A stretch of 64,000 nucleotides of DNA from Gemmatimonadaceae bacterium (GTDB lineage Bacteria > Gemmatimonadota > Gemmatimonadetes > Gemmatimonadales > Gemmatimonadaceae), in contig JADZAN010000009.1 in NCBI GenBank assembly GCA_020852815.1, positions 62,001-126,000 of the forward strand. The letters are read 5' to 3'. A model generated the notes under the pieces. It was not told the origin of the DNA. It did not search any database and was given only the letters and a program-made list of their open reading frames with translations. The translations under genes and the position numbers were made by a program. Shown here one piece after another: positions 1 to 64,000 of this stretch. Numbering within the stretch: the stretch's first letter is position 1; each line of letters begins with the position of its first letter.

Positions 1-1087
1 ACCACCCGCTCTCCCAACGCGCGCTCGTCCCGCGCACGTCGATGTGGGCAAATGGCCCGCTTGGCCCCGTGGCCTGGTACGTCCCCAACCCTCCCACCAG
101 GTCGGGGTGCGCCTTTTCCACGCGCGCGATGGCCGCGATGATCGCCGCCGTGTCGCGCAGGTCGATCACGCCGTCGCGATTGAGGTCGTCCATCCGCCCA
201 TTGCCGTCGTCGTCGATGATCAGGTCGGCCGCATCGCCAAACTGGTGGCGCGAGGCGCGCGCCATTCCCTCGCCCACGCCACGATCGTTGTAGTACGGCG
301 CGCGAAAGCCGGACAGGACCACCACGTGCCCCGTGGGAATCCCGTGCGCGGCGAGATCGGCAAGCACCAGCTCGAGCTTGTCGATCAACTTCTCCTCCAG
401 CACGACGTACTTGGGCCACGTGTCCCGCTGGTCGTGCGTGAGGAAGTCGCCCAGCGTGAAGTGCTCCGACAGCCGCAACGCGACGTTGTCCGGCGTCACC
501 TCCACGAAGCCGTCGGGATTGAAGTAGTTGCGCGCCATGATCCAGCGCTCGGCGGGCCAGCGTCCCAGCCGGTAGCCGTTGAGCACGTCGCCGCGCTTGC
601 TCCCGAACGGACGCAGGACGATGAGGGCGAACGGGAGCGAGTCGGCGCCACGCGACGTGAGGTGCACCCCCGGTTGCTTGAGCGCTCGCTCGCCGTAGCG
701 CTGCACGAAGCCCGGAATCGCCAGCGCCTCGGCCGCGGTGAGTGCCCGGAAGTGGAGCGCTCCGCTATGCCCGGCGAACGAGTCGGGGAGCGACACACTC
801 GCCGAGGCGGGAAGATCGGGGATCGGCGGCAACTCGCCGGGACCGATGGAGAGCGTTCCCCCGTCGCCGCCGCGCACCAGGTCGCGCACCACGCTCACCG
901 ACTTGGCCACCGCGACGATCCCCGCCAGGGCGACGACACCAATCAGGATCTTTCGTCCCCACGACGCGAGCGTCCCTGACCCGGTGGGCCGGGCGCCACG
1001 GCGCGCATCGCGCGCATCACGCGTCGCAGTGCTCGGAGCGTCGGGCGAGGACCCCGGCTCGGCGCCGGGTGATGCGTCGGGCGACAT
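1..1087 (-). CDS. M15-like D-Ala-D-Ala peptidase with EF-hand-like loops (3' end outside window)
   Basis: The reading frame is open from an ATG at 1087 to the left edge, so at least 362 codons are present and the C-terminus is missing. A basic/Pro N-terminus and one membrane segment (about residues 44-62) suggest an inner-membrane anchor with the enzyme in the periplasm. The M15 hallmarks are an SRHQFGDAAD zinc motif and a later PFAHIDVRG motif, consistent with a peptidoglycan carboxypeptidase or endopeptidase of the DUF882/M15A type. Between them, bases 152-220 encode two Asp/Asn-rich loops (DDDGNGRMDD and LNRDGVIDLRD) resembling EF-hand or dockerin calcium loops. It is divergent from the kinase gene at 1248, with about 160 bp of shared upstream DNA. 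The family call is fairly sure; the substrate is inferred. Confidence 0.75.
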   Translation of the reverse strand, partial: MSPDASPGAEPGSSPDAPSTATRDARDARRGARPTGSGTLASWGRKILIGVVALAGIVAVAKSVSVVRDLVRGGDGGTLSIGPGELPPIPDLPASASVSLPDSFAGHSGALHFRALTAAEALAIPGFVQRYGERALKQPGVHLTSRGADSLPFALIVLRPFGSKRGDVLNGYRLGRWPAERWIMARNYFNPDGFVEVTPDNVALRLSEHFTLGDFLTHDQRDTWPKYVVLEEKLIDKLELVLADLAAHGIPTGHVVVLSGFRAPYYNDRGVGEGMARASRHQFGDAADLIIDDDGNGRMDDLNRDGVIDLRDTAAIIAAIARVEKAHPDLVGGLGTYQATGPSGPFAHIDVRGTSARWESGW

Positions 1088-1247
1088 GTCTGGAAGGTAA
1101 TGGGTGCCGGGAGGCGGCATTCATGTGATGATCGGGTCCTAACGAGACGGGGCCGACTGTAGGGCGCATCGCACGGCGCAACGGTGACCCGCGAACACCG
1201 CAACCCATTCGTGTTGCCTGACTCACCCGCTGCGCGTTTCCCCATCG

Positions 1248-2732
1248 ATGGTCCCTTCTCCATATCCCGCCGATCCCGCCTTTCGCGCGATCGCCGACGC
1301 GCTGGACGACGCCGTCTTCATTGTCGATGAGTGGTGGCGCGTGCAGTGGCACAACGCCGCCGCCGGCCGGCTCATGGAATCGAGCGGTATTCAGCGCGAT
1401 GGCGGTGAGTTCCTCGCGCTGTTCGGCAGCACCACGCGCGAGCGCATCGTCCTCGATGGCGCCGTGGGTGCCGGCGAACGGTGGTGCGCCGAGGGCGAGA
1501 TCGAGGGATCGGGCGTACACGCGGTCGCCATCACCATTGCCGCGATGGATGGCGCGGCACCTCCGGGATGGCGCTCCGCACAACTGCGCGACCTGGGAGA
1601 GGTGCGCGCGCTGGAGTCGTCGCTGCGCGAGGCGCGCACGCTGGAACGTGTGGGGCGCCTGGCGCTTGCCCTCTCGCACGAGTTTTCCGAGTTGCTCACG
1701 GCGATCTCGGGTTCGGCCGACCTGATTGCCAGCGAACTGGCACCGCGCGACCGGGTGCGTGGCGACGTGGAGACGATACGCGAGTCGGCAGAGCGCGCCG
1801 CGGTGCTGATGCGCGAACTGTCGCGCGCCGCACAGACGCGCACCACCGCGCCGCAGCGCATCGACATCGCGCGCGCGATTGCCGCGCTCGAGACCACGGT
1901 GCATCGCATCGCCGGCGATCGCGTGCAGCTGGTGCTCGACCTTGCCCCCAACGCCGGACAGGGGGTCATCGACCTTTCGCAGCTGGAGGCGTCGATCCTG
2001 CACCTGGCGCGCAACGCGCGCGACGCGATGCCCGATGGCGGTGAGCTGCGCATCGTGGCGCGCGCTATCGACTGCCAAACGCCGCGCCGCGCGGTGCACG
2101 CGGTCATGCGCCCTGGGCGTTACGCCTGCATCGAGGTTCGCGACACCGGACACGGGATGGCGGCGTCCACGCTCGAACGTTGCTTCGAGCCGCTCTTCTC
2201 CACGCGCGGCGGCGAGGGGCTGGGGCTGTCGCTCGTCTTTGGCGCCACGGCGCAGATGGGCGGCTACGTGACGTGCGACTCGCGCCCCGGCGACGGGACA
2301 TCGGTTGCGCTCTACCTCCCGACGCTCGCCGACGCCCCGGCGCGCGCGCTCGACGTCCCCGCGTTCTCCCGATCGGTGCTGGTGGTGGATGATGAGGAGG
2401 TCGTGCGACGCATCGCCGCACGCACGCTGCGCCGCGAGGGGTACCGCGTGTCGGAAGCGGCGGGCGCCGACGAGGCGCTGGCGCTCGTCTCGCGCGACCC
2501 GTCGGTGGCCGACCTGCTGGTGACCGACGTGCTGATGCCCGGGCTGAGCGGCGTGGAGCTGGCGAGCTGCATGGTGGCCGCCCGCCCCGATGTGCGCATC
2601 CTCTTCTCGTCCGGGGCGTCGGCGCTGGACGCCAGTGACGCCTCGCGCCTCCCGCGGGGGGCGGCCTTCCTTCCCAAGCCATTCACTCCCAAGGCGTTGG
2701 GCGACCGGGTGCGATCGATCTTCGGTCTATAG
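1248..2732 (+). CDS. hybrid sensor histidine kinase with C-terminal receiver domain
   Basis: 494 aa, no membrane segments, so a cytosolic sensor. In order: a PAS-like sensor (about 10-110, with FIVDEWWRVQWHN), a HisKA dimerisation domain with phospho-acceptor His144 in LSHEFSE, a HATPase_c domain (N box ARNARDAMPDGG, G1 box RDTGHGM, G2 box GGEGLGLSL), then a receiver (about 378-494) with Asp427 in VTDVLMPG and Lys477. The architecture matches hybrid kinases that pass phosphate to a separate Hpt or regulator. No Hpt protein is adjacent, so the output is unknown. The ATG at 1248 gives a compact PAS start. The upstream M15 gene is divergent. Confidence 0.9.
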   Translation: MVPSPYPADPAFRAIADALDDAVFIVDEWWRVQWHNAAAGRLMESSGIQRDGGEFLALFGSTTRERIVLDGAVGAGERWCAEGEIEGSGVHAVAITIAAMDGAAPPGWRSAQLRDLGEVRALESSLREARTLERVGRLALALSHEFSELLTAISGSADLIASELAPRDRVRGDVETIRESAERAAVLMRELSRAAQTRTTAPQRIDIARAIAALETTVHRIAGDRVQLVLDLAPNAGQGVIDLSQLEASILHLARNARDAMPDGGELRIVARAIDCQTPRRAVHAVMRPGRYACIEVRDTGHGMAASTLERCFEPLFSTRGGEGLGLSLVFGATAQMGGYVTCDSRPGDGTSVALYLPTLADAPARALDVPAFSRSVLVVDDEEVVRRIAARTLRREGYRVSEAAGADEALALVSRDPSVADLLVTDVLMPGLSGVELASCMVAARPDVRILFSSGASALDASDASRLPRGAAFLPKPFTPKALGDRVRSIFGL

Positions 2733-2810
2733 GACGCTCGGGTGCGGCGCGTCCCGGCCGTCAGTACCACCCCACCTGTACGACATTTTGTGCGGATTGA
2801 GCACGCCCGA

Positions 2811-2839
2811 TTGCGTTCTGCCGGTCGTACTCGCTTAAT
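2811..2839 (+). promoter_or_regulatory. possible sigma70-type promoter of the glutamine synthetase III gene
   Basis: TTGCGT (2811-2816) and CTTAAT (2834-2839) are separated by 17 nt, inside a locally AT-richer stretch of the 260-bp gap before the gene. Only resemblance to the -35/-10 consensus supports it. Confidence 0.3.
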
Positions 2840-2992
2840 TTCTGCGCGGCGCTCACCGAATCGTGCGTGATTTGCACGTTCGGCTGCACACTTCGACTGG
2901 GCGGCACGCTTCTCGCCAGTCAGTCGGTCGTGTGTCATACGCGGCGCTCGTCCGTGCTCCTCGTCGTCCCACCTCTCCCCCGTTCCGATCCC

Positions 2993-5212
2993 ATGTCCAG
3001 CTCGAACCACAGCGCGCGCAAGGCCGCCCTCGCGGCGATCGCCACGCGCGGTGCCAAGCCGGCGCCGTCACCCTCGGGCGACAAGGCGAGCGTCTCGGAG
3101 TTCTTCGGCATCAATACCTTCGGCGCCAAGCAGATGCGCTCGAAGCTGCCCAAGGACGTCTTCGCCAAGCTCAGTGCCTCCATTCGCCTGGGAAAGAAGC
3201 TCGACGCCGACATCGCCCCCACCGTTGCCCAGGCCATCCGCGACTGGGCCGTGACGCGTGGCGCTACGCACTTCTCGCACTGGTTCCAGCCGCAGACCGG
3301 GCTCACCGCCGAGAAGCACGACGCCTTCCTCACCTTCGACGAGAACCAGCAGCCGATCGAGCAGTTCTCGGCGTCGCAGCTCATCCAGTCGGAGCCGGAC
3401 GCCTCGTCGTTCCCGTCGGGCGGGTTGCGTGCCACGTGGGAAGCGCGCGGCTACACCGCGTGGAACCCCGCGTCGCCCGTCTTCATCATCGAGTCGGGGA
3501 ACGTGCGCACGTTGTGCATCCCGTCGGTCTTCATTGGCTACAACGGGGAAGCGCTCGACGAGATGACGCCGCTGCTGCGGTCGTCGGATGTGCTGTCCGA
3601 GAAGGCGATCGAGCTGCTTTCCCTCCTTGGGGACAAGGGAGTGCAGCGCGTCTATACCACGTTGGGCCCGGAGCAGGAGTACTTCCTGATCGACCGCACG
3701 CACTTCGCGCTGCGTCCCGACCTGGTGATGGCCAACCGCACCCTCCTCGGTGCACCGCCGCCGCGCGGGCAGCAGCTCGAGGATCACTACTTCGGGGGGA
3801 TCCCCGAGCGGATGCAGGCATGCATTGCCGAGGTGGAGCACGAGCTCTACAAGCTCGGCGTGCCGATCATCACGCGGCACAACGAGGTCGCGCCCTGCCA
3901 GTTCGAGATGGCACCCATGTACGAGGAGACCGACATCGCGGTGGACCACAACCAGCTCGTGATGTCGGTGCTGCGTCGCGTGGCGCTGCGCCACGGCTTG
4001 CAGGCCATCGTGCACGAGAAGCCGTTTGCCGGCGTCAACGGGACGGGCAAGCACTGCAACTGGGCGATGGCGATCACCTCGGAGAACGAGCTCAACGGGA
4101 TCAACATCCTCAAGCCGGGGAAGACACCGCACCAGAACATCCGCTTCCTCGTCTTCCTGGCGGCGGTGCTCAAGGGCGTCCACAAGCACGCCGGGCTCCT
4201 GCGCGCCGGCATTGCCACGTCGGGGAACGAGCATCGCCTGGGCGCCAACGAGGCGCCGCCGGCCATCATCTCGGTCTTCATGGGTGAGATGCTCACGCGC
4301 GTGATCGAGGACATTGCCAGCGGCAAGGTGGCGGCCAAGAGCGCCGAGCAGCAGCTCATGTCGTTAGGCGTCAACAAGCTCCCGGAGATCGAGAAGGACA
4401 ACACCGACCGCAACCGGACCTCGCCGTTCGCCTTCACGGGGAACAAGTTCGAGTTCCGCGCGGTGGGCGGCTCGCAGTCCATTGCCTTCCCCGTCACCCT
4501 CGTCAACGCCGCGGTGGCCGACGCCATCACGGAGATCGTCGGGGAAATCAAGCTCGAGCGGAAGACGACCAAGTCGATTGCCGACGCCGTCATGAAGGTC
4601 GTGCGCAAGGTCTTCCGCGACACGAAGAACATCCGCTTCGAGGGGAACAACTACTCCGAGGCGTGGGTCGTGGAGGCCGAGCGACGCGGCCTGCCGAACC
4701 TCCGCCGCGCGCCCGAGGCGCTCAAGCAGCTCACGACGAAGCGCACCAAGGACGTCATCACCTCGCTTGGCATCCTCACCAGGGAAGAGCTCGAGTCGCG
4801 CTATCACGTCCGCGTGGAGCGCTACGTGAAGGACATGCTCATCGAGCTGCACACGATCAAGGAGCTCATCGATACGCTCGTCCTCCCGGCGGTGTACGCC
4901 TACCAGGGGACGCTGGCCGCCAATGCTGCGCAGGCGAAGTCCGCGGGGATCAAGGAGATCCCGCAGGTGGAGCGCGCCAACGAGATCGGGGCACTGGCGC
5001 GGCAGCTCAAGGGAAGGCGCGACGCGCTGGCCAGGGTGATCGACAAGGCCGAGGGGATGCATGAGCAGCTGGACGCCTGCGCCGCATTGCTCACCACGGA
5101 GGGCGCCGACCGCATGGCCGAGGCGCGCGCCGCCAGCGACGCACTCGAGCTCATCGTGGGCGACGACTACTGGCCGTTGCCGAAGTACCGCGAGATGCTC
5201 TTCCCGGTCTGA
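2993..5212 (+). CDS. glnN: glutamine synthetase type III
   Basis: 739 aa, matching the roughly 720-730 aa usual for GSIII and far longer than GSI. It makes glutamine from glutamate, ammonia and ATP as a large cytosolic homo-oligomer. Visible family motifs are GPEQEYFLID (glutamate/metal site), GVNGTGKHCNWAM, and an IATSGNEHRLGANEAPP block typical of GSIII. The frame stays open upstream to 2867, but the segment before MSSSNHSARKAAL does not look like coding sequence, so the ATG at 2993 was chosen. No clear Shine-Dalgarno is visible. A strong hairpin follows the stop. A GSI gene lies 4.7 kb downstream on the other strand. Confidence 0.95.
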   Translation: MSSSNHSARKAALAAIATRGAKPAPSPSGDKASVSEFFGINTFGAKQMRSKLPKDVFAKLSASIRLGKKLDADIAPTVAQAIRDWAVTRGATHFSHWFQPQTGLTAEKHDAFLTFDENQQPIEQFSASQLIQSEPDASSFPSGGLRATWEARGYTAWNPASPVFIIESGNVRTLCIPSVFIGYNGEALDEMTPLLRSSDVLSEKAIELLSLLGDKGVQRVYTTLGPEQEYFLIDRTHFALRPDLVMANRTLLGAPPPRGQQLEDHYFGGIPERMQACIAEVEHELYKLGVPIITRHNEVAPCQFEMAPMYEETDIAVDHNQLVMSVLRRVALRHGLQAIVHEKPFAGVNGTGKHCNWAMAITSENELNGINILKPGKTPHQNIRFLVFLAAVLKGVHKHAGLLRAGIATSGNEHRLGANEAPPAIISVFMGEMLTRVIEDIASGKVAAKSAEQQLMSLGVNKLPEIEKDNTDRNRTSPFAFTGNKFEFRAVGGSQSIAFPVTLVNAAVADAITEIVGEIKLERKTTKSIADAVMKVVRKVFRDTKNIRFEGNNYSEAWVVEAERRGLPNLRRAPEALKQLTTKRTKDVITSLGILTREELESRYHVRVERYVKDMLIELHTIKELIDTLVLPAVYAYQGTLAANAAQAKSAGIKEIPQVERANEIGALARQLKGRRDALARVIDKAEGMHEQLDACAALLTTEGADRMAEARAASDALELIVGDDYWPLPKYREMLFPV

Positions 5213-5254
5213 ACAGTACCGAACGCCTGCCCGGGGCGAAGGCTCGGGGCAAGG

Positions 5255-5285
5255 GAGCCCGCCGGCGCACGATGCCGGCGGGCTC
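5255..5285 (+). terminator. hairpin terminator after glnN
   Basis: A perfect 12-bp inverted repeat, GAGCCCGCCGGC (5255-5266) and its complement (5274-5285), with a 7-nt loop. It begins 42 nt after the glnN stop. The tail TTCGCAT is only weakly U-rich. Confidence 0.7.
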
Positions 5286-5386
5286 TTCGCATCGTGGAGC
5301 TGCAATGCGGGGCAGTGTCGAGGCCGGCAGCGGCTGGCGGCCGCAACATCGCGCGGATCGCACGCGCGATGTGCGACAGCGCACCG

Positions 5387-5428
5387 CGTTAGGCAGGCGC
5401 GGCCGTGGCCACCAGACTCTGCCTAACG
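5387..5428. repeat. inverted pair of the CGTTAGGC octamer
   Basis: CGTTAGGCAG (5387-5396) and its exact complement CTGCCTAACG (5419-5428) flank a 22-nt spacer in the non-coding DNA between the glnN terminator and the Ig-repeat lipoprotein gene. It could fold as a hairpin or be a paired site. The same octamer recurs across the window (see findings). Confidence 0.6.
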
Positions 5429-5545
5429 AAATTCGCATGATTGCGCGTGGATTGTGACGTGCGCCGCAGGGCGCAACGCGCGAGCATGGCTACATCCTCC
5501 GGTCGCACGCGTCGTGCGGCCATCCACCCGGAGAGAGGACTCGTC

Positions 5546-7069
5546 ATGCGCACCACCGGCTCCACGTCCCACCATGGCGCGTTAGGCAAACTCGACCACG
5601 CCACGGCCAGGCACCATCGCCGGCCGACCCTGCTCACGCTCGCCGTCACGGCCGCCGCCGTGCTCGCCACCGCATGCGGTGACGATGGCGGCAACGCGAC
5701 ACAACCCACCGGCTCCTTTACCCTCTCGATCGCCCCCGTGGCGGTCTCCGTCGTGCAGGGCGCCACCCAGACCATCACCGCCACCATCACCCGCGTGGCA
5801 CCCTTCGCCCGCCCGGTCGCGCTCTCCTTCGAGAACGCGCAGGCTGGCATCACCGGCACCTTCTCGTCCGACACCGTCGCCGGCACGGCCACCACCAGCA
5901 CCCTCACCATCGCCGCCGCCGCGTCCGTTGCGCCTGGCGACTACCCGGTCACCGTGCGCGCCAAGGCGACCGGGATGTCCGACCAGACCACCACCGCCAC
6001 GGTCACCGTCACCGCCGCGCCATCCTTCACCCTCGCGGCGAGCCCCGATGCCATCAGCATCGAGCAGGGCTCCGTCTCCGTCACGCTGGCGCGCGTCACG
6101 CGCACCGGCGGCTTCACCGGGGCCATCGCGCTCGCGGTGACCGGGCTCCCGGACTCGATCGTCGCCGCCGTCGCCACGCCCTCCCTGGCCGGTGACAGCT
6201 CGTCGGTCACGTTCACCGTCGGGACGCGCGTCGCCCCCGGGCCATACGCGGCGATCCTCACCGCGTCGGCCACCGGACTCACCCCCCGCAGCGATACCGT
6301 CGCCATCACGGTCACCAAGCGCCCGGGCTTCGCGCTGGCGCTGGTTCCTGACAGCGCACACCTGGCGCAAGGACAATCCGGCAGCGCCGTCGTGCGCCTG
6401 ACGAGAGATTCCACCTTCACCGCCCCGGTGGCGCTCACGGTCGATTCGCTCCCAGCGGGCATCACCGCCACCCTCGGCCAGACGACGCTGACGGGTGACA
6501 CCACCGCGCTCGCCCTCGCCATCGGCGCCACCGCGACGCCGGGTAACTACCCCGTCGTCGTGCGCGGCAACTCGTCCGGTCGTCCCGAGGCCGTGGATAC
6601 GTTGCGCCTGACGGTGACCGCCGCACCGCCGGCCATCGCACTGTCCATCGCCCGCGATTCGCTCACCGCCACGCAGGGGGTCGATACCACGTTCGTGGTC
6701 CACCTCACGCGGACCAACTTCACGGACAGCGTGCACTTTGCCATCGCCGGACTCCCGGCGGGGATCACGGCGAGCGCCCCCTCCACAGTTGGCGACTCGG
6801 CGACCGTGTCGCTGACCGTTACCGCGGGCGCCACGGTGGGGACGGCAACGGTGACGGTGACCGCCTCGGGAACGGGCATCACGTCGCGGCAGGATACGTT
6901 GACGCTGATCGTGGTGGCCCCGCCATCGCCCAGGATACGCAGTGGGCGCGGCTTCGCGATGGCGGCGCCCGCACCTCGTCCACTCGGCACTAGTGGAGGA
7001 ATGCTGGCGGCGAGGCGCGGCATTGCCGCCGAGTTTATCGCTGGGCGCCACCGCCGCGTCGACGGCTAG
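5546..7069 (+). CDS. lipoprotein with four Ig-like repeats
   Basis: 507 aa from the ATG at 5546, which has GGAGAGAGGA just upstream; this is preferred over an earlier in-frame start at 5441. A basic N-terminus and hydrophobic stretch lead to the lipobox LATAC with Cys44, so a lipid-anchored envelope protein. The rest is at least four repeats of about 90 residues, each opening like FTLSIAPVAVSVVQG and carrying a GLPAGIT-type turn, rich in Thr, Ala and Val. This is typical of Ig-like/BACON-style repeats in surface proteins. The last 45 residues are basic and unrelated. No catalytic motif is visible. Adhesion or scaffolding is a guess. Confidence 0.75.
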   Translation: MRTTGSTSHHGALGKLDHATARHHRRPTLLTLAVTAAAVLATACGDDGGNATQPTGSFTLSIAPVAVSVVQGATQTITATITRVAPFARPVALSFENAQAGITGTFSSDTVAGTATTSTLTIAAAASVAPGDYPVTVRAKATGMSDQTTTATVTVTAAPSFTLAASPDAISIEQGSVSVTLARVTRTGGFTGAIALAVTGLPDSIVAAVATPSLAGDSSSVTFTVGTRVAPGPYAAILTASATGLTPRSDTVAITVTKRPGFALALVPDSAHLAQGQSGSAVVRLTRDSTFTAPVALTVDSLPAGITATLGQTTLTGDTTALALAIGATATPGNYPVVVRGNSSGRPEAVDTLRLTVTAAPPAIALSIARDSLTATQGVDTTFVVHLTRTNFTDSVHFAIAGLPAGITASAPSTVGDSATVSLTVTAGATVGTATVTVTASGTGITSRQDTLTLIVVAPPSPRIRSGRGFAMAAPAPRPLGTSGGMLAARRGIAAEFIAGRHRRVDG

Positions 7070-7100
7070 GCACGCGCGGCACCTGTAGTTCGCCCGGCAC

Positions 7101-7138
7101 GAGCGACGTCAGCGCCACACGCGGCGCTGGCGTCGCTC
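7101..7138. terminator. bidirectional hairpin between convergent genes
   Basis: A 16-bp stem (7101-7116 with 7123-7138, one G-T-type mismatch) and a 6-nt loop. It lies between the Ig lipoprotein (+) and the dehydratase (-) and overlaps the dehydratase stop codon, so it can serve both transcripts. Confidence 0.6.
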
Positions 7139-8150
7139 AACCAGCGTCTGGGCGCACGCGCAGCACGTCCACGAGCGTCTCGGTGGTGATGTTCGCGCCG
7201 CACAGGACCACCGCCACGCGCTGGCCATCGAGCCCGCGCGTGCCGCCGACAGCCGCAATCCGCTCCAGCGCGGCGAGCGCCACCCCCGCCGAGCCCTCGA
7301 TCAACTGGTGATGCTCCTCGACGAAGCGCCGCATTGCCGCGGCAATCTCCGCTTCGCTCACCAGCACCCACTCGTCCACGAGCGCCTGGCACGCCGGAAA
7401 GGTGATCGCTCCTGCCTCGATCCCTCCCGCGGTCCCGTCGGAGAGCGTCGGCAACGACGCGCGCACCACGATCGTCCCCGCGGCCACCGACTCCGCCATC
7501 ACGGGTGAGTTGGCGGGGAGGGCACCGATCACGCGCACCGTGGGCATCGCGGCCTTGAGGGCGGCGGCGACGCCGCCTATCAGTCCCCCGCCGCCAACGC
7601 TCACGATCACCGCGTCGAGCGTCTCGCCAGTTGCAAGCTGCTCCGCCATCTCCACTCCGATCGTCCCCTGCCCGCACAGCACCTCGAGGTCGTTGTACGG
7701 CGACACGTACGTCATCCCCTCCCGTTCCGCCACGGCGCGCGCATGCTCCTCGGTGTCCAGGCCGTCGGTGCCGAAGCATCGCACCTCCGCGCCCAGGCGC
7801 CGGATCATCGCCACCTTGGCCGGCGATGCCTGTTCCGGGACGTAGATGACGGCGCGTACGCCAACCAGCCGGCACCCCCACGCCAGGCCGGCGCCGTGAT
7901 TCCCCGACGACGCGGCCACCACACCGCGAGCACGCCCCTCCGGCGTTAGGCACAGCACCTTGTGCAGCGCCCCGCGCGCCTTGAACGAGCCGGTGTGCTG
8001 CAGGTGCTCACCCTTGAGCCGCACATTCCCCTGCAGGCGCTCGCTCAGCGGGAGACTCAGGTCGAACGGCGTTTGCCGAATGTGGTCGCGCAGCCGTTCG
8101 CGCGCCGCACGGATCTGCGCGGGCAGCACTGCGAGGTCGATGGTCGACAT
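7137..8150 (-). CDS. PLP-dependent threonine/serine dehydratase (single-domain type)
   Basis: 337 aa from the ATG at 8150. This fold-type II PLP enzyme probably deaminates threonine to 2-oxobutanoate (or serine to pyruvate). The PLP lysine is in HTGSFKARGA, the substrate loop is ASSGNHG, and the phosphate-binding loop is SVGGGGLIGG. There is no C-terminal ACT domain, so it resembles the catabolic/TdcB or serine-racemase-like form rather than full-length, isoleucine-inhibited IlvA. The frame is open to 8267, but that part is Arg-rich and overlaps the divergent gene's leader. Isoleucine synthesis, threonine catabolism and serine racemisation cannot be separated from sequence alone. Confidence 0.85.
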   Translation of the reverse strand: MSTIDLAVLPAQIRAARERLRDHIRQTPFDLSLPLSERLQGNVRLKGEHLQHTGSFKARGALHKVLCLTPEGRARGVVAASSGNHGAGLAWGCRLVGVRAVIYVPEQASPAKVAMIRRLGAEVRCFGTDGLDTEEHARAVAEREGMTYVSPYNDLEVLCGQGTIGVEMAEQLATGETLDAVIVSVGGGGLIGGVAAALKAAMPTVRVIGALPANSPVMAESVAAGTIVVRASLPTLSDGTAGGIEAGAITFPACQALVDEWVLVSEAEIAAAMRRFVEEHHQLIEGSAGVALAALERIAAVGGTRGLDGQRVAVVLCGANITTETLVDVLRVRPDAG

Positions 8151-8269
8151 TCCTGAAATCTGGCATCGCGATCGCGCCGGCACACCTCGCAGGCGCGATC
8201 GCGCACGCCCAACACGGCGCGCGGGCAATGGCCTTTGCCTCCATCCGGCGGGGACGATAGGGTTCATTC

Positions 8270-9853
8270 ATGCGACCGCGCATTCCCACCACTCGCGCGC
8301 TTGTCACCCGTCTCTCCCCCGCCCTGCCCAGGAGGGAAAGGGCGCGAGCGCGCGCGCATGCCGTGACCTGCGGCCTGGCCGGTGCGCTCCTCTTGCTCGC
8401 GCTCCCCGCTCGTGCGTCGGCGCAATCGACAACTGGCGCCACTGCGGCGACGGTCACGTCAGCGACGGTCACGTCAGCGACGGTCACGGCCGACTCCGCG
8501 GCAACCGCGCTGATCCGCGCCGCGCTCGCATCCGGCCGCCTCGCGGGGGCGCGCTGGCCACGCCTTGGCGACGTGCGCGAAGACCTTTCGCAGCTGTACG
8601 ACAGCGCCGCGTGGCGCCCGCTCTGGCTGCGAGATGGACAGCCCACCGCGACCGCCATGGGGGCGGTCCGCTACCTCACGCTCGTCGAAACGGTCGGGTT
8701 GCACGCGGAAGACTACGACGCCGCTCGCCTCGACTCACTCGCCAAGGCGCTGGTCGAGCGACGTGGGGCACCGTCCCACGCGCCCCGCTTCGAGGCGCTG
8801 CTCAGCGTCGCCGTTGCCCGCGTCCTGGCCGCGCTGCAGTGGGGGCGCGTGAACCCGCGCGATGTGCACGAGGAGTTTCGCATTCCGCGCTTCGACTACG
8901 ACGTTGCCGACGCCATGCGCGAGATGGCCGATGGCACCGACCCCACGGCGATCTTCAACGCCGCCGAACCGCCGCTCCTCCACTACCGCCTGCTCAAGGC
9001 ACAGCTCGCACGCCAGCGCGAACTCGCGCGCGACAGCACGTCGCTCGCACCTCGCAAGCGCATGGCCGAGCGCATCACGAAGATCGAACTCTCGCTCGAG
9101 CGCTGGCGCTGGCTCCCCCATTCGTTCCCGGGGCGAGTGCTCATCGTCAACATCCCCGAGTTCCGGCTGCACGTCTTTGACCGCCTCACCCCCGACTCCA
9201 CCGACCTGTTCAGCATGGACGTGGTGGTGGGACAGGCGTTCGACCACAGGACGCCGATTTTCATGAACGAGCTGCGCGTCCTCCACTTCTCGCCGTACTG
9301 GGAGGTGCCGACGAGCATCGCGCGCAAGGAGATCCGGCCGCCGGCGCTGCGTGCGCCTTCCTACCTGGCGCGCCACCACTACGTGTTGTTAGGCAGCGGC
9401 GACCGCGTCGTCCCCGCCACCGCCGCCAACATCGCCGCCATCGGCACGTCGGTGCGAGTGCGCCAGCTCCCGGGGCGCGACAACGCACTGGGACGGGTCA
9501 AGTTCCTCTTTCCCAACCCCCACAACGTCTACATGCACGACACCCCGGTGCAGCAGGCGTTCGCGCGCGCGCGCCGCGACATCAGTCACGGCTGCATTCG
9601 CCTGTCGCAACCGGTGGAGCTCGCGCGCTGGGTGCTGCGCGACCGCCCGGAGTGGACGCAGGAGGCCCTCGACTCGGCCATGACCCGCAGCACCCCGCTC
9701 GAGGTGCCGGTCACCGAGCACATCCCGGTCCTCATCCTCTACGGCACCGCGATCGCCGAGCGCAACGGCGACATGCGCTTCTACGCCGACATCTACGGAC
9801 ACGACCGGCAGCTGGCGGCGCTGCTGGCGCGCGGCTATCCCTATCCCCGTTAG
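8270..9853 (+). CDS. L,D-transpeptidase of the YcbB type
   Basis: 527 aa with an N-terminal signal sequence (hydrophobic 35-50, then ARASAQ). A YcbB-like scaffold region containing LSLERWRWLP precedes the YkuD catalytic domain, whose active site is SHGCIRLS with nucleophile Cys442. Such enzymes form 3-3 cross-links in peptidoglycan or attach proteins to it, in the periplasm. Residues just after the signal are a short low-complexity stretch (TVTSATVTSATVTA) encoded by a tandem DNA repeat. The stop codon lies inside a CGTTAGGC octamer. It is divergent from the dehydratase gene. Confidence 0.9.
   Translation: MRPRIPTTRALVTRLSPALPRRERARARAHAVTCGLAGALLLLALPARASAQSTTGATAATVTSATVTSATVTADSAATALIRAALASGRLAGARWPRLGDVREDLSQLYDSAAWRPLWLRDGQPTATAMGAVRYLTLVETVGLHAEDYDAARLDSLAKALVERRGAPSHAPRFEALLSVAVARVLAALQWGRVNPRDVHEEFRIPRFDYDVADAMREMADGTDPTAIFNAAEPPLLHYRLLKAQLARQRELARDSTSLAPRKRMAERITKIELSLERWRWLPHSFPGRVLIVNIPEFRLHVFDRLTPDSTDLFSMDVVVGQAFDHRTPIFMNELRVLHFSPYWEVPTSIARKEIRPPALRAPSYLARHHYVLLGSGDRVVPATAANIAAIGTSVRVRQLPGRDNALGRVKFLFPNPHNVYMHDTPVQQAFARARRDISHGCIRLSQPVELARWVLRDRPEWTQEALDSAMTRSTPLEVPVTEHIPVLILYGTAIAERNGDMRFYADIYGHDRQLAALLARGYPYPR
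8447..8488 (+). repeat. 15-bp in-frame tandem repeat
   Basis: Unit GCGACGGTCACGTCA repeats at 8447-8461 and 8462-8476, then a 12-nt partial copy (8477-8488). It lies in the linker after the signal peptide of the L,D-transpeptidase, where loss or gain of a unit would keep frame. Confidence 0.9.
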
Positions 9854-9922
9854 GCAGCCGGCCGCGACGGCGGACGTGGCGCACGGTCGGCGGCGCGCTG
9901 GCGGCCTTGCACGAGATGGCGC

Positions 9923-11266
9923 CTAGTACTTGAGCAGGTACCGCTCCAGCTCCCACTGATGCACCTGCGTGATGTACTCCCGCCACTCCTCGCGCTTGGC
10001 TTGCAGGAAGTGGCGCGCCACGTGCTCGCCTAACGCCTCGAGGATCACATCGTCCTTCTCCAGCTCGTCGCACGCCTCGTTGAGGTCGAGCGGAAGGTCG
10101 TCGATGCGCAGGCGCCGCTTTTCGCGGAACGACATCTCGACGATGTTCGTGTCCACCGGCTCGCGGAAATCGGCGTTCGTGGCGAGGCCGTCGAGCCCGG
10201 CCGCCAGCATCACGGCAAGGGCGAGGTAGGGGTTGGCCGAAGGATCGGGCATGCGCACCTCGACGCGCGTCCCCGTTCCGCGCCGTTCCGGCACACGAAT
10301 CAGCGGCGACCGGTTGCGCATCGACCACGCCACGTTCACCGGCGCCTCGAAGCCCGGCACCAGTCGCTTGTACGAGTTCACGAGCGGGTTGGTGATGGCG
10401 CAGAAGCCGCGCGCATGGCGCAACAGCCCGCCGATGTAGTGCAGCGCCACGTCGCTCAGCTGCCACTTCGCGTCGGGAGCATAGAAGGCATTCGTCCCCT
10501 CGGCAAAGAGCGACTGGTGTGTGTGCATCCCGCTCCCGCTCTGCCCGAAGATCGGCTTGGGCATGAACGACGCCGTGAGCCCGAAGCGCCCGGCCACGTA
10601 CTTCACCACGAACCGGAACGTCGCGATGCAATCGGCCGTGGTCAGCGCATCGGCGTGGCGGAAGTCGATCTCGTGCTGCCCGTGCGCGACTTCGTGGTGC
10701 GCGGCCTCCACCTCGAACCCCATCTGCTCGAGCGTCGACACGATTGCGCGGCGCGCATCCTCGCCCAGGTCGGCCGGCGCCATGTCGAAGTAGCTCCCCA
10801 CGTCATGCGTCACCGTGGCCGGCTGCCCCTCCTGCCCCGGCTTGAACATGAAGAACTCGGCCTCCATCCCGGCATGCATCACGTAGCCGCGCGACGCCGC
10901 CAGCGCCACCTGGCGCTTGAGCACGGCGCGCGGGTCGCCGGCGAATGGCGTTCCGTCGGGCATGTGGATGTCGCAGATGAGGCGCGCCACCTTGCTGTCG
11001 TTCTCCCCCCAGGGGAAGACGAGGAACGTCGACAGATCGGGGACGAGGAGCATGTCCGATTCCTCGATGCGCACGAACCCCTCGATCGAGGAGCCATCGA
11101 ACAGGATGTCGCCGGCCAACGCCTTCTCGAACTGCGAGCGCGGAATCTCGACGTTCTTGTTCACGCCGAGGATGTCGGTGAACTGGAGGCGGAGAAACTT
11201 CACCCCCTGTTCCGACGCAAGCTTGAGGATGTCCGAGGCGGTGGCACCGGCCAGAGCGTGGCGCAT
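9923..11266 (-). CDS. glnA: glutamine synthetase type I, alpha subfamily
   Basis: 447 aa, the short GSI length. Motifs include LFDGSSIEGFVRIEESDM, MEAEFFMF, HEVAHGQHEIDF, FGQSGSGMHTHQSL and NPYLALAVMLAAGLDG. Arg66 in the SIEGFVRIEES block corresponds to the feedback-sensing arginine of the Bacillus GSI-alpha enzyme. The loop that carries the adenylylated tyrosine in GSI-beta enzymes reads RIDDLPLDLNEA here, without tyrosine. Control by adenylylation is therefore unlikely, and feedback inhibition or protein partners are more plausible. No glnR-type regulator is next to it. Confidence 0.95.
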   Translation of the reverse strand: MRHALAGATASDILKLASEQGVKFLRLQFTDILGVNKNVEIPRSQFEKALAGDILFDGSSIEGFVRIEESDMLLVPDLSTFLVFPWGENDSKVARLICDIHMPDGTPFAGDPRAVLKRQVALAASRGYVMHAGMEAEFFMFKPGQEGQPATVTHDVGSYFDMAPADLGEDARRAIVSTLEQMGFEVEAAHHEVAHGQHEIDFRHADALTTADCIATFRFVVKYVAGRFGLTASFMPKPIFGQSGSGMHTHQSLFAEGTNAFYAPDAKWQLSDVALHYIGGLLRHARGFCAITNPLVNSYKRLVPGFEAPVNVAWSMRNRSPLIRVPERRGTGTRVEVRMPDPSANPYLALAVMLAAGLDGLATNADFREPVDTNIVEMSFREKRRLRIDDLPLDLNEACDELEKDDVILEALGEHVARHFLQAKREEWREYITQVHQWELERYLLKY

Positions 11267-11417
11267 GGTGACGAAGATCGAGGAAAGGAAAGCGGCGAAG
11301 AGCGAACGTTAGGGCCTCCCCCCTCCCCCCTCAACGGACGCGCCCCCCTTCCCTCGACGCGCGCCCGTTGGAAAGCGCGCTCTCCCGTCACGCATTCCCC
11401 GCCCCCATCTTCTCCGC

Positions 11418-12284
11418 ATGTCGAAAGCCTCCAATGCCGGCACCACGTGCCCGTCGTGCGGGACCATGTCCCGGGGAAAGTTCTGCGCCGAGTGTGGCGC
11501 CGCGTTGCAGGGTGTCACCTGCGCCTCCTGTCAGGCCCCGATCACTCCGGGCGCCAAGTTCTGTCACAACTGCGGCGCCCAGGCCGGGAGATCCGGCGGC
11601 GCAGCCGCCCCTCGCGCGCGTGGTGGCGCCGCTACCGCGGAAGCCCCGCCACCGCGCAGCGTCCTGCCGTGGGCGATCGGCGTCCTCGCCGTCCTCGGCT
11701 TGGTGATCGTCATCGCCGTGCAACAGCGCGACGCCGCGCCCACGACCATGGGCGCGAATACCTCGCTCGATGGCAGCGGTGCAGCCGGTGGCGCGGGCGG
11801 TGCCGGGAATCCGTTCGCGGCGCCGGCGGGTGGCAGCGGCGCAATCCGCGCCCCCGACATCTCGTCGATGTCGCCGCGCGAGCGCGCCGACCGGCTCTAC
11901 GATCGCGTCATGCGTCTCGCCTCCGAAGGAAAAAGCGACAGCGCCTCCTTCTTCGCGACGATGGCATCGCAGGCGTACGAGCTGTTGGGCCCGCTCGACG
12001 ATGACCTTAAGTACGACCACGGACGCATGTCCGAGATGGCGGGCGACCTCGCATCCGCGCAGAAGGAAGCCGACGCCATCCTGGCGAACAACCCGGATCA
12101 CCTACTGGGACTCATCCTCAGCGCCCGCGTCGCCCAGCTCAAGAATGACAAGGCCGGATACGGAAAGTTCATGAAGAAGCTCGTGGCGGCCGAGAAGACG
12201 GAACGCGCCAAGTCGATCGAGGAGTACACCAGGCACCAGGGCGACATCGACGCCGCACTCCAGGAAGCGCGCACCATCAAGTAG
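11418..12284 (+). CDS. double zinc-ribbon membrane protein with TPR-like C-terminus
   Basis: 288 aa. The N-terminus has two CxxC...CxxC zinc ribbons (CPSCG...CAECG, about 11-31; CASCQ...CHNCG, about 35-56). A Gly/Ala linker, one membrane helix (about 84-102, PWAIGVLAVLGLVIVIAV), a Gly-rich linker and a helical, Lys/Glu-rich region follow. The last 140 residues look like irregular TPR repeats (helices around YDRVMRLASEGKSDSA and YELLGPLDDDLKYDHGRM). It probably sits in the inner membrane with the ribbons in the cytoplasm. Function unknown. Confidence 0.8.
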   Translation: MSKASNAGTTCPSCGTMSRGKFCAECGAALQGVTCASCQAPITPGAKFCHNCGAQAGRSGGAAAPRARGGAATAEAPPPRSVLPWAIGVLAVLGLVIVIAVQQRDAAPTTMGANTSLDGSGAAGGAGGAGNPFAAPAGGSGAIRAPDISSMSPRERADRLYDRVMRLASEGKSDSASFFATMASQAYELLGPLDDDLKYDHGRMSEMAGDLASAQKEADAILANNPDHLLGLILSARVAQLKNDKAGYGKFMKKLVAAEKTERAKSIEEYTRHQGDIDAALQEARTIK

Positions 12285-12427
12285 CCGCGTCGCGCCGCTC
12301 CAAGGCTCAGGCTCGTCCGTTCGCTCGTCGTCTCCTTCGTTGTCTCCTTCGTTGTCTCGCTCGTCCGCGGTACTCGTCAGGCGGTGTCGTCGCCAGTCTC
12401 TCACGATCCATCCGGAGCGTCAACTCC

Positions 12428-15400
12428 GTGTCGCACACGCCGCGTGTCGAGTCTCGCGCTCCGTCGCTGGATGCTGCCGAATTGCTGGCGGTGGCACGTC
12501 GGCTTGCCCTTGCCGCCGAGAGTAGCGACGAGGCGGCGACGATCCTCGCCGAGAGTATCGTCTCGCTCCTCGGCGCGGAGGGCTGCCTCGTCTCCTCTCT
12601 CGCCGACGGCTACTTCCGCGTCGATGCGGCTGCGGGAAGCCTTGCCGCGATGCGAGGGGAGCGCAGTCGGTTGGAGCCATCCATCGCGCTGCGCACGCTG
12701 CACGAGAACAGGGTCCTCATCGCCAACGACCTGGGCGGGGAGTCGGTGCTTGGCAGCGCGCACCATCGCGCCTTCGGCGTCCGTCAGGTTGCCGCTGCCC
12801 CGCTGATCGCGGGGGGAAGCGCCTTCGGCGTCCTGCTCGCGGTGAACAGCCCCCGCGATGCATTCGACGAGACCGACGCCACGCTCCTGCAGCGCGTCGC
12901 CGAGCTTGGCTCCCCCGCCGTGCGCAGCGAGCGCCTCCTGGAGCGGGAACGTCGCAGTGCGCGCGAGGCCACCGCCCTCGCCGACGTGGTGAAGCACCTC
13001 AACCAGTCGCTCGAGGTGGAGCGCGTCTTCACCCTCATCGCCCAGCACGCCGCCGACCTGCTGCACGGCGCCGGCGCCACCGTCACGGTGGTGGACGGGG
13101 ATGCGCTGCAGATCGTTGGAGCCGCGGGGCATGCGATCGGTCGCTTCGTGGGCGCACTCCCCACACAGGGGGTCTTCAGCGGCGAGGCGCTGCGACGCGG
13201 CCAACCCGTGCGCACCACCGACCTGCGCCTCTTCCCCCGCTGGGAACGGTCCGCCGAACTGCTCAGCGACGTCGCCCCGAATGCCGTGGCGGCGCCGCTC
13301 CTCGTGGGCGATCGCGCGATTGGCACGGTGCTGGTGTACGGCAACGCGCTGCGCGACTTCAACGAGCACGACGAGGAGCTCCTGCAGGCGCTGGCCTCGC
13401 ACGCCGCCGTCGCGGTGGAGAACGCCCGGCTGTATCGCGCCGCCGCGCGCACCACGCGGCACGCCGAGATCCTGGCAGCCACGGGGCGGACGCTCGCCTC
13501 CGTCCTCGCATCGGACAATGTCTTCGACGGCATCGAGCGCGTGGCCAAGCAGCAGCTCGGTGCCGATGGCTTCACCGTCTACTCGGTGGACATCGAGCGG
13601 AAGACCGCGTGGGTGCAGCACTCGCGCGGGCTGGGAACCGAGCAGGTCTCCGACATCGCCCCCAGGATCTTCACCGGGCGCCCAGGCTGGGCCCTGGAGA
13701 GCGGTGAGAACGCCATCCTTCCCGACCTCCACGCCCTCCCCGACGAGGAACTCTCCGAGCCGTTGCACGGTTTGCGCCTGGCGGGCGTCTCGGCCATCGC
13801 CTTCCTCCCGCTCGTGGTCGATCGCGTGGTGCGCGGCCTCCTCGTGATGCGCTGGTTCCAGCGCCGCTACCCCGACGAGGCCGAAGTCGACCTCCTGCGC
13901 GACTTCGCCACGCACGTCGCCATCGCCCTGCGCAACGCCGGGCTCCTCGAGGACCTCGAACGGCGCGCCACGCGACTCGCGGCGGTGGCACAGGTGCAAC
14001 AAGCCATCTCTCGCACCGAACTCGGCGACGTCTATGGCGAGGTCCACCGCGCCGCGCGCAGCTCCATTCCACGCATCTCCGTCTTCGCCCTCCTGCTCGC
14101 GAACCCGGCACGCACGCACTTCCTCCCGCAGCTCATCGTCGTCGACGGGGTGAGCACCGGTGCGTCCGCGCTTCCCAGCGTCCCGCTGGGCGACTGCGGC
14201 GCCTCGCAGGCGCTGCGCGACGGAGGCGCCCACATCAGCAACGCCCCCGTCCTTTCGTGGTCCGAAATCGTGGCCGGACGCGCGGGACGCGCACACGCGA
14301 AGGCCGAAATCGCCGTTCCCATCGTGCACGGCGAGGAGATCCTCGGCGTCCTCGTCGTGCAAGGCGACGAAGGGCGTCTCTTCAGCGAGGAAGACGCGGC
14401 CGTGCTGTCGCTCATCGCGCGCCAGGCCGGCGCGGCGATCGAGAACGCGCGCCTCTTCGACGCCGAGCGTCAGGCCCGCTCCATAGCCGAGGCGGCCGCC
14501 GCCATCGCGCGCGCCGCCCTCTTTGCCAACTCACCCCACGAGTCGGGACGCCAGATCCTCGCCGCGGTCGACTCCGTGGTCCCGTCCACGGGCAAGGCGC
14601 TGGCGCTGATGGGTGATGGCGGCGAAACGCTCACCTACGTCAGCGCCATCGGGGCGCTCATCGCGCTCGAGCAGCGCGCGATTCCGGGAGGTGAGAGCGC
14701 CGCGCGCCTTGTCGGGACGCACGCCACGGTCATCACGCCGTCCCACGACGCGCTGGCGACGATCCAGGAGCGCGACGTGATTCCCGACGGCGCGGTCGTG
14801 GTCCCGCTCATCGCCAAGGACCAGCTCCTGGGCGTGATGTGGAGCGTCCCGGTGGCCGGGGCGCGTGTCCGTCAGGGGCAAGTCGAATCACTCGGGCGCC
14901 TGGCAGCGCACGTGGCACTCGCCGCCGACGTCCTGCTGCTGGGCGAGGAGGAGCGCAAGCGCCGCGAGCGCGAACGCATGCTCGCCACCGCGCTGGCGAC
15001 CATGGACCAGCCCGTCTTCGTCCTCGGGCTCGACCGGCGCGTCTGGTACGCCAACCCCGCCGCGGCGCGCGAGTACGGCTACAGCAGCGACGAGCTGGTC
15101 GCGCTCACCTTCGACACGCTCGTGGCCTCTGCGGTCCCCGCCCGGCGCGTCGGCCACGAATCGGTGGGCGCCGCGGCGGGGGCCGCGGTGGGGGCCGCGG
15201 TGGGGGCCGCGGTGGGCGGGCTGGGACTTGCCACGTCCACGAGTGTCTGGCTGGCCGAGCACGTGCACCGGCGGCGCGACCGGTCCGAGTTCCCGGCGTC
15301 GGTCATGCTCAGCTACATCCGCGATGACGGCGGCGCCCCGGTGGGACAGGTGATGAATGTCCGCAACCTCACCGATGAACGGCGCATGGAGGAACAGTTG

Positions 15401-16105
15401 CGCCAGAGCGAGAAGCTCGCCGCGTTAGGCGAGCTGGTGGCCGGCGTCGCGCACGAGCTCAACAACCCCCTCACCGGCATTTCGGCGTTTGCCCAGCTCC
15501 TGCTGGAGGACTCGATCACGCGCGAGCAGCGCGAGTCGGTGCGCCTCATCAAGCGCGAGGCCGATCGCGCCGTGGGCGTCATCCGCGACCTCCTCATCTT
15601 CTCGCGCAAGGCGGGACCCACGCGCTCGCCCGTGGACCTCAACGAGATCATCGAGCTCACCCTGCGCCTCCGCAACTACTCCCTGCGGAGCGCCGAGGTG
15701 GACGTCTCGGTCGACCTCGCGCCTGGCGCGCCGCGTATCCACGGCGACGACCAGCGGCTGCAACAGGTCCTGCTCAACCTCGTGGTGAATGCCGAGTACG
15801 CCATGCAGCGCGCGAGCGTCAAGCAGTTGACGCTCCGGACCGAAGCGTTCGAGCAAGGGGTCCTCCTCACCGTCTCCGATACAGGCTCGGGGATGACGGA
15901 GGAGACCCGGCAACGCATCTTTGAACCCTTCTTCACCACCAAACCCGCGGGACAGGGAACCGGGCTGGGCCTCAGTGTGTCGTACGGCATCGTGCAGGCA
16001 CATGGCGGGACCATCTCGGTGGAGAGCCAACTCGGATCCGGCTCGCTCTTCCGCATCTATCTTCCGGCTTCGGGAGCACCGCTCCCCTCCGCTCCTCCGT
16101 CATGA
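12428..16105 (+). CDS. multi-GAF, PAS-containing sensor histidine kinase
   Basis: 1225 aa from a GTG at 12428, with GGAG about 10 nt upstream. It has no membrane segments. Roughly five GAF-like modules (about 15-175, 185-345, 350-510, 515-680, 690-845) precede a PAS domain (about 855-985), HisKA with phospho-acceptor His1009 in GVAHELNNPL, and HATPase_c (boxes NLVVNAEYAM, SDTGSGM, GQGTGLGLSV). A short GAAVGAAVGAAVGG repeat lies inside the PAS region. There is no receiver domain. The stop overlaps the next gene's start as ATGA, so the two are translationally coupled and probably form a pair. The ligand is unknown. Confidence 0.92.
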   Translation: MSHTPRVESRAPSLDAAELLAVARRLALAAESSDEAATILAESIVSLLGAEGCLVSSLADGYFRVDAAAGSLAAMRGERSRLEPSIALRTLHENRVLIANDLGGESVLGSAHHRAFGVRQVAAAPLIAGGSAFGVLLAVNSPRDAFDETDATLLQRVAELGSPAVRSERLLERERRSAREATALADVVKHLNQSLEVERVFTLIAQHAADLLHGAGATVTVVDGDALQIVGAAGHAIGRFVGALPTQGVFSGEALRRGQPVRTTDLRLFPRWERSAELLSDVAPNAVAAPLLVGDRAIGTVLVYGNALRDFNEHDEELLQALASHAAVAVENARLYRAAARTTRHAEILAATGRTLASVLASDNVFDGIERVAKQQLGADGFTVYSVDIERKTAWVQHSRGLGTEQVSDIAPRIFTGRPGWALESGENAILPDLHALPDEELSEPLHGLRLAGVSAIAFLPLVVDRVVRGLLVMRWFQRRYPDEAEVDLLRDFATHVAIALRNAGLLEDLERRATRLAAVAQVQQAISRTELGDVYGEVHRAARSSIPRISVFALLLANPARTHFLPQLIVVDGVSTGASALPSVPLGDCGASQALRDGGAHISNAPVLSWSEIVAGRAGRAHAKAEIAVPIVHGEEILGVLVVQGDEGRLFSEEDAAVLSLIARQAGAAIENARLFDAERQARSIAEAAAAIARAALFANSPHESGRQILAAVDSVVPSTGKALALMGDGGETLTYVSAIGALIALEQRAIPGGESAARLVGTHATVITPSHDALATIQERDVIPDGAVVVPLIAKDQLLGVMWSVPVAGARVRQGQVESLGRLAAHVALAADVLLLGEEERKRRERERMLATALATMDQPVFVLGLDRRVWYANPAAAREYGYSSDELVALTFDTLVASAVPARRVGHESVGAAAGAAVGAAVGAAVGGLGLATSTSVWLAEHVHRRRDRSEFPASVMLSYIRDDGGAPVGQVMNVRNLTDERRMEEQLRQSEKLAALGELVAGVAHELNNPLTGISAFAQLLLEDSITREQRESVRLIKREADRAVGVIRDLLIFSRKAGPTRSPVDLNEIIELTLRLRNYSLRSAEVDVSVDLAPGAPRIHGDDQRLQQVLLNLVVNAEYAMQRASVKQLTLRTEAFEQGVLLTVSDTGSGMTEETRQRIFEPFFTTKPAGQGTGLGLSVSYGIVQAHGGTISVESQLGSGSLFRIYLPASGAPLPSAPPS
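15179..15214 (+). repeat. 12-bp in-frame tandem repeat in the kinase gene
   Basis: Three exact copies of GGGGCCGCGGTG (15179-15190, 15191-15202, 15203-15214) encode Gly-Ala-Ala-Val units inside the PAS region. Confidence 0.9.
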
Positions 16106-17196
16106 GTGAATCCGCACGCAGCGGCGCCCTCAGCAACCGCATCATCGGTGGCCCGGAAACCCGGCGCCTCCTCGTGGTCGACGACGAGGAGACGATTCGA
16201 TTGGCGCTTTCCAAGTTCCTCCGGTCGCGCGGCTTCGACGTCGAGACGGCGGAGTCGGCCGACGCCGCGCTCGCGCTCCTGCAGCCGGGGCCCTTCTCGC
16301 TCATGCTGTGCGACATCCGGATGCCGGGGATGTCGGGGCTCGACCTCGTCCCCAGGGCGCGCGCCCTTCATCCCGACCTCGCCGTGATCATGCTGAGCGC
16401 GGTCAACGACGTCCCCACCGCATCGGAGTCGATCGCCGTGGGGGCGATGGAGTACCTCACCAAGCCGGTCGACCTGCAGGACCTGCTGGCCGCCATCGAG
16501 CGCGTCGCGCACCGGCGTGACCTGGTCGTCGAGCAGCGGAACGTCGAACGGCTGATCGAATCCGAAGTCGCGCGCCGCACCGCCGACCTGGAGCGCGAGC
16601 GCAGCACCGTAGTGGCGTCCGCCATCGACTCCATCGCCCACCTGGTGGCGATGCACGAGGCCAAGGATCCCTATCTCTCGGGGACGTCGCTGCGCGTGAG
16701 TGCGCTGGCGCGCGCGATCGGCGAGGTGATGTCGCTCGATGCTGCACTGGTGGAGCAGGTTGCCGTCGCCGCGCGCCTGCATGACGTGGGGAAGATCGCC
16801 CTCCGGGAGTCGGTCCAGAACAAGCCGGGAGCGCTCAGCCCCGAGGAGTACGAGCACGTGAAGGACCACGTGCGCGTGGCGCTGGATATCCTGTCGCCGC
16901 TCACGCAGCTCCGCGAGGTGCTCGACTTCGTGCGCGACCATCACGAGCACTGGGATGGCACCGGCTATCCGCGCGGCGCGATGGGTGACCAGATTTCGTT
17001 AGGTGGCCGCATCCTCTGCTGCGCCGACGCGTTCATCGCCCTCACGTCGCGGCGCGCCTATCGCCCGGCGATGTCGATCGAGGACACCGTGGACTACCTC
17101 GCCGCGCACGCCGGCGGGCTGCTCGACCCATCGGTGTACGCCGCCCTCAAGACCGTGGTCAGCGAACGCCGCGTCCTCGGGCTCATCGCCGACTGA
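16102..17196 (+). CDS. response regulator with HD-GYP domain
   Basis: 364 aa. The receiver (about 17-135) has Asp71 in LCDIRMPGMSG and Lys in YLTKPVD. A coiled-coil linker (about 145-178) joins it to an HD-GYP domain with His227-Asp228 in LHDVGK and the signature HHEHWDGTGYPRG. HD-GYP proteins usually hydrolyse cyclic di-GMP. One metal-site position looks altered: where most relatives have GHSLRV, this protein has GTSLRV (Thr195). Activity is therefore uncertain. The 4-nt overlap with the GAF kinase makes that kinase its likely phosphodonor. Confidence 0.88.
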   Translation: MSESARSGALSNRIIGGPETRRLLVVDDEETIRLALSKFLRSRGFDVETAESADAALALLQPGPFSLMLCDIRMPGMSGLDLVPRARALHPDLAVIMLSAVNDVPTASESIAVGAMEYLTKPVDLQDLLAAIERVAHRRDLVVEQRNVERLIESEVARRTADLERERSTVVASAIDSIAHLVAMHEAKDPYLSGTSLRVSALARAIGEVMSLDAALVEQVAVAARLHDVGKIALRESVQNKPGALSPEEYEHVKDHVRVALDILSPLTQLREVLDFVRDHHEHWDGTGYPRGAMGDQISLGGRILCCADAFIALTSRRAYRPAMSIEDTVDYLAAHAGGLLDPSVYAALKTVVSERRVLGLIAD

Positions 17197-17359
17197 CCCG
17201 CTCCGAGGCGAGCGGTTGCAACGCACACGGCAATGACGCGCCGGTCGCCGTCGCGCACGTCGCGCACGCCGCGCATGCCGCGCATGCCGAACTCGGCGCG
17301 CTTGTGTGCGTGCAAAGCGTCATGCGACGCGAGGCGGAGATACTGCGTTGATTTCCCGC

Positions 17360-17388
17360 TTGACGCCGACAGCCCTCGATTGTAAAAG
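17360..17388 (+). promoter_or_regulatory. possible promoter in the 345-bp gap before the H1-like gene
   Basis: TTGACG (17360-17365) and TAAAAG (17383-17388) are 17 nt apart, about 150 nt before the next ATG. It is the only promoter-like element I see in the gene-free stretch 17197-17541, which otherwise shows short GC-rich repeats (CGCATGCCG twice near 17275). Confidence 0.4.
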
Positions 17389-17541
17389 GAAGTTCCCAAA
17401 ACGAGCGGCCATGCGGTCGCTCCTCGGCGATGCTGCGCCGGTGACCGTGACCTGACGGGGACGCCCCCCGGACCGTCGCTGCACGAGGCCCGCCCGCCGA
17501 TGGCACATGGACCGTCGATCACTACATAGCAGGAGGCATTC

Positions 17542-18333
17542 ATGCCGCGTGGCGAGGCGTGGGACGAGACGCTGAAGTTCTCTGACGACGACGAGGACGA
17601 TATCGGGTACGGCGGCTCGTCGTCGTTTGACGATGATGACGATGATGATGATGGTTGGGGCGGATCTTCCTCTCGCGACGGCGGGTTGTGGGACGAGCCC
17701 GAGGAAGCCGCGCTCGAGGACGAGGAAGACGCGGATGTGCTGAGCGACGACGACGTCGAGGACGAAGTCGAGGTCGAGGAGGAGGAGGAAGTGGTCTTCG
17801 GAGCACCGGCTCGCCGTGGCCGTCCGCCGAAGCCCAAGCCCCCTGCCCCCCCGCCACCACCCATCGCCGAAAGCGCCCCCGCCGCATCTGCTGCCGCCGA
17901 ACCGGCAAAGGGCGCGAAGCCCGCGCCCGCCAAAAAGGGTGCGCCCGCCAGCGCCGAGAAGGCCGTCCCCGCCCCAGCCAAGCAGGAGCCAAAGACAGCC
18001 GCCGCACCCAAGAAGGCCGCGGCACCGGCTAAGGCGGCAGCAAAGGCGCCCGCCAAGCCGCCCGCCAAGGCTCCGTCGAAGGCGGCCAAGCCGGCCAAGG
18101 CCGCGCCTGCAAAGGCAGCCAAGAAGGCCCCCACCAAGAAGGCGGCGGCCAAGAAAGCCGCGCCAAAGAAGGTCGCCAGCAAGGGCGCGAAGCCCGCGCC
18201 AAAAAAGGCCGCTGCCAAGAAAGGAGCAGCCCGGAAGCCGGCGCCAGCCAAGAAGGTCGTGAAAGCCGCCGCCAAGAAGGGGGCCAAGAAAGCCGCTCCC
18301 AAAAAGGGAGCGTCGAAGAGCAAGAAGCGGTAG
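17542..18333 (+). CDS. acidic/basic polyampholyte with AT-hook-like motif and histone-H1-like tail
   Basis: 263 aa with AGGAGG (17531-17536) ideally placed before the ATG. Residues 1-85 are extremely acidic (runs of Asp and Glu). A short ARRGRPPKPKP segment resembles an AT-hook. Residues about 100-263 are a Lys/Ala/Pro tail with many AAKKA, PAKK and AKAPAK units, like eukaryotic H1 and bacterial H1-like proteins (Hc1, AlgP). DNA binding and nucleoid compaction are likely for the tail; the acidic head may self-mask it or recruit a partner. It has its own strong terminator, so it is monocistronic. Composition, not alignment, drives this call. Confidence 0.7.
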   Translation: MPRGEAWDETLKFSDDDEDDIGYGGSSSFDDDDDDDDGWGGSSSRDGGLWDEPEEAALEDEEDADVLSDDDVEDEVEVEEEEEVVFGAPARRGRPPKPKPPAPPPPPIAESAPAASAAAEPAKGAKPAPAKKGAPASAEKAVPAPAKQEPKTAAAPKKAAAPAKAAAKAPAKPPAKAPSKAAKPAKAAPAKAAKKAPTKKAAAKKAAPKKVASKGAKPAPKKAAAKKGAARKPAPAKKVVKAAAKKGAKKAAPKKGASKSKKR

Positions 18334-18354
18334 TTCGCTACCGACGCTCTCGCG

Positions 18355-18390
18355 CGCGGGGCGCATCGATCGTCGATGCGCCCCGCGTTG
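18355..18390 (+). terminator. strong hairpin after the H1-like gene
   Basis: A perfect 15-bp stem (18355-18369 with 18373-18387) and a 3-nt loop, starting 21 nt after the stop and followed by TTG. Confidence 0.8.
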
Positions 18391-18491
18391 TGCCTTGGAA
18401 CCGCGCCGGCCCCATCAGAGTCTTACACTGCGCGAAAAAAACGCCGACGCCCCCCCGTCCTCCCATCTCCTCGTCCTCCCGCCTCTCCCTC

Positions 18492-18914
18492 ATGCCCCGC
18501 CGCGTTCTCATTGTCGAAGACGAGCCCAGCGTCCTCGAGAATCTCGCCGAGCTCTTTGAGGTCGATGGCACCCGCGTGACGAGCGCCGCAACGCTCGACG
18601 AGGCCAAGCAGGCGCTGGCCGTGGAGCCGTATCAGCTGATCCTGAGCGACATCCGGCTGGGCCGAAAGCGTGATGGCGGGCTCCAGGTCATGGCGGCCGC
18701 GGGACTCCTTTCACCCGAGGCGGTCGTCATCGCGCTCACCGCGTATCCCGACCAGGACAATCGCCTCGCCTCCGAGCGGCTCGGCGCCACGTACTTCCTC
18801 GAGAAGCCGGTCGACCTCGAGACCATCGCCACGGTCGCCGCCCGGCACGGTATCCCGTCGTCGATCGTTCCCAACGCCGCATCGATCGAGGCCGACGGAA
18901 ACCCGCCGCGTTGA
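18492..18914 (+). CDS. single-domain response regulator
   Basis: 140 aa from the ATG at 18492 (MPRRVLIVEDE); the frame is open further upstream, but that part runs back into the terminator. It is a CheY-like receiver with the acidic pair in VEDE, Asp53 in LSDIRLG, Thr in ALTAYPD and Lys in LEKPVD, then a short tail without an output domain. It probably relays phosphate or binds a target protein. The GAF kinase 2.4 kb upstream and the hybrid kinase at 1248 are possible partners. Confidence 0.85.
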   Translation: MPRRVLIVEDEPSVLENLAELFEVDGTRVTSAATLDEAKQALAVEPYQLILSDIRLGRKRDGGLQVMAAAGLLSPEAVVIALTAYPDQDNRLASERLGATYFLEKPVDLETIATVAARHGIPSSIVPNAASIEADGNPPR

Positions 18915-19043
18915 CGCGGCATCGGCGACACCTTTCGCGGTTTGTGTGCATCGCGCGCGCTCGGCCGGCGTTGCACTCGTGATGGCAGGCAAGGAGTGGC
19001 GTCGTGCTGGCGCCGGTGCCGGGACCCGGGGTAATCTTCGCCC

Positions 19044-19589
19044 ATGGCGGAGTCTCCTGTCGCGTTACTGCGCGCGCATGCGCGCCAAGCCCCGTGGAAT
19101 GCCCGCGGGCTCGCAGCCCATGTCGCCTCGCTCGTCGACGCGGCGGGGGTGCGACCCACGAATGCATCGGCGCGCGCGGCACCATCGGCGCGCGCGGTGC
19201 GGTTCTACGTCGCCAACAAGCTGATGGATCGCCCCGAGGGGCTCGGCACCTCGGCGACGTACAACTACCGGCATTTCTTGCAGCTGCTGGCCATCAAGAT
19301 GCGCCAGCGCGAGGGGATGTCGCTCGACACCATTCGCCGCGACATGCGCGAGGTCACGGGCGACGCGCTGGAGCGCCGCGTGGCGCAGTCGCTGGCCGCC
19401 GTGCTCATGGTCGGCGTGCAGCAGGCGGCGCGTCACGACGCCGACCCCGTGGTGTCGTGGCGCCGTGTCCCGGTGGCCGACGGCGTCGAGTTGCACCTGC
19501 GCGACGACTCGGCCGTCGCCCGCGAGGACGCCATCGTGGCCATGCGCGAGGCGGTGCGCATTGCGTTAGGCAGGGTGGAGGCGCGGTGA
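19044..19589 (+). CDS. MerR-like transcriptional regulator
   Basis: 181 aa. The core VRFYVANKLMDRPEGLGTSA followed by YNYRHFLQLLAIKMRQ is the winged-helix segment of MerR proteins (the usual R-Y/F-Y...GLL...R...Y...L pattern). The remaining about 90 residues are a helical and Val-rich effector region without a cysteine metal site. The last 4 nt overlap the following oxidoreductase gene (GTGA), so the two are one operon and the regulator may control that enzyme. Ligand unknown. Confidence 0.7.
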   Translation: MAESPVALLRAHARQAPWNARGLAAHVASLVDAAGVRPTNASARAAPSARAVRFYVANKLMDRPEGLGTSATYNYRHFLQLLAIKMRQREGMSLDTIRRDMREVTGDALERRVAQSLAAVLMVGVQQAARHDADPVVSWRRVPVADGVELHLRDDSAVAREDAIVAMREAVRIALGRVEAR

Positions 19590-20326
19590 CGTCGCCGCTC
19601 CCGCTTCGCGTCGACTACCGTTTCGACGGCCGCCTGGCCGTCCTCACCGGCGTTGCCCGTCGCGGGCAGGTGGGCGAGGCGGTCGCGCGCGCCTTCGGCG
19701 AGCGCGGGGCCGCCCTCGCGCTCCTCGACCGCGACGCGCTCGAGGCAGAAGCCCGGGCCGCCGAGCTGCGCGCCGTGGGCATCTCGGCCACCGCCTGGGG
19801 GTGCGACCTCACCGATCATGTCTCGTTAGGCACGGTGGCGGCGCAGCTGGCGACGCGCCACCCCGGCGGGGCCACCGCACTCGTCTGCCTCGCCGGCGGA
19901 TTCAGCGCCCTCGGACCGGTGGGCGAGAGTGCCCCCGCCCAGTGGGAGCGCATGCTCGCCGTCAACCTCGCGACCGCGTACGCCACCACACGCGCCTTCC
20001 TCCCCGCGCTGCGGACCGCGCGCGGCAGCATCGTTTACTTCGCCTCGGCTGCCGTTGCTCCTGGCGGTTCGGTCGAGGGAATCGCCGCGTATGGCGCGGC
20101 CAAGGCCGGCGTCGCGGCGCTCATGCGCGCCGTCGCCGCCGAGGAGCGCGCGCGCGGCGTGCGCGCCAACGCACTCGCACCAACCGCCATTCGCACCGAC
20201 GCCAACATTGCCGCGATGGGCGCCACCGCGTCGTATGTCGAGCGCGAGACCGTGGCCGACTGGGTGACCTCTCTCTGCTCGCCCGCTGCCGGTCCGGTCA
20301 CCGGACAGCTCGTGAAGCTGGGATGA
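19586..20326 (+). CDS. short-chain dehydrogenase/reductase
   Basis: 246 aa from the GTG at 19586. The Rossmann motif is TGVARRGQVGEAVA, the structural motif lies in LVCLAGG, and the catalytic Ser is in YFASAAV with Tyr169 and Lys173 in AAYGAAKAG. This is a classical NAD(P)-dependent SDR acting on an alcohol or carbonyl; the substrate is unknown. The frame is open far upstream (to 19004) because it shadows the MerR gene. Translational coupling to that regulator supports the GTG start. Confidence 0.85.
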   Translation: MTSPLPLRVDYRFDGRLAVLTGVARRGQVGEAVARAFGERGAALALLDRDALEAEARAAELRAVGISATAWGCDLTDHVSLGTVAAQLATRHPGGATALVCLAGGFSALGPVGESAPAQWERMLAVNLATAYATTRAFLPALRTARGSIVYFASAAVAPGGSVEGIAAYGAAKAGVAALMRAVAAEERARGVRANALAPTAIRTDANIAAMGATASYVERETVADWVTSLCSPAAGPVTGQLVKLG

Positions 20327-20397
20327 CCGATCCGCGAAGCACCATGCACCGACGCCACACCGCACACTCTCCCGAAACCATCACTCGTTAGGACGCC

Positions 20398-21279
20398 GTG
20401 CCAGGGGACCCCGCCTTCCACCACTCTCCGCGCCCGTCGCATCCGCGGCGTCCCCCTGGGCGTGCCGTCTTCCTCGATCGCGCCCTCGAGGCGCTCCCTC
20501 TCTTCCGCCTCAGCGACTCGGCCGAAGAGACGACCATCCTGTACACCCCGCCGGCTGGTGGGCGATGGCGCGTCCTCCCGTCGCCCGGCGATCGCCTCCC
20601 GGGAACCTTCGACCAGGACGTCTACGTCGAGATCTGCCGACGCTATCTCGATGCGCTCGCGCCGGCCGACGGCGCCATCACCTTCACGCTGCACGCCTTC
20701 CTCCGCTCCATCGGCCGCCGCGCCGACGGCAGGACGTACGAGCAGCTCCGCGCCGCGCTCAACCGGCTGGAGCGTACATCGCTCGAGTCGTACGGGGCGT
20801 ACTGGAGCGCCACCACCGGCGCCGCGCTCGAAGGGCGCTTCTCCATCCTCTCGGCCGTCTCGATCGATCGGCGCCGCACCGCCGATCGTGAGCAGCTTGC
20901 CCTCTTCCCCACCTTCACCGCCTCCGAACCCGGCGATGCGCGGGTCACGCTCTCCCCGCTCCTGCGCGCCAACATTCAGGAGGGGCACACCACCACGCTC
21001 TCACCGCAGCTCTACCAAGGGCTGTCGTCGCCAGTGGCGCGCCGTCTCTATCGCCTCCTCGAGGTCGCCCGCGCCGACGATACCGTCACATGGCGCATCG
21101 AGCTGGAGGCGCTGGCCGAGCAGGTTCCGCTCGTGCAACGCTATCCGTCGCACCTGCAACGCGTCCTCCAACCCGCGCACGAGATGCTGCAAACGGCGGG
21201 AATCGTGCGCGATGCCAAGGTGCACCAGATCAGGAAACAGTGGTTCGTCGACTACGTGCTCGCCGTTCGTCCCACGTGA
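20398..21279 (+). CDS. RPA-type replication initiator-like protein
   Basis: 293 aa from a GTG at 20398. It resembles the plasmid replication initiator A family (RPA, Pfam PF10134): an ALPLFRLS entry strand, GRWRVLPSPGDRLPGTFDQD, a helical block with YEQLRAALNRLERTSLES, then LSSPVARRLYRLLEVARAD and a winged-helix-like C-terminus ending FVDYVLAVRP. Such proteins bind iterons at plasmid origins. No iteron array or parAB genes are visible nearby, so a chromosomal homologue with a regulatory or relic role is possible. The family call is from memory of the motif order. Confidence 0.6.
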   Translation: MPGDPAFHHSPRPSHPRRPPGRAVFLDRALEALPLFRLSDSAEETTILYTPPAGGRWRVLPSPGDRLPGTFDQDVYVEICRRYLDALAPADGAITFTLHAFLRSIGRRADGRTYEQLRAALNRLERTSLESYGAYWSATTGAALEGRFSILSAVSIDRRRTADREQLALFPTFTASEPGDARVTLSPLLRANIQEGHTTTLSPQLYQGLSSPVARRLYRLLEVARADDTVTWRIELEALAEQVPLVQRYPSHLQRVLQPAHEMLQTAGIVRDAKVHQIRKQWFVDYVLAVRPT

Positions 21280-21441
21280 CAGTCGGCGCGCGCCGGTCGC
21301 GGCCTCTCGTCCCGAGCGAGCGCGACCAGTGACGCGTAGTGCAGGCATCAGTCCGTGTACGCACCCCGGAGCGCAACTCCAACGGAACCCAACCGGGGCA
21401 TCAGCAGGTAAATAGGAGGGCGGGCGTTCTCGTCTTCCCGT

Positions 21442-21459
21442 CCCCAGCCGTCGCTGGGG
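21442..21459 (+). terminator. short hairpin between the initiator-like gene and ctp
   Basis: CCCCAGC (21442-21448) pairs with GCTGGGG (21453-21459) around a 4-nt loop. It lies 163 nt after the initiator stop and 35 nt before the next ATG, so it could be a terminator or a leader structure. Confidence 0.35.
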
Positions 21460-21493
21460 CAAGCTTCCCGACTTCTTGACAACTCGTCCACTC

Positions 21494-23077
21494 ATGAAGA
21501 AAAAGCTCGCCATCCTCGGCGCCGTGCTCATCCCGCTCGCGGCTGGAGCGTTCGTCGTGCAGGAGCGCGCATCGCTCGATGGGGGGCGCCTCTTCGGACA
21601 GGTCCTGGACCTGGTCGAGAGCCGGTACGTGGACTCGGTGGACACGGCGCTCCTGTACGAGAAGGCCGCGCGCGGCCTCGTCTCGCAGTTGCAGGACCCG
21701 TACTCCGAGCTCTTCTCGCCGCGCCAACTCACGCAGTTCAACACGACCACGGCCGGACGTTACGGCGGTTTGGGGCTGCAGATCGAGGAGCAGCCTAACA
21801 AGGGCGTCGTCGTCTCGAAGGTCTTCCCGCACACCCCCGCCGAGGCGGCCGGCGCGCGCGAGGGCGACATGATCGTCGCCATCGACACGCTGACCACGCG
21901 CGGCTGGTCGTCGACCCGCATCGCCGATTCGCTGCGCGGCACGCCGGGTTCCAAGGTCTCGGTCTCGTTCGCGCGCCCCGGCGTCGCCGAGCCCATCAAG
22001 TCGACGTTCACGCGCGCCGTGATCCGCGTCCCGGCCGTGCCGTACGCCATCACCTTTGAGAAGATCGGCTACATCCCACTGCAGGGCTTCAACGAGTCGT
22101 CCACGCAGGAAGTGGCGGCGGCGGTGCGCAAGCTCGTCACGCAGGATGGTGCCAAGGGGTTGGTCCTCGACCTGCGCGGCAACGGCGGCGGCTTCCTCGA
22201 GCAGTCGCTCGCCATCTCCAACCTCTTCCTGCCGCAAGGGACGGAGTTGGCATCGGTGCGCGGGCGCAACCAGGAGAACCAGGCATATACAGCGCGCGAG
22301 AAGCCCGTGGCGCCAGACGTGCCGCTCGTCATCCTCACCGACCAGTACACCGCCTCGGCGTCGGAGATTGTTGCCGGTGCCCTGCAGGACCACGACCGCG
22401 CGCTCATCCTTGGCACGACCTCGTTCGGGAAGGGGCTCGTCCAGACGCTCTTCCAGCTCGATGGCGGCTACGCACTCAAGATCACGACCGGCAAGTGGTA
22501 CACGCCCAGCGGGCGCACCATCCAGAAGGAGCGCAAGCTCACCCCCGACGGGCAGTTCATCGAGGTGCACCCCGACTCGCTGGAGAGCGATTCGGCACGA
22601 AAGGCGCGCCCGACCTACAAGTCCGATGCGGGACGCGTGGTGTACGGTGGCGGCGCCATCACCCCCGATGTGATCGTCCGCCCCGACACGTTCACGTCGG
22701 CCGAACAGTCGTTCCTGCGCGCCACCGCGTCCAAGTCTCAGGACGTCTATGTCACGACGTACGATTACGCGATGGAACTGAAGGAGCAGGTGAAGGGAGA
22801 CCCGAACTTCACCGTTTCGCCTTCGTGGCGCGACGAACTGTACAACCGCCTGGCGAAGAAGGGAGTGACGGTCGATCGCAAGCTGTTCGACGGCGCGCAG
22901 ACGCAGATCGATCGCATGCTCGAGCAGCGCGTCGCACGCCTCGCCTTTGGCGATTCCACCGCGCGCCGTCGCTCGCTCGACGACGATGTCCAACTCCAGA
23001 AGGCGCTGGAGATCCTGCGCAAGGGGCAGAACCAGAAGGATCTCTTCGCACTCGCCCCGCAGTTCTCGCGCAAGTAG
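21494..23077 (+). CDS. S41 C-terminal processing protease (CtpA-like)
   Basis: 527 aa from the ATG at 21494 (MKKKLAILGAVLIPLAAGA), which gives a clean N-terminal signal or anchor; an in-frame start 18 nt earlier is possible. A helical N-terminal region precedes a PDZ domain (about 90-175, GLGLQIEE...GAREGDMIVAID) and the S41 catalytic core with Ser290 in TASASEIVAGAL and Lys313 in FGKGLVQ. It is a periplasmic protease cutting C-termini of envelope proteins. An unusual 90-residue C-terminal helical extension follows the core. A strong terminator follows. Confidence 0.92.
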   Translation: MKKKLAILGAVLIPLAAGAFVVQERASLDGGRLFGQVLDLVESRYVDSVDTALLYEKAARGLVSQLQDPYSELFSPRQLTQFNTTTAGRYGGLGLQIEEQPNKGVVVSKVFPHTPAEAAGAREGDMIVAIDTLTTRGWSSTRIADSLRGTPGSKVSVSFARPGVAEPIKSTFTRAVIRVPAVPYAITFEKIGYIPLQGFNESSTQEVAAAVRKLVTQDGAKGLVLDLRGNGGGFLEQSLAISNLFLPQGTELASVRGRNQENQAYTAREKPVAPDVPLVILTDQYTASASEIVAGALQDHDRALILGTTSFGKGLVQTLFQLDGGYALKITTGKWYTPSGRTIQKERKLTPDGQFIEVHPDSLESDSARKARPTYKSDAGRVVYGGGAITPDVIVRPDTFTSAEQSFLRATASKSQDVYVTTYDYAMELKEQVKGDPNFTVSPSWRDELYNRLAKKGVTVDRKLFDGAQTQIDRMLEQRVARLAFGDSTARRRSLDDDVQLQKALEILRKGQNQKDLFALAPQFSRK

Positions 23078-23104
23078 CAGCGTCGTTCGCGGGTCTCCTG
23101 GAAA

Positions 23105-23143
23105 GACGGCGGCGGACTCGCGCAGTGCGAGTCCGCCGCCGTC
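23105..23143 (+). terminator. strong hairpin after the Ctp protease gene
   Basis: A perfect 17-bp stem (23105-23121 with 23127-23143) around a 5-nt loop, 27 nt after the stop codon. Confidence 0.85.
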
Positions 23144-23178
23144 GACTATCAGTTGAAGCGCCAATAGATTCAGCCGTC

Positions 23179-24294
<1,116 letters not shown>

Positions 24295-24323
24295 GCCGGT
24301 AGAGCATCGGCGCGCCACACGCT

Positions 24324-24357
24324 CGGGCCCTCGCACATGAGGGCCCGCTTTCGTTTG
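24324..24357 (+). terminator. hairpin after the PD40 lipoprotein gene
   Basis: CGGGCCCTC (24324-24332) pairs with GAGGGCCCG (24339-24347) around a 6-nt loop and is followed by the T-rich CTTTCGTTTG. Confidence 0.8.
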
Positions 24358-24489
24358 CCCGCTCCTCGAAGCGCGCGCACGCTGGGCACCTTGCGCTGGG
24401 CGCTTCAGCGCGTGACGACCGCTGCGCCCCTCGACTCTCCCCCCCGCCCCCCGTAACATCCACGCACCCGATTCCCACCGGAGAACGCC

Positions 24490-25539
24490 ATGCAGTACGT
24501 CCCGCTGATTTTCGTCGTAGCGGCCGCCTATCTCCTGTTCCGGTCCATCAAGATCATTGGCCAAGCCGAGGTGATGGTCATCGAGCGACTGGGACGCTTT
24601 CACCGGGTCGCGCGATCGGGACTCAACATCCTCATTCCGATCCTTGAACGTCCCAAGGAACTCGACGTGCGCTATCTGGAGAGCGACGTCGGTGGGGTTC
24701 GGAAGATCACGTCGCGCGCCACCGCCCGCATCGACCTCCGCGAGCAAGTCCTCAACTTTCCGTCGCAGCCCGTCATCACGAAGGACAACGTGACGATCGA
24801 CATCGACGCCGTGGTGTACTACCGCATCGCCGATCCGCAGAAGGCGACCTACTCGGTGCAGAATCTCCCGTACGCCCTCGAGACGCTCACGCGGACCACG
24901 CTGCGCAACATCGTGGGCGAGATGGAGCTGGACGCCACGCTCACGTCGCGCGACATCATCAACAAGCGCATGCGTGAAGTCATCGAGGATGCTTCGATCG
25001 GCTGGGGGGTCGACGTCACTCGCGTCGAGCTGCAGTCGATCGAACCGCCGCGCGACATCCAGCAGTCGATGGAGCTGCAGATGCGCGCCGAGCGCGAGCG
25101 TCGCGCGGCGGTGACCAACGCCGAGGCGACGAAGCGCGCCGCAATCCTCGAGGCCGAAGGGGTGCGCGAGGCGCAGGTGCTGCGCGCACAAGGCGAGAAG
25201 GACGCCGCGGTTCTGCGGGCGCAGGGGCAGGCGGAGGCACGCCTCGCCATGGCCAACGCCGAGTCCGAGGCAATTCGTCGGATGGCCGAGTCGCTCCCCG
25301 AAGGACAAGCGTCCACCTACCTGCTGGGGCAGAAGTACCTCGACGCGCTCCCGTCCATCGCGCAGGGCAAGGGATCGACCATCTTCCTCCCGGCCGAGGC
25401 GACCGGTGTCCTGGGCGCGTTAGGCGGGCTACGCGAGCTGCTGAACGCCAGGAGCGGCGGCGAGCCCGCACCCAAGCCCGGCACGGCGTCGGCGCATCGC
25501 GCGCTCGGTGCGGGTCCCGTCGATCCGTCCAACCCGTAG
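24490..25539 (+). CDS. SPFH/band-7 protein, stomatin-like (QmcA family)
   Basis: 349 aa. An N-terminal membrane helix (3-18) precedes the SPFH domain (about 20-190: AEVMVIERLGRFHRVARSGL, IDIDAVVYYRI, GEMELDATLTSRD). An Ala/Glu/Arg coiled coil (about 190-265) and a conserved LLGQKYLDALPSIAQGKGST segment follow. Proteins of this type oligomerise into membrane microdomain cages that influence FtsH or other proteases. No NfeD partner is adjacent. A zinc-ribbon gene starts 6 nt after the stop, so the two are likely co-transcribed. Confidence 0.92.
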   Translation: MQYVPLIFVVAAAYLLFRSIKIIGQAEVMVIERLGRFHRVARSGLNILIPILERPKELDVRYLESDVGGVRKITSRATARIDLREQVLNFPSQPVITKDNVTIDIDAVVYYRIADPQKATYSVQNLPYALETLTRTTLRNIVGEMELDATLTSRDIINKRMREVIEDASIGWGVDVTRVELQSIEPPRDIQQSMELQMRAERERRAAVTNAEATKRAAILEAEGVREAQVLRAQGEKDAAVLRAQGQAEARLAMANAESEAIRRMAESLPEGQASTYLLGQKYLDALPSIAQGKGSTIFLPAEATGVLGALGGLRELLNARSGGEPAPKPGTASAHRALGAGPVDPSNP

Positions 25540-25545
25540 GAGCGC

Positions 25546-25767
25546 TTGAACCCGATCTCGAGAGAACGCGCGGAGATCATCGCGCGCGCGCACGACTGCT
25601 CGCATTGTCACGAGTACAACTACAAGAAGGTGCAGGTGCGGCCCGCCAGCGAGGCGCAGTTCAAGGCCCTGCTGGCGGTATGGGTGGTGAAGCGTGTCTG
25701 CGGAATTTGCGGCCTCGAGTCCGAGATGGGGCTCGACGAAGACGGCGACATCGTCTTCCTGGGCTGA
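25546..25767 (+). CDS. small zinc-ribbon protein
   Basis: 73 aa from a TTG start with TAGGAG 5 nt upstream; the SPFH stop codon is part of that ribosome site. Two CxxC knuckles (CSHCHEYN at about 18 and CGICGLE at about 52) enclose a basic helical segment, as in a treble-clef or ribbon. The C-terminus is acidic. It sits between the SPFH gene and a YhaM-like nuclease, 34 nt before the latter. Nucleic-acid binding is plausible. Function unknown. Confidence 0.7.
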   Translation: MNPISRERAEIIARAHDCSHCHEYNYKKVQVRPASEAQFKALLAVWVVKRVCGICGLESEMGLDEDGDIVFLG

Positions 25768-25801
25768 TCCTGCGCCGGCACCCTCGTTCCCCTGCACCGG
25801 C

Positions 25802-26785
25802 ATGGCTACCTCCGTCTTCGACATCGCGCGCGCCGCCGTGGGCGACCGCCTGCAGCATGAGTTCCTCATCATCGATCGCGAGGAGAAGCGCCTCGCCAAC
25901 GGGGACCCGTTCGTCCTGCTCACGCTGGGCAATGCGACCGGTCGGCTCGGCACCGCGCCAATCTGGAACAACCAGCTCGACTGGGCCGCCGGTGCCGAGA
26001 AAGGGAAAGTGGTGCAAGCCATCGGCGAGGTAGCCGTCTTTCACGGCAAGCGGCAAGTCCGCCTCACCGCCCCGCTGCGCGTCATCCCCGACGCCCTCGT
26101 ACGCGCCGAGCAGTTCCTTCCGCGCGTCCCGATGCCCGCGGAATCGCTGTGGGACTGGGTCGATCGCGCCCGCGCCGAGATTCGCTCCAACGCGCTGCGG
26201 CGCGCCGTCGACCTGTTCTATGGCGACGACGCCTTCCGAGTCGAGTTGGAGCGCACACCTGGGTCGGTCGCCGGTCATCATGCAGCGGTGGGCGGGCTAC
26301 TCCTGCACGTGACCGAAGTCGCGACCATCGCGCGCACCGCCGCTCGAGTGATGCGCGCCAACGTGGATCTCGTGGTGGTCGGGTCGCTCCTGCACGACAT
26401 AGGGAAGGTGCGGGCTTACGCCGTCACGCCGACCGGCTTCGCCCACACGCCCGAAGGGTCGCTGCTTGGACACGTCGTTCTGGGCGCCCTCATGCTGCAG
26501 GAGCGTTTGCGCGACGTCCCGCTTGGCGAGATCGGCGCATCCCAGCGCCTCGAGCTGCTGCACTTGATCCTCTCGCATCACGGCTCCCTGGAGTTTGGAA
26601 GCCCGGTTCAGCCCATGACGGTGGAGGCGGAGCTCCTGCACTGGGCCGACGAGACCTCGGCCAAGGGGAACGATGTCGCGGAATCGTTGGCGGAGGATGA
26701 GCACTTTGGCGACGGGGAGGTGAGCGAGCGGCGGCCGTGGCGAGTGGGGCGCCGACTTTGGCGCCGGCCGCACGGCTGGGAGTAG
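25802..26785 (+). CDS. YhaM-like 3'-5' exoribonuclease (OB fold plus HD domain)
   Basis: 327 aa from the ATG at 25802. An N-terminal OB-fold-like region (about 15-100, with FVLLTLGNATGRLG and GKVVQAIGEV) precedes an HD domain: SVAGHHAAVGGLLLHVTEV, LLHDIGKVRAYAV, then LILSHHGSLEFGSPVQPMT and LLHWADETSAK. This order matches YhaM/CBF1-type enzymes that trim RNA or single-stranded DNA with a divalent metal. All HD ligands look present. The last 40 residues are Arg/Trp-rich and could add nucleic-acid affinity. It is probably co-transcribed with the zinc-ribbon gene before it. Confidence 0.88.
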   Translation: MATSVFDIARAAVGDRLQHEFLIIDREEKRLANGDPFVLLTLGNATGRLGTAPIWNNQLDWAAGAEKGKVVQAIGEVAVFHGKRQVRLTAPLRVIPDALVRAEQFLPRVPMPAESLWDWVDRARAEIRSNALRRAVDLFYGDDAFRVELERTPGSVAGHHAAVGGLLLHVTEVATIARTAARVMRANVDLVVVGSLLHDIGKVRAYAVTPTGFAHTPEGSLLGHVVLGALMLQERLRDVPLGEIGASQRLELLHLILSHHGSLEFGSPVQPMTVEAELLHWADETSAKGNDVAESLAEDEHFGDGEVSERRPWRVGRRLWRRPHGWE

Positions 26786-27160
26786 TCCCGAGCCTCGTTT
26801 CGACCTTCTCGGTCACCCGATCCACGTCCCCGGAGACCCGAAAGCGATGTCATCTGTAACCGGTCTCGGGAATCATTTCCGGTGGAACCGAATTCCTGCG
26901 GATACGTACAACACTTGCGAGTCTGCGCGCGTTGCTATGACAGGCCACGCTCACGCTGCTATCCGGGAACTTCCGGGTACGGGTCGGCGTTGGGGGGCGG
27001 TCTGCTGGGGCGACGGAGGGTGGTGTTCTGGCGGCATGCTGGCCGCTCTGGGCTGCAAATAGATGTGCGGCTTTGATTTGCAGCCTTTGGCGGTTAGCTT
27101 CCTCAAGGTGGCGGCATTGGCGCTACCGCACGCGTGACTCGTTACTGCCCAGGAGGTCTC
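26786..27160. other. gene-free stretch with a 10-bp inverted repeat
   Basis: No convincing gene. Base composition is less GC-rich than its surroundings. GGCTGCAAAT (27051-27060) and its exact complement (27076-27085) enclose 15 nt and are followed by TTTGG. This could be a terminator for the YhaM-like gene, an operator or part of a small RNA. AGGAGG for the next gene lies at 27151-27156. Confidence 0.5.
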
Positions 27161-27370
27161 ATGAGAAAGCCACGGCCGGCGACATACAATCCGGCGCAGG
27201 CACTGCATCTCATTGCCAGCGATCGTACAGGTGAGCCCCTCAGTTGTCCGTCGTGCAGTGGCTCCATCGAGAGGTCTCCCGATCACTTTCCGCCCGCTCC
27301 GCGCTCGCATGTGACATTGACGTGTACTGCGTGCGGACGGACGGCCCGCTATATTGCGGGAGCAGCTTAG
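27161..27370 (+). CDS. 69-aa zinc-knuckle protein
   Basis: The ATG at 27161 has AGGAGG 4 nt upstream; an earlier in-frame start at 27134 lacks one. The protein starts MRKPRPATYNPAQALHLIA and carries CPSCSGSI and CTACGRTARY, a CxxC...CxxC pair about 24 residues apart that would hold one zinc. A perfect intrinsic terminator follows 35 nt after the stop, so it is an independent unit. It sits just upstream of a cold-shock gene. Function unknown; small zinc knuckles often bind nucleic acid or protein. Confidence 0.75.
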   Translation: MRKPRPATYNPAQALHLIASDRTGEPLSCPSCSGSIERSPDHFPPAPRSHVTLTCTACGRTARYIAGAA

Positions 27371-27404
27371 TCGGGATTGAGAGATAGCAGGTCGATCGCA
27401 CGTG

Positions 27405-27443
27405 CTCGCGCACTCGGTCGCTGACGAGTGCGCGAGTTTTTTT
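27405..27443 (+). terminator. textbook intrinsic terminator
   Basis: A perfect 12-bp stem (27405-27416 with 27425-27436), an 8-nt loop and an uninterrupted run of seven T (27437-27443). Confidence 0.95.
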
Positions 27444-27563
27444 CGCGGGAGGTTTGGCAGAGGTGCCAGCTTCCGCATCCCGATCGGCAGGTGTGAACGC
27501 GAGGGCGTTGTTCCTGCCGATCTGCTCCACAGTTTCACCCCGCAGGGGAAGAGGAACGGTTCC

Positions 27564-27770
27564 ATGGCACGCATTACTGGCACGGTCAAGTGGTTCAACG
27601 ACGCGAAGGGCTTCGGCTTCATTTCGCGCGAGGGCGGTCCTGATGTGTTTGTGCACTTCAGCGCGATCAACCAGCCCGGCTTCAAGTCCCTTGCGGAGGG
27701 AGACAAGGTCGAGTTCGAGATCGTTCAAGGACAAAAGGGGCCGCAGGCCGCCGACGTCCTGAAGGCCTGA
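27564..27770 (+). CDS. cold-shock domain protein
   Basis: 68 aa. It carries both RNA-binding motifs: [15 protein letters not shown] (RNP1) and DVFVHFSAI (RNP2), and ends [10 protein letters not shown]. It binds single-stranded RNA/DNA as an RNA chaperone. The ATG at 27564 has GAGGAACGG upstream. About 120 nt of leader separate it from the previous terminator; long leaders are common in cold-shock genes and may fold with temperature. A second homologue is encoded at 58309-58518. Confidence 0.95.
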
Positions 27771-27787
27771 GCCTCGACGCGGAGTGG

Positions 27788-27826
27788 CGGTCCCGGTGCG
27801 CAATGCGTACCGGGACCGTTTTCTTT
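27788..27826 (+). terminator. intrinsic terminator after the cold-shock gene
   Basis: CGGTCCCGGT (27788-27797) pairs with ACCGGGACCG (27809-27818), followed by TTTTCTTT (27819-27826). Confidence 0.9.
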
Positions 27827-28056
27827 GCGACCTACGTCTCAGCACGCCACCACCGACAGCCCCAACTTTGCGGTCGGTCGCGTGTACTTCGTGGTGCCGG
27901 ATGTCACCCGAGCCGCCACCCAACGCGGTGACCGGTGCAACGTCGGGATCGTCCTCCATGAAGCGGCGAGTCATTCGAGGGAGCACGGCCGCCCGCGCGA
28001 TGGAGCCATCCAGTCGATCGAGAACCGTAGTCGTCGAGGCCTGTCGAGACGTGCAG

Positions 28057-28344
28057 ATGAACGATTCGCGAATCCTCTATCAGCGTGAGCTTCCCGGCGG
28101 CGGCTACGTCCATGTGGCCGAGGAGTCGTCGCTGCACGAGACCGAGACGCATCGCGCGCATATCACGGTGGAGCGCCGCACCGATCCCACGCGACGCGAC
28201 GGTCACGAACCGCCGGTCATTGCCAGCGCCGAGGGGCGCAGCAGCCAGAGCGTTTTCGGTGAACTCCTGCGCATCGCCCAGGACAACGTGGCGATCGCCA
28301 AGGGCCTCCTGCGCTGGCGGGGAGACGGCACGGCGAAGTTCTAG
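28057..28344 (+). CDS. hypothetical protein, 95 aa
   Basis: From the ATG at 28057 the product opens MNDSRILYQRELPGGGYVHV and continues with a charged, Glu/Arg/His-rich middle and a helical end (FGELLRIAQDNVAIAKGLL). It has no signal peptide, membrane helix or cysteine. The codon bias fits a real gene and a terminator-like hairpin follows 70 nt later. The frame is open back to 27784, but that covers the cold-shock terminator, so a long start is unlikely. There is no strong ribosome site, and GTG at 28051 is also possible. Family not recognised. Confidence 0.6.
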   Translation: MNDSRILYQRELPGGGYVHVAEESSLHETETHRAHITVERRTDPTRRDGHEPPVIASAEGRSSQSVFGELLRIAQDNVAIAKGLLRWRGDGTAKF

Positions 28345-28414
28345 CTCGGGAAAGCCGGGCTTCCGGCGCACCTTCAATCGTGTGCCGGCTGGCATCCCGG
28401 CTGGCAGACGCAAA

Positions 28415-28452
28415 GACGGGCCGTCGCGATTCCGCGAGGGCCCGTCAGCTTT
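28415..28452 (+). terminator. hairpin between two converging small genes
   Basis: GACGGGCC (28415-28422) pairs with GGCCCGTC (28439-28446), with an inner TCGCG/CGCGA stem, then AGCTTTTC. The neighbouring gene on the other strand ends at 28489, so it may serve both. Confidence 0.7.
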
Positions 28453-28488
28453 TCGCCTTCTGTCCCGCAGCTACCGTCACGGCGCCGC

Positions 28489-28836
28489 CTAGGCGACAGC
28501 GATGCGGAGCGGCAGCTCGAGTTCGATCTGAGGCGCGGACTCAGCGTCGTCCATTGCGGCGTTGGCTGCCACCGTGGAGCGGGTGTGGCCCGCCGGTCGG
28601 CGCCGTGTGGCTGGATCGGTGCACACACCCAGGAGATGCGCCGTCTGATGATACAGCCGGAAGGCGTGAATCGGCGCTATGAAGTCGGTACCGGAGCCCG
28701 CGGCAGCGATGCGTTCAGCCTCATCCACGACCTGCGCCGGCAGCGCCGAGGCCAACGGATGCCGAAGCAGTGCGATAATCGCGAGCGCGTCTCTCCCCTT
28801 CAGGGCGTTACACAGGGCTTCGAGGTAGGCGAGCAC
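28489..28836 (-). CDS. hypothetical protein, 115 aa
   Basis: A GTG at 28836 is preceded by AGGAGAG (28842-28848 on the opposite strand), a good ribosome site. The protein begins MLAYLEALCNALKGRDALAI and is helical, with a hydrophobic first half (ALRHP-like ALLRHPLASALPAQ), a middle AFRLYHQTAHLLGV and an Arg/Thr- then Glu-rich tail. It has no signal, membrane span or known motif. The 195-bp region upstream separates it from the Nudix regulator gene on the same strand. Family not recognised. Confidence 0.65.
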   Translation of the reverse strand: MLAYLEALCNALKGRDALAIIALLRHPLASALPAQVVDEAERIAAAGSGTDFIAPIHAFRLYHQTAHLLGVCTDPATRRRPAGHTRSTVAANAAMDDAESAPQIELELPLRIAVA

Positions 28837-29031
28837 GGGAGCTCTCCTGCGCAGGATGTGTAATTGACACTTTGCAACTAATACCAGGGACGGTCAAGTC
28901 CAGTTCCCGCAACGGCACGTCAGGAAACTGCCTCGTCTGCATCACCGCCGTGTGACGATCCCGTCCCGTACAGGAGTATCGGCACGTTACCGCGCGAAGT
29001 GTGCGCAGAGCGTTCGGGTTCAGCGGCGCGC

Positions 29032-29739
29032 CTACAACAGGTCGAAGCGAACGGCGCGCGGTCCCTCCCGTCGGCGCCGTGCGGCAAACTGGAAGTACTG
29101 CGCCGGACGTCCGCGCCCCTCGCTGCGCCATTCCTCGGTGGCCTCGACCAGCTCGGCGGCCTGCAGCGCACGGCGAAAGGACGCCTTGTGCAGGCGACGC
29201 CCGAGCAGCAGCTCGTACATCGCCTGCAACTCGGTGAGCGTGAACAGCTTCGGCAGGAGGCGAAAGGCGATGGGAGCGTCGTCCACGCGCGCTCGTAGCG
29301 CCGCGACCGCGGCATCGAGCATGGTCCGATGGCGGATCGGAAGCGTGGGTGGTTCGGTGATGCTGAACCAGGCCGCATCGCCACCTGCACGTTCGAGCCG
29401 CGACGCCGGCACCACCGCGACAAACGCCACGCTCAGCTCCGCATCGGCCGGATGTGGCAACCCGTCGGCAAACGCCCCGACCTGCGCCATCCAGGTCGGC
29501 TCGCCACCGACAGCGGTTGTGGCCAGGCGTTGCGCCGCGCGCTCCAGCGTTTCGTCCCCCTCCACCCAGCCCGCCGGCAGCTGCCACCGCTCACGCGCAC
29601 GCGGATCACCGGCACGCTCGCACAACACCGCCAGCTGCTTGCCGCGCGGGGTGAAGAGCACAACCTCGATGGAGAACTGAGAGCGTCGCCGCGGCGCGCG
29701 CGGTGACGGGCTGGATGCGGAGGAGATCCGGTCGCGCAT
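29032..29739 (-). CDS. NrtR-like Nudix-domain transcriptional regulator
   Basis: 235 aa from the ATG at 29739. An N-terminal Nudix domain (about 15-140; IEVVLFTPRGKQLAVL, RWQLPAGWVEGDETLERAA) is followed by a winged helix (about 160-235; PKLFTLTELQAMYELLLGR, HKASFRRALQA). This is the NrtR architecture; relatives sense ADP-ribose-like ligands and control NAD or sugar genes. The Nudix box is degenerate: where REUxEE is expected the protein has QRLATT, so both metal-binding glutamates are missing and hydrolysis is unlikely. The GH3 gene downstream on the + coordinate side is transcribed toward it. Target genes unknown. Confidence 0.8.
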   Translation of the reverse strand: MRDRISSASSPSPRAPRRRSQFSIEVVLFTPRGKQLAVLCERAGDPRARERWQLPAGWVEGDETLERAAQRLATTAVGGEPTWMAQVGAFADGLPHPADAELSVAFVAVVPASRLERAGGDAAWFSITEPPTLPIRHRTMLDAAVAALRARVDDAPIAFRLLPKLFTLTELQAMYELLLGRRLHKASFRRALQAAELVEATEEWRSEGRGRPAQYFQFAARRRREGPRAVRFDLL

Positions 29740-29841
29740 GATCGCGCGAATTAGTGCCGATGCGAAACTAAAGTCAAGGGGCCAACATTCCACGACGCCA
29801 TCGGCACGCGTCGCGCATTGTACGAGTGCCTGAGCGCCGAG

Positions 29842-31914
29842 TCAACGCGCGAGTTCCCGCCGTTCTCCTGCGCCGATCGGGAGCAACGGCGGAATGGAGA
29901 TCGGAAGCCGCGCCGTGATGGCGGCGTGTCCCAGCAGCGCACGCGCCGACGCGCGTTGCGACGCCGCACTCCCGCCCCAGGAAATCGCGTACGTACCGAC
30001 CGACGGCGCTTGCATCAGCAGGTACGGCGTGCCGTACGAGACAAGAATCACCTTGGCCCGCTGCCGCTGCAGCCGCGCGACGAAATCGGCGAAGGCCCGC
30101 GGCGCGCTGGCAGTCGCTGACTCGGAGGTGATGTTCACGTACGATCCCAGCACGACGACGTCCACGGACCTGGCCTGCGCCAGCACCGCGCGGAAATCCG
30201 GGACCGCGTCGTCCGCGTTCACGAACGCGGTGCGCACCCCCTGTCCACCGCCACGCATCTCGCTGTTGAAGGCGACCCCCGCGCCCAGGTCACTGCGACG
30301 CGCGTACGTCACGGAGAGCACGCGAGGGCGCCGCGTGCGAACGCGGGCGCGGAGCGGTACCAGCTGCAACGAATCCTTCGCCAGGACGAATGCCCGCGAC
30401 GCGACTGCATCGGCCACGCGCTGGTTCGCCTCTGTCCCGACCACCGCGCGTATACGATCGACATCGACCGTGCGCCGCTTCGGCAAGTCGAAGCGATGCT
30501 TGAGGGCGAGGACGCGGCGAACGGACGCGTCGATGCGCCGCTCGTCGTAGCGACCCTCGGCGACACCGGCAACCACGGCGTCGATTGCCCCGGCCACGTC
30601 GGCGGGCATCAGGAGTACGTCGTTCCCCGCCGCGATGGCGCGCTTCGCCGCTTCGGCGGCCCCGAAGCGCTGCACCACGCCCGCCATATCCATCGCGTCG
30701 GAGACGAGGAGCCCGTCGAATCCGAGTTCACCGCGCAGCAATGTCGTCATCACCACGGGCGAGAGCGTGGCGGGGACGGGCGTCGAGTCGAGCGCCGGAA
30801 GGAAGCCGTGGAAGGTCATGATCGCGCCGATCCCGGAGGCGATCGCCGCCTTGAACGGGACCAGCTCGACCGAATCCAGACGCGCACGCGATGCAGTGAC
30901 GGCGGCCAGCGCCAGGTGCGAGTTGGTCTCGGTGTCACCGTGTCCGGGGAAGTGCTTGCCGGTCGCGAGCATCCCGTGGTCCTGGATCCCGCGCACCATC
31001 GCCGCCCCCAGGCGCGCCGCAAGCGACGCATCCTCGCTGAACGAGCGCGAGCCGATGACCGGGTTGGCCGGGTTGTTGTTGACGTCGAGAACGGGGGCGT
31101 ACGCCACGTGGATCCCCAGCGCGCGCGACTCCTCGGCGGTGACGCGTCCGACGTCGTAGGCGAGTGCCGTGTCGCCAATCGCGCCAAGCGCCATCTGCCA
31201 CGGGAAGGTCGTGGCACCACCGAGATCGATCGCATTGGGGAGGAAATACGCACCGCGGAAGCGGAAACCCGCCCCCGTCTCCAGGTCCGCGCTGACCAGC
31301 AGCGGGAGTGCGCTCTGGCGCTGTAGCGCGTTGAGCTTCACTGCAACGTCCGTCGGCGACCCCACGGAGACGATGATGCCACCCACGCGCTGCTCCGTCA
31401 CCAGCGCGGTGATCCGGCGCCATTCTGCCGTGGATTCGGCGACGTAGTCACCGAGGATCCACGGCCACACGAGCTGCGCGACCTTGTCGCGCAGCGGGAG
31501 GGTGAACATCACCGAGTCGGCCCAGGCGAGGTCGGCGCGCTCCGCGGGGAGGCGTTGCGGTGGCGATGTGGCGGCGAGCCCTGTATCCTCGCGCGCGCGA
31601 AGTGAAATCGCAGCTGGCGAAGCCGGGCTCGCGGCGGGGACGGGCGTTGCGGCCGCATGCGTCGGTGCCGCGGCGGCTGTCGTGGCGACTGTCGCGGCGG
31701 CCGGTGTGGGGGCCGGTGTGGCGGCCGGTGTGGCGGCCGGTGCCGCCATGCGGTTATCTGTTCGCGGCGCTGGAGTGGGCGCCTGCGCTCCTCCGCATCC
31801 CGCCAGCAGCAACATCCAACACCAGGGCGACCACGCGAGCGACCGCGAGAGCGACCGCGTCAGGCCATGCGCCGCAGCTCGCACGAGGCGCCTCGCGGCA
31901 CTGCGTGCTACCAC
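29842..31914 (-). CDS. glycoside hydrolase family 3 lipoprotein (beta-N-acetylglucosaminidase-like)
   Basis: 690 aa from a GTG at 31914. The signal peptide ends in LLLAGC with Cys40, so it is lipid-anchored. An Ala/Thr/Pro linker (about 45-115) precedes the GH3 barrel: VGGIIVSVGSP, KHFPGHGDTETNSHLALA (the NagZ-like His-Asp loop) and the catalytic-aspartate motif LVSDAMDM. A second alpha/beta sandwich domain (about 500-680) follows. It probably removes beta-linked GlcNAc from muropeptides or glycans in the periplasm. The start overlaps the stop of the YggX-like gene by 7 nt, so expression is coupled. Confidence 0.88.
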   Translation of the reverse strand: MVARSAARRLVRAAAHGLTRSLSRSLAWSPWCWMLLLAGCGGAQAPTPAPRTDNRMAAPAATPAATPAPTPAAATVATTAAAAPTHAAATPVPAASPASPAAISLRAREDTGLAATSPPQRLPAERADLAWADSVMFTLPLRDKVAQLVWPWILGDYVAESTAEWRRITALVTEQRVGGIIVSVGSPTDVAVKLNALQRQSALPLLVSADLETGAGFRFRGAYFLPNAIDLGGATTFPWQMALGAIGDTALAYDVGRVTAEESRALGIHVAYAPVLDVNNNPANPVIGSRSFSEDASLAARLGAAMVRGIQDHGMLATGKHFPGHGDTETNSHLALAAVTASRARLDSVELVPFKAAIASGIGAIMTFHGFLPALDSTPVPATLSPVVMTTLLRGELGFDGLLVSDAMDMAGVVQRFGAAEAAKRAIAAGNDVLLMPADVAGAIDAVVAGVAEGRYDERRIDASVRRVLALKHRFDLPKRRTVDVDRIRAVVGTEANQRVADAVASRAFVLAKDSLQLVPLRARVRTRRPRVLSVTYARRSDLGAGVAFNSEMRGGGQGVRTAFVNADDAVPDFRAVLAQARSVDVVVLGSYVNITSESATASAPRAFADFVARLQRQRAKVILVSYGTPYLLMQAPSVGTYAISWGGSAASQRASARALLGHAAITARLPISIPPLLPIGAGERRELAR
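31697..31744 (-). repeat. 12-bp in-frame tandem repeat in the GH3 linker
   Basis: Four copies of a GCGGCCGGTGTG-like unit (31697-31708, 31709-31720, 31721-31732, 31733-31744; the second and fourth slightly changed). They encode the Ala/Thr/Pro linker between the lipid anchor and the enzyme domain. Confidence 0.85.
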
Positions 31915-32186
31915 TCGATGGTTCCCTTCTTCGTCGTGTCGACGTCCTCACCCTGTCCCGCCTTGAACAGGAAGGCCTGCATGTTCTTGGTGAGGAACGA
32001 GCGGGCCTGCGGGTCCATCACGTTCAGTCCGTAGTGATTGATGAGCATCGTCTGCTGCTTGAGCCAGTCGCCCCAGCAGGTCTGGCACGTCTCGGCCACG
32101 ATGCGCGAACCGATGGCGCCTGGAAATGGGGGACGCTCGAAACCGGCGCGCGTCTGGCCGCAGCGGGAACAGGTGATGTCGGGCAT
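31908..32186 (-). CDS. YggX-family Fe(II)-trafficking protein with extra cysteines
   Basis: 92 aa from the ATG at 32186, with AGAGG upstream. The C-terminal half carries YggX hallmarks: PPFPGAIGSRIV, WGDWLKQQTMLINHYGLN and a late FLTKNMQAFLF. YggX proteins protect Fe-S clusters and are linked to iron trafficking. Here the usual single N-terminal Cys is replaced by two CxxC pairs, Cys6/Cys9 and Cys34/Cys37, which could bind zinc or an Fe-S cluster. The gene overlaps the GH3 lipoprotein gene downstream. A longer frame to 32351 exists but starts in Pro/Arg-rich non-coding sequence. Confidence 0.8.
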   Translation of the reverse strand: MPDITCSRCGQTRAGFERPPFPGAIGSRIVAETCQTCWGDWLKQQTMLINHYGLNVMDPQARSFLTKNMQAFLFKAGQGEDVDTTKKGTIEW

Positions 32187-32403
32187 GGCAACCTCTGGTG
32201 GGAGCGCCGGCGCAGCGCGGCGGGCGGGCGCGTGGCGCCCCGCGCGCGCACCATCTGGAGCGATGCGGCCCCAGGGTGGCGAACCCGGAATGTAAGGAGC
32301 GTCGGGACCCCCGCCAACCAACCACGGAGCGCGAATGGCCGCCTTCCCCACGCTCGTGCGGCGCGGTCAAGTTCCACCCCCTGCGCGACCGAGAATCTGG
32401 GGT

Positions 32404-33039
32404 ATGGACCGACATGCATCGTGGAGCGGGGGACCAGGCGCCGGGATTCCCATTGCGGGTGTACGCGGGCGACGCGTGCCGCCGCGGACCCCTCAGCAGC
32501 GCGGGCGGCGCAGCGCGCGGACCGCCGCATGGGACGGCGCCCGGCGCTGGTGGCTCGTCGCGTTAGGCACGCTGGCGTTGATGCTCATCCTGCCGCGATT
32601 GGCCGGCGCACAGGGGGTGCGTTCGCGCGAGGTGGCGGTCACGCTTCGCGTCACGGCACCGCCGCGTGCGATGGGCGTTACGGAGGGCGGCGCCGTCACC
32701 GCGGAGCGCGTGGGAGAATCGGTCGCGGACTTCCGGATTCCCGTGCCAGCGGCCCCGTGGGGCGCATCGCTCGTCACCGCCCGGCTGGAGCAGTCGGGAG
32801 GGGGCGACGGCACGCTCGCGCTGCGAGGCACCGATGGTTCGTTCGTTCCCTTGGGTGACGGTTGGGTCTCAGCCGCACCGAGGTCCAGCGATGGAACGAT
32901 CGGCGTTCGCCTCGCGTCGCTGGGAGGGGCGCCGCTCGACGCGGGCACATGGCGCATTCGACTCCGCGTCGCGTCGGCCGATGCAGCTGGCGGGCAGGTG
33001 GAGCGGAGCGTCGCCCTGGTTGTCCCCGATCGGCGATAG
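32404..33039 (+). CDS. exported beta-rich protein, possible partner of the pilin-like locus
   Basis: 211 aa from the ATG at 32404 (an in-frame ATG at 32335 is also possible). A basic stretch and a long hydrophobic signal (RRWWLVALGTLALMLILP) end near LAGAQG. The mature part is predicted beta-rich without cysteines and ends with LDAGTWRIRLRVASAD, which resembles the final strands of the two pilin-like proteins (AAGTYTGTLTLRAIAY). It converges with the barrel gene at 33072, 32 bp away. The signal is sure; a pilin or tip-adhesin role is only inference. Confidence 0.6.
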   Translation: MDRHASWSGGPGAGIPIAGVRGRRVPPRTPQQRGRRSARTAAWDGARRWWLVALGTLALMLILPRLAGAQGVRSREVAVTLRVTAPPRAMGVTEGGAVTAERVGESVADFRIPVPAAPWGASLVTARLEQSGGGDGTLALRGTDGSFVPLGDGWVSAAPRSSDGTIGVRLASLGGAPLDAGTWRIRLRVASADAAGGQVERSVALVVPDRR

Positions 33040-33071
33040 CGCGCCGCGCGCCGCCCGTCGTGCGCCGGCTG

Positions 33072-34712
33072 CTAGCGAACGATGGGGACGCGACGCACGA
33101 CGATGGTGACTGGCGCGGCGCGCTCGTCGCGGACCGGCGTCACGGCGCGAGGCGCCTGCACAACCTCGAACGTTCCCGCCACGAGGAAATCGTCGAGCAC
33201 CACGCGTAGCGCGAGCGCCTTCCCCACGGGGCGACGCACGAAGAAGCGCCCGCGCGAGTCGGTGTAGACGACCTCCCCACCCACGTCCACCGCGGCGCCC
33301 TCCACGGGGGCACCCACCTCATCCACCACGCGTCCGTTCAGCACGAAACGGTCGACACGCCCCCCGGGATTCCCCGCCAGCGGCCCCATCGCATGGCCCA
33401 TCCCGCGATAGACGAACGTGCTGCCTTGCGCGGAGTAGTGCACCTTGCCGTCCGGCGTGACGAAGCTGCCGACGGTGAAGCCGTAGTTGCCAAGCTGCAC
33501 GCGCGCGTTGAGGCCGATCGACTGCACGAAGGGATTGCGTGTCAGGTACGGCGAATGCGCCACCTGGTAGTCGAGCGAGAGCGACGTGAGCCCTGTCGCG
33601 ACGGTACCGCCAACGCTCACTGCCGTTCGCCCGTGCTCACGCGTGATGACCTGCAGGAGCGAGAGCCGCGAGTTGATGGTTTCGCGCAGGAGGAGGACCG
33701 GGGTGGTTACGCGCGACGGCGTGGGGCGCCACACCTGCAGCAGGTACAACTCGGCCTGCAGGCGTGTCGTGAGGTCGCGACGCGCGCTGAACGACGAACT
33801 CAGGTTGCGCACCCCTCCGGCCTGCGACGAGAAGAGCCCGGTGGAGATGGTCGCGCCGAGGAGTCGGGCATTGGCCGAGACCTGGTTGAGCGTTGCACGT
33901 TGCGGGAGGCCCTGGAAGGCCGAGTCCTGCCGGAAGTGCTGGCGTCCCGCGGAGAGGGTGAGCGCCTGCGTGGCTCGCCAGGTGACGAGGACGTTCTCGC
34001 GTTCCAGTTCGCTTTGCAGCGGCATCGGGGCCGAGGCGCGACGGAAGCCGCCTGACATGGCGGCATAGACGCCCTTCACGTCGAGGCGGCTGGAGCGCGC
34101 GTCGATCGACAGGGCACCGTAGGGACGGTCGCTCCCGACGCCCGCCGTGGCGCTCGTCGTCACGCCTAACGCTGGTGTCCAGCGCAGCGACCCGAGGAGC
34201 GTCTGCCGGTTGGTGGCAACGGCATGCCCAACGAAGGAGAGCGACCGGCGGATGTCGTAGGTGGTGCGCAGGTACGCCATCGCCCGCGACGGGGTGTTGG
34301 AGGCGAAGTACGGGGCAGCGACGGCGTTGGCGCTCGCACCGGCAAAGGCCTGCAGCGTGGTGCGTCCGCGGCGCCGTTGCACCGAGGCGCCCTGGGCCAG
34401 GATGGCGCTCCCCCCACCGAACACGTCGGTCTCGAGCACGAAGGGAAGGGCATCGTTGCCCAGGCGGAGGGTGTCGCGCCCAGACAGGAGGCGACGCGCC
34501 GACCAGCCAAGGCGCAGACCATCGAGGTATCCCACGCCTAACGACGCCTCGTAGCCGTTGCCCCACACGTTCACGACCCCGCCGTAGCCCTCGAACAGCG
34601 ACGACCCGCCGCCCTGCAGCTGGAAGACCTGGGCACCGGCGGGGGGCGCGGCGGCCGCGAGCACCGCGCCGAGGGCGGCAAGGACGCAGGCGGGGGAGCG
34701 GCGCGGGCACAT
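33072..34712 (-). CDS. outer-membrane barrel with C-terminal CarboxypepD-reg-like domain (usher-like)
   Basis: 546 aa from the ATG at 34712. Signal peptide MCPRRSPACVLAALGAVLA...AGAQ. Residues about 30-440 are alternating amphipathic strands rich in Gly, Ser, Thr and Arg (for example GYEASLGVGYLDGLRLGWSA), typical of a beta-barrel. Residues about 455-530 (FVLNGRVVDEVGAPVEGAAV, VYTDSRGRFFVRRP) match carboxypeptidase-regulatory-like/SpaA-type domains, which also occur at the C-terminus of fimbrial ushers. At about 400 strand residues it is smaller than a classical usher (about 800 aa) and has no obvious plug. It ends the pilin/chaperone operon, 5 nt after the pilin A stop. Confidence 0.65.
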   Translation of the reverse strand: MCPRRSPACVLAALGAVLAAAAPPAGAQVFQLQGGGSSLFEGYGGVVNVWGNGYEASLGVGYLDGLRLGWSARRLLSGRDTLRLGNDALPFVLETDVFGGGSAILAQGASVQRRRGRTTLQAFAGASANAVAAPYFASNTPSRAMAYLRTTYDIRRSLSFVGHAVATNRQTLLGSLRWTPALGVTTSATAGVGSDRPYGALSIDARSSRLDVKGVYAAMSGGFRRASAPMPLQSELERENVLVTWRATQALTLSAGRQHFRQDSAFQGLPQRATLNQVSANARLLGATISTGLFSSQAGGVRNLSSSFSARRDLTTRLQAELYLLQVWRPTPSRVTTPVLLLRETINSRLSLLQVITREHGRTAVSVGGTVATGLTSLSLDYQVAHSPYLTRNPFVQSIGLNARVQLGNYGFTVGSFVTPDGKVHYSAQGSTFVYRGMGHAMGPLAGNPGGRVDRFVLNGRVVDEVGAPVEGAAVDVGGEVVYTDSRGRFFVRRPVGKALALRVVLDDFLVAGTFEVVQAPRAVTPVRDERAAPVTIVVRRVPIVR

Positions 34713-34717
34713 GGCGG

Positions 34718-35362
34718 TCAGTACGCGATCGCGCGCAGCGTCAGCGTCCCGGTGTACGTCCCGGCGGCGAGGTTCAGCAATCCGCGCAGGTCCAGCTGCA
34801 ACTCGAGATTGTCGGTGCGCTGGCCGACGCCGTTGAACGGGCCGATGATGAGTTGGCGGTACAGGTGCAACGACGCGCCCGCGGTCCCGACGCCGTTCAC
34901 GGCGCTCCCGGTGAACCCGGTGAACGCCGTTGCGCGCCCGGTGGACATGCGGCCCAGCACGCGGCTCGACGGGAGGGTGGCGGCGGGTCCGGTGAGCGCC
35001 GCGGTCGGTGTGGCGAAGTAGCCGACCAGGTCGACATACCCGATGATCATCGACACATCCCACTGCGTGGTGATGCTCACCGGCGACGGGAAGGTGTTGA
35101 GCGCGTTGTCGGCGATGGACGGGAGCGATTGGACGGCGCCGCTGTTGATGCGCAGCGAGAGCGTGTTGGCGGCGGCGGCAGGGCCGCTCCCCGCCGCCGC
35201 CGTCTGCCACAGCCCCACCGGCGAGAGTGCGGGCGTGGCCGTGGTCACCGTGCTCACCTGCGCCAGCGCCGTGCACCAGGGCGCGACCACGACGCCGGCG
35301 CCCCCCACGACAGATGCAAGGCGGGTGCGCCAGGCGCCGGTCACGCGTGCAACGCGCCGCAT
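34718..35362 (-). CDS. secreted pilin-like protein A
   Basis: 214 aa from the ATG at 35362. The signal region is MRRVARVTGAWRTRLASVVG...TALAQ. The mature part has SLRINSGAVQSLPSIADNAL, SPVSITTQWDV, LVGYFATP and a closing AAGTYTGTLTLRAIAY. These align one-for-one with the product of the gene at 36220 (INSGGTQTMSNLSDNA, TPVNITTTWDI, LVGYFSNP, TAGTYNGTLNLRAITQ), so the two are paralogues. The beta-sandwich pattern and terminal strand resemble SCPU/DUF4402 pilin-type subunits. No cysteine pair. It is 10 nt downstream of the chaperone-like gene in the same operon. Confidence 0.65.
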   Translation of the reverse strand: MRRVARVTGAWRTRLASVVGGAGVVVAPWCTALAQVSTVTTATPALSPVGLWQTAAAGSGPAAAANTLSLRINSGAVQSLPSIADNALNTFPSPVSITTQWDVSMIIGYVDLVGYFATPTAALTGPAATLPSSRVLGRMSTGRATAFTGFTGSAVNGVGTAGASLHLYRQLIIGPFNGVGQRTDNLELQLDLRGLLNLAAGTYTGTLTLRAIAY

Positions 35363-35372
35363 GGAAGGGAGC

Positions 35373-36131
35373 CTAACGCTGGGCGCCGGCGCGGCGCTCG
35401 TCGGCGGCGATCACCGGACGGTGCTCGTCGAGCGTGAACCGCGCGAAGCGAAGCACGACGCGGTCCGGCTGTCCGCTGCCATCCCACGGCACCTCCACCC
35501 GGCGACGGCTGCGCGGGAAGAGCGGGAAGCCGCCGAACGGGGCGCCATGCTTTCCGTCGACGCTCAGTTCCGAGGCGAGGACGCGCCCCAGCGCGTCGCT
35601 CGTGTTCTCGAGTTCGAGGACGGCCTTCCTGCCCGCGCTATCGAAGTCGAACGAGCGCACGGCGACGGCGGAACGCGCCAGCGGGTCCTTCTGCAGCAGG
35701 TAGACCACGTGCGGCAGTTCGAGGCGGACGTTCAGCCCGGTGCTGGTGCGCGCCCCGGTCATCGCCGCGAGAACCATGAACCAGGCGGGGAGCTGCCGCG
35801 CCCGCGCCTCATACGAGACCGTGTACGTGCCTAACGGCGGAATCCGGAATGACATGGCCGACAGCCGCAACTCGACGTTGGTCGTGTCCAACGGAAGGTC
35901 GGTGAGATTCCCCTGCTCGTCGACCGAGAAGCCGCGCGGCTCCAGCACCACCGTGAGGGGAAAGAGCGTCTCGTTCACCAACTCGAACCGGCCGCGCCCC
36001 TGCACCGGGTACTCCACGACGGACGGCCGCACACTCTGCCCCTGCGCTGCACGCGGGGCGAGCCCCGCCACGCTGGCCACGGCCAGCGAGGCGACCATCA
36101 CGGTGTCGAGGAACTGGCGGAGCGGGGGCAT
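35373..36131 (-). CDS. periplasmic chaperone-like protein of the pilin locus
   Basis: 252 aa from the ATG at 36131 (a GTG at 36185 is in frame). Signal peptide MPPLRQFLDTVMVASLAVAS...AAQG. Two Ig-like halves follow: VEYPVQGRGRFELVNETLFPLT with ELRLSAMSFRIPPLGTYTV, then a second half with LELPHVVYLLQKD and VELENTSDAL-like strands. The order of an N-terminal donor-like strand region, an I-P-P stop and a second domain resembles PapD/FimC chaperones, but classical Arg/Lys cleft residues cannot be placed with confidence. It sits between the two pilin-like genes. Confidence 0.55.
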   Translation of the reverse strand: MPPLRQFLDTVMVASLAVASVAGLAPRAAQGQSVRPSVVEYPVQGRGRFELVNETLFPLTVVLEPRGFSVDEQGNLTDLPLDTTNVELRLSAMSFRIPPLGTYTVSYEARARQLPAWFMVLAAMTGARTSTGLNVRLELPHVVYLLQKDPLARSAVAVRSFDFDSAGRKAVLELENTSDALGRVLASELSVDGKHGAPFGGFPLFPRSRRRVEVPWDGSGQPDRVVLRFARFTLDEHRPVIAADERRAGAQR

Positions 36132-36219
36132 GGAGGCTGGATGGACTCGGGGAGGCGAACGAGACACCGAACGCGCCGTCGCCACATGCCGGGAACGACG
36201 GGCGCGTGGTGGGTGGGCG

Positions 36220-36810
36220 CTACTGCGTGATGGCGCGGAGGTTGAGCGTCCCGTTGTACGTACCGGCGGTCACCGACTGACCGGTGAGGTCGATTTGCAG
36301 GTACAGGTCGTCGGTGCGGCTCGACTTCTTGTTGGCGCCAGTGATGGCCTGGGAGAAGAGCGAGAGCGTGCCACCCGCGACGCCGACAGAGCTTGCGCCA
36401 CCGGTCACGACGGCGCCGCTGAAGGGGTTGAAGGCACCGCTCGTCCCGATGCGCCCCTTCACGAGCGACGACGCGATGAAGTCGGTGCCGTTCGCGAGCG
36501 CCTGCGACGGGTTGCTGAAGTAGCCGACGAGCACCACCGACGCCGCCGAGGGGTTGATGTCCCACGTGGTGGTGATGTTCACCGGCGTGGAGAAGCTGTT
36601 GACGGCGTTGTCACTCAGGTTGCTCATCGTCTGGGTGCCACCGGAGTTGATCGCGATCGTGAGCGCAGCCTGTTTGGTCGCGTTGATCGTGACCGTGGCC
36701 GTGTTGGAGAGAAGACCGGACTGCGCCTGTGCAGCGCCCGCCGTGACGGCGAGCAGGAGGGCGGCGCGGCGGATCGAGCGGGCGACGACGACAGTTCGAA
36801 GGGTGCGCAT
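36220..36810 (-). CDS. secreted pilin-like protein B
   Basis: 196 aa from the ATG at 36810 with GAGG upstream. Clean signal peptide (MRTLRTVVVARSIRRAALLL...GAAQAQ). The mature protein is rich in Ser, Thr, Asn and Gly, has no cysteine, and is homologous along its length to pilin-like protein A. It is first in the apparent four-gene operon on this strand, 88 nt before the chaperone-like gene. Low charge and repeated Asn/Thr strands fit a self-assembling surface subunit. Structure and partners are inferred. Confidence 0.65.
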   Translation of the reverse strand: MRTLRTVVVARSIRRAALLLAVTAGAAQAQSGLLSNTATVTINATKQAALTIAINSGGTQTMSNLSDNAVNSFSTPVNITTTWDINPSAASVVLVGYFSNPSQALANGTDFIASSLVKGRIGTSGAFNPFSGAVVTGGASSVGVAGGTLSLFSQAITGANKKSSRTDDLYLQIDLTGQSVTAGTYNGTLNLRAITQ

Positions 36811-37286
36811 GGTGGAAGCCTCGGACGGAGGAGACGGAAGTGAGGTGATGCCAGCTGTCCGCCGATTCGACGAGCGATCCCTATAGCCGTCACGACCTTG
36901 CACAGTGCCACGTTTCTTGACGGTACCGCGGACATCCGCGTCACGACTGCCGCAAAACGCCACATATCTTCGACTTCTCACTGCCGCGGCGTGGAGTCGA
37001 CGTCGGAGCTGCCTCGAATATCGACACCCGGAACAGCCGCCGGCCTTGTTACCCTAACCCGCTGCAATCCAGACGCTTCAGTTCGCCGGAGGTAATGCCG
37101 ATACTGGCGCCCGCGCTGCAGCCGACGGTGCTCTCGTGCCGCCAAGCGCACCTGAGGCGATTTGCCACGAGTGCCTGTCGCTTGCAGCCGTGCGCCATCC
37201 GTCGCTTCTCCGATGACGCGACAAAACGGCGGAGATTTCTGGATGTGCGGGCGCGGGGGACGCGGAGGGCGCTCTTGTGGCGCCGA
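36811..37286. other. gene-free region upstream of the pilin-like operon
   Basis: 476 bp. Open frames here are short and look like chance in GC-rich DNA. On the minus strand a TATAGG (about 36884-36889) precedes the pilin B gene by about 75 nt and could be a -10 element; I cannot place a matching -35. Nothing else is recognised. Confidence 0.4.
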
Positions 37287-38189
37287 CTATCGACCCTCCA
37301 GCCACTCCACGACGCGCTCGCCGACGGCGTCCGCGTCGTAGTCGGCGGTGATCACGTGCCCCGAGCGTTCGACCCAGTGCACTTCCTTGACCGGCGCGCC
37401 CAGTCGATCGAACGCCGCGCGCGCTGCTTCTATGGGGATGCGGTAGTCGTGCTTCGAGAAGATGACCAGCGTGGGAGCTGTCACCCGAGCGGATGCCGCG
37501 GTGGCACCATCGACCACCCGGCGGAGTTCGCGCAGGAGGCGCGGTGTTGCGCCGCCGTAGCCTAACGACGCTCGCCGCGCCTCGGGGTCGCGGATGGAGG
37601 CATCGGAATCACCGGGCACCCAGGGGCGCACGAGGGCCCACAGCGGCCACACCGCGGTGAGGAGACGCGCTCGGCGGGAGACCTGGAGATAGGGAGCCAG
37701 CAGCACGAGCGCCGCCGGCGCCTGACCGTCGACCGAAAGTCTCGTGGCGAGCGCGCCACCCATCGAGAGGCCCACGAGTGCCACCGTGCGGTGCGTCCCC
37801 CGGAGCGCCGCGTACGCCTGCCGGGCCGTCCCGTCCCAGTCTTCCGCATCGGTGTCGTTGAAAGCCGAAAGCGTTCGGCCATGCCCCTGAAGCAGTGGCG
37901 CACGCACCGTCCATCCCGCCGCGTGCAACGCGTGCGCCAGCCGTGACAGCGACTGCGGTGTGTCGCCGAAGCCATGCAGGAGGAGGCAGGCGCGCGAGCC
38001 GGCGGCATCGAGCGCGATCGGTGCCGCACCATCGAGGATCCCGTCGGGACCGACGGGGTGCGCCTGACACCACCGGACGTCGCGCGCCCGGAGCGCGCGT
38101 CGGCTGCCGATCTGCCTAACGGCGAGCGCCGCCACCGCGGCCGCCAGCGCCGCGATCGTGGCCCACAAGGCGACCAACGGCGTCCCCAT
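37287..38189 (-). CDS. alpha/beta hydrolase (carboxylesterase/monoacylglycerol-lipase-like)
   Basis: 300 aa. An N-terminal hydrophobic helix (7-25) probably anchors it in the inner membrane. The hydrolase core has the oxyanion loop LLLHGFGDTPQSL, nucleophile Ser142 in GLSMGG, an acid in VIFSKHDYRIP and the catalytic His in ERSGHVI. The spacing matches carboxylesterases of the Est30/YvaK type and monoacylglycerol lipases. The substrate is likely a short or medium acyl ester. No operon partner: the genes on either side are separated by gaps of more than 390 bp. Confidence 0.85.
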   Translation of the reverse strand: MGTPLVALWATIAALAAAVAALAVRQIGSRRALRARDVRWCQAHPVGPDGILDGAAPIALDAAGSRACLLLHGFGDTPQSLSRLAHALHAAGWTVRAPLLQGHGRTLSAFNDTDAEDWDGTARQAYAALRGTHRTVALVGLSMGGALATRLSVDGQAPAALVLLAPYLQVSRRARLLTAVWPLWALVRPWVPGDSDASIRDPEARRASLGYGGATPRLLRELRRVVDGATAASARVTAPTLVIFSKHDYRIPIEAARAAFDRLGAPVKEVHWVERSGHVITADYDADAVGERVVEWLEGR

Positions 38190-38582
38190 GTGTCGCCCGA
38201 CTCAGCCGTGTGCGAGCGACGGATCCCCAGCCGCCGCGCCGCGGTTAACGCCCGCCGACAACTTCCCCGGCCAAGGCCCGGCGGGAGCGAAGGGCGGTGA
38301 GTCAGCCACCGTGAGAAGGTGCTGCGCCACGACCACCAGGATCATCAGTGTGCAAGCCATTGCGCATGTTGAGGTTACGGCCGTCTCAGAAATCAGGGTC
38401 AGACGCCCTGCTCCCGACCATCAAAGTGCGGCCGCGGTGGATCGGTTCCTTGCGCCACACGGGTGGCTGACCAGCGAAGCGAGCCCATGGGCAGAAAGTA
38501 CCGGGAGACTTGTCTGGACAGGCTCTGCATTTTCACCTTCCTTTCCCGAATCGCTGAGCTCGTTTCGCAGTCCCTCCCCCCG
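38190..38582. other. gene-free region between divergent genes
   Basis: 393 bp separating the hydrolase (-) from the hydrogenase-like gene (+). The last 120 nt are open in the frame of the downstream gene, so that gene might begin at a GTG at 38463. I see no clear promoter or repeat. Confidence 0.35.
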
Positions 38583-40775
38583 ATGTCGCACCGCGCCACG
38601 GTCGACACCCCTCCGCGACCATTCGAAGTCGCAATCGTCGGTAACGACGCCGTCCTGGCAGCACTTCCGGCGCGTCCGATCCAGCTGGCCCACGCGATTC
38701 TCGCGTGTGGGTACGACCTTGTCGTGCCCGTCAGTTGGGGAGAGGAGGTGTTGGCCGAGCATACGCTGCGCGCGATCGCGGCGCGCGGGAGCGCTCCCGC
38801 CATCTTCTGCGCCTGCCCGGCGCTGCGGGCGCGTCTCCTGGCGGCGGGGAACGAACTGGCGCCGTACCTGATCTCCGTGGTGTCTCCCGCGGTCGCGGCC
38901 GCACGTTACCTGCGCGCGCTGCATGCGGGGGCACCGCTTCGCATCACGACGATTGGCGGCTGCCCCAGCGCACGTGACGATTCGATCGACACGAGGATCG
39001 GGGCGCACGACTTCCTGCGCCTGCTCGTCAATCGCGGCGTGTCGCTCACGCGCCAGCCAGCTGTCTTCGACTCCGTGCTCCCGCCCGACCGGCGCCGCTA
39101 CTTCTCCCTTCCGGGGGGATGTCCCGCCCCCAAGGCGCTCGTGACGCGCGCCCCCGACCGGCGCCTGGTCACGATCACCGACGACGCCTTCTCGACCGAC
39201 CTCGCCGAGCTGCTGCTTAGCGGCGAGAACGTGCTCATCGACCTGTCGCCGCGCCTTGGTTGCACCTGCTGCGGCGGCCCGCCGACGGGGGACCATTGGG
39301 GCCCGTCGGGTCGTGACGAGATCCTTCTTCTCGAACCACCGCGCGCGCGCACGCCGGTCATCGACCTGGAAATCGAAGTGTCGGTCGACGTGGCGCCGAC
39401 CGACCCGTCGGCGCGGCCGGAGCTTCCCCTGCCGGGGAGTCGCCCCGCGCACGGAGGGCGCGCGACACCGGAGACCATTCGGCTGCCCGGCGCCTCGCCA
39501 ATCGCGGAAGCCCGAGCCCGCGCCGAGGAGCGGGGCGAGAGGCGGCGCATCGCCATCACGCCGCCAGCCGCAATGCCCGCGCGTTCCCCTGCGGTCGATT
39601 CGCCAGCGAGCGGGCGCACACCTTCGGTGGAGCCGGCGCCACCGCGCAAGGCTGAAGCGCCATCGGTCACGCCGTCCGCGCCATCGGTCACGCCGTCCGC
39701 GCCGCCGCTCACCTCTTCCGCGCCGTTGGAGCCGCCAGCGGGACCATCGCTCCGTACGCCGGCAGCGACCATTGCGCGTAACCCTGCGCTCTCGGCGCCC
39801 GAGCTTCATCCGTTCGTCACCAGAGCCGGGACGTATGCGGAACTCGGGATGCCGTCCTCGCTCGAGCGCGCAGCCCCAACTCCCGTGAGCGCTCACGGGC
39901 CGCCTGAGAGTCCGGCGCCCCACGACAGCGAGGTCGTGGAGCCGGTCTCGATCGAGCCGGAGGTGCGGCAGGCGGGGCGGCGGGGCGGCGTGCCGCAGCG
40001 CTTCCACCTCTCACGCGCCAGCTCGCATCCTCGTGCACAGTCTGGAGGGAGGACACTCCCCCGCGCCTATATCCGGCACACGCCGGTTGGAGTGCGCCCG
40101 ACCGAGGTCGTGTCGGTCGAGGAGTCGGAGCTCCTGCTTCCCGTCGTTGTGGAGTCGAGCGCTCCGCCGGTGGAGACGGAGCCTGCGGGAGCGCTCTCGC
40201 CTGTAGAGGTGGCGTTGGAGGTGGAGGTGGAGGTGGTGGCGGAGGTGGTGGAGGTGGTGTCGGCGGAGCTGGTGAATGTCGAAGGCGCGTTGGGGGAGGA
40301 GACGGCGCTGGAGGTGTCGCCGGAGGAGCTCGCGCCGAGTGAGCTCGCGCCGAGTGAGCTCGCGCCGAGTGAAGTAGCGCCGCGTGAGCTCCCGCCGCAT
40401 GAGGTAGCGCCGGTAGAGCCCGCGACGGTGAAGGGGGAGCTCACGACGGTCGACAACGCGCCGATGGGTGTCGCGCGCGAGGTGCTCGCGCCCGAGGCGC
40501 CGCCCGCGCCGGCAAGACCGCCGATGCCGCCTGCGTTTGCAGCCCCACCATTGGACTTGCTGACCGGCGAGGAAGCGCTGGCGAGGTTGCGACGGCACGC
40601 CCAGCTGCAACGAGCATCGCAGCCGCCGCGCATCGTGGCGCGCGAGGTTCCGCCACCGCGCGAGCGACGCTCGCTTGGCTCACTCCTGCGCTTCGTTGCG
40701 CTGGCGATCGCAGTGGTGGCGCTGCTCGTCGTGCTGGCGATCGTCTTTCTCCGGGCCCCGACCGCGCCCTGGTAG
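38583..40775 (+). CDS. tail-anchored protein with FeFe-hydrogenase-like (HydA/NARF) domain
   Basis: 730 aa from the ATG at 38583. Residues about 15-235 follow the FeFe-hydrogenase large-subunit layout: FCACPAL with Cys76/Cys78 (where hydrogenases have TSCCPxW), YLISVVSPAVAAARYLRA, IGGCPSARDD with Cys127 (compare PCxxKxxE), LPGGCPAPK with Cys180, and GCTCCGG with Cys227/229/230. No ferredoxin domains precede it. Residues about 240-690 are a Pro/Glu/Ala/Val-rich linker with tandem repeats, then a C-terminal membrane helix (about 703-725). The enzyme-like domain would therefore be held at the membrane face. Catalysis is doubtful; it may be an Fe-S sensor or assembly factor. Confidence 0.6.
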   Translation: MSHRATVDTPPRPFEVAIVGNDAVLAALPARPIQLAHAILACGYDLVVPVSWGEEVLAEHTLRAIAARGSAPAIFCACPALRARLLAAGNELAPYLISVVSPAVAAARYLRALHAGAPLRITTIGGCPSARDDSIDTRIGAHDFLRLLVNRGVSLTRQPAVFDSVLPPDRRRYFSLPGGCPAPKALVTRAPDRRLVTITDDAFSTDLAELLLSGENVLIDLSPRLGCTCCGGPPTGDHWGPSGRDEILLLEPPRARTPVIDLEIEVSVDVAPTDPSARPELPLPGSRPAHGGRATPETIRLPGASPIAEARARAEERGERRRIAITPPAAMPARSPAVDSPASGRTPSVEPAPPRKAEAPSVTPSAPSVTPSAPPLTSSAPLEPPAGPSLRTPAATIARNPALSAPELHPFVTRAGTYAELGMPSSLERAAPTPVSAHGPPESPAPHDSEVVEPVSIEPEVRQAGRRGGVPQRFHLSRASSHPRAQSGGRTLPRAYIRHTPVGVRPTEVVSVEESELLLPVVVESSAPPVETEPAGALSPVEVALEVEVEVVAEVVEVVSAELVNVEGALGEETALEVSPEELAPSELAPSELAPSEVAPRELPPHEVAPVEPATVKGELTTVDNAPMGVAREVLAPEAPPAPARPPMPPAFAAPPLDLLTGEEALARLRRHAQLQRASQPPRIVAREVPPPRERRSLGSLLRFVALAIAVVALLVVLAIVFLRAPTAPW
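40326..40370 (+). repeat. 15-bp in-frame tandem repeat in the linker
   Basis: Three exact copies of GAGCTCGCGCCGAGT (40326-40340, 40341-40355, 40356-40370), followed by three diverged units to about 40415. They encode Glu-Leu-Ala-Pro-Ser repeats. Confidence 0.9.
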
Positions 40776-40783
40776 GCGCGGTC
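40760..40783. terminator. hairpin overlapping the stop of the hydrogenase-like gene
   Basis: GACCGCGCC (40760-40768) pairs with GGCGCGGTC (40775-40783) around a 6-nt loop that contains most of the stop codon. It lies between converging genes and could act in both directions. Confidence 0.55.
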
Positions 40784-40795
40784 AGGCAGATAATC

Positions 40796-42991
40796 CTACG
40801 GGGCGCCTCCCTGCAGCGCCGTCCGCGCCTCGTCCAGTTTGCGGCTGGCGGCATCGAATCGCGCCGCGAGGTCGGCCAGCTCGGCGCGCGCGAGTGTCAG
40901 GTCGCCACGGCGCAGCGCCTCATTGATGGACGGGAAGACGATGGTCGCATAGCCGTTGTCTTCATCGGCGGCGTAGATGAGGTTGCGGAACCAGGGGCGG
41001 GTCCGCAGCCCTTCCGGTCGGGTGAGCGCACGCTCGACGCCGAGGAGCGCCGAATTGGCGGCACGCAACGTGGCGGGCGCGGGCGCACCGCGCTGAGTCC
41101 CCGCCAACGCCGCATCGCGCGCGGCGGCAAAGGTTCGCGCCGAGCGCTCCATGCGCTTGAAGGCAGCCGCGAGCGGCGCGACGTCAACGCCGCCGCCGGC
41201 AGCTGCAATGGCACGATCCAGCGAGGGGAGGTAGCGGCGCATGGTGCGCGCGTACTCCACGTAGTCGTAGGGCAGGACATCGGCGTTGGCCAATCGAAGC
41301 ATCATGGCCGCCCCGACTCGCGCCGCCATCGCGTGGTAGGTGAAGCCGGGGTCGCCGAAGCGACTCATCCAGGCAAACGAGTCGTAGGCGGAGTGGTACA
41401 CGCCGCCGCCACCCCCGAACCCCCAGTCGGCGTGCGGGATCCCCAGGTGATTGTAGAAGCCCGCGAAGTCCGAGCCGCCACCGGGATCGCCCATCGGCGG
41501 CTCCAGGGAGTCGCTCGCCAGCTTCGCCGCGGCGCGCCATCGCTCGTACACGCTCCCACCGCGCGGGTCATCGATCTGCTTCGCGACATCTCGCAGCAGG
41601 GCTCGCAGGCTCGGCGATCCACCGCCCCCGAACGCGCTCCCCTGCGCCGACACGTCCTGATTGAGGTAGCCCACCGCGCCGCGAAGGAGGCGAAGCGAAT
41701 CATCCTCGACGTACTCGGTCGACCCGATCAGCCCCCACTCCTCGGCATCCCACGTGGCGAACACCATCGTGCGACGCGGACGATCTCCCTTCTTCACCAG
41801 CTCCATCGCGGCGCGCGCGGCCTCGAGGACGCTCACGGTCCCGCTGACGTTGTCGGCGGCCCCAGGTCCCCACGAGTCGCGGTGCGCGCCCACGATGACC
41901 ATCTCGTCGGGCAGCTCGCGCCCACGAATGATGCCGAAGGTGTTCCAGATGGTCTTGAGCGGACGCGTGGCGGTGTCGGTCGCGATGGCGACGCGCGCCT
42001 TTACCGGCCCCGGGCCCACGTGATACCGAAACGGGAGCGCCCCTTGCCAGCCCGGCGGAATGGGTGTCCCGCGCAGATCCGCCAGCAGCAACGCCGCGTT
42101 CCCGTACCCCATCGGGACGACCGGAATGTGCGGAACGTTCGCCTCGGCAGCTGCAATGCGCGTGGCGCCGGTACGGCTCGCCCACCCTGGCGTGGTGGGG
42201 TCGCCGTTTCCGTTGGCCACGCCACCGCGCTGGATCCCCTGCGGCGGGCGCATCGGTCCCTCGGGATAGACATCGCCGCGCACGTAGCCATCGTCCTGCG
42301 GATCGGAGTAGATGATGAGCGCCACCGCGCCGTTCTTCTCCGCCTCGCGCGCCTTGATGCCGCGGAACGAACGGCCGTAGCGCGCGATGGCAACCTTGCC
42401 GCGCACGGAGACACCCAGCTTCGCGAGCTGCTGGTAGTCCTCGATGAGCCCGTAGTTCACGAAGACCACATCGCCCGTCACGTCGCCGCTCCCCGCGTAG
42501 CCATTGATGGGGAGGACCTCGCCGGTCGTGCCTAACGTTGAATCTCCGGGAACGCTCCCCTCGCGCAGGTCGAGCTCGCGCGCCGCACCATCCACGCGCC
42601 ACGCCCGGACGCTCGTCGGGTGCGGCATCCAGATGTCGTAGCTCCGTACCTCCGTCTCCATCCCCAGCGCCTTCATCTGCTCGATCACGTAGTCGCGCGT
42701 GCGCGCCTGGGCGGCGGTTCCGGCGACGTGCGGTTCGGCCGACAAGACGCGCGAATGCGCCTCGGCGCGCGCCGGCGCTGGAATCGCAACCGCCGCGCGC
42801 TCGAGCAGGCGCTGGCGCTCACCGTTGGCGCGCGAGAAGCCGGTGAGGCCCTGCCCAGCCAGCGGGCGCGCCGTGCAGGCGAGCAGCAAGGCGATCGCCG
42901 CGCGCGTTGAGCGCGATGCGCGCGCAGGAGAGGTGTCGGGAAGCGGGTGTGGGAGCACGGGCATGGGCAGGGGATGGAAAGGGGCGCGCAC
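40796..42991 (-). CDS. M28 metallopeptidase, glutamate carboxypeptidase II-like
   Basis: 731 aa from a GTG at 42991 (ATG at 42964 also possible). Signal peptide ending near LAGQG. Order: an N-terminal M28 part, a PA domain inserted at about 150-300 (VNYGLIEDYQQLAKLGV...GKVAIARYGRSFRGIKA), the zinc catalytic core (VIVGAHRDSWGPGAADN, TWDAEEWGLIGS, YLNQDVS, YHSAYDSF) and a C-terminal helical dimerisation domain like the transferrin-receptor family. All five zinc ligands appear present. Relatives remove C-terminal glutamate or other acidic residues from peptides in the periplasm. Confidence 0.92.
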   Translation of the reverse strand: MRAPFHPLPMPVLPHPLPDTSPARASRSTRAAIALLLACTARPLAGQGLTGFSRANGERQRLLERAAVAIPAPARAEAHSRVLSAEPHVAGTAAQARTRDYVIEQMKALGMETEVRSYDIWMPHPTSVRAWRVDGAARELDLREGSVPGDSTLGTTGEVLPINGYAGSGDVTGDVVFVNYGLIEDYQQLAKLGVSVRGKVAIARYGRSFRGIKAREAEKNGAVALIIYSDPQDDGYVRGDVYPEGPMRPPQGIQRGGVANGNGDPTTPGWASRTGATRIAAAEANVPHIPVVPMGYGNAALLLADLRGTPIPPGWQGALPFRYHVGPGPVKARVAIATDTATRPLKTIWNTFGIIRGRELPDEMVIVGAHRDSWGPGAADNVSGTVSVLEAARAAMELVKKGDRPRRTMVFATWDAEEWGLIGSTEYVEDDSLRLLRGAVGYLNQDVSAQGSAFGGGGSPSLRALLRDVAKQIDDPRGGSVYERWRAAAKLASDSLEPPMGDPGGGSDFAGFYNHLGIPHADWGFGGGGGVYHSAYDSFAWMSRFGDPGFTYHAMAARVGAAMMLRLANADVLPYDYVEYARTMRRYLPSLDRAIAAAGGGVDVAPLAAAFKRMERSARTFAAARDAALAGTQRGAPAPATLRAANSALLGVERALTRPEGLRTRPWFRNLIYAADEDNGYATIVFPSINEALRRGDLTLARAELADLAARFDAASRKLDEARTALQGGAP

Positions 42992-43015
42992 GGTCAGCAG
43001 GTGTGGCGGGCGGCG

Positions 43016-43639
43016 TCAGTCGGCGTCTTCGTACTCGGCCAGGGCGCGGGCAATCGCGGTGCGCAGCGCCACCTCCGACGGGGCAGCGCCCAGCGCCCGC
43101 GCGAGGAGCGAGAAGTTGCGCTCCATCTCGCCCAGGATGAAGGGCTCGTCAGGGTCGGGCATTCCTAACGAGTCGAGCGAGTGCAGGGCCACGCGCCGCA
43201 GCAGTTCCAGCGTCTCCTCATCCAGTCCGGCGAGCGCCTGCGGGTTGCCGCGTGGCGGGTGGCGTTGGCGCCCCGTGTGGCCGTCGCGCGAGCGCGGCGG
43301 GGCATCGAACATGGCGCGGAGCGAGGCCAATGTGACGGCGAACGATCCGGCGGTGTGTTCGTTGATGGACGACACCACGCCCGCGCGGCGCAGGCGATTG
43401 AGGAGCTTGCGCACCTCCTCGCGCACCACCGCCACCTGTCCCACGCTCTGGTTCCCGCGCCCGGTGATCACGAGCACCTCGTCGGCCTGCTCGACCTGCT
43501 TGGCGCGAATCCATCCGTCGACACGCCGGACCGCCTCCGCCCCCGAGAGGAGGGCGTCGCGCACATTCAGGATGCGCGTCGCCCCGAAGCGGACCTCGTC
43601 GAAGGCACGCTGGACCTCCGGGCGACGCCGGATGGCCAT
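43016..43639 (-). CDS. Smr-like domain protein
   Basis: 207 aa from the ATG at 43639, 2 nt after the upstream stop codon, so in an operon with the phosphatase gene. The first 100 residues resemble an Smr domain: LNVRDALLSGAEAVRRVDGW, EVLVITGRGNQSVGQVAVV (GRGNQS in place of the usual GKGTGS), a helix and a final AGSFAVTLASL strand. Smr domains bind or nick branched DNA or RNA. The second half is helical and acidic (DPDEPFILGEMERNFSLLA) and unassigned. The match is partial. Confidence 0.55.
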   Translation of the reverse strand: MAIRRRPEVQRAFDEVRFGATRILNVRDALLSGAEAVRRVDGWIRAKQVEQADEVLVITGRGNQSVGQVAVVREEVRKLLNRLRRAGVVSSINEHTAGSFAVTLASLRAMFDAPPRSRDGHTGRQRHPPRGNPQALAGLDEETLELLRRVALHSLDSLGMPDPDEPFILGEMERNFSLLARALGAAPSEVALRTAIARALAEYEDAD

Positions 43640-43641
43640 CC

Positions 43642-45234
43642 CTAACGAAGGGCAGCCGTCAGGACGCGGCCGTCGAGCTTCTCCATCGGTCGAATGGAGA
43701 GCGCCGCAGCCAGCGTGGGCGCGATGTCGACCACGCGCACCTTGTCCGTGTGGCGCCCCGGCTTGATTCCGGCGCCGTAGAAGATGACCGGAACGCGCGC
43801 GTCGTAGTCGTGCGGCGTGCCGTGCAACGCGTCCACCTGGAACTGCCAGTACCAGAACGGGCGCATCGTCACCACCACCGCCACCGGGACGTCCTCGGGA
43901 AACATCTGCAGCCAACGGCGCGTGATGTCGTCGGCCTTGGGTCCACGCTTCACGAGGTCGGTGTACACGTCGGCGCGCATGACGCCGTCGAGCTTTGCCA
44001 TCGCGCGCGCAAACGAGCGCGCGACCGAGTCGCGATTCACACGCGCGCGCTTGAAGTACACGGGATCCAGGTACAGCACCCCCATGTCCCACAGGAAGCC
44101 GGCCGGATCAACGCCAGCCTTGGTGAGCGACTCGGTGAGAGCACTCACCACCGGACGCGGATTCAAGCGGCCGGCCGCCGTGGTCCGGTAGCGCGTCACG
44201 AGGTCCTTGCCGGGAAAGGGCCCCACGCCGTGATCGGCGGTCAGCGAGAAGATCACCGACGACGAGTCGCGCAACTTGTACAGCGAATCGAGAAAGGCGC
44301 CGAGCGTCCGATCGAGGCGCACGATCTGGTCATGGATCTCGCGCGAATCCGGGCCGTAGCGATGTCCGATGGCATCCGTGGTGGAGAACGACACGGACAG
44401 GAAGTCGGTGCGCGTCGGGTCCTTGCCGAGTTCGCGCACGTTCACCGCCTCCAGCGCCAGCGCCGCGATGATCTGGTCCATCACCGGGAAGTCCTTCAAG
44501 CCTTCGTTGGCGATGGCCGGGTCGGTCGGCACGTGATGCGGGAAGGTGAAGTCCTTCCCCTTCGACTCCGCCTCCACGCTGTCGGCCTCGGCATACGCCG
44601 ATGGCGGAAGGAGAAGGTCCCACGTGGTGCCGAACTGCGCCTGCGGGAGTCGCCGTGCATTGAAGCGCTGGACCCACTCGGGGAGCGTGTCGGCGTAGTA
44701 GCGGCTCGTCGTGAAGAAGCCCGACCTGGGGGCGTACCAGTAGGCCTCGCCCTTGGCTCTGCCTAACGGGAGGATGGCCGAGCGGTCCTTGCGCGACACC
44801 CCGACCAGGCGCGAGCGCACATCGTTGAAGCGCAGCCAGTCCCCCAGCACCGTGCCGCGAAAGCGGAAGGGAGACGCCGGATCGCCGGGCGTGCCGATGA
44901 GCGGCATCTGCGGATCGAGCACACCGGCGTCGTTGGCGACGATCCCGGTGCCACGCGGAAAGCGCCCCGCCATCATGGTGGAGTGCCCCGGCGCCGTCTC
45001 GGTGATCCCGTGATCCTGGTACCCGTTGGGGAAGTAGGCGCCACCGTTCATCAACCGGGCCAGTCCACCGGTAAACTGCGACCGATAGAGCTCGAGGTAG
45101 TCGGGCCGCAGCTGGTCCACCGCCAGGTGCACGACGAGCGTCGGGCGAAATGGCTTGGACGGCGGCTGGGCCGTGGCCCCGCGACAGGCGGGCGCGAGCG
45201 AGGCGAGAGCGAGGACGAGGAGGTGGCGGCGCAT
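43642..45234 (-). CDS. alkaline-phosphatase-superfamily phosphatase/phosphodiesterase lipoprotein
   Basis: 530 aa from the ATG at 45234. The lipobox is SLAPAC with Cys17. The family features are LAVDQLRPDYLELY (metal Asp), the nucleophile Thr in GITETAPGHSTMMAGRFP, SFSTTDAIGHRYGP (Asp/His ligands), LTADHGVGPFPG (Asp-His) and a late LHGTPHDYDARVPVIFYG. This fits PafA/NPP-type enzymes that hydrolyse phosphomonoesters or nucleotide pyrophosphates in the periplasm. It is upstream of and co-transcribed with the Smr-like gene. The true substrate is not determined. Confidence 0.88.
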   Translation of the reverse strand: MRRHLLVLALASLAPACRGATAQPPSKPFRPTLVVHLAVDQLRPDYLELYRSQFTGGLARLMNGGAYFPNGYQDHGITETAPGHSTMMAGRFPRGTGIVANDAGVLDPQMPLIGTPGDPASPFRFRGTVLGDWLRFNDVRSRLVGVSRKDRSAILPLGRAKGEAYWYAPRSGFFTTSRYYADTLPEWVQRFNARRLPQAQFGTTWDLLLPPSAYAEADSVEAESKGKDFTFPHHVPTDPAIANEGLKDFPVMDQIIAALALEAVNVRELGKDPTRTDFLSVSFSTTDAIGHRYGPDSREIHDQIVRLDRTLGAFLDSLYKLRDSSSVIFSLTADHGVGPFPGKDLVTRYRTTAAGRLNPRPVVSALTESLTKAGVDPAGFLWDMGVLYLDPVYFKRARVNRDSVARSFARAMAKLDGVMRADVYTDLVKRGPKADDITRRWLQMFPEDVPVAVVVTMRPFWYWQFQVDALHGTPHDYDARVPVIFYGAGIKPGRHTDKVRVVDIAPTLAAALSIRPMEKLDGRVLTAALR

Positions 45235-45364
45235 GGTGTGGAGTCGGCTAGGGCGACGCAGAATGTACACCCCCGGCATGGTGGCGGCCCGTCGGGCGTT
45301 CGTGCATTCTGCACGTGGCGCCTCGAGTGTGCATCCGTGTGCGCCTCACCTTCGTCATCGCGTC

Positions 45365-46078
45365 ATGAGCCGGCACTGCTTTCTCCCGGAGAAACTCTTC
45401 GGCGGCCGTCGCGCGCCGCGCGGCAGCGGCGCCCGCGTCGTCATGGCCGCCCTGGCCATCGCGTCCCTCGGCGCGCTCCCTGCCGCGAGCTTGCAGGCAC
45501 AGCGCAGCGAGCGACCGTTCGCGCTGGCGGTCGGTGGTGGCATTGCCCTCCCGACGGGTGAGTTTGGCGATACGCACGGGCAGGGGACGCAGGGGACGGC
45601 CTCGCTTCTCGTGCGTCTTGCCGGCCAGCGAATGCGCTTTCGTCCCGAGGTGAGCTACGCGCGTTTCCGCCTCGAGAGGACGGGCGCCGGCAACGTCGAT
45701 CCGCTCGCGGTGAGCCCACTCGAAGCACGGGCAAAGGGACGCTCGGCGGGGGCCGCCGTGGTGGCGCGCGACGTCGCCACCGAACCTCGCCACACGGCAC
45801 TCGTCACGGCGCTGGCGAACGTCGAGTTGCCACTGGCCCGCGGGAGCTACCTCATCGGCGGCGTGGGACTTTCACGCGTGCGCACGACCGACGCCACGAC
45901 AGGGGATGCGCTCAACGCCAACGCCCTCGCGTACGGGGGCGGACTCGGGTGGCGCACCCGGCTCGGCCGTGTGGAAGGGTTTGTCGAGGCTCGACTGCAG
46001 CGCTTCTCGATCGAGGCGGGGCGGGCGTACTTCAGCGACGCGCAGCTCGCCCCCCTCACGATCGGCGTGGTGTTCTGA
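45365..46078 (+). CDS. outer-membrane beta-barrel protein
   Basis: 237 aa from the ATG at 45365. Signal region VVMAALAIASLGALP...LQAQ. The mature part starts PFALAVGGGIALPTGEFGD and shows eight or so amphipathic strands (RMRFRPEVSYARFRLE, YLIGGVGLSRVRTTDA, VEGFVEARLQRFSIE) ending in LAPLTIGVVF, with a C-terminal Phe as expected for BAM recognition. It resembles OmpW/OMP_b-brl-type small barrels. Divergent from the phosphatase gene and convergent with argD. Function not assigned. Confidence 0.75.
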   Translation: MSRHCFLPEKLFGGRRAPRGSGARVVMAALAIASLGALPAASLQAQRSERPFALAVGGGIALPTGEFGDTHGQGTQGTASLLVRLAGQRMRFRPEVSYARFRLERTGAGNVDPLAVSPLEARAKGRSAGAAVVARDVATEPRHTALVTALANVELPLARGSYLIGGVGLSRVRTTDATTGDALNANALAYGGGLGWRTRLGRVEGFVEARLQRFSIEAGRAYFSDAQLAPLTIGVVF

Positions 46079-46183
46079 TCGCGCGGCGCCGCGAGGCGCT
46101 TCCGTCAGCTACAACAACGGGATGCGACCGCCGTGTCGCGCCCCGCCTCGCTGTTCGTTGGTCGGGCGGGCGCGAGCGCCGGA

Positions 46184-46223
46184 GAGCACCGGCGAGCACC
46201 GGCGAGCACCGACGAGCACCGAC
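46184..46223. repeat. 10-bp tandem repeat before argD's end
   Basis: Four units of GAGCACCGGC/GAGCACCGAC (46184-46193, 46194-46203, 46204-46213, 46214-46223) in the 153-bp gap between the barrel gene and argD. A 10-bp period would give change of one helical turn per unit. Confidence 0.85.
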
Positions 46224-46231
46224 GACCGCCG

Positions 46232-47416
46232 TCAGGCCGACAGGACGTGCTCCAGGATGGTCAGCCCGCGCCCCAGGTCGTCCTGCGTGATGACGAGTGG
46301 CGGCAGGATGCGCACGGTGTGCTCTCCTGCCGAGACGAGCAGGAGCCCCGCCTCACGCGCGCGGGCGATGAGCTCGGCCGCCGGCTCCACCGTGTCCACC
46401 CCCCACATGAGCCCCGCCCCGCGAATGGCGCGAATCCTCCCGGTGCGCGACGCGATGCCGTGCAGCTGGTCGGAGAACCACCCCCCCAGTTCGCGCACGT
46501 GCGACAGCATCTGCGGATCCGACAGGCGGTCGAACACGTGCAACGCCACCGAGGCGACGAAGGGCCCTCCGCCGAACGTCGTTCCGTGATCGCCCGGCTG
46601 CATGGCCGCGGCAATCTCGTTCGTCGCCAGGATCGCTCCCATCGGGAGCCCTGCGGCAATCGGCTTCGCCAGGGTGAGGATGTCGGGCGTGACCCCTAAA
46701 CGTTCATAGGCGTACAGGTAGCCGGTGCGCCCCAGCCCGCATTGGATCTCGTCGAAGATGAGCGCGATGCGACGTTCCCGCGTGAGCTCGCGCACCGCCC
46801 GCACGAACCCCGGGTCGAGGACTCGCACGCCACCCTCGCCCTGGATCGGCTCGAGGATAAGCGCCGCCGTCGTCTCCGCGTTGAGCGAGATGTCGAGGTC
46901 GTCCAGATCGCGTTCGAGGATGGAGATTCCACCCGCCAGCGGGCGGAACGGCATGCGATACTGTGGACGGTCGGTGGCGGCAACGGTGCCGAAGAGGCGA
47001 CCGTGGAACGCCCCGCGCAGCGAGAAGATCTCGTGCTTGGCCGCGCCGCCAATCGAGCGCGCCCAGCGACGCGCGAACTTGAAGGCCCCTTCGTTGGCCT
47101 CGGCGCCCGAGTTGCAGAAGAAGACGCGATCGGCAAATGACGACGCCACGAACTTGTCCGCCAGCTGCTCTCCCGGCTGTGTGCGAAAGAGGTTGGACGT
47201 GTGGATCAATCCATCGGCCGCGTGCTTGATGGCATCGGCCAGCCCCGCATCGCCATAGCCAAGCGCGTTGACGGCAATGCCGCTCGTGAAGTCGAGGTAG
47301 CGCTTCCCCTCGGCGTCGATGAGCTCGACCCCTTCGCCTCGCACCAGCTCCATCGGTGCGCGCTTGTAGACTGGGAGCAGCGACTCGGTGACGGTGGTGG
47401 CGAGGGTGGTGGCCAT
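46232..47416 (-). CDS. argD: acetylornithine aminotransferase
   Basis: 394 aa. This class III PLP aminotransferase converts N-acetylglutamate semialdehyde to N-acetylornithine in arginine synthesis. Motifs: FCNSGAEANEGAFKFAR (phosphate-binding), FHGRLFGTVAAT, LIFDEIQCGLGRTG, PLP lysine in TLAKPIAAGLPMGA, and DHGTTFGGGPF. It is the last gene of argC-argB-argD on this strand, 77 nt after argB. Some ArgD enzymes also serve lysine or ornithine metabolism; the cluster makes the arginine role likely. Confidence 0.95.
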   Translation of the reverse strand: MATTLATTVTESLLPVYKRAPMELVRGEGVELIDAEGKRYLDFTSGIAVNALGYGDAGLADAIKHAADGLIHTSNLFRTQPGEQLADKFVASSFADRVFFCNSGAEANEGAFKFARRWARSIGGAAKHEIFSLRGAFHGRLFGTVAATDRPQYRMPFRPLAGGISILERDLDDLDISLNAETTAALILEPIQGEGGVRVLDPGFVRAVRELTRERRIALIFDEIQCGLGRTGYLYAYERLGVTPDILTLAKPIAAGLPMGAILATNEIAAAMQPGDHGTTFGGGPFVASVALHVFDRLSDPQMLSHVRELGGWFSDQLHGIASRTGRIRAIRGAGLMWGVDTVEPAAELIARAREAGLLLVSAGEHTVRILPPLVITQDDLGRGLTILEHVLSA

Positions 47417-47493
47417 GGGAACCTCGGAAGACGAGAGAACGGAAAGACGAGATGACGAGGGAGGAGCGGAGTGGCGTGCGCGCGTTGCGCGCG

Positions 47494-48273
47494 CTAGCGG
47501 GATCGTCGCTCGGCGGGGGCGAGGTGAAGCGTGGTGCCGGCCGACGCGTCGCCAATGGCGGCAAAGTCGCCGATGCGGACGCAGGCCACGCCGCGCTCGA
47601 GCGTGAGGCGCGCCGATTCCAGCTTGGCGATCATTCCCCCCGTGGCCGCGCCGCTGGCGATGAGCGCCGACATGCCGTCACCGTCCAACCGCGGAATGCG
47701 CTCGCCATCCACGGCGAGGACGCCCGGGACGTCGGCCACGAGGAGAAGTTCGTCGGCGCCTAACGCGACAGCGATCGCCGCCGCCGCATCGTCGCCATTC
47801 ACGTTGCACCCCTGGCCATCGGCGAAGCGCCCGAGCGGCGAGACGACCGGCGTGAATCCGCGGTCGAGAAGCGCCGTGAGCACCGCCGGTTCCACCGCGT
47901 CGGGCTCCCCCACCACGCCGAGGCTCCCGTCACCAAAGAGCCGGCACGTGAGGAGCCCGCCATCCTCCCCGGAAATGCCGACGGCCTTCACGCCCGCGCT
48001 GGCAAAGGCGCCCACGAGCCGCTTGTTCACCAGCCCGGACAGGACCATGCGCACCATGGCGAGGTCGCCCTCGGTGGTGACGCGCCGCCCGTTGTGAAAG
48101 GTGGGCTCGACGCCCATGCGGCGTTGCAGCTGCGTGACCTCGTCGCCGCCGCCATGCACCACGACCACGCGCGCGCCGGTGCGCACCGCGCCGGCGATCG
48201 CCGCCGGGAGCGCCGGGTCGCCCTGCGCACGCCCGCCCAGCTTGATGACACGGGTAAGCGACGCACGGCTCAC
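47494..48273 (-). CDS. argB: acetylglutamate kinase
   Basis: 259 aa from a GTG at 48273, whose first four bases overlap the argC stop (GTGA). Motifs: VIKLGGRA, VVVHGGGDEVTQL, GRRVTTEGDLAMVRMVLSG, GISGEDGGLLTC, CNVNGDDAAAAIA and ATGGMIAKLESA. It phosphorylates N-acetylglutamate, the second committed step. Longer ORFs in the same frame run into argC and are not real. Arginine-feedback forms usually carry an N-terminal helix of about 20 residues; here VSRASLTRV precedes the first strand, so that helix is absent and strong feedback inhibition is less likely. Confidence 0.93.
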   Translation of the reverse strand: MSRASLTRVIKLGGRAQGDPALPAAIAGAVRTGARVVVVHGGGDEVTQLQRRMGVEPTFHNGRRVTTEGDLAMVRMVLSGLVNKRLVGAFASAGVKAVGISGEDGGLLTCRLFGDGSLGVVGEPDAVEPAVLTALLDRGFTPVVSPLGRFADGQGCNVNGDDAAAAIAVALGADELLLVADVPGVLAVDGERIPRLDGDGMSALIASGAATGGMIAKLESARLTLERGVACVRIGDFAAIGDASAGTTLHLAPAERRSR

Positions 48274-49229
48274 AGCGGGAGCCCCATGGCCTCGGGAAGC
48301 CCGAGCGAGACGTTCGCATTCTGCAACGCCTGTCCCGCCGCACCCTTCACCAGGTTGTCGATCGCCGACAGGATGATGAGCGTCGGCGTGCGAAGCCCGG
48401 CGGCCTTGCGCACCGTGATGCGCACCGCGTTGCGATGCACCACGTCGCGCAGCGCCGGAAGCTGCTCGGTGATCTCGATGAAGCGCTCGCCCGCATAGTG
48501 TTCGTGCCAGAGCGCGAGCGGTTGGTCCACGTCTTCCGTCAGCTGCACGGTGACGGTGGCCAGGATCCCGCGCGCCACCGGGAGCAGGTGCGGCGTGAAG
48601 AGCAGGTCCACGTCGCGCTCGTACCGCGCCACCAGCGAGCGCATCTCCGGGAGGTGCCGATGTTCGTTCCCCACGCCATAGGCGCGGTAGTTCTCGGTGA
48701 CCTCGCCGAACAAGAGCTCCGGCTTGGGCGAGTTGCCCGCGCCGGTGACGCCACTCGCCGCGTCCACGACAATCGTGGACGCCGTCGCGATGAGGCCACG
48801 CTCGAGCAGCGGGACGAGCGACAGCAGGATGGCGGTTGGGTAGCACCCGGGATTGGCGATCACCTCGGCGCCGCGCAGCTCCTCGCGCGCCACTTCGGTG
48901 AGGCCGTAGGGAACGTGCTGCGCACTGTGCCCCGGGCGCAGGTCGCTCGACAGGTCGATCGCGCGCACCCCCTCGTCGCGCGCGCGCGCGATCCAGGCGG
49001 CCGACGCCCCGTGCGGGAGGGCGCTGAAGACGAGCTCCGCCTCCTTGATGTTCGCATCATCGGGCGCCACGAAGGTCACCTCGCGCCCGCCAAGGAAGGC
49101 GCGCTCGCCTCGCTGCGCGTTCGCGGTGGCGTAGGCCAACTCGAACTGGGGATGCGCATTGACCAGACGGCAGAGCTCGCGCCCCGCATATCCGCTCGCG
49201 CCAAAGACGCCAACAGGGATTCTATGCAC
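48270..49229 (-). CDS. argC: N-acetyl-gamma-glutamyl-phosphate reductase
   Basis: 319 aa from a GTG at 49229. It reduces the acyl phosphate made by ArgB to the semialdehyde. Motifs: VGVFGASGYAGRELCRL (NADP loop), FSALPHGASA, catalytic Cys in ANPGCYPTAILLSL, ASGVTGAGNSP, GNEHRHLPEM. A GTG at 49250 is also in frame but would lie between the -35 and -10 elements, so transcripts from this promoter could not include it. The predicted transcription start falls on the chosen GTG, suggesting a leaderless message. It is followed by the overlapping argB. Confidence 0.9.
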   Translation of the reverse strand: MHRIPVGVFGASGYAGRELCRLVNAHPQFELAYATANAQRGERAFLGGREVTFVAPDDANIKEAELVFSALPHGASAAWIARARDEGVRAIDLSSDLRPGHSAQHVPYGLTEVAREELRGAEVIANPGCYPTAILLSLVPLLERGLIATASTIVVDAASGVTGAGNSPKPELLFGEVTENYRAYGVGNEHRHLPEMRSLVARYERDVDLLFTPHLLPVARGILATVTVQLTEDVDQPLALWHEHYAGERFIEITEQLPALRDVVHRNAVRITVRKAAGLRTPTLIILSAIDNLVKGAAGQALQNANVSLGLPEAMGLPL

Positions 49230-49241
49230 ACATAATGCATA
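49223..49241. promoter_or_regulatory. ARG-box-like operator overlapping the argC -10 and start codon
   Basis: A 19-nt palindrome: TATGCA (49223-49228), 7 nt, TGCATA (49236-49241). It resembles the ArgR box (about 18 bp with TGAAT/ATTCA-type arms). It overlaps both the -10 element and the leaderless start of argC, and argR starts 118 bp away. ArgR binding here would block argCBD transcription. Confidence 0.6.
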
Positions 49242-49264
49242 CTTACCCACTCGCTGCGTGTCAA
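49236..49264 (-). promoter_or_regulatory. argC promoter
   Basis: On the minus strand TTGACA (49264-49259) is a perfect -35; 17 nt later TATGCA (49241-49236) takes the -10 position. Seven nt further is 49229, the G of the argC GTG. Spacing and the exact -35 make this the best promoter in the window. Confidence 0.7.
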
Positions 49265-49358
49265 TTGGTGGGCCGAATCCGGAAGGCGCCGGGTGCGGGG
49301 GTGGTTGTCGCGCTCAGCCGGTGCTAAATCTGCGGCGCACCCTTCACCCCACCCTTTC

Positions 49359-49817
49359 GTGAACAAACGCGACCGTCACGCCGCCATTCGCGAACTCGTC
49401 GCCGCGCAGCCGGTGGGGAGCCAGGAGGAGTTGCGCCAGCTCCTCAAGGAGCGCGACTGGGACGTGACGCAGTCGACGCTGTCGCGCGACCTTCGCGAGA
49501 TGCGCCTCGTTCGCATCCCCACACCCGACGGGCCGCGGTACGCGTCTCCCGAGTCGCTGGCAGGCGAGGACGAACGAACGCTCGTCGAAGACGTCCTGCC
49601 GCAGTTCGTCGATTCGGTCGATGGCGTGAGCGAGCTCCTGGTGGTGAAGACGATCTACGGAGGCGCCCAGCCGGTGGCCGAGGCGATCGACTCAGCCGGC
49701 TGGAGCGAAGTCGTCGGTACCATCGGCGGCGAGAACACGGTGCTCATCATCTGCCGGTCCAACGACGCGCGCGAGCGGCTGCACAAGCGAATCCAGAAAC
49801 TCTCCGCGGATGCATAG
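49359..49817 (+). CDS. argR: arginine repressor
   Basis: 152 aa from a GTG at 49359, the normal ArgR length; the open frame upstream (to 49293) is not needed. The N-terminal winged helix contains RHAAIRELVAAQPVGSQEEL and the recognition segment TQSTLSRDLREM. The C-terminal domain has the arginine-binding and trimer motif GTIGGENTVLIICRS. It senses arginine and represses arg genes through ARG boxes. It is divergent from argC across a shared 129-bp region carrying the operator, so it may control both directions. Confidence 0.93.
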   Translation: MNKRDRHAAIRELVAAQPVGSQEELRQLLKERDWDVTQSTLSRDLREMRLVRIPTPDGPRYASPESLAGEDERTLVEDVLPQFVDSVDGVSELLVVKTIYGGAQPVAEAIDSAGWSEVVGTIGGENTVLIICRSNDARERLHKRIQKLSADA

Positions 49818-49820
49818 GCG

Positions 49821-49838
49821 GGCGCTCACCCCCGAGCG
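49821..49838 (+). terminator. weak hairpin right after argR
   Basis: GCGCTC (49821-49826) pairs with GAGCGC (49833-49838) around 6 nt, 3 nt after the argR stop. There is no T run, so termination is uncertain. Confidence 0.3.
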
Positions 49839-49840
49839 CG

Positions 49841-49869
49841 ATTGACTCGCCTATTCGGCTTGGTAGATT
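49841..49869 (+). promoter_or_regulatory. argH promoter
   Basis: TTGACT (49841-49846), exactly 17 nt, then TAGATT (49864-49869). A TATGCA half-site like the argC operator arm follows at 49870-49875, so ArgR control is possible. It gives a leader of about 210 nt before argH. Confidence 0.6.
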
Positions 49870-49911
49870 ATGCAGCGCGAGTGGTAGAATATCTCGCGCC
49901 CTCCGCTAACC

Positions 49912-50088
49912 ATGCAGACTTGTACCCGTGCCAAGCCTGGCGGGACTGACGACTCAATGACCGAGACCTGTGTTCGTGTGACGTTGGATCCACGCGCAGC
50001 CGCCAGGGCCGCGCTCCCCGGAACGGGGAGAGGGGAGCTGAAGGGGAGCGCGAGGGAGGCGAGAAAGCCCTCGCGAGTGCGCGCGTGA
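49912..50088 (+). CDS. candidate Arg-rich leader ORF upstream of argH
   Basis: 58 codons from ATG at 49912 to TGA at 50086-50088, starting about 36 nt after the predicted transcription start. Its stop overlaps the argH GTG as GTGA, the same arrangement as argC/argB. The peptide begins MQTCTRAKPGGTDDSMTETC and has nine arginines, concentrated in its second half. It could be a leader peptide that couples argH translation to arginine supply, or a chance ORF in GC-rich DNA, where Arg codons are common. There is no strong ribosome site. Confidence 0.35.
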   Translation: MQTCTRAKPGGTDDSMTETCVRVTLDPRAAARAALPGTGRGELKGSAREARKPSRVRA

Positions 50089-51521
50089 GTCAGGGGGCGA
50101 ATCCTGGCGAGGCGCCGGCGGTGCCGTTGGCGGGTGGAGCGGCCGCAGGTGGGCACCGTCTCTGGGGCGGGCGCTTCAACGCCAAGTCGGCGGCGATCAT
50201 GGATGCGGTCAACCGCTCTATCGGCGTCGATTTCCGGCTCTGGCCGTTCGACGTGCGGCTCTCCAAGGCGTGGGCGCTCGCCTTGGCGCGGGCCGGTGTC
50301 CTCACCGAGGGTGAGGCGAGCGCGATCGGAACTGGGCTCGACAAGGTCGCGGCGCGTCTTGCGGCTGGCGAGTCGCCGATCGACTCGGACGAGGACATTC
50401 ACACGATGATCGACCGCCTCCTGCACGAGGAGGCCGGCGCCCCCGCGTCCAAGCTCCACACCGGCCGCTCGCGCAACGACCAGGTAGCGACGGCCTCACG
50501 GCTGTGGGCGATGGATGCCTGTGCACGGCTCGACGCGGCGCTGCGCGAGGTGCAGCAGGTCTTCGTCACCCAAGCCGTGTCGCTGCAGGAGGCGATCCTC
50601 CCCGCGTACACGCACATGCAGCGCGCCATCCCGGTCTCGGCGGCGCACTGGATGCTCTCGCACTTCTGGCCGCTCGAGCGTGACCGCCAGCGCCTGGCGG
50701 CTGCGGCGCGCCATACGGCGACGCTCCCGTTAGGCTCGGGTGCGGTTGCCGGGTGCGCCTTCCCGGTGCCGCGCGACTTCCTGCGCGACGCGCTGGGCTT
50801 CGAGACGGTATCGCCCAACTCGATCGACGCCGTCGCCGATCGCGACTTCTGTGTGGAGATCGTCTTCACGTGCACGATGATGGCGACGCACCTCTCGAAG
50901 CTGGCCGAGGACCTCATCCTCTTCGGCTCGAGCGAGTTTGCCTTCGTCAAGTTCGGCGACGGCTACAGCACCGGGTCGAGCATGATGCCGCAGAAGCGGA
51001 ACCCGGACGCGCTGGAGATCACCCGTGGCTCGGCGGGACGCCTGCTCGGCGACCTGGTGTCGCTGCTCACGACGCTCAAGGGACTGCCGAGCGGGTACAA
51101 CAAGGACTTGCAGGACGACAAGCGGGCCATGTTCGGCGCCGTCGACACGATGCTGCTCGTCCTCCCGGCCGTGGCTGGGGCGGTGGCGGAGCTGACCTTC
51201 GACAGCGCGCGCATGCGGGCGTCGGTCTCGAGCGCCATGATGGCAACCGACCTGGCCGACTACCTCGTCGGGAAGGGGATCCCCTTCCGCGAGGCGCACA
51301 AGGCGGTTGGCGCGGTGGTCCGTGAGAGCGAGGCGACGGGACTGGAGTTGCACGCGCTCCCGCGCACGGCATACGCGCAGGCGCACGCGGCGTTTGGCGA
51401 TGACGTCTACGAGGCGCTGTCGCCCGAGCGCTCACTGGCGCGACGCGAGGTGGAAGGGGGAACCGGGCCGAATGCAGTGAAGGCGCAGCTTGCGCGAGCG
51501 AGGGCGGCGCTGGCTGGTTAG
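50085..51521 (+). CDS. argH: argininosuccinate lyase
   Basis: 478 aa from a GTG at 50085. It splits argininosuccinate to arginine and fumarate. Motifs: LWGGRFNAKSAAIMDAVN, HTGRSRNDQVAT, YTHMQRAIPVSAAHW, and the superfamily signature GSSMMPQKRNPDALE carrying the catalytic serine loop. The first about 25 residues before LWGGRF are an Ala/Gly-rich extension, so a later GTG (50121) could be the true start. argG, which supplies the substrate, is not adjacent. A hairpin follows the stop. Confidence 0.93.
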   Translation: MSQGANPGEAPAVPLAGGAAAGGHRLWGGRFNAKSAAIMDAVNRSIGVDFRLWPFDVRLSKAWALALARAGVLTEGEASAIGTGLDKVAARLAAGESPIDSDEDIHTMIDRLLHEEAGAPASKLHTGRSRNDQVATASRLWAMDACARLDAALREVQQVFVTQAVSLQEAILPAYTHMQRAIPVSAAHWMLSHFWPLERDRQRLAAAARHTATLPLGSGAVAGCAFPVPRDFLRDALGFETVSPNSIDAVADRDFCVEIVFTCTMMATHLSKLAEDLILFGSSEFAFVKFGDGYSTGSSMMPQKRNPDALEITRGSAGRLLGDLVSLLTTLKGLPSGYNKDLQDDKRAMFGAVDTMLLVLPAVAGAVAELTFDSARMRASVSSAMMATDLADYLVGKGIPFREAHKAVGAVVRESEATGLELHALPRTAYAQAHAAFGDDVYEALSPERSLARREVEGGTGPNAVKAQLARARAALAG

Positions 51522-51544
51522 GCGCGCACGGCAGCAGGTGTCAC

Positions 51545-51583
51545 ACGGCGAACGGCCTTCCTCCTCGGCGGGCCGTTCGTCGT
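51545..51583. terminator. hairpin between argH and the S41 gene
   Basis: A 13-bp stem (51545-51557 with 51571-51583, one wobble pair) around a 13-nt loop in the gap between converging genes, so likely shared. Confidence 0.65.
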
Positions 51584-51584
51584 T

Positions 51585-53204
51585 CTACTCCTTGTGTTCG
51601 GGGCCCAGCAGCGCCGCCGCGCGCGTGAAGCTCTCGAGCGCGGCGCGCACCTGGCTGTCGGCGTACGCGCGCACGGTGAGCGCGCCACCCTCGCCCCATT
51701 TCGCGCCAGCGATCACACCGCGCATCGCGCGCCACAACTGTTCATCGGCGGCGCCCGGGATATCGACCTGGTGGCGAGCGGCCAGCGCGCGAAACGAGGC
51801 GATCGCCGTCGCCGATGGACGATCGTCGGCCAGGAACGCCTCGAGCGTCGTCAGGCGCGCCCCTTCACCAGGGAGGAAGCTGCCAAGCCACTCGAGCCAG
51901 ACGTCGCCCTCATTGAGGCGTGACATCCAGCTGGGAGGATCACCTGGCGGCGGAAGTACCACATCCGGAAAGACGCCGCCGCCGCCGTAGACCTGTCGTC
52001 CGTTGTCGGTCTTGCAGGAGGGGCGCCCCACCGTGTCGCGCGCCTCGCCGGCCAGGCGGTAGTAGTTGCGGGTCGTGAGTGCGCGATAGGCCCGTTGCAC
52101 GACGCGCCCGCACGGCGTGTGCACCTGCCCCACGACGAGCATCATGAGCGAGCCGTCCGAGAGTGGGAGCCCTTGCATGAGCAGCGCCTTTCCAAACGTC
52201 GGACGTCCGACGATCAGTGCACGGTCGTGGTCTTGCAATGCCCCCGCCACGAGCTCCGACGCGCTCGCCGTTCCCGGGTTCACCATCACGACGATCGGAT
52301 AGCGGCGTTCGGATCGCCAGAACGAGCGCTTCACGCGTCCTGTGTCGATGATCTCCTTCTTTCGTCCGGCCGAGGTATAGACCACAGTGCCTGCCGGAAG
52401 GAACTCCCCGGCGACCTTGGCGGCTTGCGAGATGATGCCGCCGCCGTTGTCGCGCAAGTCGAGGACGAGCCGCTTCATGCCTCGTTCCTCGAGTCGCCCA
52501 AGGGCATCGTGCAGGTCCTCGGCCACCTTCGTATTGGCGAAGGTCGTGACACGCACGTAGCCGGTGGTCGGCTCGAGCATCGTCGCCACGGGCACCGCCG
52601 TCTCGTCGTCGACGTGTTGTCGCACGATGCGCCGCTCCAGCCGGGCGCGCGTTCCATCGGCGCGACGCCGATCGAGCGTGAGCGTGGCGGCGCTCCCCGG
52701 GCCCCCGCTCAGGACGAGGTCGAGCTCCTCGCTCGACTCAGCCGTCACGTCGCGGCCATCGACCGCCACCAGTTCGTCTCCCACCACGATGTCCTGCTGC
52801 GCCGCTTTGGTCCCTGGCGCGATCGACACCACGACGGGGCTTCCCCCCACGAAGGTGAAGACGACCGGGAGTGGCGTGAGCTTCCCCTTGCGTTGCAGCT
52901 CCTCGAGCTCGGGCGAGAGGCGCACGGCCGTCATGACGTACGAGTGCGGATCGGCGGCGCGTACCATGCCGCGGACCGCCGCCATGATCAACGCATGCGC
53001 GTCGAGCGAGTCCGGATGGTTGACGCGCAGCTGGTTGAAGACCTGGCTGAAGAGCTGCAGGTCCTCGGCCGTGGTGCGCGGACGGGTGGGCGCGCGCAGT
53101 GAATCCTGGGCGGACACCGCGGGCGGACGCATGAGCACGAGCAGCCACGCCATGGCCACGATCGAAGGTCGCACGCGCCCGGCAATGAGCGTGAGGCGTC
53201 GCAT
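51585..53204 (-). CDS. S41 family exported protease
   Basis: 539 aa with signal peptide (MAWLLVLMRPPAVSAQ after a basic start). A helical cap region (about 40-110) precedes a PDZ domain (about 110-195, VVVSIAPGTKAAQQDIVVGD) and the S41 core: LVLDLRDNGGG, catalytic Ser in NPGTASASELVAGAL and Lys in TFGKALLMQ. It cleaves envelope proteins at their C-termini. This is a second S41 enzyme, distinct from the one at 21494, and has a long C-terminal helical tail. It starts 3 nt after the TPR gene's stop, so it may act on or with that protein. Confidence 0.88.
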   Translation of the reverse strand: MRRLTLIAGRVRPSIVAMAWLLVLMRPPAVSAQDSLRAPTRPRTTAEDLQLFSQVFNQLRVNHPDSLDAHALIMAAVRGMVRAADPHSYVMTAVRLSPELEELQRKGKLTPLPVVFTFVGGSPVVVSIAPGTKAAQQDIVVGDELVAVDGRDVTAESSEELDLVLSGGPGSAATLTLDRRRADGTRARLERRIVRQHVDDETAVPVATMLEPTTGYVRVTTFANTKVAEDLHDALGRLEERGMKRLVLDLRDNGGGIISQAAKVAGEFLPAGTVVYTSAGRKKEIIDTGRVKRSFWRSERRYPIVVMVNPGTASASELVAGALQDHDRALIVGRPTFGKALLMQGLPLSDGSLMMLVVGQVHTPCGRVVQRAYRALTTRNYYRLAGEARDTVGRPSCKTDNGRQVYGGGGVFPDVVLPPPGDPPSWMSRLNEGDVWLEWLGSFLPGEGARLTTLEAFLADDRPSATAIASFRALAARHQVDIPGAADEQLWRAMRGVIAGAKWGEGGALTVRAYADSQVRAALESFTRAAALLGPEHKE

Positions 53205-53207
53205 CGC

Positions 53208-54431
53208 TCAGTTGTCCTGCTTGAGGTACTCCTTCATCTCCGCGAGCTTCGCCTGCATGGCGGGGCGCTGGGGATCGTACTGGCTCGCCAGGGCGAGGAA
53301 GCGCTCCAGGGCACTCGCCGCCTTGGCGGCATCGTGCTTCACCTCCCAGATGCGGGCGATCATGGCATGCGGCATTGCGTAGAGCGGCTCGAGCGTCGTG
53401 GCACGATTCAGCTCGTCCAGCGCCTGATCGAAGCGTTGCGAGTACGCGAGGGCATAGCCGTACGTGTAGTGCACGTAGGGATCGTTCGCCGCGACCTGCG
53501 CCGCCAGTTCGAGCTCGCTGAGCGCGGTCGTGGTGTCGCCGCGCCCCAGGGACATGAGTCCGGTGCGCACGTGCGCCGGATGGAAGGCGAGGTCTTCCTG
53601 GAGCGCGCGCCCGTACGCATCGCGGGCGCCCGCCGCGTCGTCGCGTCCCTCGAGCAGCGTGCCAATGGAGTACTCCAGCATCGCTTTCGAGTTGTAGAAG
53701 ATGACGAACTCCTTCTCGTCGCGCGTACGCATTTCCGTGAGCGCGGCCTGGAACTGGGCGATGGCGCTATCGGCCTCACCGCGCTGGCCGAAAATGCGCC
53801 CTCGATCGATGCGCAGGCTCGTCTTGCGCTTGGTCCCCTTCTCCGCCTGGGCGAGGAGGTTCAACGCGCTGGTCAGGCGCCCTTCGTTGTACGCCATCCA
53901 CCCCTGCACCGCCGGGCCACCGCTGTTGAGGTAGCTCTGGATGGCATACTCGAGCTCCGCGCCATCCACTTGCGTCGCGTTGGACGTGCGCGAGATCTCG
54001 GCCCGGATCGCCGCGTTGAAGATCGCCTTGTCGAACCGGCGGAAGAGGAACGGATTGATCGTGAGGGCGCGGAGGACGAGGGAGTCGAGCTGCCGCATGT
54101 CCTTGGCCGGGGCGCGATCACTCCGCTGGAGCCATCGTCGCAGCAGCGATTGATCCTTCAGCAGCAGGGCGGCGTAGCGTCCGTAGAGCGGATCGGCATA
54201 CGTCGGGTTGAGGCGCGCCGCCCAGTAGAAGGCGTCGGCGGCCTTTTGCGGGTCGCGATCGATCAGCTGCAATCCGGCGTTGTAGATCGCGATCGCATCG
54301 TTGCTGTCGGCGGCGAACGCGGCACGCCGCAGCTTGGGCTCCGCCCCCGACTGTTGGGCGTCGAGCGGGAGCGCTCCCGCCATGCTGCCCACCAGGACTG
54401 CCCCGGCTACACACCTCATGAGTACTCGCAT
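53208..54431 (-). CDS. exported TPR-repeat protein
   Basis: 407 aa from the ATG at 54431 with GGGAGG upstream. Signal peptide MRVLMRCVAGAVLVGSMAGA...LDAQ. The body is a series of TPR-like helix pairs: DAIAIYNAGLQLIDRDPQKAADAFYWAARLNP-type units early, then ARDAYGRALQEDLAFHPAHV, ALSELELAAQVAANDPYVHY and QALDELNRATTLEPLYAMP. A middle region (about 130-220) is helical without a clear repeat. It is a periplasmic scaffold, co-transcribed with the S41 protease 3 nt downstream, possibly an adaptor as with NlpI and Prc. Confidence 0.82.
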   Translation of the reverse strand: MRVLMRCVAGAVLVGSMAGALPLDAQQSGAEPKLRRAAFAADSNDAIAIYNAGLQLIDRDPQKAADAFYWAARLNPTYADPLYGRYAALLLKDQSLLRRWLQRSDRAPAKDMRQLDSLVLRALTINPFLFRRFDKAIFNAAIRAEISRTSNATQVDGAELEYAIQSYLNSGGPAVQGWMAYNEGRLTSALNLLAQAEKGTKRKTSLRIDRGRIFGQRGEADSAIAQFQAALTEMRTRDEKEFVIFYNSKAMLEYSIGTLLEGRDDAAGARDAYGRALQEDLAFHPAHVRTGLMSLGRGDTTTALSELELAAQVAANDPYVHYTYGYALAYSQRFDQALDELNRATTLEPLYAMPHAMIARIWEVKHDAAKAASALERFLALASQYDPQRPAMQAKLAEMKEYLKQDN

Positions 54432-54930
54432 CACCCGACCTCCCATCGTCCGGCCTCGGCGCGGCGCGTTGTGCGCCTGCCCGGGGTGAAGATACCGCGT
54501 CAGGGCCAACACGCGAGTGGCTCTGGCCGCGGAAGCGATCGCCAGCCGCATCATCGCACATGCGAACGATTCCGAGGATCCGCCGCGCGCATGCGGGCAC
54601 GTCCATGCCGTCCTGAAGCGTACCAACACACGGATTGCGCTAGTCGAGCCTGGTGGCAGCTCACGGCGCGCAGCACGCTGGCCAATGCGTAGCAGCTGAG
54701 CCGACGGCGACGCGCGTCACGTCGTGGCGGCGTGTGGGGGCACTCCGTCAGCCGGGATCCGCACGAATGGCGGACCCGGCAAGTGCGGGAATCCCCACCC
54801 TCGGCCTTCCTGATTTCACTCACAGAAGGCACGGACGCCCCCTGACGCCCAATCCCGCACTATCGCTGCATCAATCAACCGCCCTAAAGCCGCGGTGTTG
54901 CGCGGCATTCCTGCCCACAGGCTCGGTCTT
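54432..54930. other. gene-free region between divergent genes
   Basis: 499 bp between the TPR gene (-) and the fasciclin lipoprotein gene (+). Only short spurious frames are present. Promoters for both genes should lie here, but I cannot single out elements. No repeat or hairpin stands out. Confidence 0.4.
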
Positions 54931-55497
54931 ATGCGCCCCCGTTCTCTCCTCCCGCTCGTCCTCGCGGCTTTCCTCCCCCTCGCGTGCTCCTCCGGTTCGG
55001 AGGAAGGCGGCGCCCCCGCTGCGGCCGCTACCCCCGATGCCGGACCCGCGGTCGGGCAGGCCAACGTCGAGGACAACGAGTCCCAGAAGGATGTGGTCAA
55101 GATCGCCGTCGGATCGGCGGACCACACGACGCTCGTCGCTGCCCTCAAGGCAGCGGACCTGGTCAACGCCCTCGCCAACGCTGGGCCGTTCACCGTCTTT
55201 GCCCCGACCAACGCAGCCTTTGACAAACTCCCGAAGGGGACGGTCGAGGAGCTGCTCAAGCCGGAGAACGTCGACAAGCTGCGCGGCATCCTGCAGCACC
55301 ACGTGACCACCTCGGTCTTCGAGGCCGCCGACCTCACGGACGGGATGACGCTCGGCATGGCCGACGGCGGCTCGGTGACGGTGAAGAAGTCCGGGAACGA
55401 TATCACGATCGAAGGCGCCAAGGTCATCGCCTCGGTGCGCGGCTCGAACGGCATGGTGCACGTCGTGGATGCCGTGATCGTCCCGGCGGCCAAGTAG
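54931..55497 (+). CDS. fasciclin-domain lipoprotein
   Basis: 188 aa from the ATG at 54931. The lipobox is LPLAC with Cys19, followed by a Ser/Ala/Gly linker. The single FAS1 domain (about 55-185) has HTTLVAALKAADLVNALANA, the H1 motif GPFTVFAPTNAAFDKLP, LRGILQHHVTT and the H2-like GMVHVVDAVIVPA. FAS1 domains mediate adhesion or ligand binding at the cell surface. Monocistronic, with a very strong terminator. Confidence 0.92.
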   Translation: MRPRSLLPLVLAAFLPLACSSGSEEGGAPAAAATPDAGPAVGQANVEDNESQKDVVKIAVGSADHTTLVAALKAADLVNALANAGPFTVFAPTNAAFDKLPKGTVEELLKPENVDKLRGILQHHVTTSVFEAADLTDGMTLGMADGGSVTVKKSGNDITIEGAKVIASVRGSNGMVHVVDAVIVPAAK

Positions 55498-55552
55498 CTC
55501 GCGGCAGGAAACGTCGCGACGGCAAGGACCGCCGCGACGGCAGGACCTGATG

Positions 55553-55595
55553 CACGTGTGCCCCGGTGGCGTTCAACGCCACCGGGGCACACGTG
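55553..55595. terminator. very strong bidirectional hairpin
   Basis: A perfect 19-bp stem (55553-55571 with 55577-55595) around a 5-nt loop, between the fasciclin gene (+) and the metalloprotease gene (-). Confidence 0.9.
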
Positions 55596-55605
55596 TCACG
55601 GCGCG

Positions 55606-58143
55606 CTACTTTCCCTTCTGTCGTTCCAAGATCTCGTCGACGCGGTCGGCGAGGTCGAGCCAGTGCGCCCGCGCGACTCCCGCCGAGGCTGACGCGCTCC
55701 CGCGCGCCTTCGCGCGCACGGCACGCAGCTCGGCACGGGCGAGCGCCGCGATGTCGCTGCGGCGCACGTTCGGCGCCGCCAGCAGTGGCGGGAGCGGGCC
55801 GCCAAAGCCGCCCCCGCCGAACGGATTGGCCGCGGGGGCCGGCGGCGGCGAGAGGAGTGCCTCGAGGCGCTCGACGTAGATGCGTTGCAGCTGTCGGCGG
55901 TTGCCGTCGAGCGGGGCGCTGCCGCCCAGCAGGACGCGGCGCACCTCGCCCAGGTAGTCGGCGGCCGGCCAGGCGCTGGTCGCCCCGAGCATCGACTCGC
56001 CTAACGCCAGGCGGTCGAGCCGTCGCGCGTCCAGCAGCTGCGCCACCACCGCCCCCTGCCGCGTGGCGAGCGAGGCATTCCCCGCCTGCGGGCCGATGCG
56101 CGAGACGATGTCCGCCGGTTCCAGCCACGCCGGCGTGCGCAGCACCTGCTCGCCCAGGAAGGCCAGCGCTTCCTGCTGCCGCGCTTTGGATAGCGGGCGG
56201 TACACCGCACCCGGCTGCTCGCTCACCTTGCTGTCGACCTCCACGCCGCCAATCACCGACGTCACATGGCCCATGTACAGCGACCACATGCCCAGCGTTT
56301 CGCCGTACAGCTCCGCCAGGTCGGCGTAGTCCTCGCCGGGGCGAGTGGTCCAGCTCACCAGTTGCGGGACGAGCTTCTTCATGTTGGCAATCGCGTAAGA
56401 GCCCGCCTTCACCGGGTCGTTGCCCACGTCTTCCGTCTGCGACCGCGGATCGATGCCGGTGAGGAACTGCGCCGAGTAGCGATACGGGAACGGCCCGCGC
56501 TGGTTGATCACCCACCCGTTCAAGGTCGGCCGTTCGGCTTCCGGCGTGGGCGCCTGCGGCAGGACGCGGTACCCCCAGTTGATGACGAAGTCGTCGAAGG
56601 GGCCAAGGCGACGCACGAAGTCCTTGGGCTGCAATCCGTCGCCCGGTTGGGCAACGTAGTTCTGCCGGGCGTAGTCCATGATGGTCGCCGACACGCCGTA
56701 GACGCTGGCAAACGACGGCTTGCGCAACGAATCCACCGGGAAGGATGACGACGCGATCATGTTGTGCGGGAGGCCGATGGCGTGTCCCACCTCGTGGGTG
56801 ACCACCTGCCGCATGGTCTCGCCCATCAACTCTTCCGGAATCTCCAGCGTGCGCGCCGCCGGGTTGGCCACCCCGGTCTCGATCATCAGGCGATTGCGAT
56901 ACGACCGCATGTGGTTGTGGTACCAGACGATGTCGCTCTCGATGATCTCGCCCGTGCGCGGATCGCTGGTGCTGGGCCCCATGGCGTTGCGAACGAGCGA
57001 GGCGGTCCACCGCACGACGGAGTAGCGGATGTCCTCCGGATCCCACTCCGGATCCTCGGCCTTGCTTGGTGGGTCCTTGGCGACGATGGCGTTGCGGAAA
57101 CCGGCCTTCTCGAACGGCTTCTGCCATGCCTCCACGCCTTCCTTCACGTAGCGGCGCCAGCGCGCCGGCGTTGCAGGATCGATGTAGTACGTGATGGGCT
57201 GCACCGGCTCGACGAGTTCTCCCCGCGCATAGGCCGCCGGGTCCTTTGGCTCCAGGCGCCAGCGACGAATGAACTCCTGCGACGCGGCCTTCTGCTCCTC
57301 GAGTCCGTAGTTCACGCGCTCGACGGTGAAGAAGCCGACGCGCGCATCCGCATAGCGGGGGCGCATGGGCACCTTGGGGAGCAGGACGATCGACTGCGAC
57401 ATGGCGAGCGAGATGGAGCCCGCGTCTCGCTCACTGGGCGGCTCGGCGGCGTCGAACGTCTGCGTGTGGCGCACTTCGACGTTGAGCGGGTAGGAGCGCA
57501 CGGCGTCGATGAACGAACGCGCGGGATCGAGGCGCCGCACCTGGTACGTGCGTCGCTGCGCCGCCGAGAGCCCGCTCAGCGCCGGCGTGTCGCCGGTGAA
57601 GAAGTCCGTGACGTCGACGACCTTGCTCGCGCTGTCGCGCGTGAAGGCGGCGATGGGAAAGGCCGCCAGGATCGGCCCCAGGTTGTTCAACGCGACGGAG
57701 CGCGCGATGGGGAGCGAGTCGTCGGCCACCGCGCCGAATTCGATGGTGCGCAGGATGAGCCGGTCGCCCACGCGTTCCCAGCGCACCACGCGCTCGCCCG
57801 TGGACATTCCCGCGGAAATGAAGCCGCCGAAGTTGGAGGGAACACCCGCCACGCGAGTGACGAGGAGGAAGTCGCGGCCGAGCAGTGAGTCGGGAAGCTC
57901 GAAGAACCAGCGATCATCGACGCGATGGACGGTGATGCCGCCGGCGTCGCTCACTGCCTTGTCGGTGATGACCTGTGCATAGGGGCGCGGGCCGCGGCGC
58001 GGCTGCTGCGCTTGCCCCTGGCCGGGTTGCGCCTGCGACGCGTTAGGCGGCGCGCCGGGGGGTGGTGTCTGCTGCTGGGCCGCAAGCGGCGCGGCGAGGA
58101 GGAGTGCGAGGCCCGGCAGGGCGCGCTGGATGACGTGTCGCAT
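55606..58143 (-). CDS. large exported zinc metalloprotease (DUF5117/DUF4953 type)
   Basis: 845 aa from the ATG at 58143. Signal peptide MRHVIQRALPGLALLLAAPLA with a Gln/Pro linker. An N-terminal beta-rich part (about 55-330; DUF5117-like, with RWFFELPDSLLGRDFLLVTR) precedes the catalytic domain with HEVGHAIGLPHN (zinc site HExxHxxGxxH) and a later SATIMDYARQN that fits the Met-turn of metzincins. A helical C-terminal region follows (DUF4953-like), ending with EILERQKGK. It is a periplasmic or secreted protease; the substrate is unknown. Confidence 0.85.
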   Translation of the reverse strand: MRHVIQRALPGLALLLAAPLAAQQQTPPPGAPPNASQAQPGQGQAQQPRRGPRPYAQVITDKAVSDAGGITVHRVDDRWFFELPDSLLGRDFLLVTRVAGVPSNFGGFISAGMSTGERVVRWERVGDRLILRTIEFGAVADDSLPIARSVALNNLGPILAAFPIAAFTRDSASKVVDVTDFFTGDTPALSGLSAAQRRTYQVRRLDPARSFIDAVRSYPLNVEVRHTQTFDAAEPPSERDAGSISLAMSQSIVLLPKVPMRPRYADARVGFFTVERVNYGLEEQKAASQEFIRRWRLEPKDPAAYARGELVEPVQPITYYIDPATPARWRRYVKEGVEAWQKPFEKAGFRNAIVAKDPPSKAEDPEWDPEDIRYSVVRWTASLVRNAMGPSTSDPRTGEIIESDIVWYHNHMRSYRNRLMIETGVANPAARTLEIPEELMGETMRQVVTHEVGHAIGLPHNMIASSSFPVDSLRKPSFASVYGVSATIMDYARQNYVAQPGDGLQPKDFVRRLGPFDDFVINWGYRVLPQAPTPEAERPTLNGWVINQRGPFPYRYSAQFLTGIDPRSQTEDVGNDPVKAGSYAIANMKKLVPQLVSWTTRPGEDYADLAELYGETLGMWSLYMGHVTSVIGGVEVDSKVSEQPGAVYRPLSKARQQEALAFLGEQVLRTPAWLEPADIVSRIGPQAGNASLATRQGAVVAQLLDARRLDRLALGESMLGATSAWPAADYLGEVRRVLLGGSAPLDGNRRQLQRIYVERLEALLSPPPAPAANPFGGGGFGGPLPPLLAAPNVRRSDIAALARAELRAVRAKARGSASASAGVARAHWLDLADRVDEILERQKGK

Positions 58144-58227
58144 GCGAAGGATGCTGAAGGGTGCGGATCGCGAACGCCGCAATCTCGTGCCTCACGCGCC
58201 AGCGCGCGACCGACGCCTGCCCATCGG

Positions 58228-58265
58228 GACAAAGCGAAACAGGGCGCCCCTTGCGGGACGCCCTG
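58228..58265 (-). terminator. terminator after the second cold-shock gene
   Basis: CAGGGCG...CGCCCTG stem (58240-58265, one internal mismatch) with a TTGC loop. On the minus strand it is followed by TTTCGCTTTG (58239-58230). Confidence 0.75.
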
Positions 58266-58308
58266 CTGGCCTTCGCCCTGCCGTTAGGCTGGGTGGTTCC
58301 GGGAGACC

Positions 58309-58518
58309 TCAGCCGATCTTGACGACGCCCTCGGCCGCCGGGCCTTTCTCGCCCTGCGTGATCTCGAACTCAACGGCGTCGCCCTCGGCGAGCGACTTGA
58401 AGCCCGTGCCCTGGATGGAACTGTAGTGCACGAAGCAATCCTTGGATCCGTTGTCCGGGGTAATGAAGCCAAACCCCTTGGCGTCGTTGAACCACTTCAC
58501 CTTGCCGGTCGTACGCAT
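58309..58518 (-). CDS. cold-shock domain protein
   Basis: 69 aa from the ATG at 58518, with CAGGAG at a good distance (58525-58530). RNP1 is [15 protein letters not shown] and RNP2 is DCFVHYSSI; it ends EGVVKIG. It is an RNA/ssDNA chaperone like the product of the gene at 27564, to which it is about 60 percent identical by eye. It differs mainly in the loop after RNP1 (TPDNGSKD). Confidence 0.95.
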
Positions 58519-58834
58519 ACTGCACTCCTGAGGTAAGCTTGCCGAGCAGCGCAGAAACGCCGACCCAGGCAAAAGCCATACAGCGGACAGTCCGCTCGAT
58601 GAGCGCCTTCCCTCCGCAAAAGAAGGACAACGCACGGGGAACCAATCGGTCCTTGCGGGCGTTCGAGCGCGCCGAATATACGCCCCCCCGGCTAGCTGAA
58701 CAATGCTGGCCGACAAGCAGGACGGTTACCCGGGCACGGTGCACCGGACGCAGGTGCACCGGAGGCTGGTGCACCGGAGGCTGGTGCACCTGGCGCCGCG
58801 GCGACGACGCCACGGAAAAGATGCGACCTGGCTG
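58519..58834. other. cold-shock leader region
   Basis: 316 bp between the cold-shock gene and the upstream membrane-protein gene on the same strand. It would include the long 5' leader usual for cold-shock mRNAs and carries the 15-bp tandem repeat listed separately. No gene is convincing; the open frames are in frames that shadow neighbours. Confidence 0.45.
58739..58798. repeat. 15-bp tandem repeat with palindromic GGTGCACC core
   Basis: Four consecutive units each begin with GGTGCACC: 58739-58753, 58754-58768 and 58769-58783 (the last two identical, GGTGCACCGGAGGCT), and 58784-58798 (diverged end). GGTGCACC is its own complement, so each unit offers a symmetric site. Confidence 0.9.
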
Positions 58835-59368
58835 CTACTTTTGCGGCGGCGTGACCGGAATTGCGGCCGACGGCGGTGAATCGAGCGGGGCGGCGGGCGC
58901 GCTCGGGAAGCCCGGTTGCGGGTTCACGACCCGGACGCCGGTCACGAAGTACTCGGTGTCGCCGAAGCAGGAGAGCGGGATCCCCGGATGCTGCTCGAAA
59001 CTGACCGCCACCTGCCGTCCCTCGGCCCCCTGGATGGCCGCCGCCACCGAGTCGCTGCGCACCGTGAAGTAGAACAGGACTGGGGCGCTCCCCGGGATGT
59101 TGGAGATCTGCAGCTCTCCTTCCCACGTTTTGCAGACCCACCCCTTCCGCGAGAGCTTCTGCACGTAGCCGATGCGATCGCCGCTGGAATACGTGAACGC
59201 CAGTGCGGCATAGGAGCGCGCGAGCTGCACGCCGGTCGGGATACCGACGAGGGCCGTGATGGCGAGCTTTCCCCAGTGACGGCGGACGAAGCTCTTCTTC
59301 TTGGGCGCCGCGACTTCGGCCACATCCTTGGTGGTGTAGCCGCGCTCTGGAATCTCGGGATCGGGCAT
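58835..59368 (-). CDS. single-span membrane protein, conserved hypothetical
   Basis: 177 aa from the ATG at 59368. A charged N-terminus with Lys/Arg run (PKKKSFVRRHWGK, about 22-34) leads to one membrane helix (about 35-58). The rest is extracytoplasmic: AFTYSSGDRIGYVQKLSRKG, VCKTWEGELQISNIPG, FYFTVRSDSVAAAIQGAEGR, PLSCFGDTEYFVTGVRVV and a Pro-rich tail. The S-x-G-x-R-x-G-x-x-x-K-x-S-x-K-G block recalls a small family of hypothetical proteins also seen in Bacteroidota. Its two cysteines (WVCKT and LSCFG) could pair. Function unknown. Confidence 0.75.
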   Translation of the reverse strand: MPDPEIPERGYTTKDVAEVAAPKKKSFVRRHWGKLAITALVGIPTGVQLARSYAALAFTYSSGDRIGYVQKLSRKGWVCKTWEGELQISNIPGSAPVLFYFTVRSDSVAAAIQGAEGRQVAVSFEQHPGIPLSCFGDTEYFVTGVRVVNPQPGFPSAPAAPLDSPPSAAIPVTPPQK

Positions 59369-59448
59369 CGTCGCTCGGGAAGATGGGGGCGGGAGACGGG
59401 AGAACCGTCGCTCCTTAACTTACTCCTGTCCTTGGAGGATCAGACAGA

Positions 59449-60705
59449 GTGACGTTTGCAGCGCGCAGGAAGACGGCGGTGGCGTCGATCGGGGGGGTGC
59501 TCGTAGGCGCTCCGCATCCGGTCGTCGTGCAGTCGATGACCAACACCGACACAGCCGACGCCGCCTCGACGGCCGAGCAGGTGGCCGCCCTCGCCAGGGC
59601 GGGGTCGCAGATCGTGCGGGTGACCGTGAACAACGAAGAGGCGGCGCAGGCGGTCCCCGAGATCGTCCGCCGGCTGCACGACCTGGGGGTCGTCGTCCCG
59701 GTCGTCGGCGACTTCCACTACAACGGCCACCTCCTGCTCACCAGGTACCCGGCCTGCGCGCGGGCGCTCGCGAAGTACCGCATCAACCCGGGCAACGTCG
59801 GGAGCAAGCGGCGCGACGAGCACTTCCGGGCCATCGTCGAGGTGGCGGTCGCCAACGACCGACCGGTGCGCATCGGCGTCAACTGGGGGTCGCTGGACCA
59901 GGAGCTCTTGACGGGGATGATGGACGCCAACGCCACGGCGGCCGAGCCGCGCGACGCGCGCGACGTCTACATCGACGCGATGCTGGAGAGTGCACTGCGC
60001 TCGGCGGCGCTGGCCGAGGAGGTGGGGCTGCGGCACGACCAGATCGTGATCTCCGCCAAGGTGTCGCAGGTGCAGGACCTGGTGGAGACGTACCGCCGCC
60101 TGGCCGCGCGGTGCGACTACCCGTTGCACCTGGGGCTCACCGAGGCCGGGTTGGGGAGCAAGGGGATCATCGCCAGCACGGCGGGACTCGCCATCCTGCT
60201 GGCGGAGGGAATCGGCGACACCATCCGCGTCTCGCTCACTCCCAAGCCGAACGGCGACCGCACCGAGGAGGTGCAGGTCGCGCAGCAGGTCCTGCAGTCG
60301 TTAGGCCTGCGCTCGTTCACGCCGCAGGTGACGTCGTGTCCGGGGTGCGGGCGCACGACGTCGACCTTCTTCCAGCACATGGCGGAGGACATCCAGGCGT
60401 ACCTGCGCGAGCAGATGCCGGTGTGGCGCGCCACGCGCCCGGGGGTGGAGGAGATGAAGGTGGCGGTGATGGGGTGCGTGGTGAACGGACCCGGCGAGTC
60501 GAAGCACGCCAACATCGGGATCTCGCTCCCCGGCACCTTCGAGGAGCCAAAGGCGCCAGTCTACGTGGACGGGACGCTGATGACGACGCTGCGCGGCGAC
60601 CGGATCGTGGAGGAGTTCCTCAGGATCCTGGAGGACTACGTGGCGCGGCGGTATGAAGGGCGGACGGGGGACGGGGAACGGGGGACGGGAGAGGCGGCGC
60701 CGTAG
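59449..60705 (+). CDS. ispG: 4-hydroxy-3-methylbut-2-enyl-diphosphate synthase
   Basis: 418 aa from a GTG at 59449 with GGAGG 10 nt upstream. This MEP-pathway enzyme makes HMBPP from MEcPP using a 4Fe-4S cluster. Motifs: [37 protein letters not shown], a TIM-barrel region, and the cluster cysteines in [10 protein letters not shown] and [17 protein letters not shown]. The length fits the two-domain bacterial form. It stands alone: its neighbours are divergent and convergent. A hairpin overlaps the stop. Confidence 0.95.
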
Positions 60706-60714
60706 GGCGCCGCC
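60693..60714. terminator. hairpin overlapping the ispG stop codon
   Basis: GGCGGCGCC (60693-60701) pairs with GGCGCCGCC (60706-60714) around GTAG, which contains the stop. It lies between converging genes. Confidence 0.5.
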
Positions 60715-60741
60715 GAGGGGCGTCATCTCCTGTCCTGCGCG

Positions 60742-61353
60742 CTATTGCCGGGCGAGCGCCTCGAGCTCGGCGACGACGGTGGCGAGTTCGCCGAGGATGG
60801 GGGCGTCGAAGCCTAACGATGCGAGCCGGTCGTGCACGTCGCGGTACCAGCGCACCGTCCCTTCCCGTCCCGCCTTGAAGCGCCCCCACACCGAGTCGGG
60901 ATCGACGGTGCGTCGCACGTCGGCCAGGATGCTGCTGGCATTGTGCAGTTTGTCAGCGGCGCACACCCAGCGGGCGCGGTCCGAGGCGATGGCGAGACGC
61001 TCGAGGTAGTCGGCCTTGCGATCGCTGGGCGAGAGCTCCACCCCATCGTCGTCGACGTGGCGGTGCGTCACCTGGAGCACCGTGTCCAGCACCACCGCAC
61101 CGAACTTGTCGCGGATGCGCGACTCCAGCATTTCGCGCGAGTACGCCTCGCGCACCGTGTCCTCGATGACGTCGTGGAGGATCCCGCTGATCACGGTCTC
61201 GTCATCCTGCCCGTAGCGCGTCAGGATGATGGCCACGTTGGCGGGATGCGTGAGGTAGGGAAGACGCGTCCCCTTGCGCACCTGCTGGTCGTGGTGCTTG
61301 GCCGCGAAGGCCAGCGCGTGATTGATGCGGTCGGAGTAGCCGATGACGATCAT
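60742..61353 (-). CDS. HD-domain hydrolase, SpoT/MESH1-like
   Basis: 203 aa from the ATG at 61353; the longer frame to 61779 runs into the neighbouring gene. It resembles the hydrolase half of RelA/SpoT: HALAFAAKHHDQQVRKGT, LTHPANVAIILTRYGQDDE, SGILHDVIEDT (HD motif), and CAADKLHNASSIL. No synthetase or regulatory domains are present, so it would be a stand-alone small alarmone (or nucleotide pyrophosphate) hydrolase. Key HD residues are intact. Its neighbour on the same strand is the Wzz-like gene 130 nt upstream. Confidence 0.85.
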   Translation of the reverse strand: MIVIGYSDRINHALAFAAKHHDQQVRKGTRLPYLTHPANVAIILTRYGQDDETVISGILHDVIEDTVREAYSREMLESRIRDKFGAVVLDTVLQVTHRHVDDDGVELSPSDRKADYLERLAIASDRARWVCAADKLHNASSILADVRRTVDPDSVWGRFKAGREGTVRWYRDVHDRLASLGFDAPILGELATVVAELEALARQ

Positions 61354-61483
61354 GCGAGGCGTGTGACACCGGGGGAGACTCCGGTGGAGGGACACCGGGG
61401 ATACGACGCCCGGGCAACGCGCCCGGACGGGAAAGCTACCTGCGGTCCGTGGCCGATGCGAGGTGGATGCCGGAAAGTGCTCG

Positions 61484-63226
61484 TCAGGCCGCCGACGGCG
61501 TGTGCGACGCACCTCCCTTGGGCACCGACGGCGCCGCGCCATCCCAGAGGACGACACCGCGCACGCGCGCCCCCTCGTCGATGAGCGAGGCAACGGTGCG
61601 GGCGAGTGTCGCCAGGCGCGTGCGCGTCTGCACGGCACACACCACCACGTCGTCTCCGGCACGGAATCGTTTGGCTGTGGGAAGCGTGGTGACGACGATC
61701 GTCGCATCGTAGCGACGCGCCGCACGTTGCACCTCGCCCACCAACGCCTGCGACTCGGCGGGGCCCAGCGGCGAGGCACGCCCCCCCGCTGGCAGGACGT
61801 CCATCGAACGGCTGCGCCCTACCGGGACCGGGACCAGCGCCTCCGACCACTTGCGCCTGTTCTCCACCACGGCCGACAACCCCGGCGACCGCGGAAGGGC
61901 GAGGAGCGTGCGTACAGGTTCGGTGGCCAGCTCGGCATCCACGAGCAGCGTGACGCGGGCGTCGTTGGCCAGGACCGCCGCCACGTTGGCGGCCACGATC
62001 GCCGCCACATTCGCGTCGTCACCCGTGACGGTGATGATGCCGTCCCTGGGCCACTGCGACGCGAGGTGCCACGCCACCACGCGATACGCGTCGAGCGTTG
62101 GATCGAGAACTACCGGTATCTGGCGATCGGCTGCCCGGCGCGTGCGCTCCGCGGGGACGACGGCACGCCGACGGGCCACCCCCAGCACCCGAAGCGCGGT
62201 GAGACGCTCCGCTTCCACGGCGTCGGCCACGCGCGGGCTTTGCATCTCGTCGAACAGCGCCAGCGCGAAGGTGAGGACGGTGGCAATCACGAGCGCCGCC
62301 ACGACCAGGATGGTGAGCGGCGCGAGTTGTGTACGCTCCCGCTCGCGCGTGGCGAGCGAGTCTGCGTGCGCGTTGGCGGCGCGCGCCAGTTGCAGCGATC
62401 GATGGGCACTTTCGTAGGCGTTCCACGCCGCTTGTCGCGTCGCCAGCACCGCCTGCGAATCGGGAAGCGCACGCCCGGGCGCCGCGCTGAGCGAATCGAG
62501 CGGGTTCGAGGCGCTGTCGCCGGGCGATGCGGCCGCTGGCCGGTCGAGCGCCAGTGCCTGACGAGTGAGCGCGGCCAGTCTCGCCTGGCCAATGCTCGCG
62601 ATGCGACGGCCGAACTCGTTGACCTGCGTCGTCAGCGCCACGAAGACCGGATCGACCGTCGCTCCGCCCCCCAGGTCGTCGCGTTCCCGCTGCACCTCGG
62701 TGAGCGAGTCCACCAGCGCGCGCACTCGCGCATCCTCCCGAAGTGCAGCGGAGTTTGCGAGGGCGCGGAACGTCTCCGGGAGTGGCGCGTTCTCGGCGCG
62801 CTGCAGCAATGCCCCGAGCGACGCGGCGAGTTCGGTGAGCGAATCGCGCGCCGCGGATTGCATCGCCGACGCCGCAATGGGAGTCGCCGCGTTGAGTTGC
62901 GCGGCTGTCCGCGCCCGCAACTGCGCCACGGCGCTGTCGGCGGAGACGAGAAGGATCTTCGTCGCCAATTCCCTCGACAGGAGGATCGTCGTGTCGCGAC
63001 GTTCGATGCGATCGGGCGCCACGAGGTTCACAACCCCCTGCGCCCCGGCGGGGAGAAAGAGATAGGCGAGGAGCACGCCGACGAAAACGCCGAATCCCAC
63101 GCCGATCAGGCGCCACGGCCGTTGGAGGACGTTCCGGGCGCGGGCCCCCATCCACGCCGCTCTCGGAATGAACCGGAAGCGGCGCGTGGCGAAGGCGGTG
63201 CGCGAGTACGTACCCGACTTGGGCAT
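61484..63226 (-). CDS. Wzz-like chain-length protein with degenerate BY-kinase domain
   Basis: 580 aa. An N-terminal membrane helix (about 40-60), a long periplasmic, coiled-coil-rich part (about 65-310) and a second membrane helix (about 312-335, TILVVAALVIATVLTFALAL) give a Wzz/GNVR topology. A cytoplasmic domain (about 380-560) looks like a bacterial tyrosine kinase: ITVTGDDANVAAIVAANVAA stands where the P-loop should be, and VTLLVDAELA matches Walker A'. The Walker A GxxGxGKST is missing and there is no Tyr-rich tail. It probably controls polysaccharide length or export without kinase activity. Confidence 0.75.
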   Translation of the reverse strand: MPKSGTYSRTAFATRRFRFIPRAAWMGARARNVLQRPWRLIGVGFGVFVGVLLAYLFLPAGAQGVVNLVAPDRIERRDTTILLSRELATKILLVSADSAVAQLRARTAAQLNAATPIAASAMQSAARDSLTELAASLGALLQRAENAPLPETFRALANSAALREDARVRALVDSLTEVQRERDDLGGGATVDPVFVALTTQVNEFGRRIASIGQARLAALTRQALALDRPAAASPGDSASNPLDSLSAAPGRALPDSQAVLATRQAAWNAYESAHRSLQLARAANAHADSLATRERERTQLAPLTILVVAALVIATVLTFALALFDEMQSPRVADAVEAERLTALRVLGVARRRAVVPAERTRRAADRQIPVVLDPTLDAYRVVAWHLASQWPRDGIITVTGDDANVAAIVAANVAAVLANDARVTLLVDAELATEPVRTLLALPRSPGLSAVVENRRKWSEALVPVPVGRSRSMDVLPAGGRASPLGPAESQALVGEVQRAARRYDATIVVTTLPTAKRFRAGDDVVVCAVQTRTRLATLARTVASLIDEGARVRGVVLWDGAAPSVPKGGASHTPSAA

Positions 63227-63301
63227 CGGGATCCCGGGTGAACGTGAGGCGGGTGGAGCCGGTAGAGCAGGTCGAGCGCGTGCGCCAGGTCGCCGCGGCG
63301 A

Positions 63302-63817
63302 CTACTTGATCTCGAGCTCTCCCTTCATTCCCTGCGCAAGTCGCGGGGTCGAGACGAAGGGATAGACCCCTGGCTTGAGGCCGGAAAGGGAGAGCATCCA
63401 CGTCTCGCGCGGGACCGAAAGGAGCGGCGAGTGCCCGTTGGCGCCGTTGGGCATGTTGGCCACCAGTTGCATGCGCGTTTCCTCCGGTACCCGGTCGAGG
63501 TCGAACGCCACCTCGTGCGGCCCGCCCGAAACGACCACGAAGCGAACTTCATCGCCCGGCTTGGCCTCGATGCGCGCGGGTTCGAACCGGTATCCCTTCG
63601 AGTCGCCGATCATCTTCACTTCGATGATGCTCCCCGCCACTGGCGCCTGGGGCGAGGCGGCGGCTCCGGTCACGGCCGGTCCCGGGGTGGTGGAATCCGC
63701 GGGACTGGACTCGGCGGCGGCGCCCGGCGCGGCTCGGGAGGTGCCGAGCTTGGGTTCACCGCCGCCGCACGCGGCCAGCAGTGCGAGAACGGAACCGGTG
63801 AGAAAGGTGTGTCGCAT
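63302..63817 (-). CDS. cupredoxin-like lipoprotein lacking copper ligands
   Basis: 171 aa from the ATG at 63817; a longer frame to the window edge has no signal peptide at its start. The lipobox is LAAC with Cys17, followed by a Ser/Ala/Pro linker. The last 110 residues fit a plastocyanin-like fold: IEVKMIGDSKGYRFEPARIE, GDEVRFVVVSGGPHEVAFD and YPFVSTPRLAQGMKGELEI. His101 is present, but the usual C-T-P-H ligand loop reads S-T-P-R (Ser156, Arg159), so type-1 copper binding is unlikely. It lies 75 nt upstream of the Wzz-like gene on the same strand, possibly co-transcribed. Confidence 0.8.
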   Translation of the reverse strand: MRHTFLTGSVLALLAACGGGEPKLGTSRAAPGAAAESSPADSTTPGPAVTGAAASPQAPVAGSIIEVKMIGDSKGYRFEPARIEAKPGDEVRFVVVSGGPHEVAFDLDRVPEETRMQLVANMPNGANGHSPLLSVPRETWMLSLSGLKPGVYPFVSTPRLAQGMKGELEIK

Positions 63818-64000
63818 GCGATACTGCCGTTGAGTGACGTCGAAATATGGAGTGGGCGCACCAGCGTTGCGGACTTCGCCCCGCCCTGGGCAGCGACCAA
63901 GGGGACGAACGAAGCGCCTGTACGAGACGATCGAGTTGACGCTCCCGGTCACGAGGACTACGTTCCGCCCATGCTTCGCACGGCGACCCGCCACCACCAT
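63818..64000. other. upstream region at the window edge
   Basis: 183 bp. The minus strand is open here but with Arg-rich, unlikely coding content; it probably holds the promoter of the cupredoxin gene. The next gene lies outside the window. Confidence 0.35.

Follow-up and report, generated by a model that had tools for sequence, protein, structure and literature searches.

The locus at positions 36810 to 33072 on the minus strand of the window (the 64,000-nucleotide stretch of DNA analysed, from a soil bacterium belonging to the phylum Gemmatimonadota) is very probably a minimal chaperone–usher (CU) surface-fibre operon, the production of a fibre being itself inferred. The operon has four genes. 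The first encodes pilin B (36220 to 36810; 196 aa with a predicted signal peptide), the proposed main fibre subunit. It is followed by a two-domain periplasmic chaperone (35373 to 36131; 252 aa), placed in the PapD superfamily by a transitive profile match, by pilin A (34718 to 35362; 214 aa), a paralogue of pilin B and the proposed tip or otherwise non-donating subunit, and by an outer-membrane barrel protein (33072 to 34712; 546 aa), the proposed minimal usher. The gaps between the four genes are 88, 10 and 5 nt and their third-position GC is 0.87–0.92, as expected for coding sequence here. A fifth, convergent gene on the plus strand (32404 to 33039; third-position GC 0.78) encodes an exported protein of 211 aa. 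An earlier reading of this DNA (the original prediction) had listed these five reading frames and the tight spacing of the minus-strand genes, and we confirm both. It had also described a pilin-like strand motif at the end of the fifth protein; no relation to the pilins could be detected here, and a pilin profile search does not pick the protein up. Its only homologue (42%) lies beside the C-terminal half of the barrel in a second genome of the genus; the remaining relatives that were searched gave no match. The fifth gene is outside the conserved core system.

The order pilin (one to four copies), chaperone, (pilin), barrel is kept in 16 Gemmatimonadota loci, including the present one, and such recurrence is far from what chance would give. 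The chaperone was found in 14 and the full-length barrel in 13 of 395 genomes of the phylum, with an overlap of 13 (hypergeometric P = 2e-23, relatedness ignored); the sole chaperone genome without a full-length barrel is a fragmented assembly. Pairwise distances between chaperones are correlated with those between barrels (r = 0.83, 15 loci). Pilins of the family were found in every related locus read, the smallest operon (L089) having a single one. A failure of the genes to co-occur elsewhere, which would have told against the original prediction, did not arise. A scan of 85k genomes by short exact peptide patterns returned nine loci, all in Gemmatimonadota, and a search of plasmids for the system gave no match. 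Neither canonical PapD_N nor SCPU was found in the organism's own genome.

The AF2 model of the barrel protein (pLDDT 76, pTM 0.66) was compared with the PDB using Foldseek. The ten best matches are all FimD/PapC, aligned over the pore (top E 1.5e-12); the first non-usher in the ranking is the receptor BtuB (E 7e-8). VIA comparison gave Z 17.0 with ushers (349 residues, rmsd 4.6 Å) and Z 15.6 with the best porin (266 residues at 7.1 Å), a small margin. The barrel could thus be an ordinary porin or receptor located by chance within a pilin–chaperone operon, with some other machinery assembling the fibres; the closeness of the Z scores and the absence of a sequence-level match to usher families are compatible with this. 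We nevertheless consider it very improbable, since ushers occupy all of the first ten Foldseek ranks with a clear gap before the first receptor, porins are matched over 250–270 residues at ~7 Å as against 334–355 residues at 4.5–6.6 Å for ushers, and barrel and chaperone strictly co-occur. A TonB/porin-type barrel, which together with a lack of co-occurrence would have refuted the original prediction, was not seen, as far as the best structural matches of the model can tell.

The predicted β-barrel domain (residues 28–436; 33405 to 34631, minus strand) aligns with usher residues ~135–656. DSSP assigns it 26 strands at the model's pLDDT of 76, whereas the usher pores with which it aligns have 24. 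The barrel starts at residue 28, directly after the signal peptide; the model has neither an N-terminal domain nor a plug insertion, and its longest gap between strands is ~13 residues. The barrel is followed by a single CarboxypepD_reg-like β-sandwich (residues 456–542; 33087 to 33347, minus strand), which by inference is periplasmic. CarboxypepD_reg is matched by 15/15 barrel homologues and CooC_C, the C-terminus of CS1 ushers, weakly by 4/15; one homologue carries an OmpA domain fused behind the C-terminal domain. The carboxypeptidase-regulatory-like C-terminus had been noted in the original prediction, as had the small size and missing plug of the barrel, the latter now supported by the predicted structure. 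None of the 15 family members matches PF00577 (Usher), even at an E of 1. Comparison by hhalign with FimD-type, ECP, archaic and other Gemmatimonadota ushers gave nothing significant, only the C-terminal domain lining up.

Canonical archaic CU genes do exist in the phylum: locus L095 has SCPU, PapD_N and Usher, and its usher matches PF00577. The present gene set might therefore be a decayed canonical operon whose usher has lost domains. This seems scarcely tenable to us. The short barrel protein remains intact: it has no stops and keeps the same start, barrel and C-terminal domain in lineages as distant as 33–40% identity. It is therefore under selection, and no long homologue of the barrel was found.

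The chaperone has no match in Pfam and does not pass the PapD_N cut-off. Using hhalign, it aligns with a Gemmatimonadota chaperone family that includes Pfam PapD_N members (95.9%, E 5e-9) over 202 columns spanning both domains; reversed controls gave 0.7–0.8%. This intermediate family in turn matches a PapD-type profile (97.2%, E 4.5e-11). Compared directly, the chaperone reaches only 12% with classical PapD and 0.4% with ECP chaperones, and the link exists only through the intermediate family. Membership of the PapD superfamily is thus indicated by a transitive chain of profiles, the fold itself not having been predicted. To this extent the PapD-type relationship foreseen for the chaperone stands; the direct PapD, SCPU and usher profile matches that might have accompanied it were not obtained.

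Classical chaperones anchor the pilin through R8 and K112. Both are absent from all 16 chaperones of the family: position 38 is V/I/L/F and position 142 is V/F, in a profile alignment at ~20% identity. A super-conserved Arg89 anchors the pilin C-terminus in archaic and alternative chaperones, and a proline in strand D1 is invariant across the whole superfamily (PMC4654587). In our profile alignments the position of Arg89 is occupied by Trp117 in 16/16 chaperones, and that of the proline (92) by A/T/E/V/S, with Pro in 0/16. The chaperone may grip the pilin C-terminus with different residues, the candidates being the invariant R96, R128, R136, H141 and W117; this forms part of the reading as a separate CU branch given below and shares its strength.

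The original prediction had pilins A and B aligning along their length, and they do so across 176 residues with 43% identity. The AF2 model of pilin B (pLDDT 86.6) was searched against the PDB with Foldseek; the best 26 matches are all chaperone–usher pilins (top E 2.4e-3), residues 47–196 superposing on the pilin domain, and archaic CsuA/B is among the best. The VIA Z scores of 6–7.5 are modest, and unrelated sandwiches also reach such values. On the basis of predicted structure alone, the pilins appear to be Ig-like domains that are incomplete and carry an N-terminal extension. In pilin B the extension (residues 31–46, SGLLSNTATVTINATK; 36673 to 36720, minus strand) is the proposed donor strand, with the motif V-x-I-x-A; it is unpaired in the predicted structure, where the first core strand begins at residue 49. 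The motif [VIL]-x-[ILM]-x-A occurs in 28 of the 35 pilins having N-terminal data. The seven pilins that lack it coincide exactly with those encoded immediately upstream of the barrel gene in seven genomes of family f1. Pilin A has no donor-strand motif; in the lineage that possesses this pilin it is probably the first subunit, at the tip, a role that is inferred; the remaining pilins probably form the rod, fibre formation again being an inference.

PapD-class pilins carry a C-terminal motif comprising a Gly at −14 and a penultimate Tyr. The C-terminal strand of pilin B (residues 183–196, GTYNGTLNLRAITQ; 36223 to 36264, minus strand) has the Gly at −14, which is invariant in 23/23 pilins together with Tyr −12, Gly −10 and Ala −4. 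The penultimate Tyr is found in 0/23, Tyr −12 being invariant instead. SCPU (PF05229) is matched by one of the 23 (E 0.007, 17.2 bits, below the 22.4 cut-off), and hhalign comparison of the pilins with SCPU, FimA, EcpA and local pilins gave alignments limited to the last strand.

With classical CU systems (FimC/FimD/FimA, PapD/PapC/PapA) the locus shares a pilin, a two-domain periplasmic chaperone and a large outer-membrane barrel in one operon, the best fold matches for the predicted pilin and barrel, and the pilin Gly −14. It differs in having a barrel of 546 aa rather than ~840–880 aa, with 26 predicted strands instead of 24 and one C-terminal domain only, where the classical usher has an N-terminal domain, a plug and two C-terminal domains. 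The penultimate pilin Tyr, chaperone R8/K112 and the two-domain adhesin are also missing. Archaic (Csu) and alternative (ECP, CS1/CFA) systems share the small number of genes, a divergent chaperone and an usher C-terminal domain of CooC_C/carboxypeptidase-regulatory type. They differ in chaperone R89 (the invariant W117 here), in SCPU, which is not matched here over the cut-off, and in an usher that retains the N-terminal domain and plug. The closest relative of the chaperone found outside its own family belongs to a second Gemmatimonadota chaperone family (L096, L098, L140–L149), in which a PapD-superfamily chaperone also adjoins an outer-membrane-type protein, one that ends in an SdrD_B/carboxypeptidase-regulatory-like domain. 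That protein is ~900 aa, has an NPCBM-associated domain and no significant profile match to the present barrel, only the C-terminal domain lining up, and the pilin is different. No genome was seen to hold both systems; with an expected overlap of ~2 this is not significant. None of the five proteins scored above cut-off in Pfam or NCBIfam, and neither the single proteins nor profiles of all three families, searched by sequence against the PDB, gave a relevant match. Curli, type IV pili and type IX secretion were set aside on barrel size, pilin fold and the absence of such genes from the conserved unit.

The recurring gene order, usher-like barrel and PapD-linked chaperone support the simplified or distinct pilin/chaperone/usher system first proposed. 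Counted against it are the absent usher N-terminal domain and the failure of every member to pass Pfam Usher or PapD_N. On balance we lean towards a fourth CU branch beside the classical, alternative and archaic ones, with an usher consisting of a pore and one periplasmic domain and a chaperone that holds the pilin with different residues. Pilins would reach the periplasm as incomplete Ig-like domains, each being capped there by the chaperone (donor strand complementation). The barrel would act as a reduced usher, with chaperone–pilin complexes docking at its single C-terminal domain and pore mouth; this docking site is inferred. By donor strand exchange, likewise inferred, each incoming pilin would use its N-terminal extension to oust the chaperone from the preceding one, the growing fibre passing outward through the pore with pilin A first and the other pilins as the rod. 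There is no plug and the pore must therefore be closed by other means; a loop folded into the pore and a subunit resident there are candidates, for example, for this inferred gating.

FimD uses its N-terminal domain to bind and recruit chaperone–subunit complexes, and its plug to seal the pore when idle (PMC12122975). Given that FimD recruits and holds subunits with parts missing here (the N-terminal domain and all but a single C-terminal domain; PMC12122975), the barrel could instead secrete or display pilin-like proteins without catalysing polymerisation, the chaperone delivering folded single subunits that exit through the pore and give a surface coat or monomers; the single pilin of the smallest operon would suit this. 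We judge it unlikely, as monomers would have no evident need of the conserved N-terminal donor-strand motif or of Gly −14, and multiple paralogous pilins per operon suit a mixed fibre.

No component reaches the Pfam cut-off for its role, and Pfam-based surveys therefore miss such systems. The divergent chaperone possibly represents a third way of holding a pilin. If our reading is correct, chaperone–usher pili would extend to a soil phylum for which none was reported in the literature searched. The N-terminal domain and plug are both regarded as an integral part of ushers; a usher-like protein that is conserved yet has neither, and is stable across two bacterial families, would define a minimal machine in which recruitment and gating in their absence become testable.

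The system lies on the minus strand as a four-gene operon comprising pilin B (36810-36220), an exported 252-aa chaperone (36131-35373), pilin A (35362-34718) and a 546-aa barrel protein (34712-33072), with spacings of 88, 10 and 5 nt. A fifth gene of unknown family, on the plus strand (32404-33039), encodes an exported protein and converges on the operon 32 nt from the barrel stop. The reading frames bear out the coordinates originally predicted for all five genes. Third-position GC is 0.87-0.92 in the operon genes, typical of coding sequence in the GC-rich source genome, and 0.78 in the fifth. A homologue of the fifth gene (42%) is located, again beside the barrel 3′ end, in one of the two other genomes of the genus; no match was found in the remaining relatives searched.

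An AlphaFold2 model of the barrel was built from ten homologues (mean pLDDT 76, pTM 0.66); pLDDT exceeds 90 over much of the stretch 141-320. It has 26 strands (residues 28-436), starting directly after the signal peptide, followed by a small β-sandwich (456-542). The model contains no N-terminal domain and no inter-strand insertion long enough for a plug, the latter in keeping with the original prediction, which saw no plug. The sandwich matches CarboxypepD_reg in 15/15 family members, confirming the proposed carboxypeptidase-regulatory-like domain; four of the 15 also match CooC_C, which represents the CS1 usher C-terminus (best E 0.0023). Pfam Usher matched no member of the barrel family. 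A TonB- or porin-type barrel, which together with absence of the gene set elsewhere would have refuted the usher proposal, was not seen: among all PDB chains, Foldseek ranks FimD and PapC in the first ten places (E 1.5e-12 to 1.6e-8), ahead of BtuB as the best match outside the ushers (E 7e-8). VIA-align superimposes the model on FimD (usher residues 135-709) over 349 residues at 4.6 Å (Z 17.0), against 266 residues at 7.1 Å for the best porin (Z 15.6). The margin in Z is small; for the predicted structure, the length of the alignment and its rmsd carry more weight. One homologue (L029:4832-6946, in another Gemmatimonadota genome) carries an OmpA domain fused behind the sandwich (E 2.4e-22). 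As this domain is of the peptidoglycan-binding type, the C-terminal end is placed in the periplasm, as in ushers; it would tether the proposed usher to peptidoglycan.

The chaperone matches no Pfam family, and comparing its profile directly with that of classical PapD gives no link (12%). The gap is bridged by a second chaperone family from the same phylum, some of whose members exceed the PapD_N cut-off; 28 members were used in the comparison. The chaperone matches it at 95.9% (E 5e-9) across 202 columns spanning both domains (reversed controls, 0.7-0.8%), and the second family in turn scores 97.2% (E 4.5e-11) against PapD-type chaperones. Because of this bridge we conclude, from profiles and without a fold prediction of its own, that the chaperone is a PapD-superfamily protein. 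Statements about its residues hinge on a profile alignment at around 20% identity, in which the positions of R8 and K112, the classical chaperone anchors, are taken by aliphatic or aromatic side chains, and that of Arg89, the anchor of the archaic and alternative classes, by an invariant Trp. The proline described as the superfamily's only invariant residue (PMC4654587) is Pro in 0 of 16 sequences in this alignment. The invariant R96, R128, R136, H141 and W117 are candidates for an alternative anchor.

Pilins A and B align along their length as predicted (43% identity, 176 residues). The model of pilin B, built from 23 homologues (pLDDT 86.6; core 49-196 mostly above 90), leaves residues 31-46 extended and unpaired. 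Chaperone-usher pilins fill the first 26 places among its PDB matches (E from 2.4e-3); the VIA Z of 6-7.5 is also reached by other β-sandwiches, and therefore the ranking counts more than the score. Gly is found at -14 from the C-terminus in 23/23 aligned pilins, where PapD-class pilins have their conserved glycine. The penultimate Tyr of that class is absent from these 23, which instead share an invariant Tyr at -12, Gly at -10 and Ala at -4. The N-terminal extension contains [VIL]-x-[ILM]-x-A in 28 of 35 pilins; judged by sequence, this alternation is the one typical of donor strands. The seven pilins that lack the motif coincide exactly with the copies immediately upstream of the barrel in seven family f1 genomes. 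They are most simply read as tip subunits, which have no recipient for a donor strand; they could also serve as a terminator or at the base.

FimD takes in complexes through its N-terminal domain, holds the growing base with its C-terminal domains and closes the idle pore with a plug (PMC12122975); the modelled barrel here has one C-terminal domain only. By analogy with FimD, pilins would be carried by the chaperone with its own strand in the pilin groove; on arrival at the barrel this strand would give way to the extension of the next pilin, and the fibre would grow outward. Since only one C-terminal domain is present, receiving and holding would fall to it or to the pore rim, and sealing to something other than a plug.

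The resemblance to pilin/chaperone/usher loci extends to other genomes: every related locus read has one to four pilins, the chaperone, sometimes one or two further pilins, then the barrel. Among the 60 nearest genomes searched, chaperone and full-length barrel match the same nine, including their own. Across the phylum the chaperone profile matches 14/395 genomes and the barrel profile, at full length, 13/395, all within those 14; the sole exception (G268) is assembled in ~910 contigs. The hypergeometric probability of this overlap is 2e-23, ignoring kinship between genomes, and chaperone and barrel show correlated pairwise distances across 15 loci (r = 0.83). The smallest version is one pilin, chaperone and barrel (L089); locus L090 is truncated by a contig end. 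Beyond the three components no neighbour is common to all loci, flanking genes agreeing among closer relatives only. Nine loci emerged when 84,980 species were scanned, each with Gemmatimonadetes or Gemmatimonadales/Gemmatimonas in its title; the scan depends on short exact peptide patterns, which distant relatives would escape. Locus L093:6088-11020 has four pilins; one is an additional paralogue that follows the chaperone and precedes the pilin beside the barrel, which shows local amplification.

Other chaperone-usher-like loci were observed in Gemmatimonadota. In a second, wider system (L096:6347-11293, L098:2552-7530 and L140-L149), a chaperone of the second family, present in 57/390 phylum genomes, is followed by an outer-membrane-type protein of ~900 aa, which carries NPCBM_assoc and SdrD_B domains and does not match Pfam Usher. 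In a single-contig genome (G024), locus L097:6058-11057 combines a PapD_N chaperone with a pilin-like protein and a 1015-aa protein without a Pfam match; the C-terminal parts of this last protein and of the L096-type protein match each other (86.8%). One genome has a canonical archaic operon (L095:6607-11283; SCPU, PapD_N, Usher PF00577, SCPU).

The system meets the sequence or domain definitions of none of the classical, alternative and archaic chaperone-usher classes. In the open-licence literature searched, we found neither an usher described as lacking both its N-terminal domain and its plug nor an account of chaperone-usher pili from Gemmatimonadota. The usher-like and pilin-like models, the chaperone profile link and the conserved gene order support the original inference of a simplified or distinct system of this type. 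We file it as a variant of the chaperone-usher pathway not previously reported in that literature, which, by analogy and with its mechanistic steps inferred, most likely works like a chaperone-usher system and, on the profile evidence, shares ancestry with such systems in at least the chaperone.
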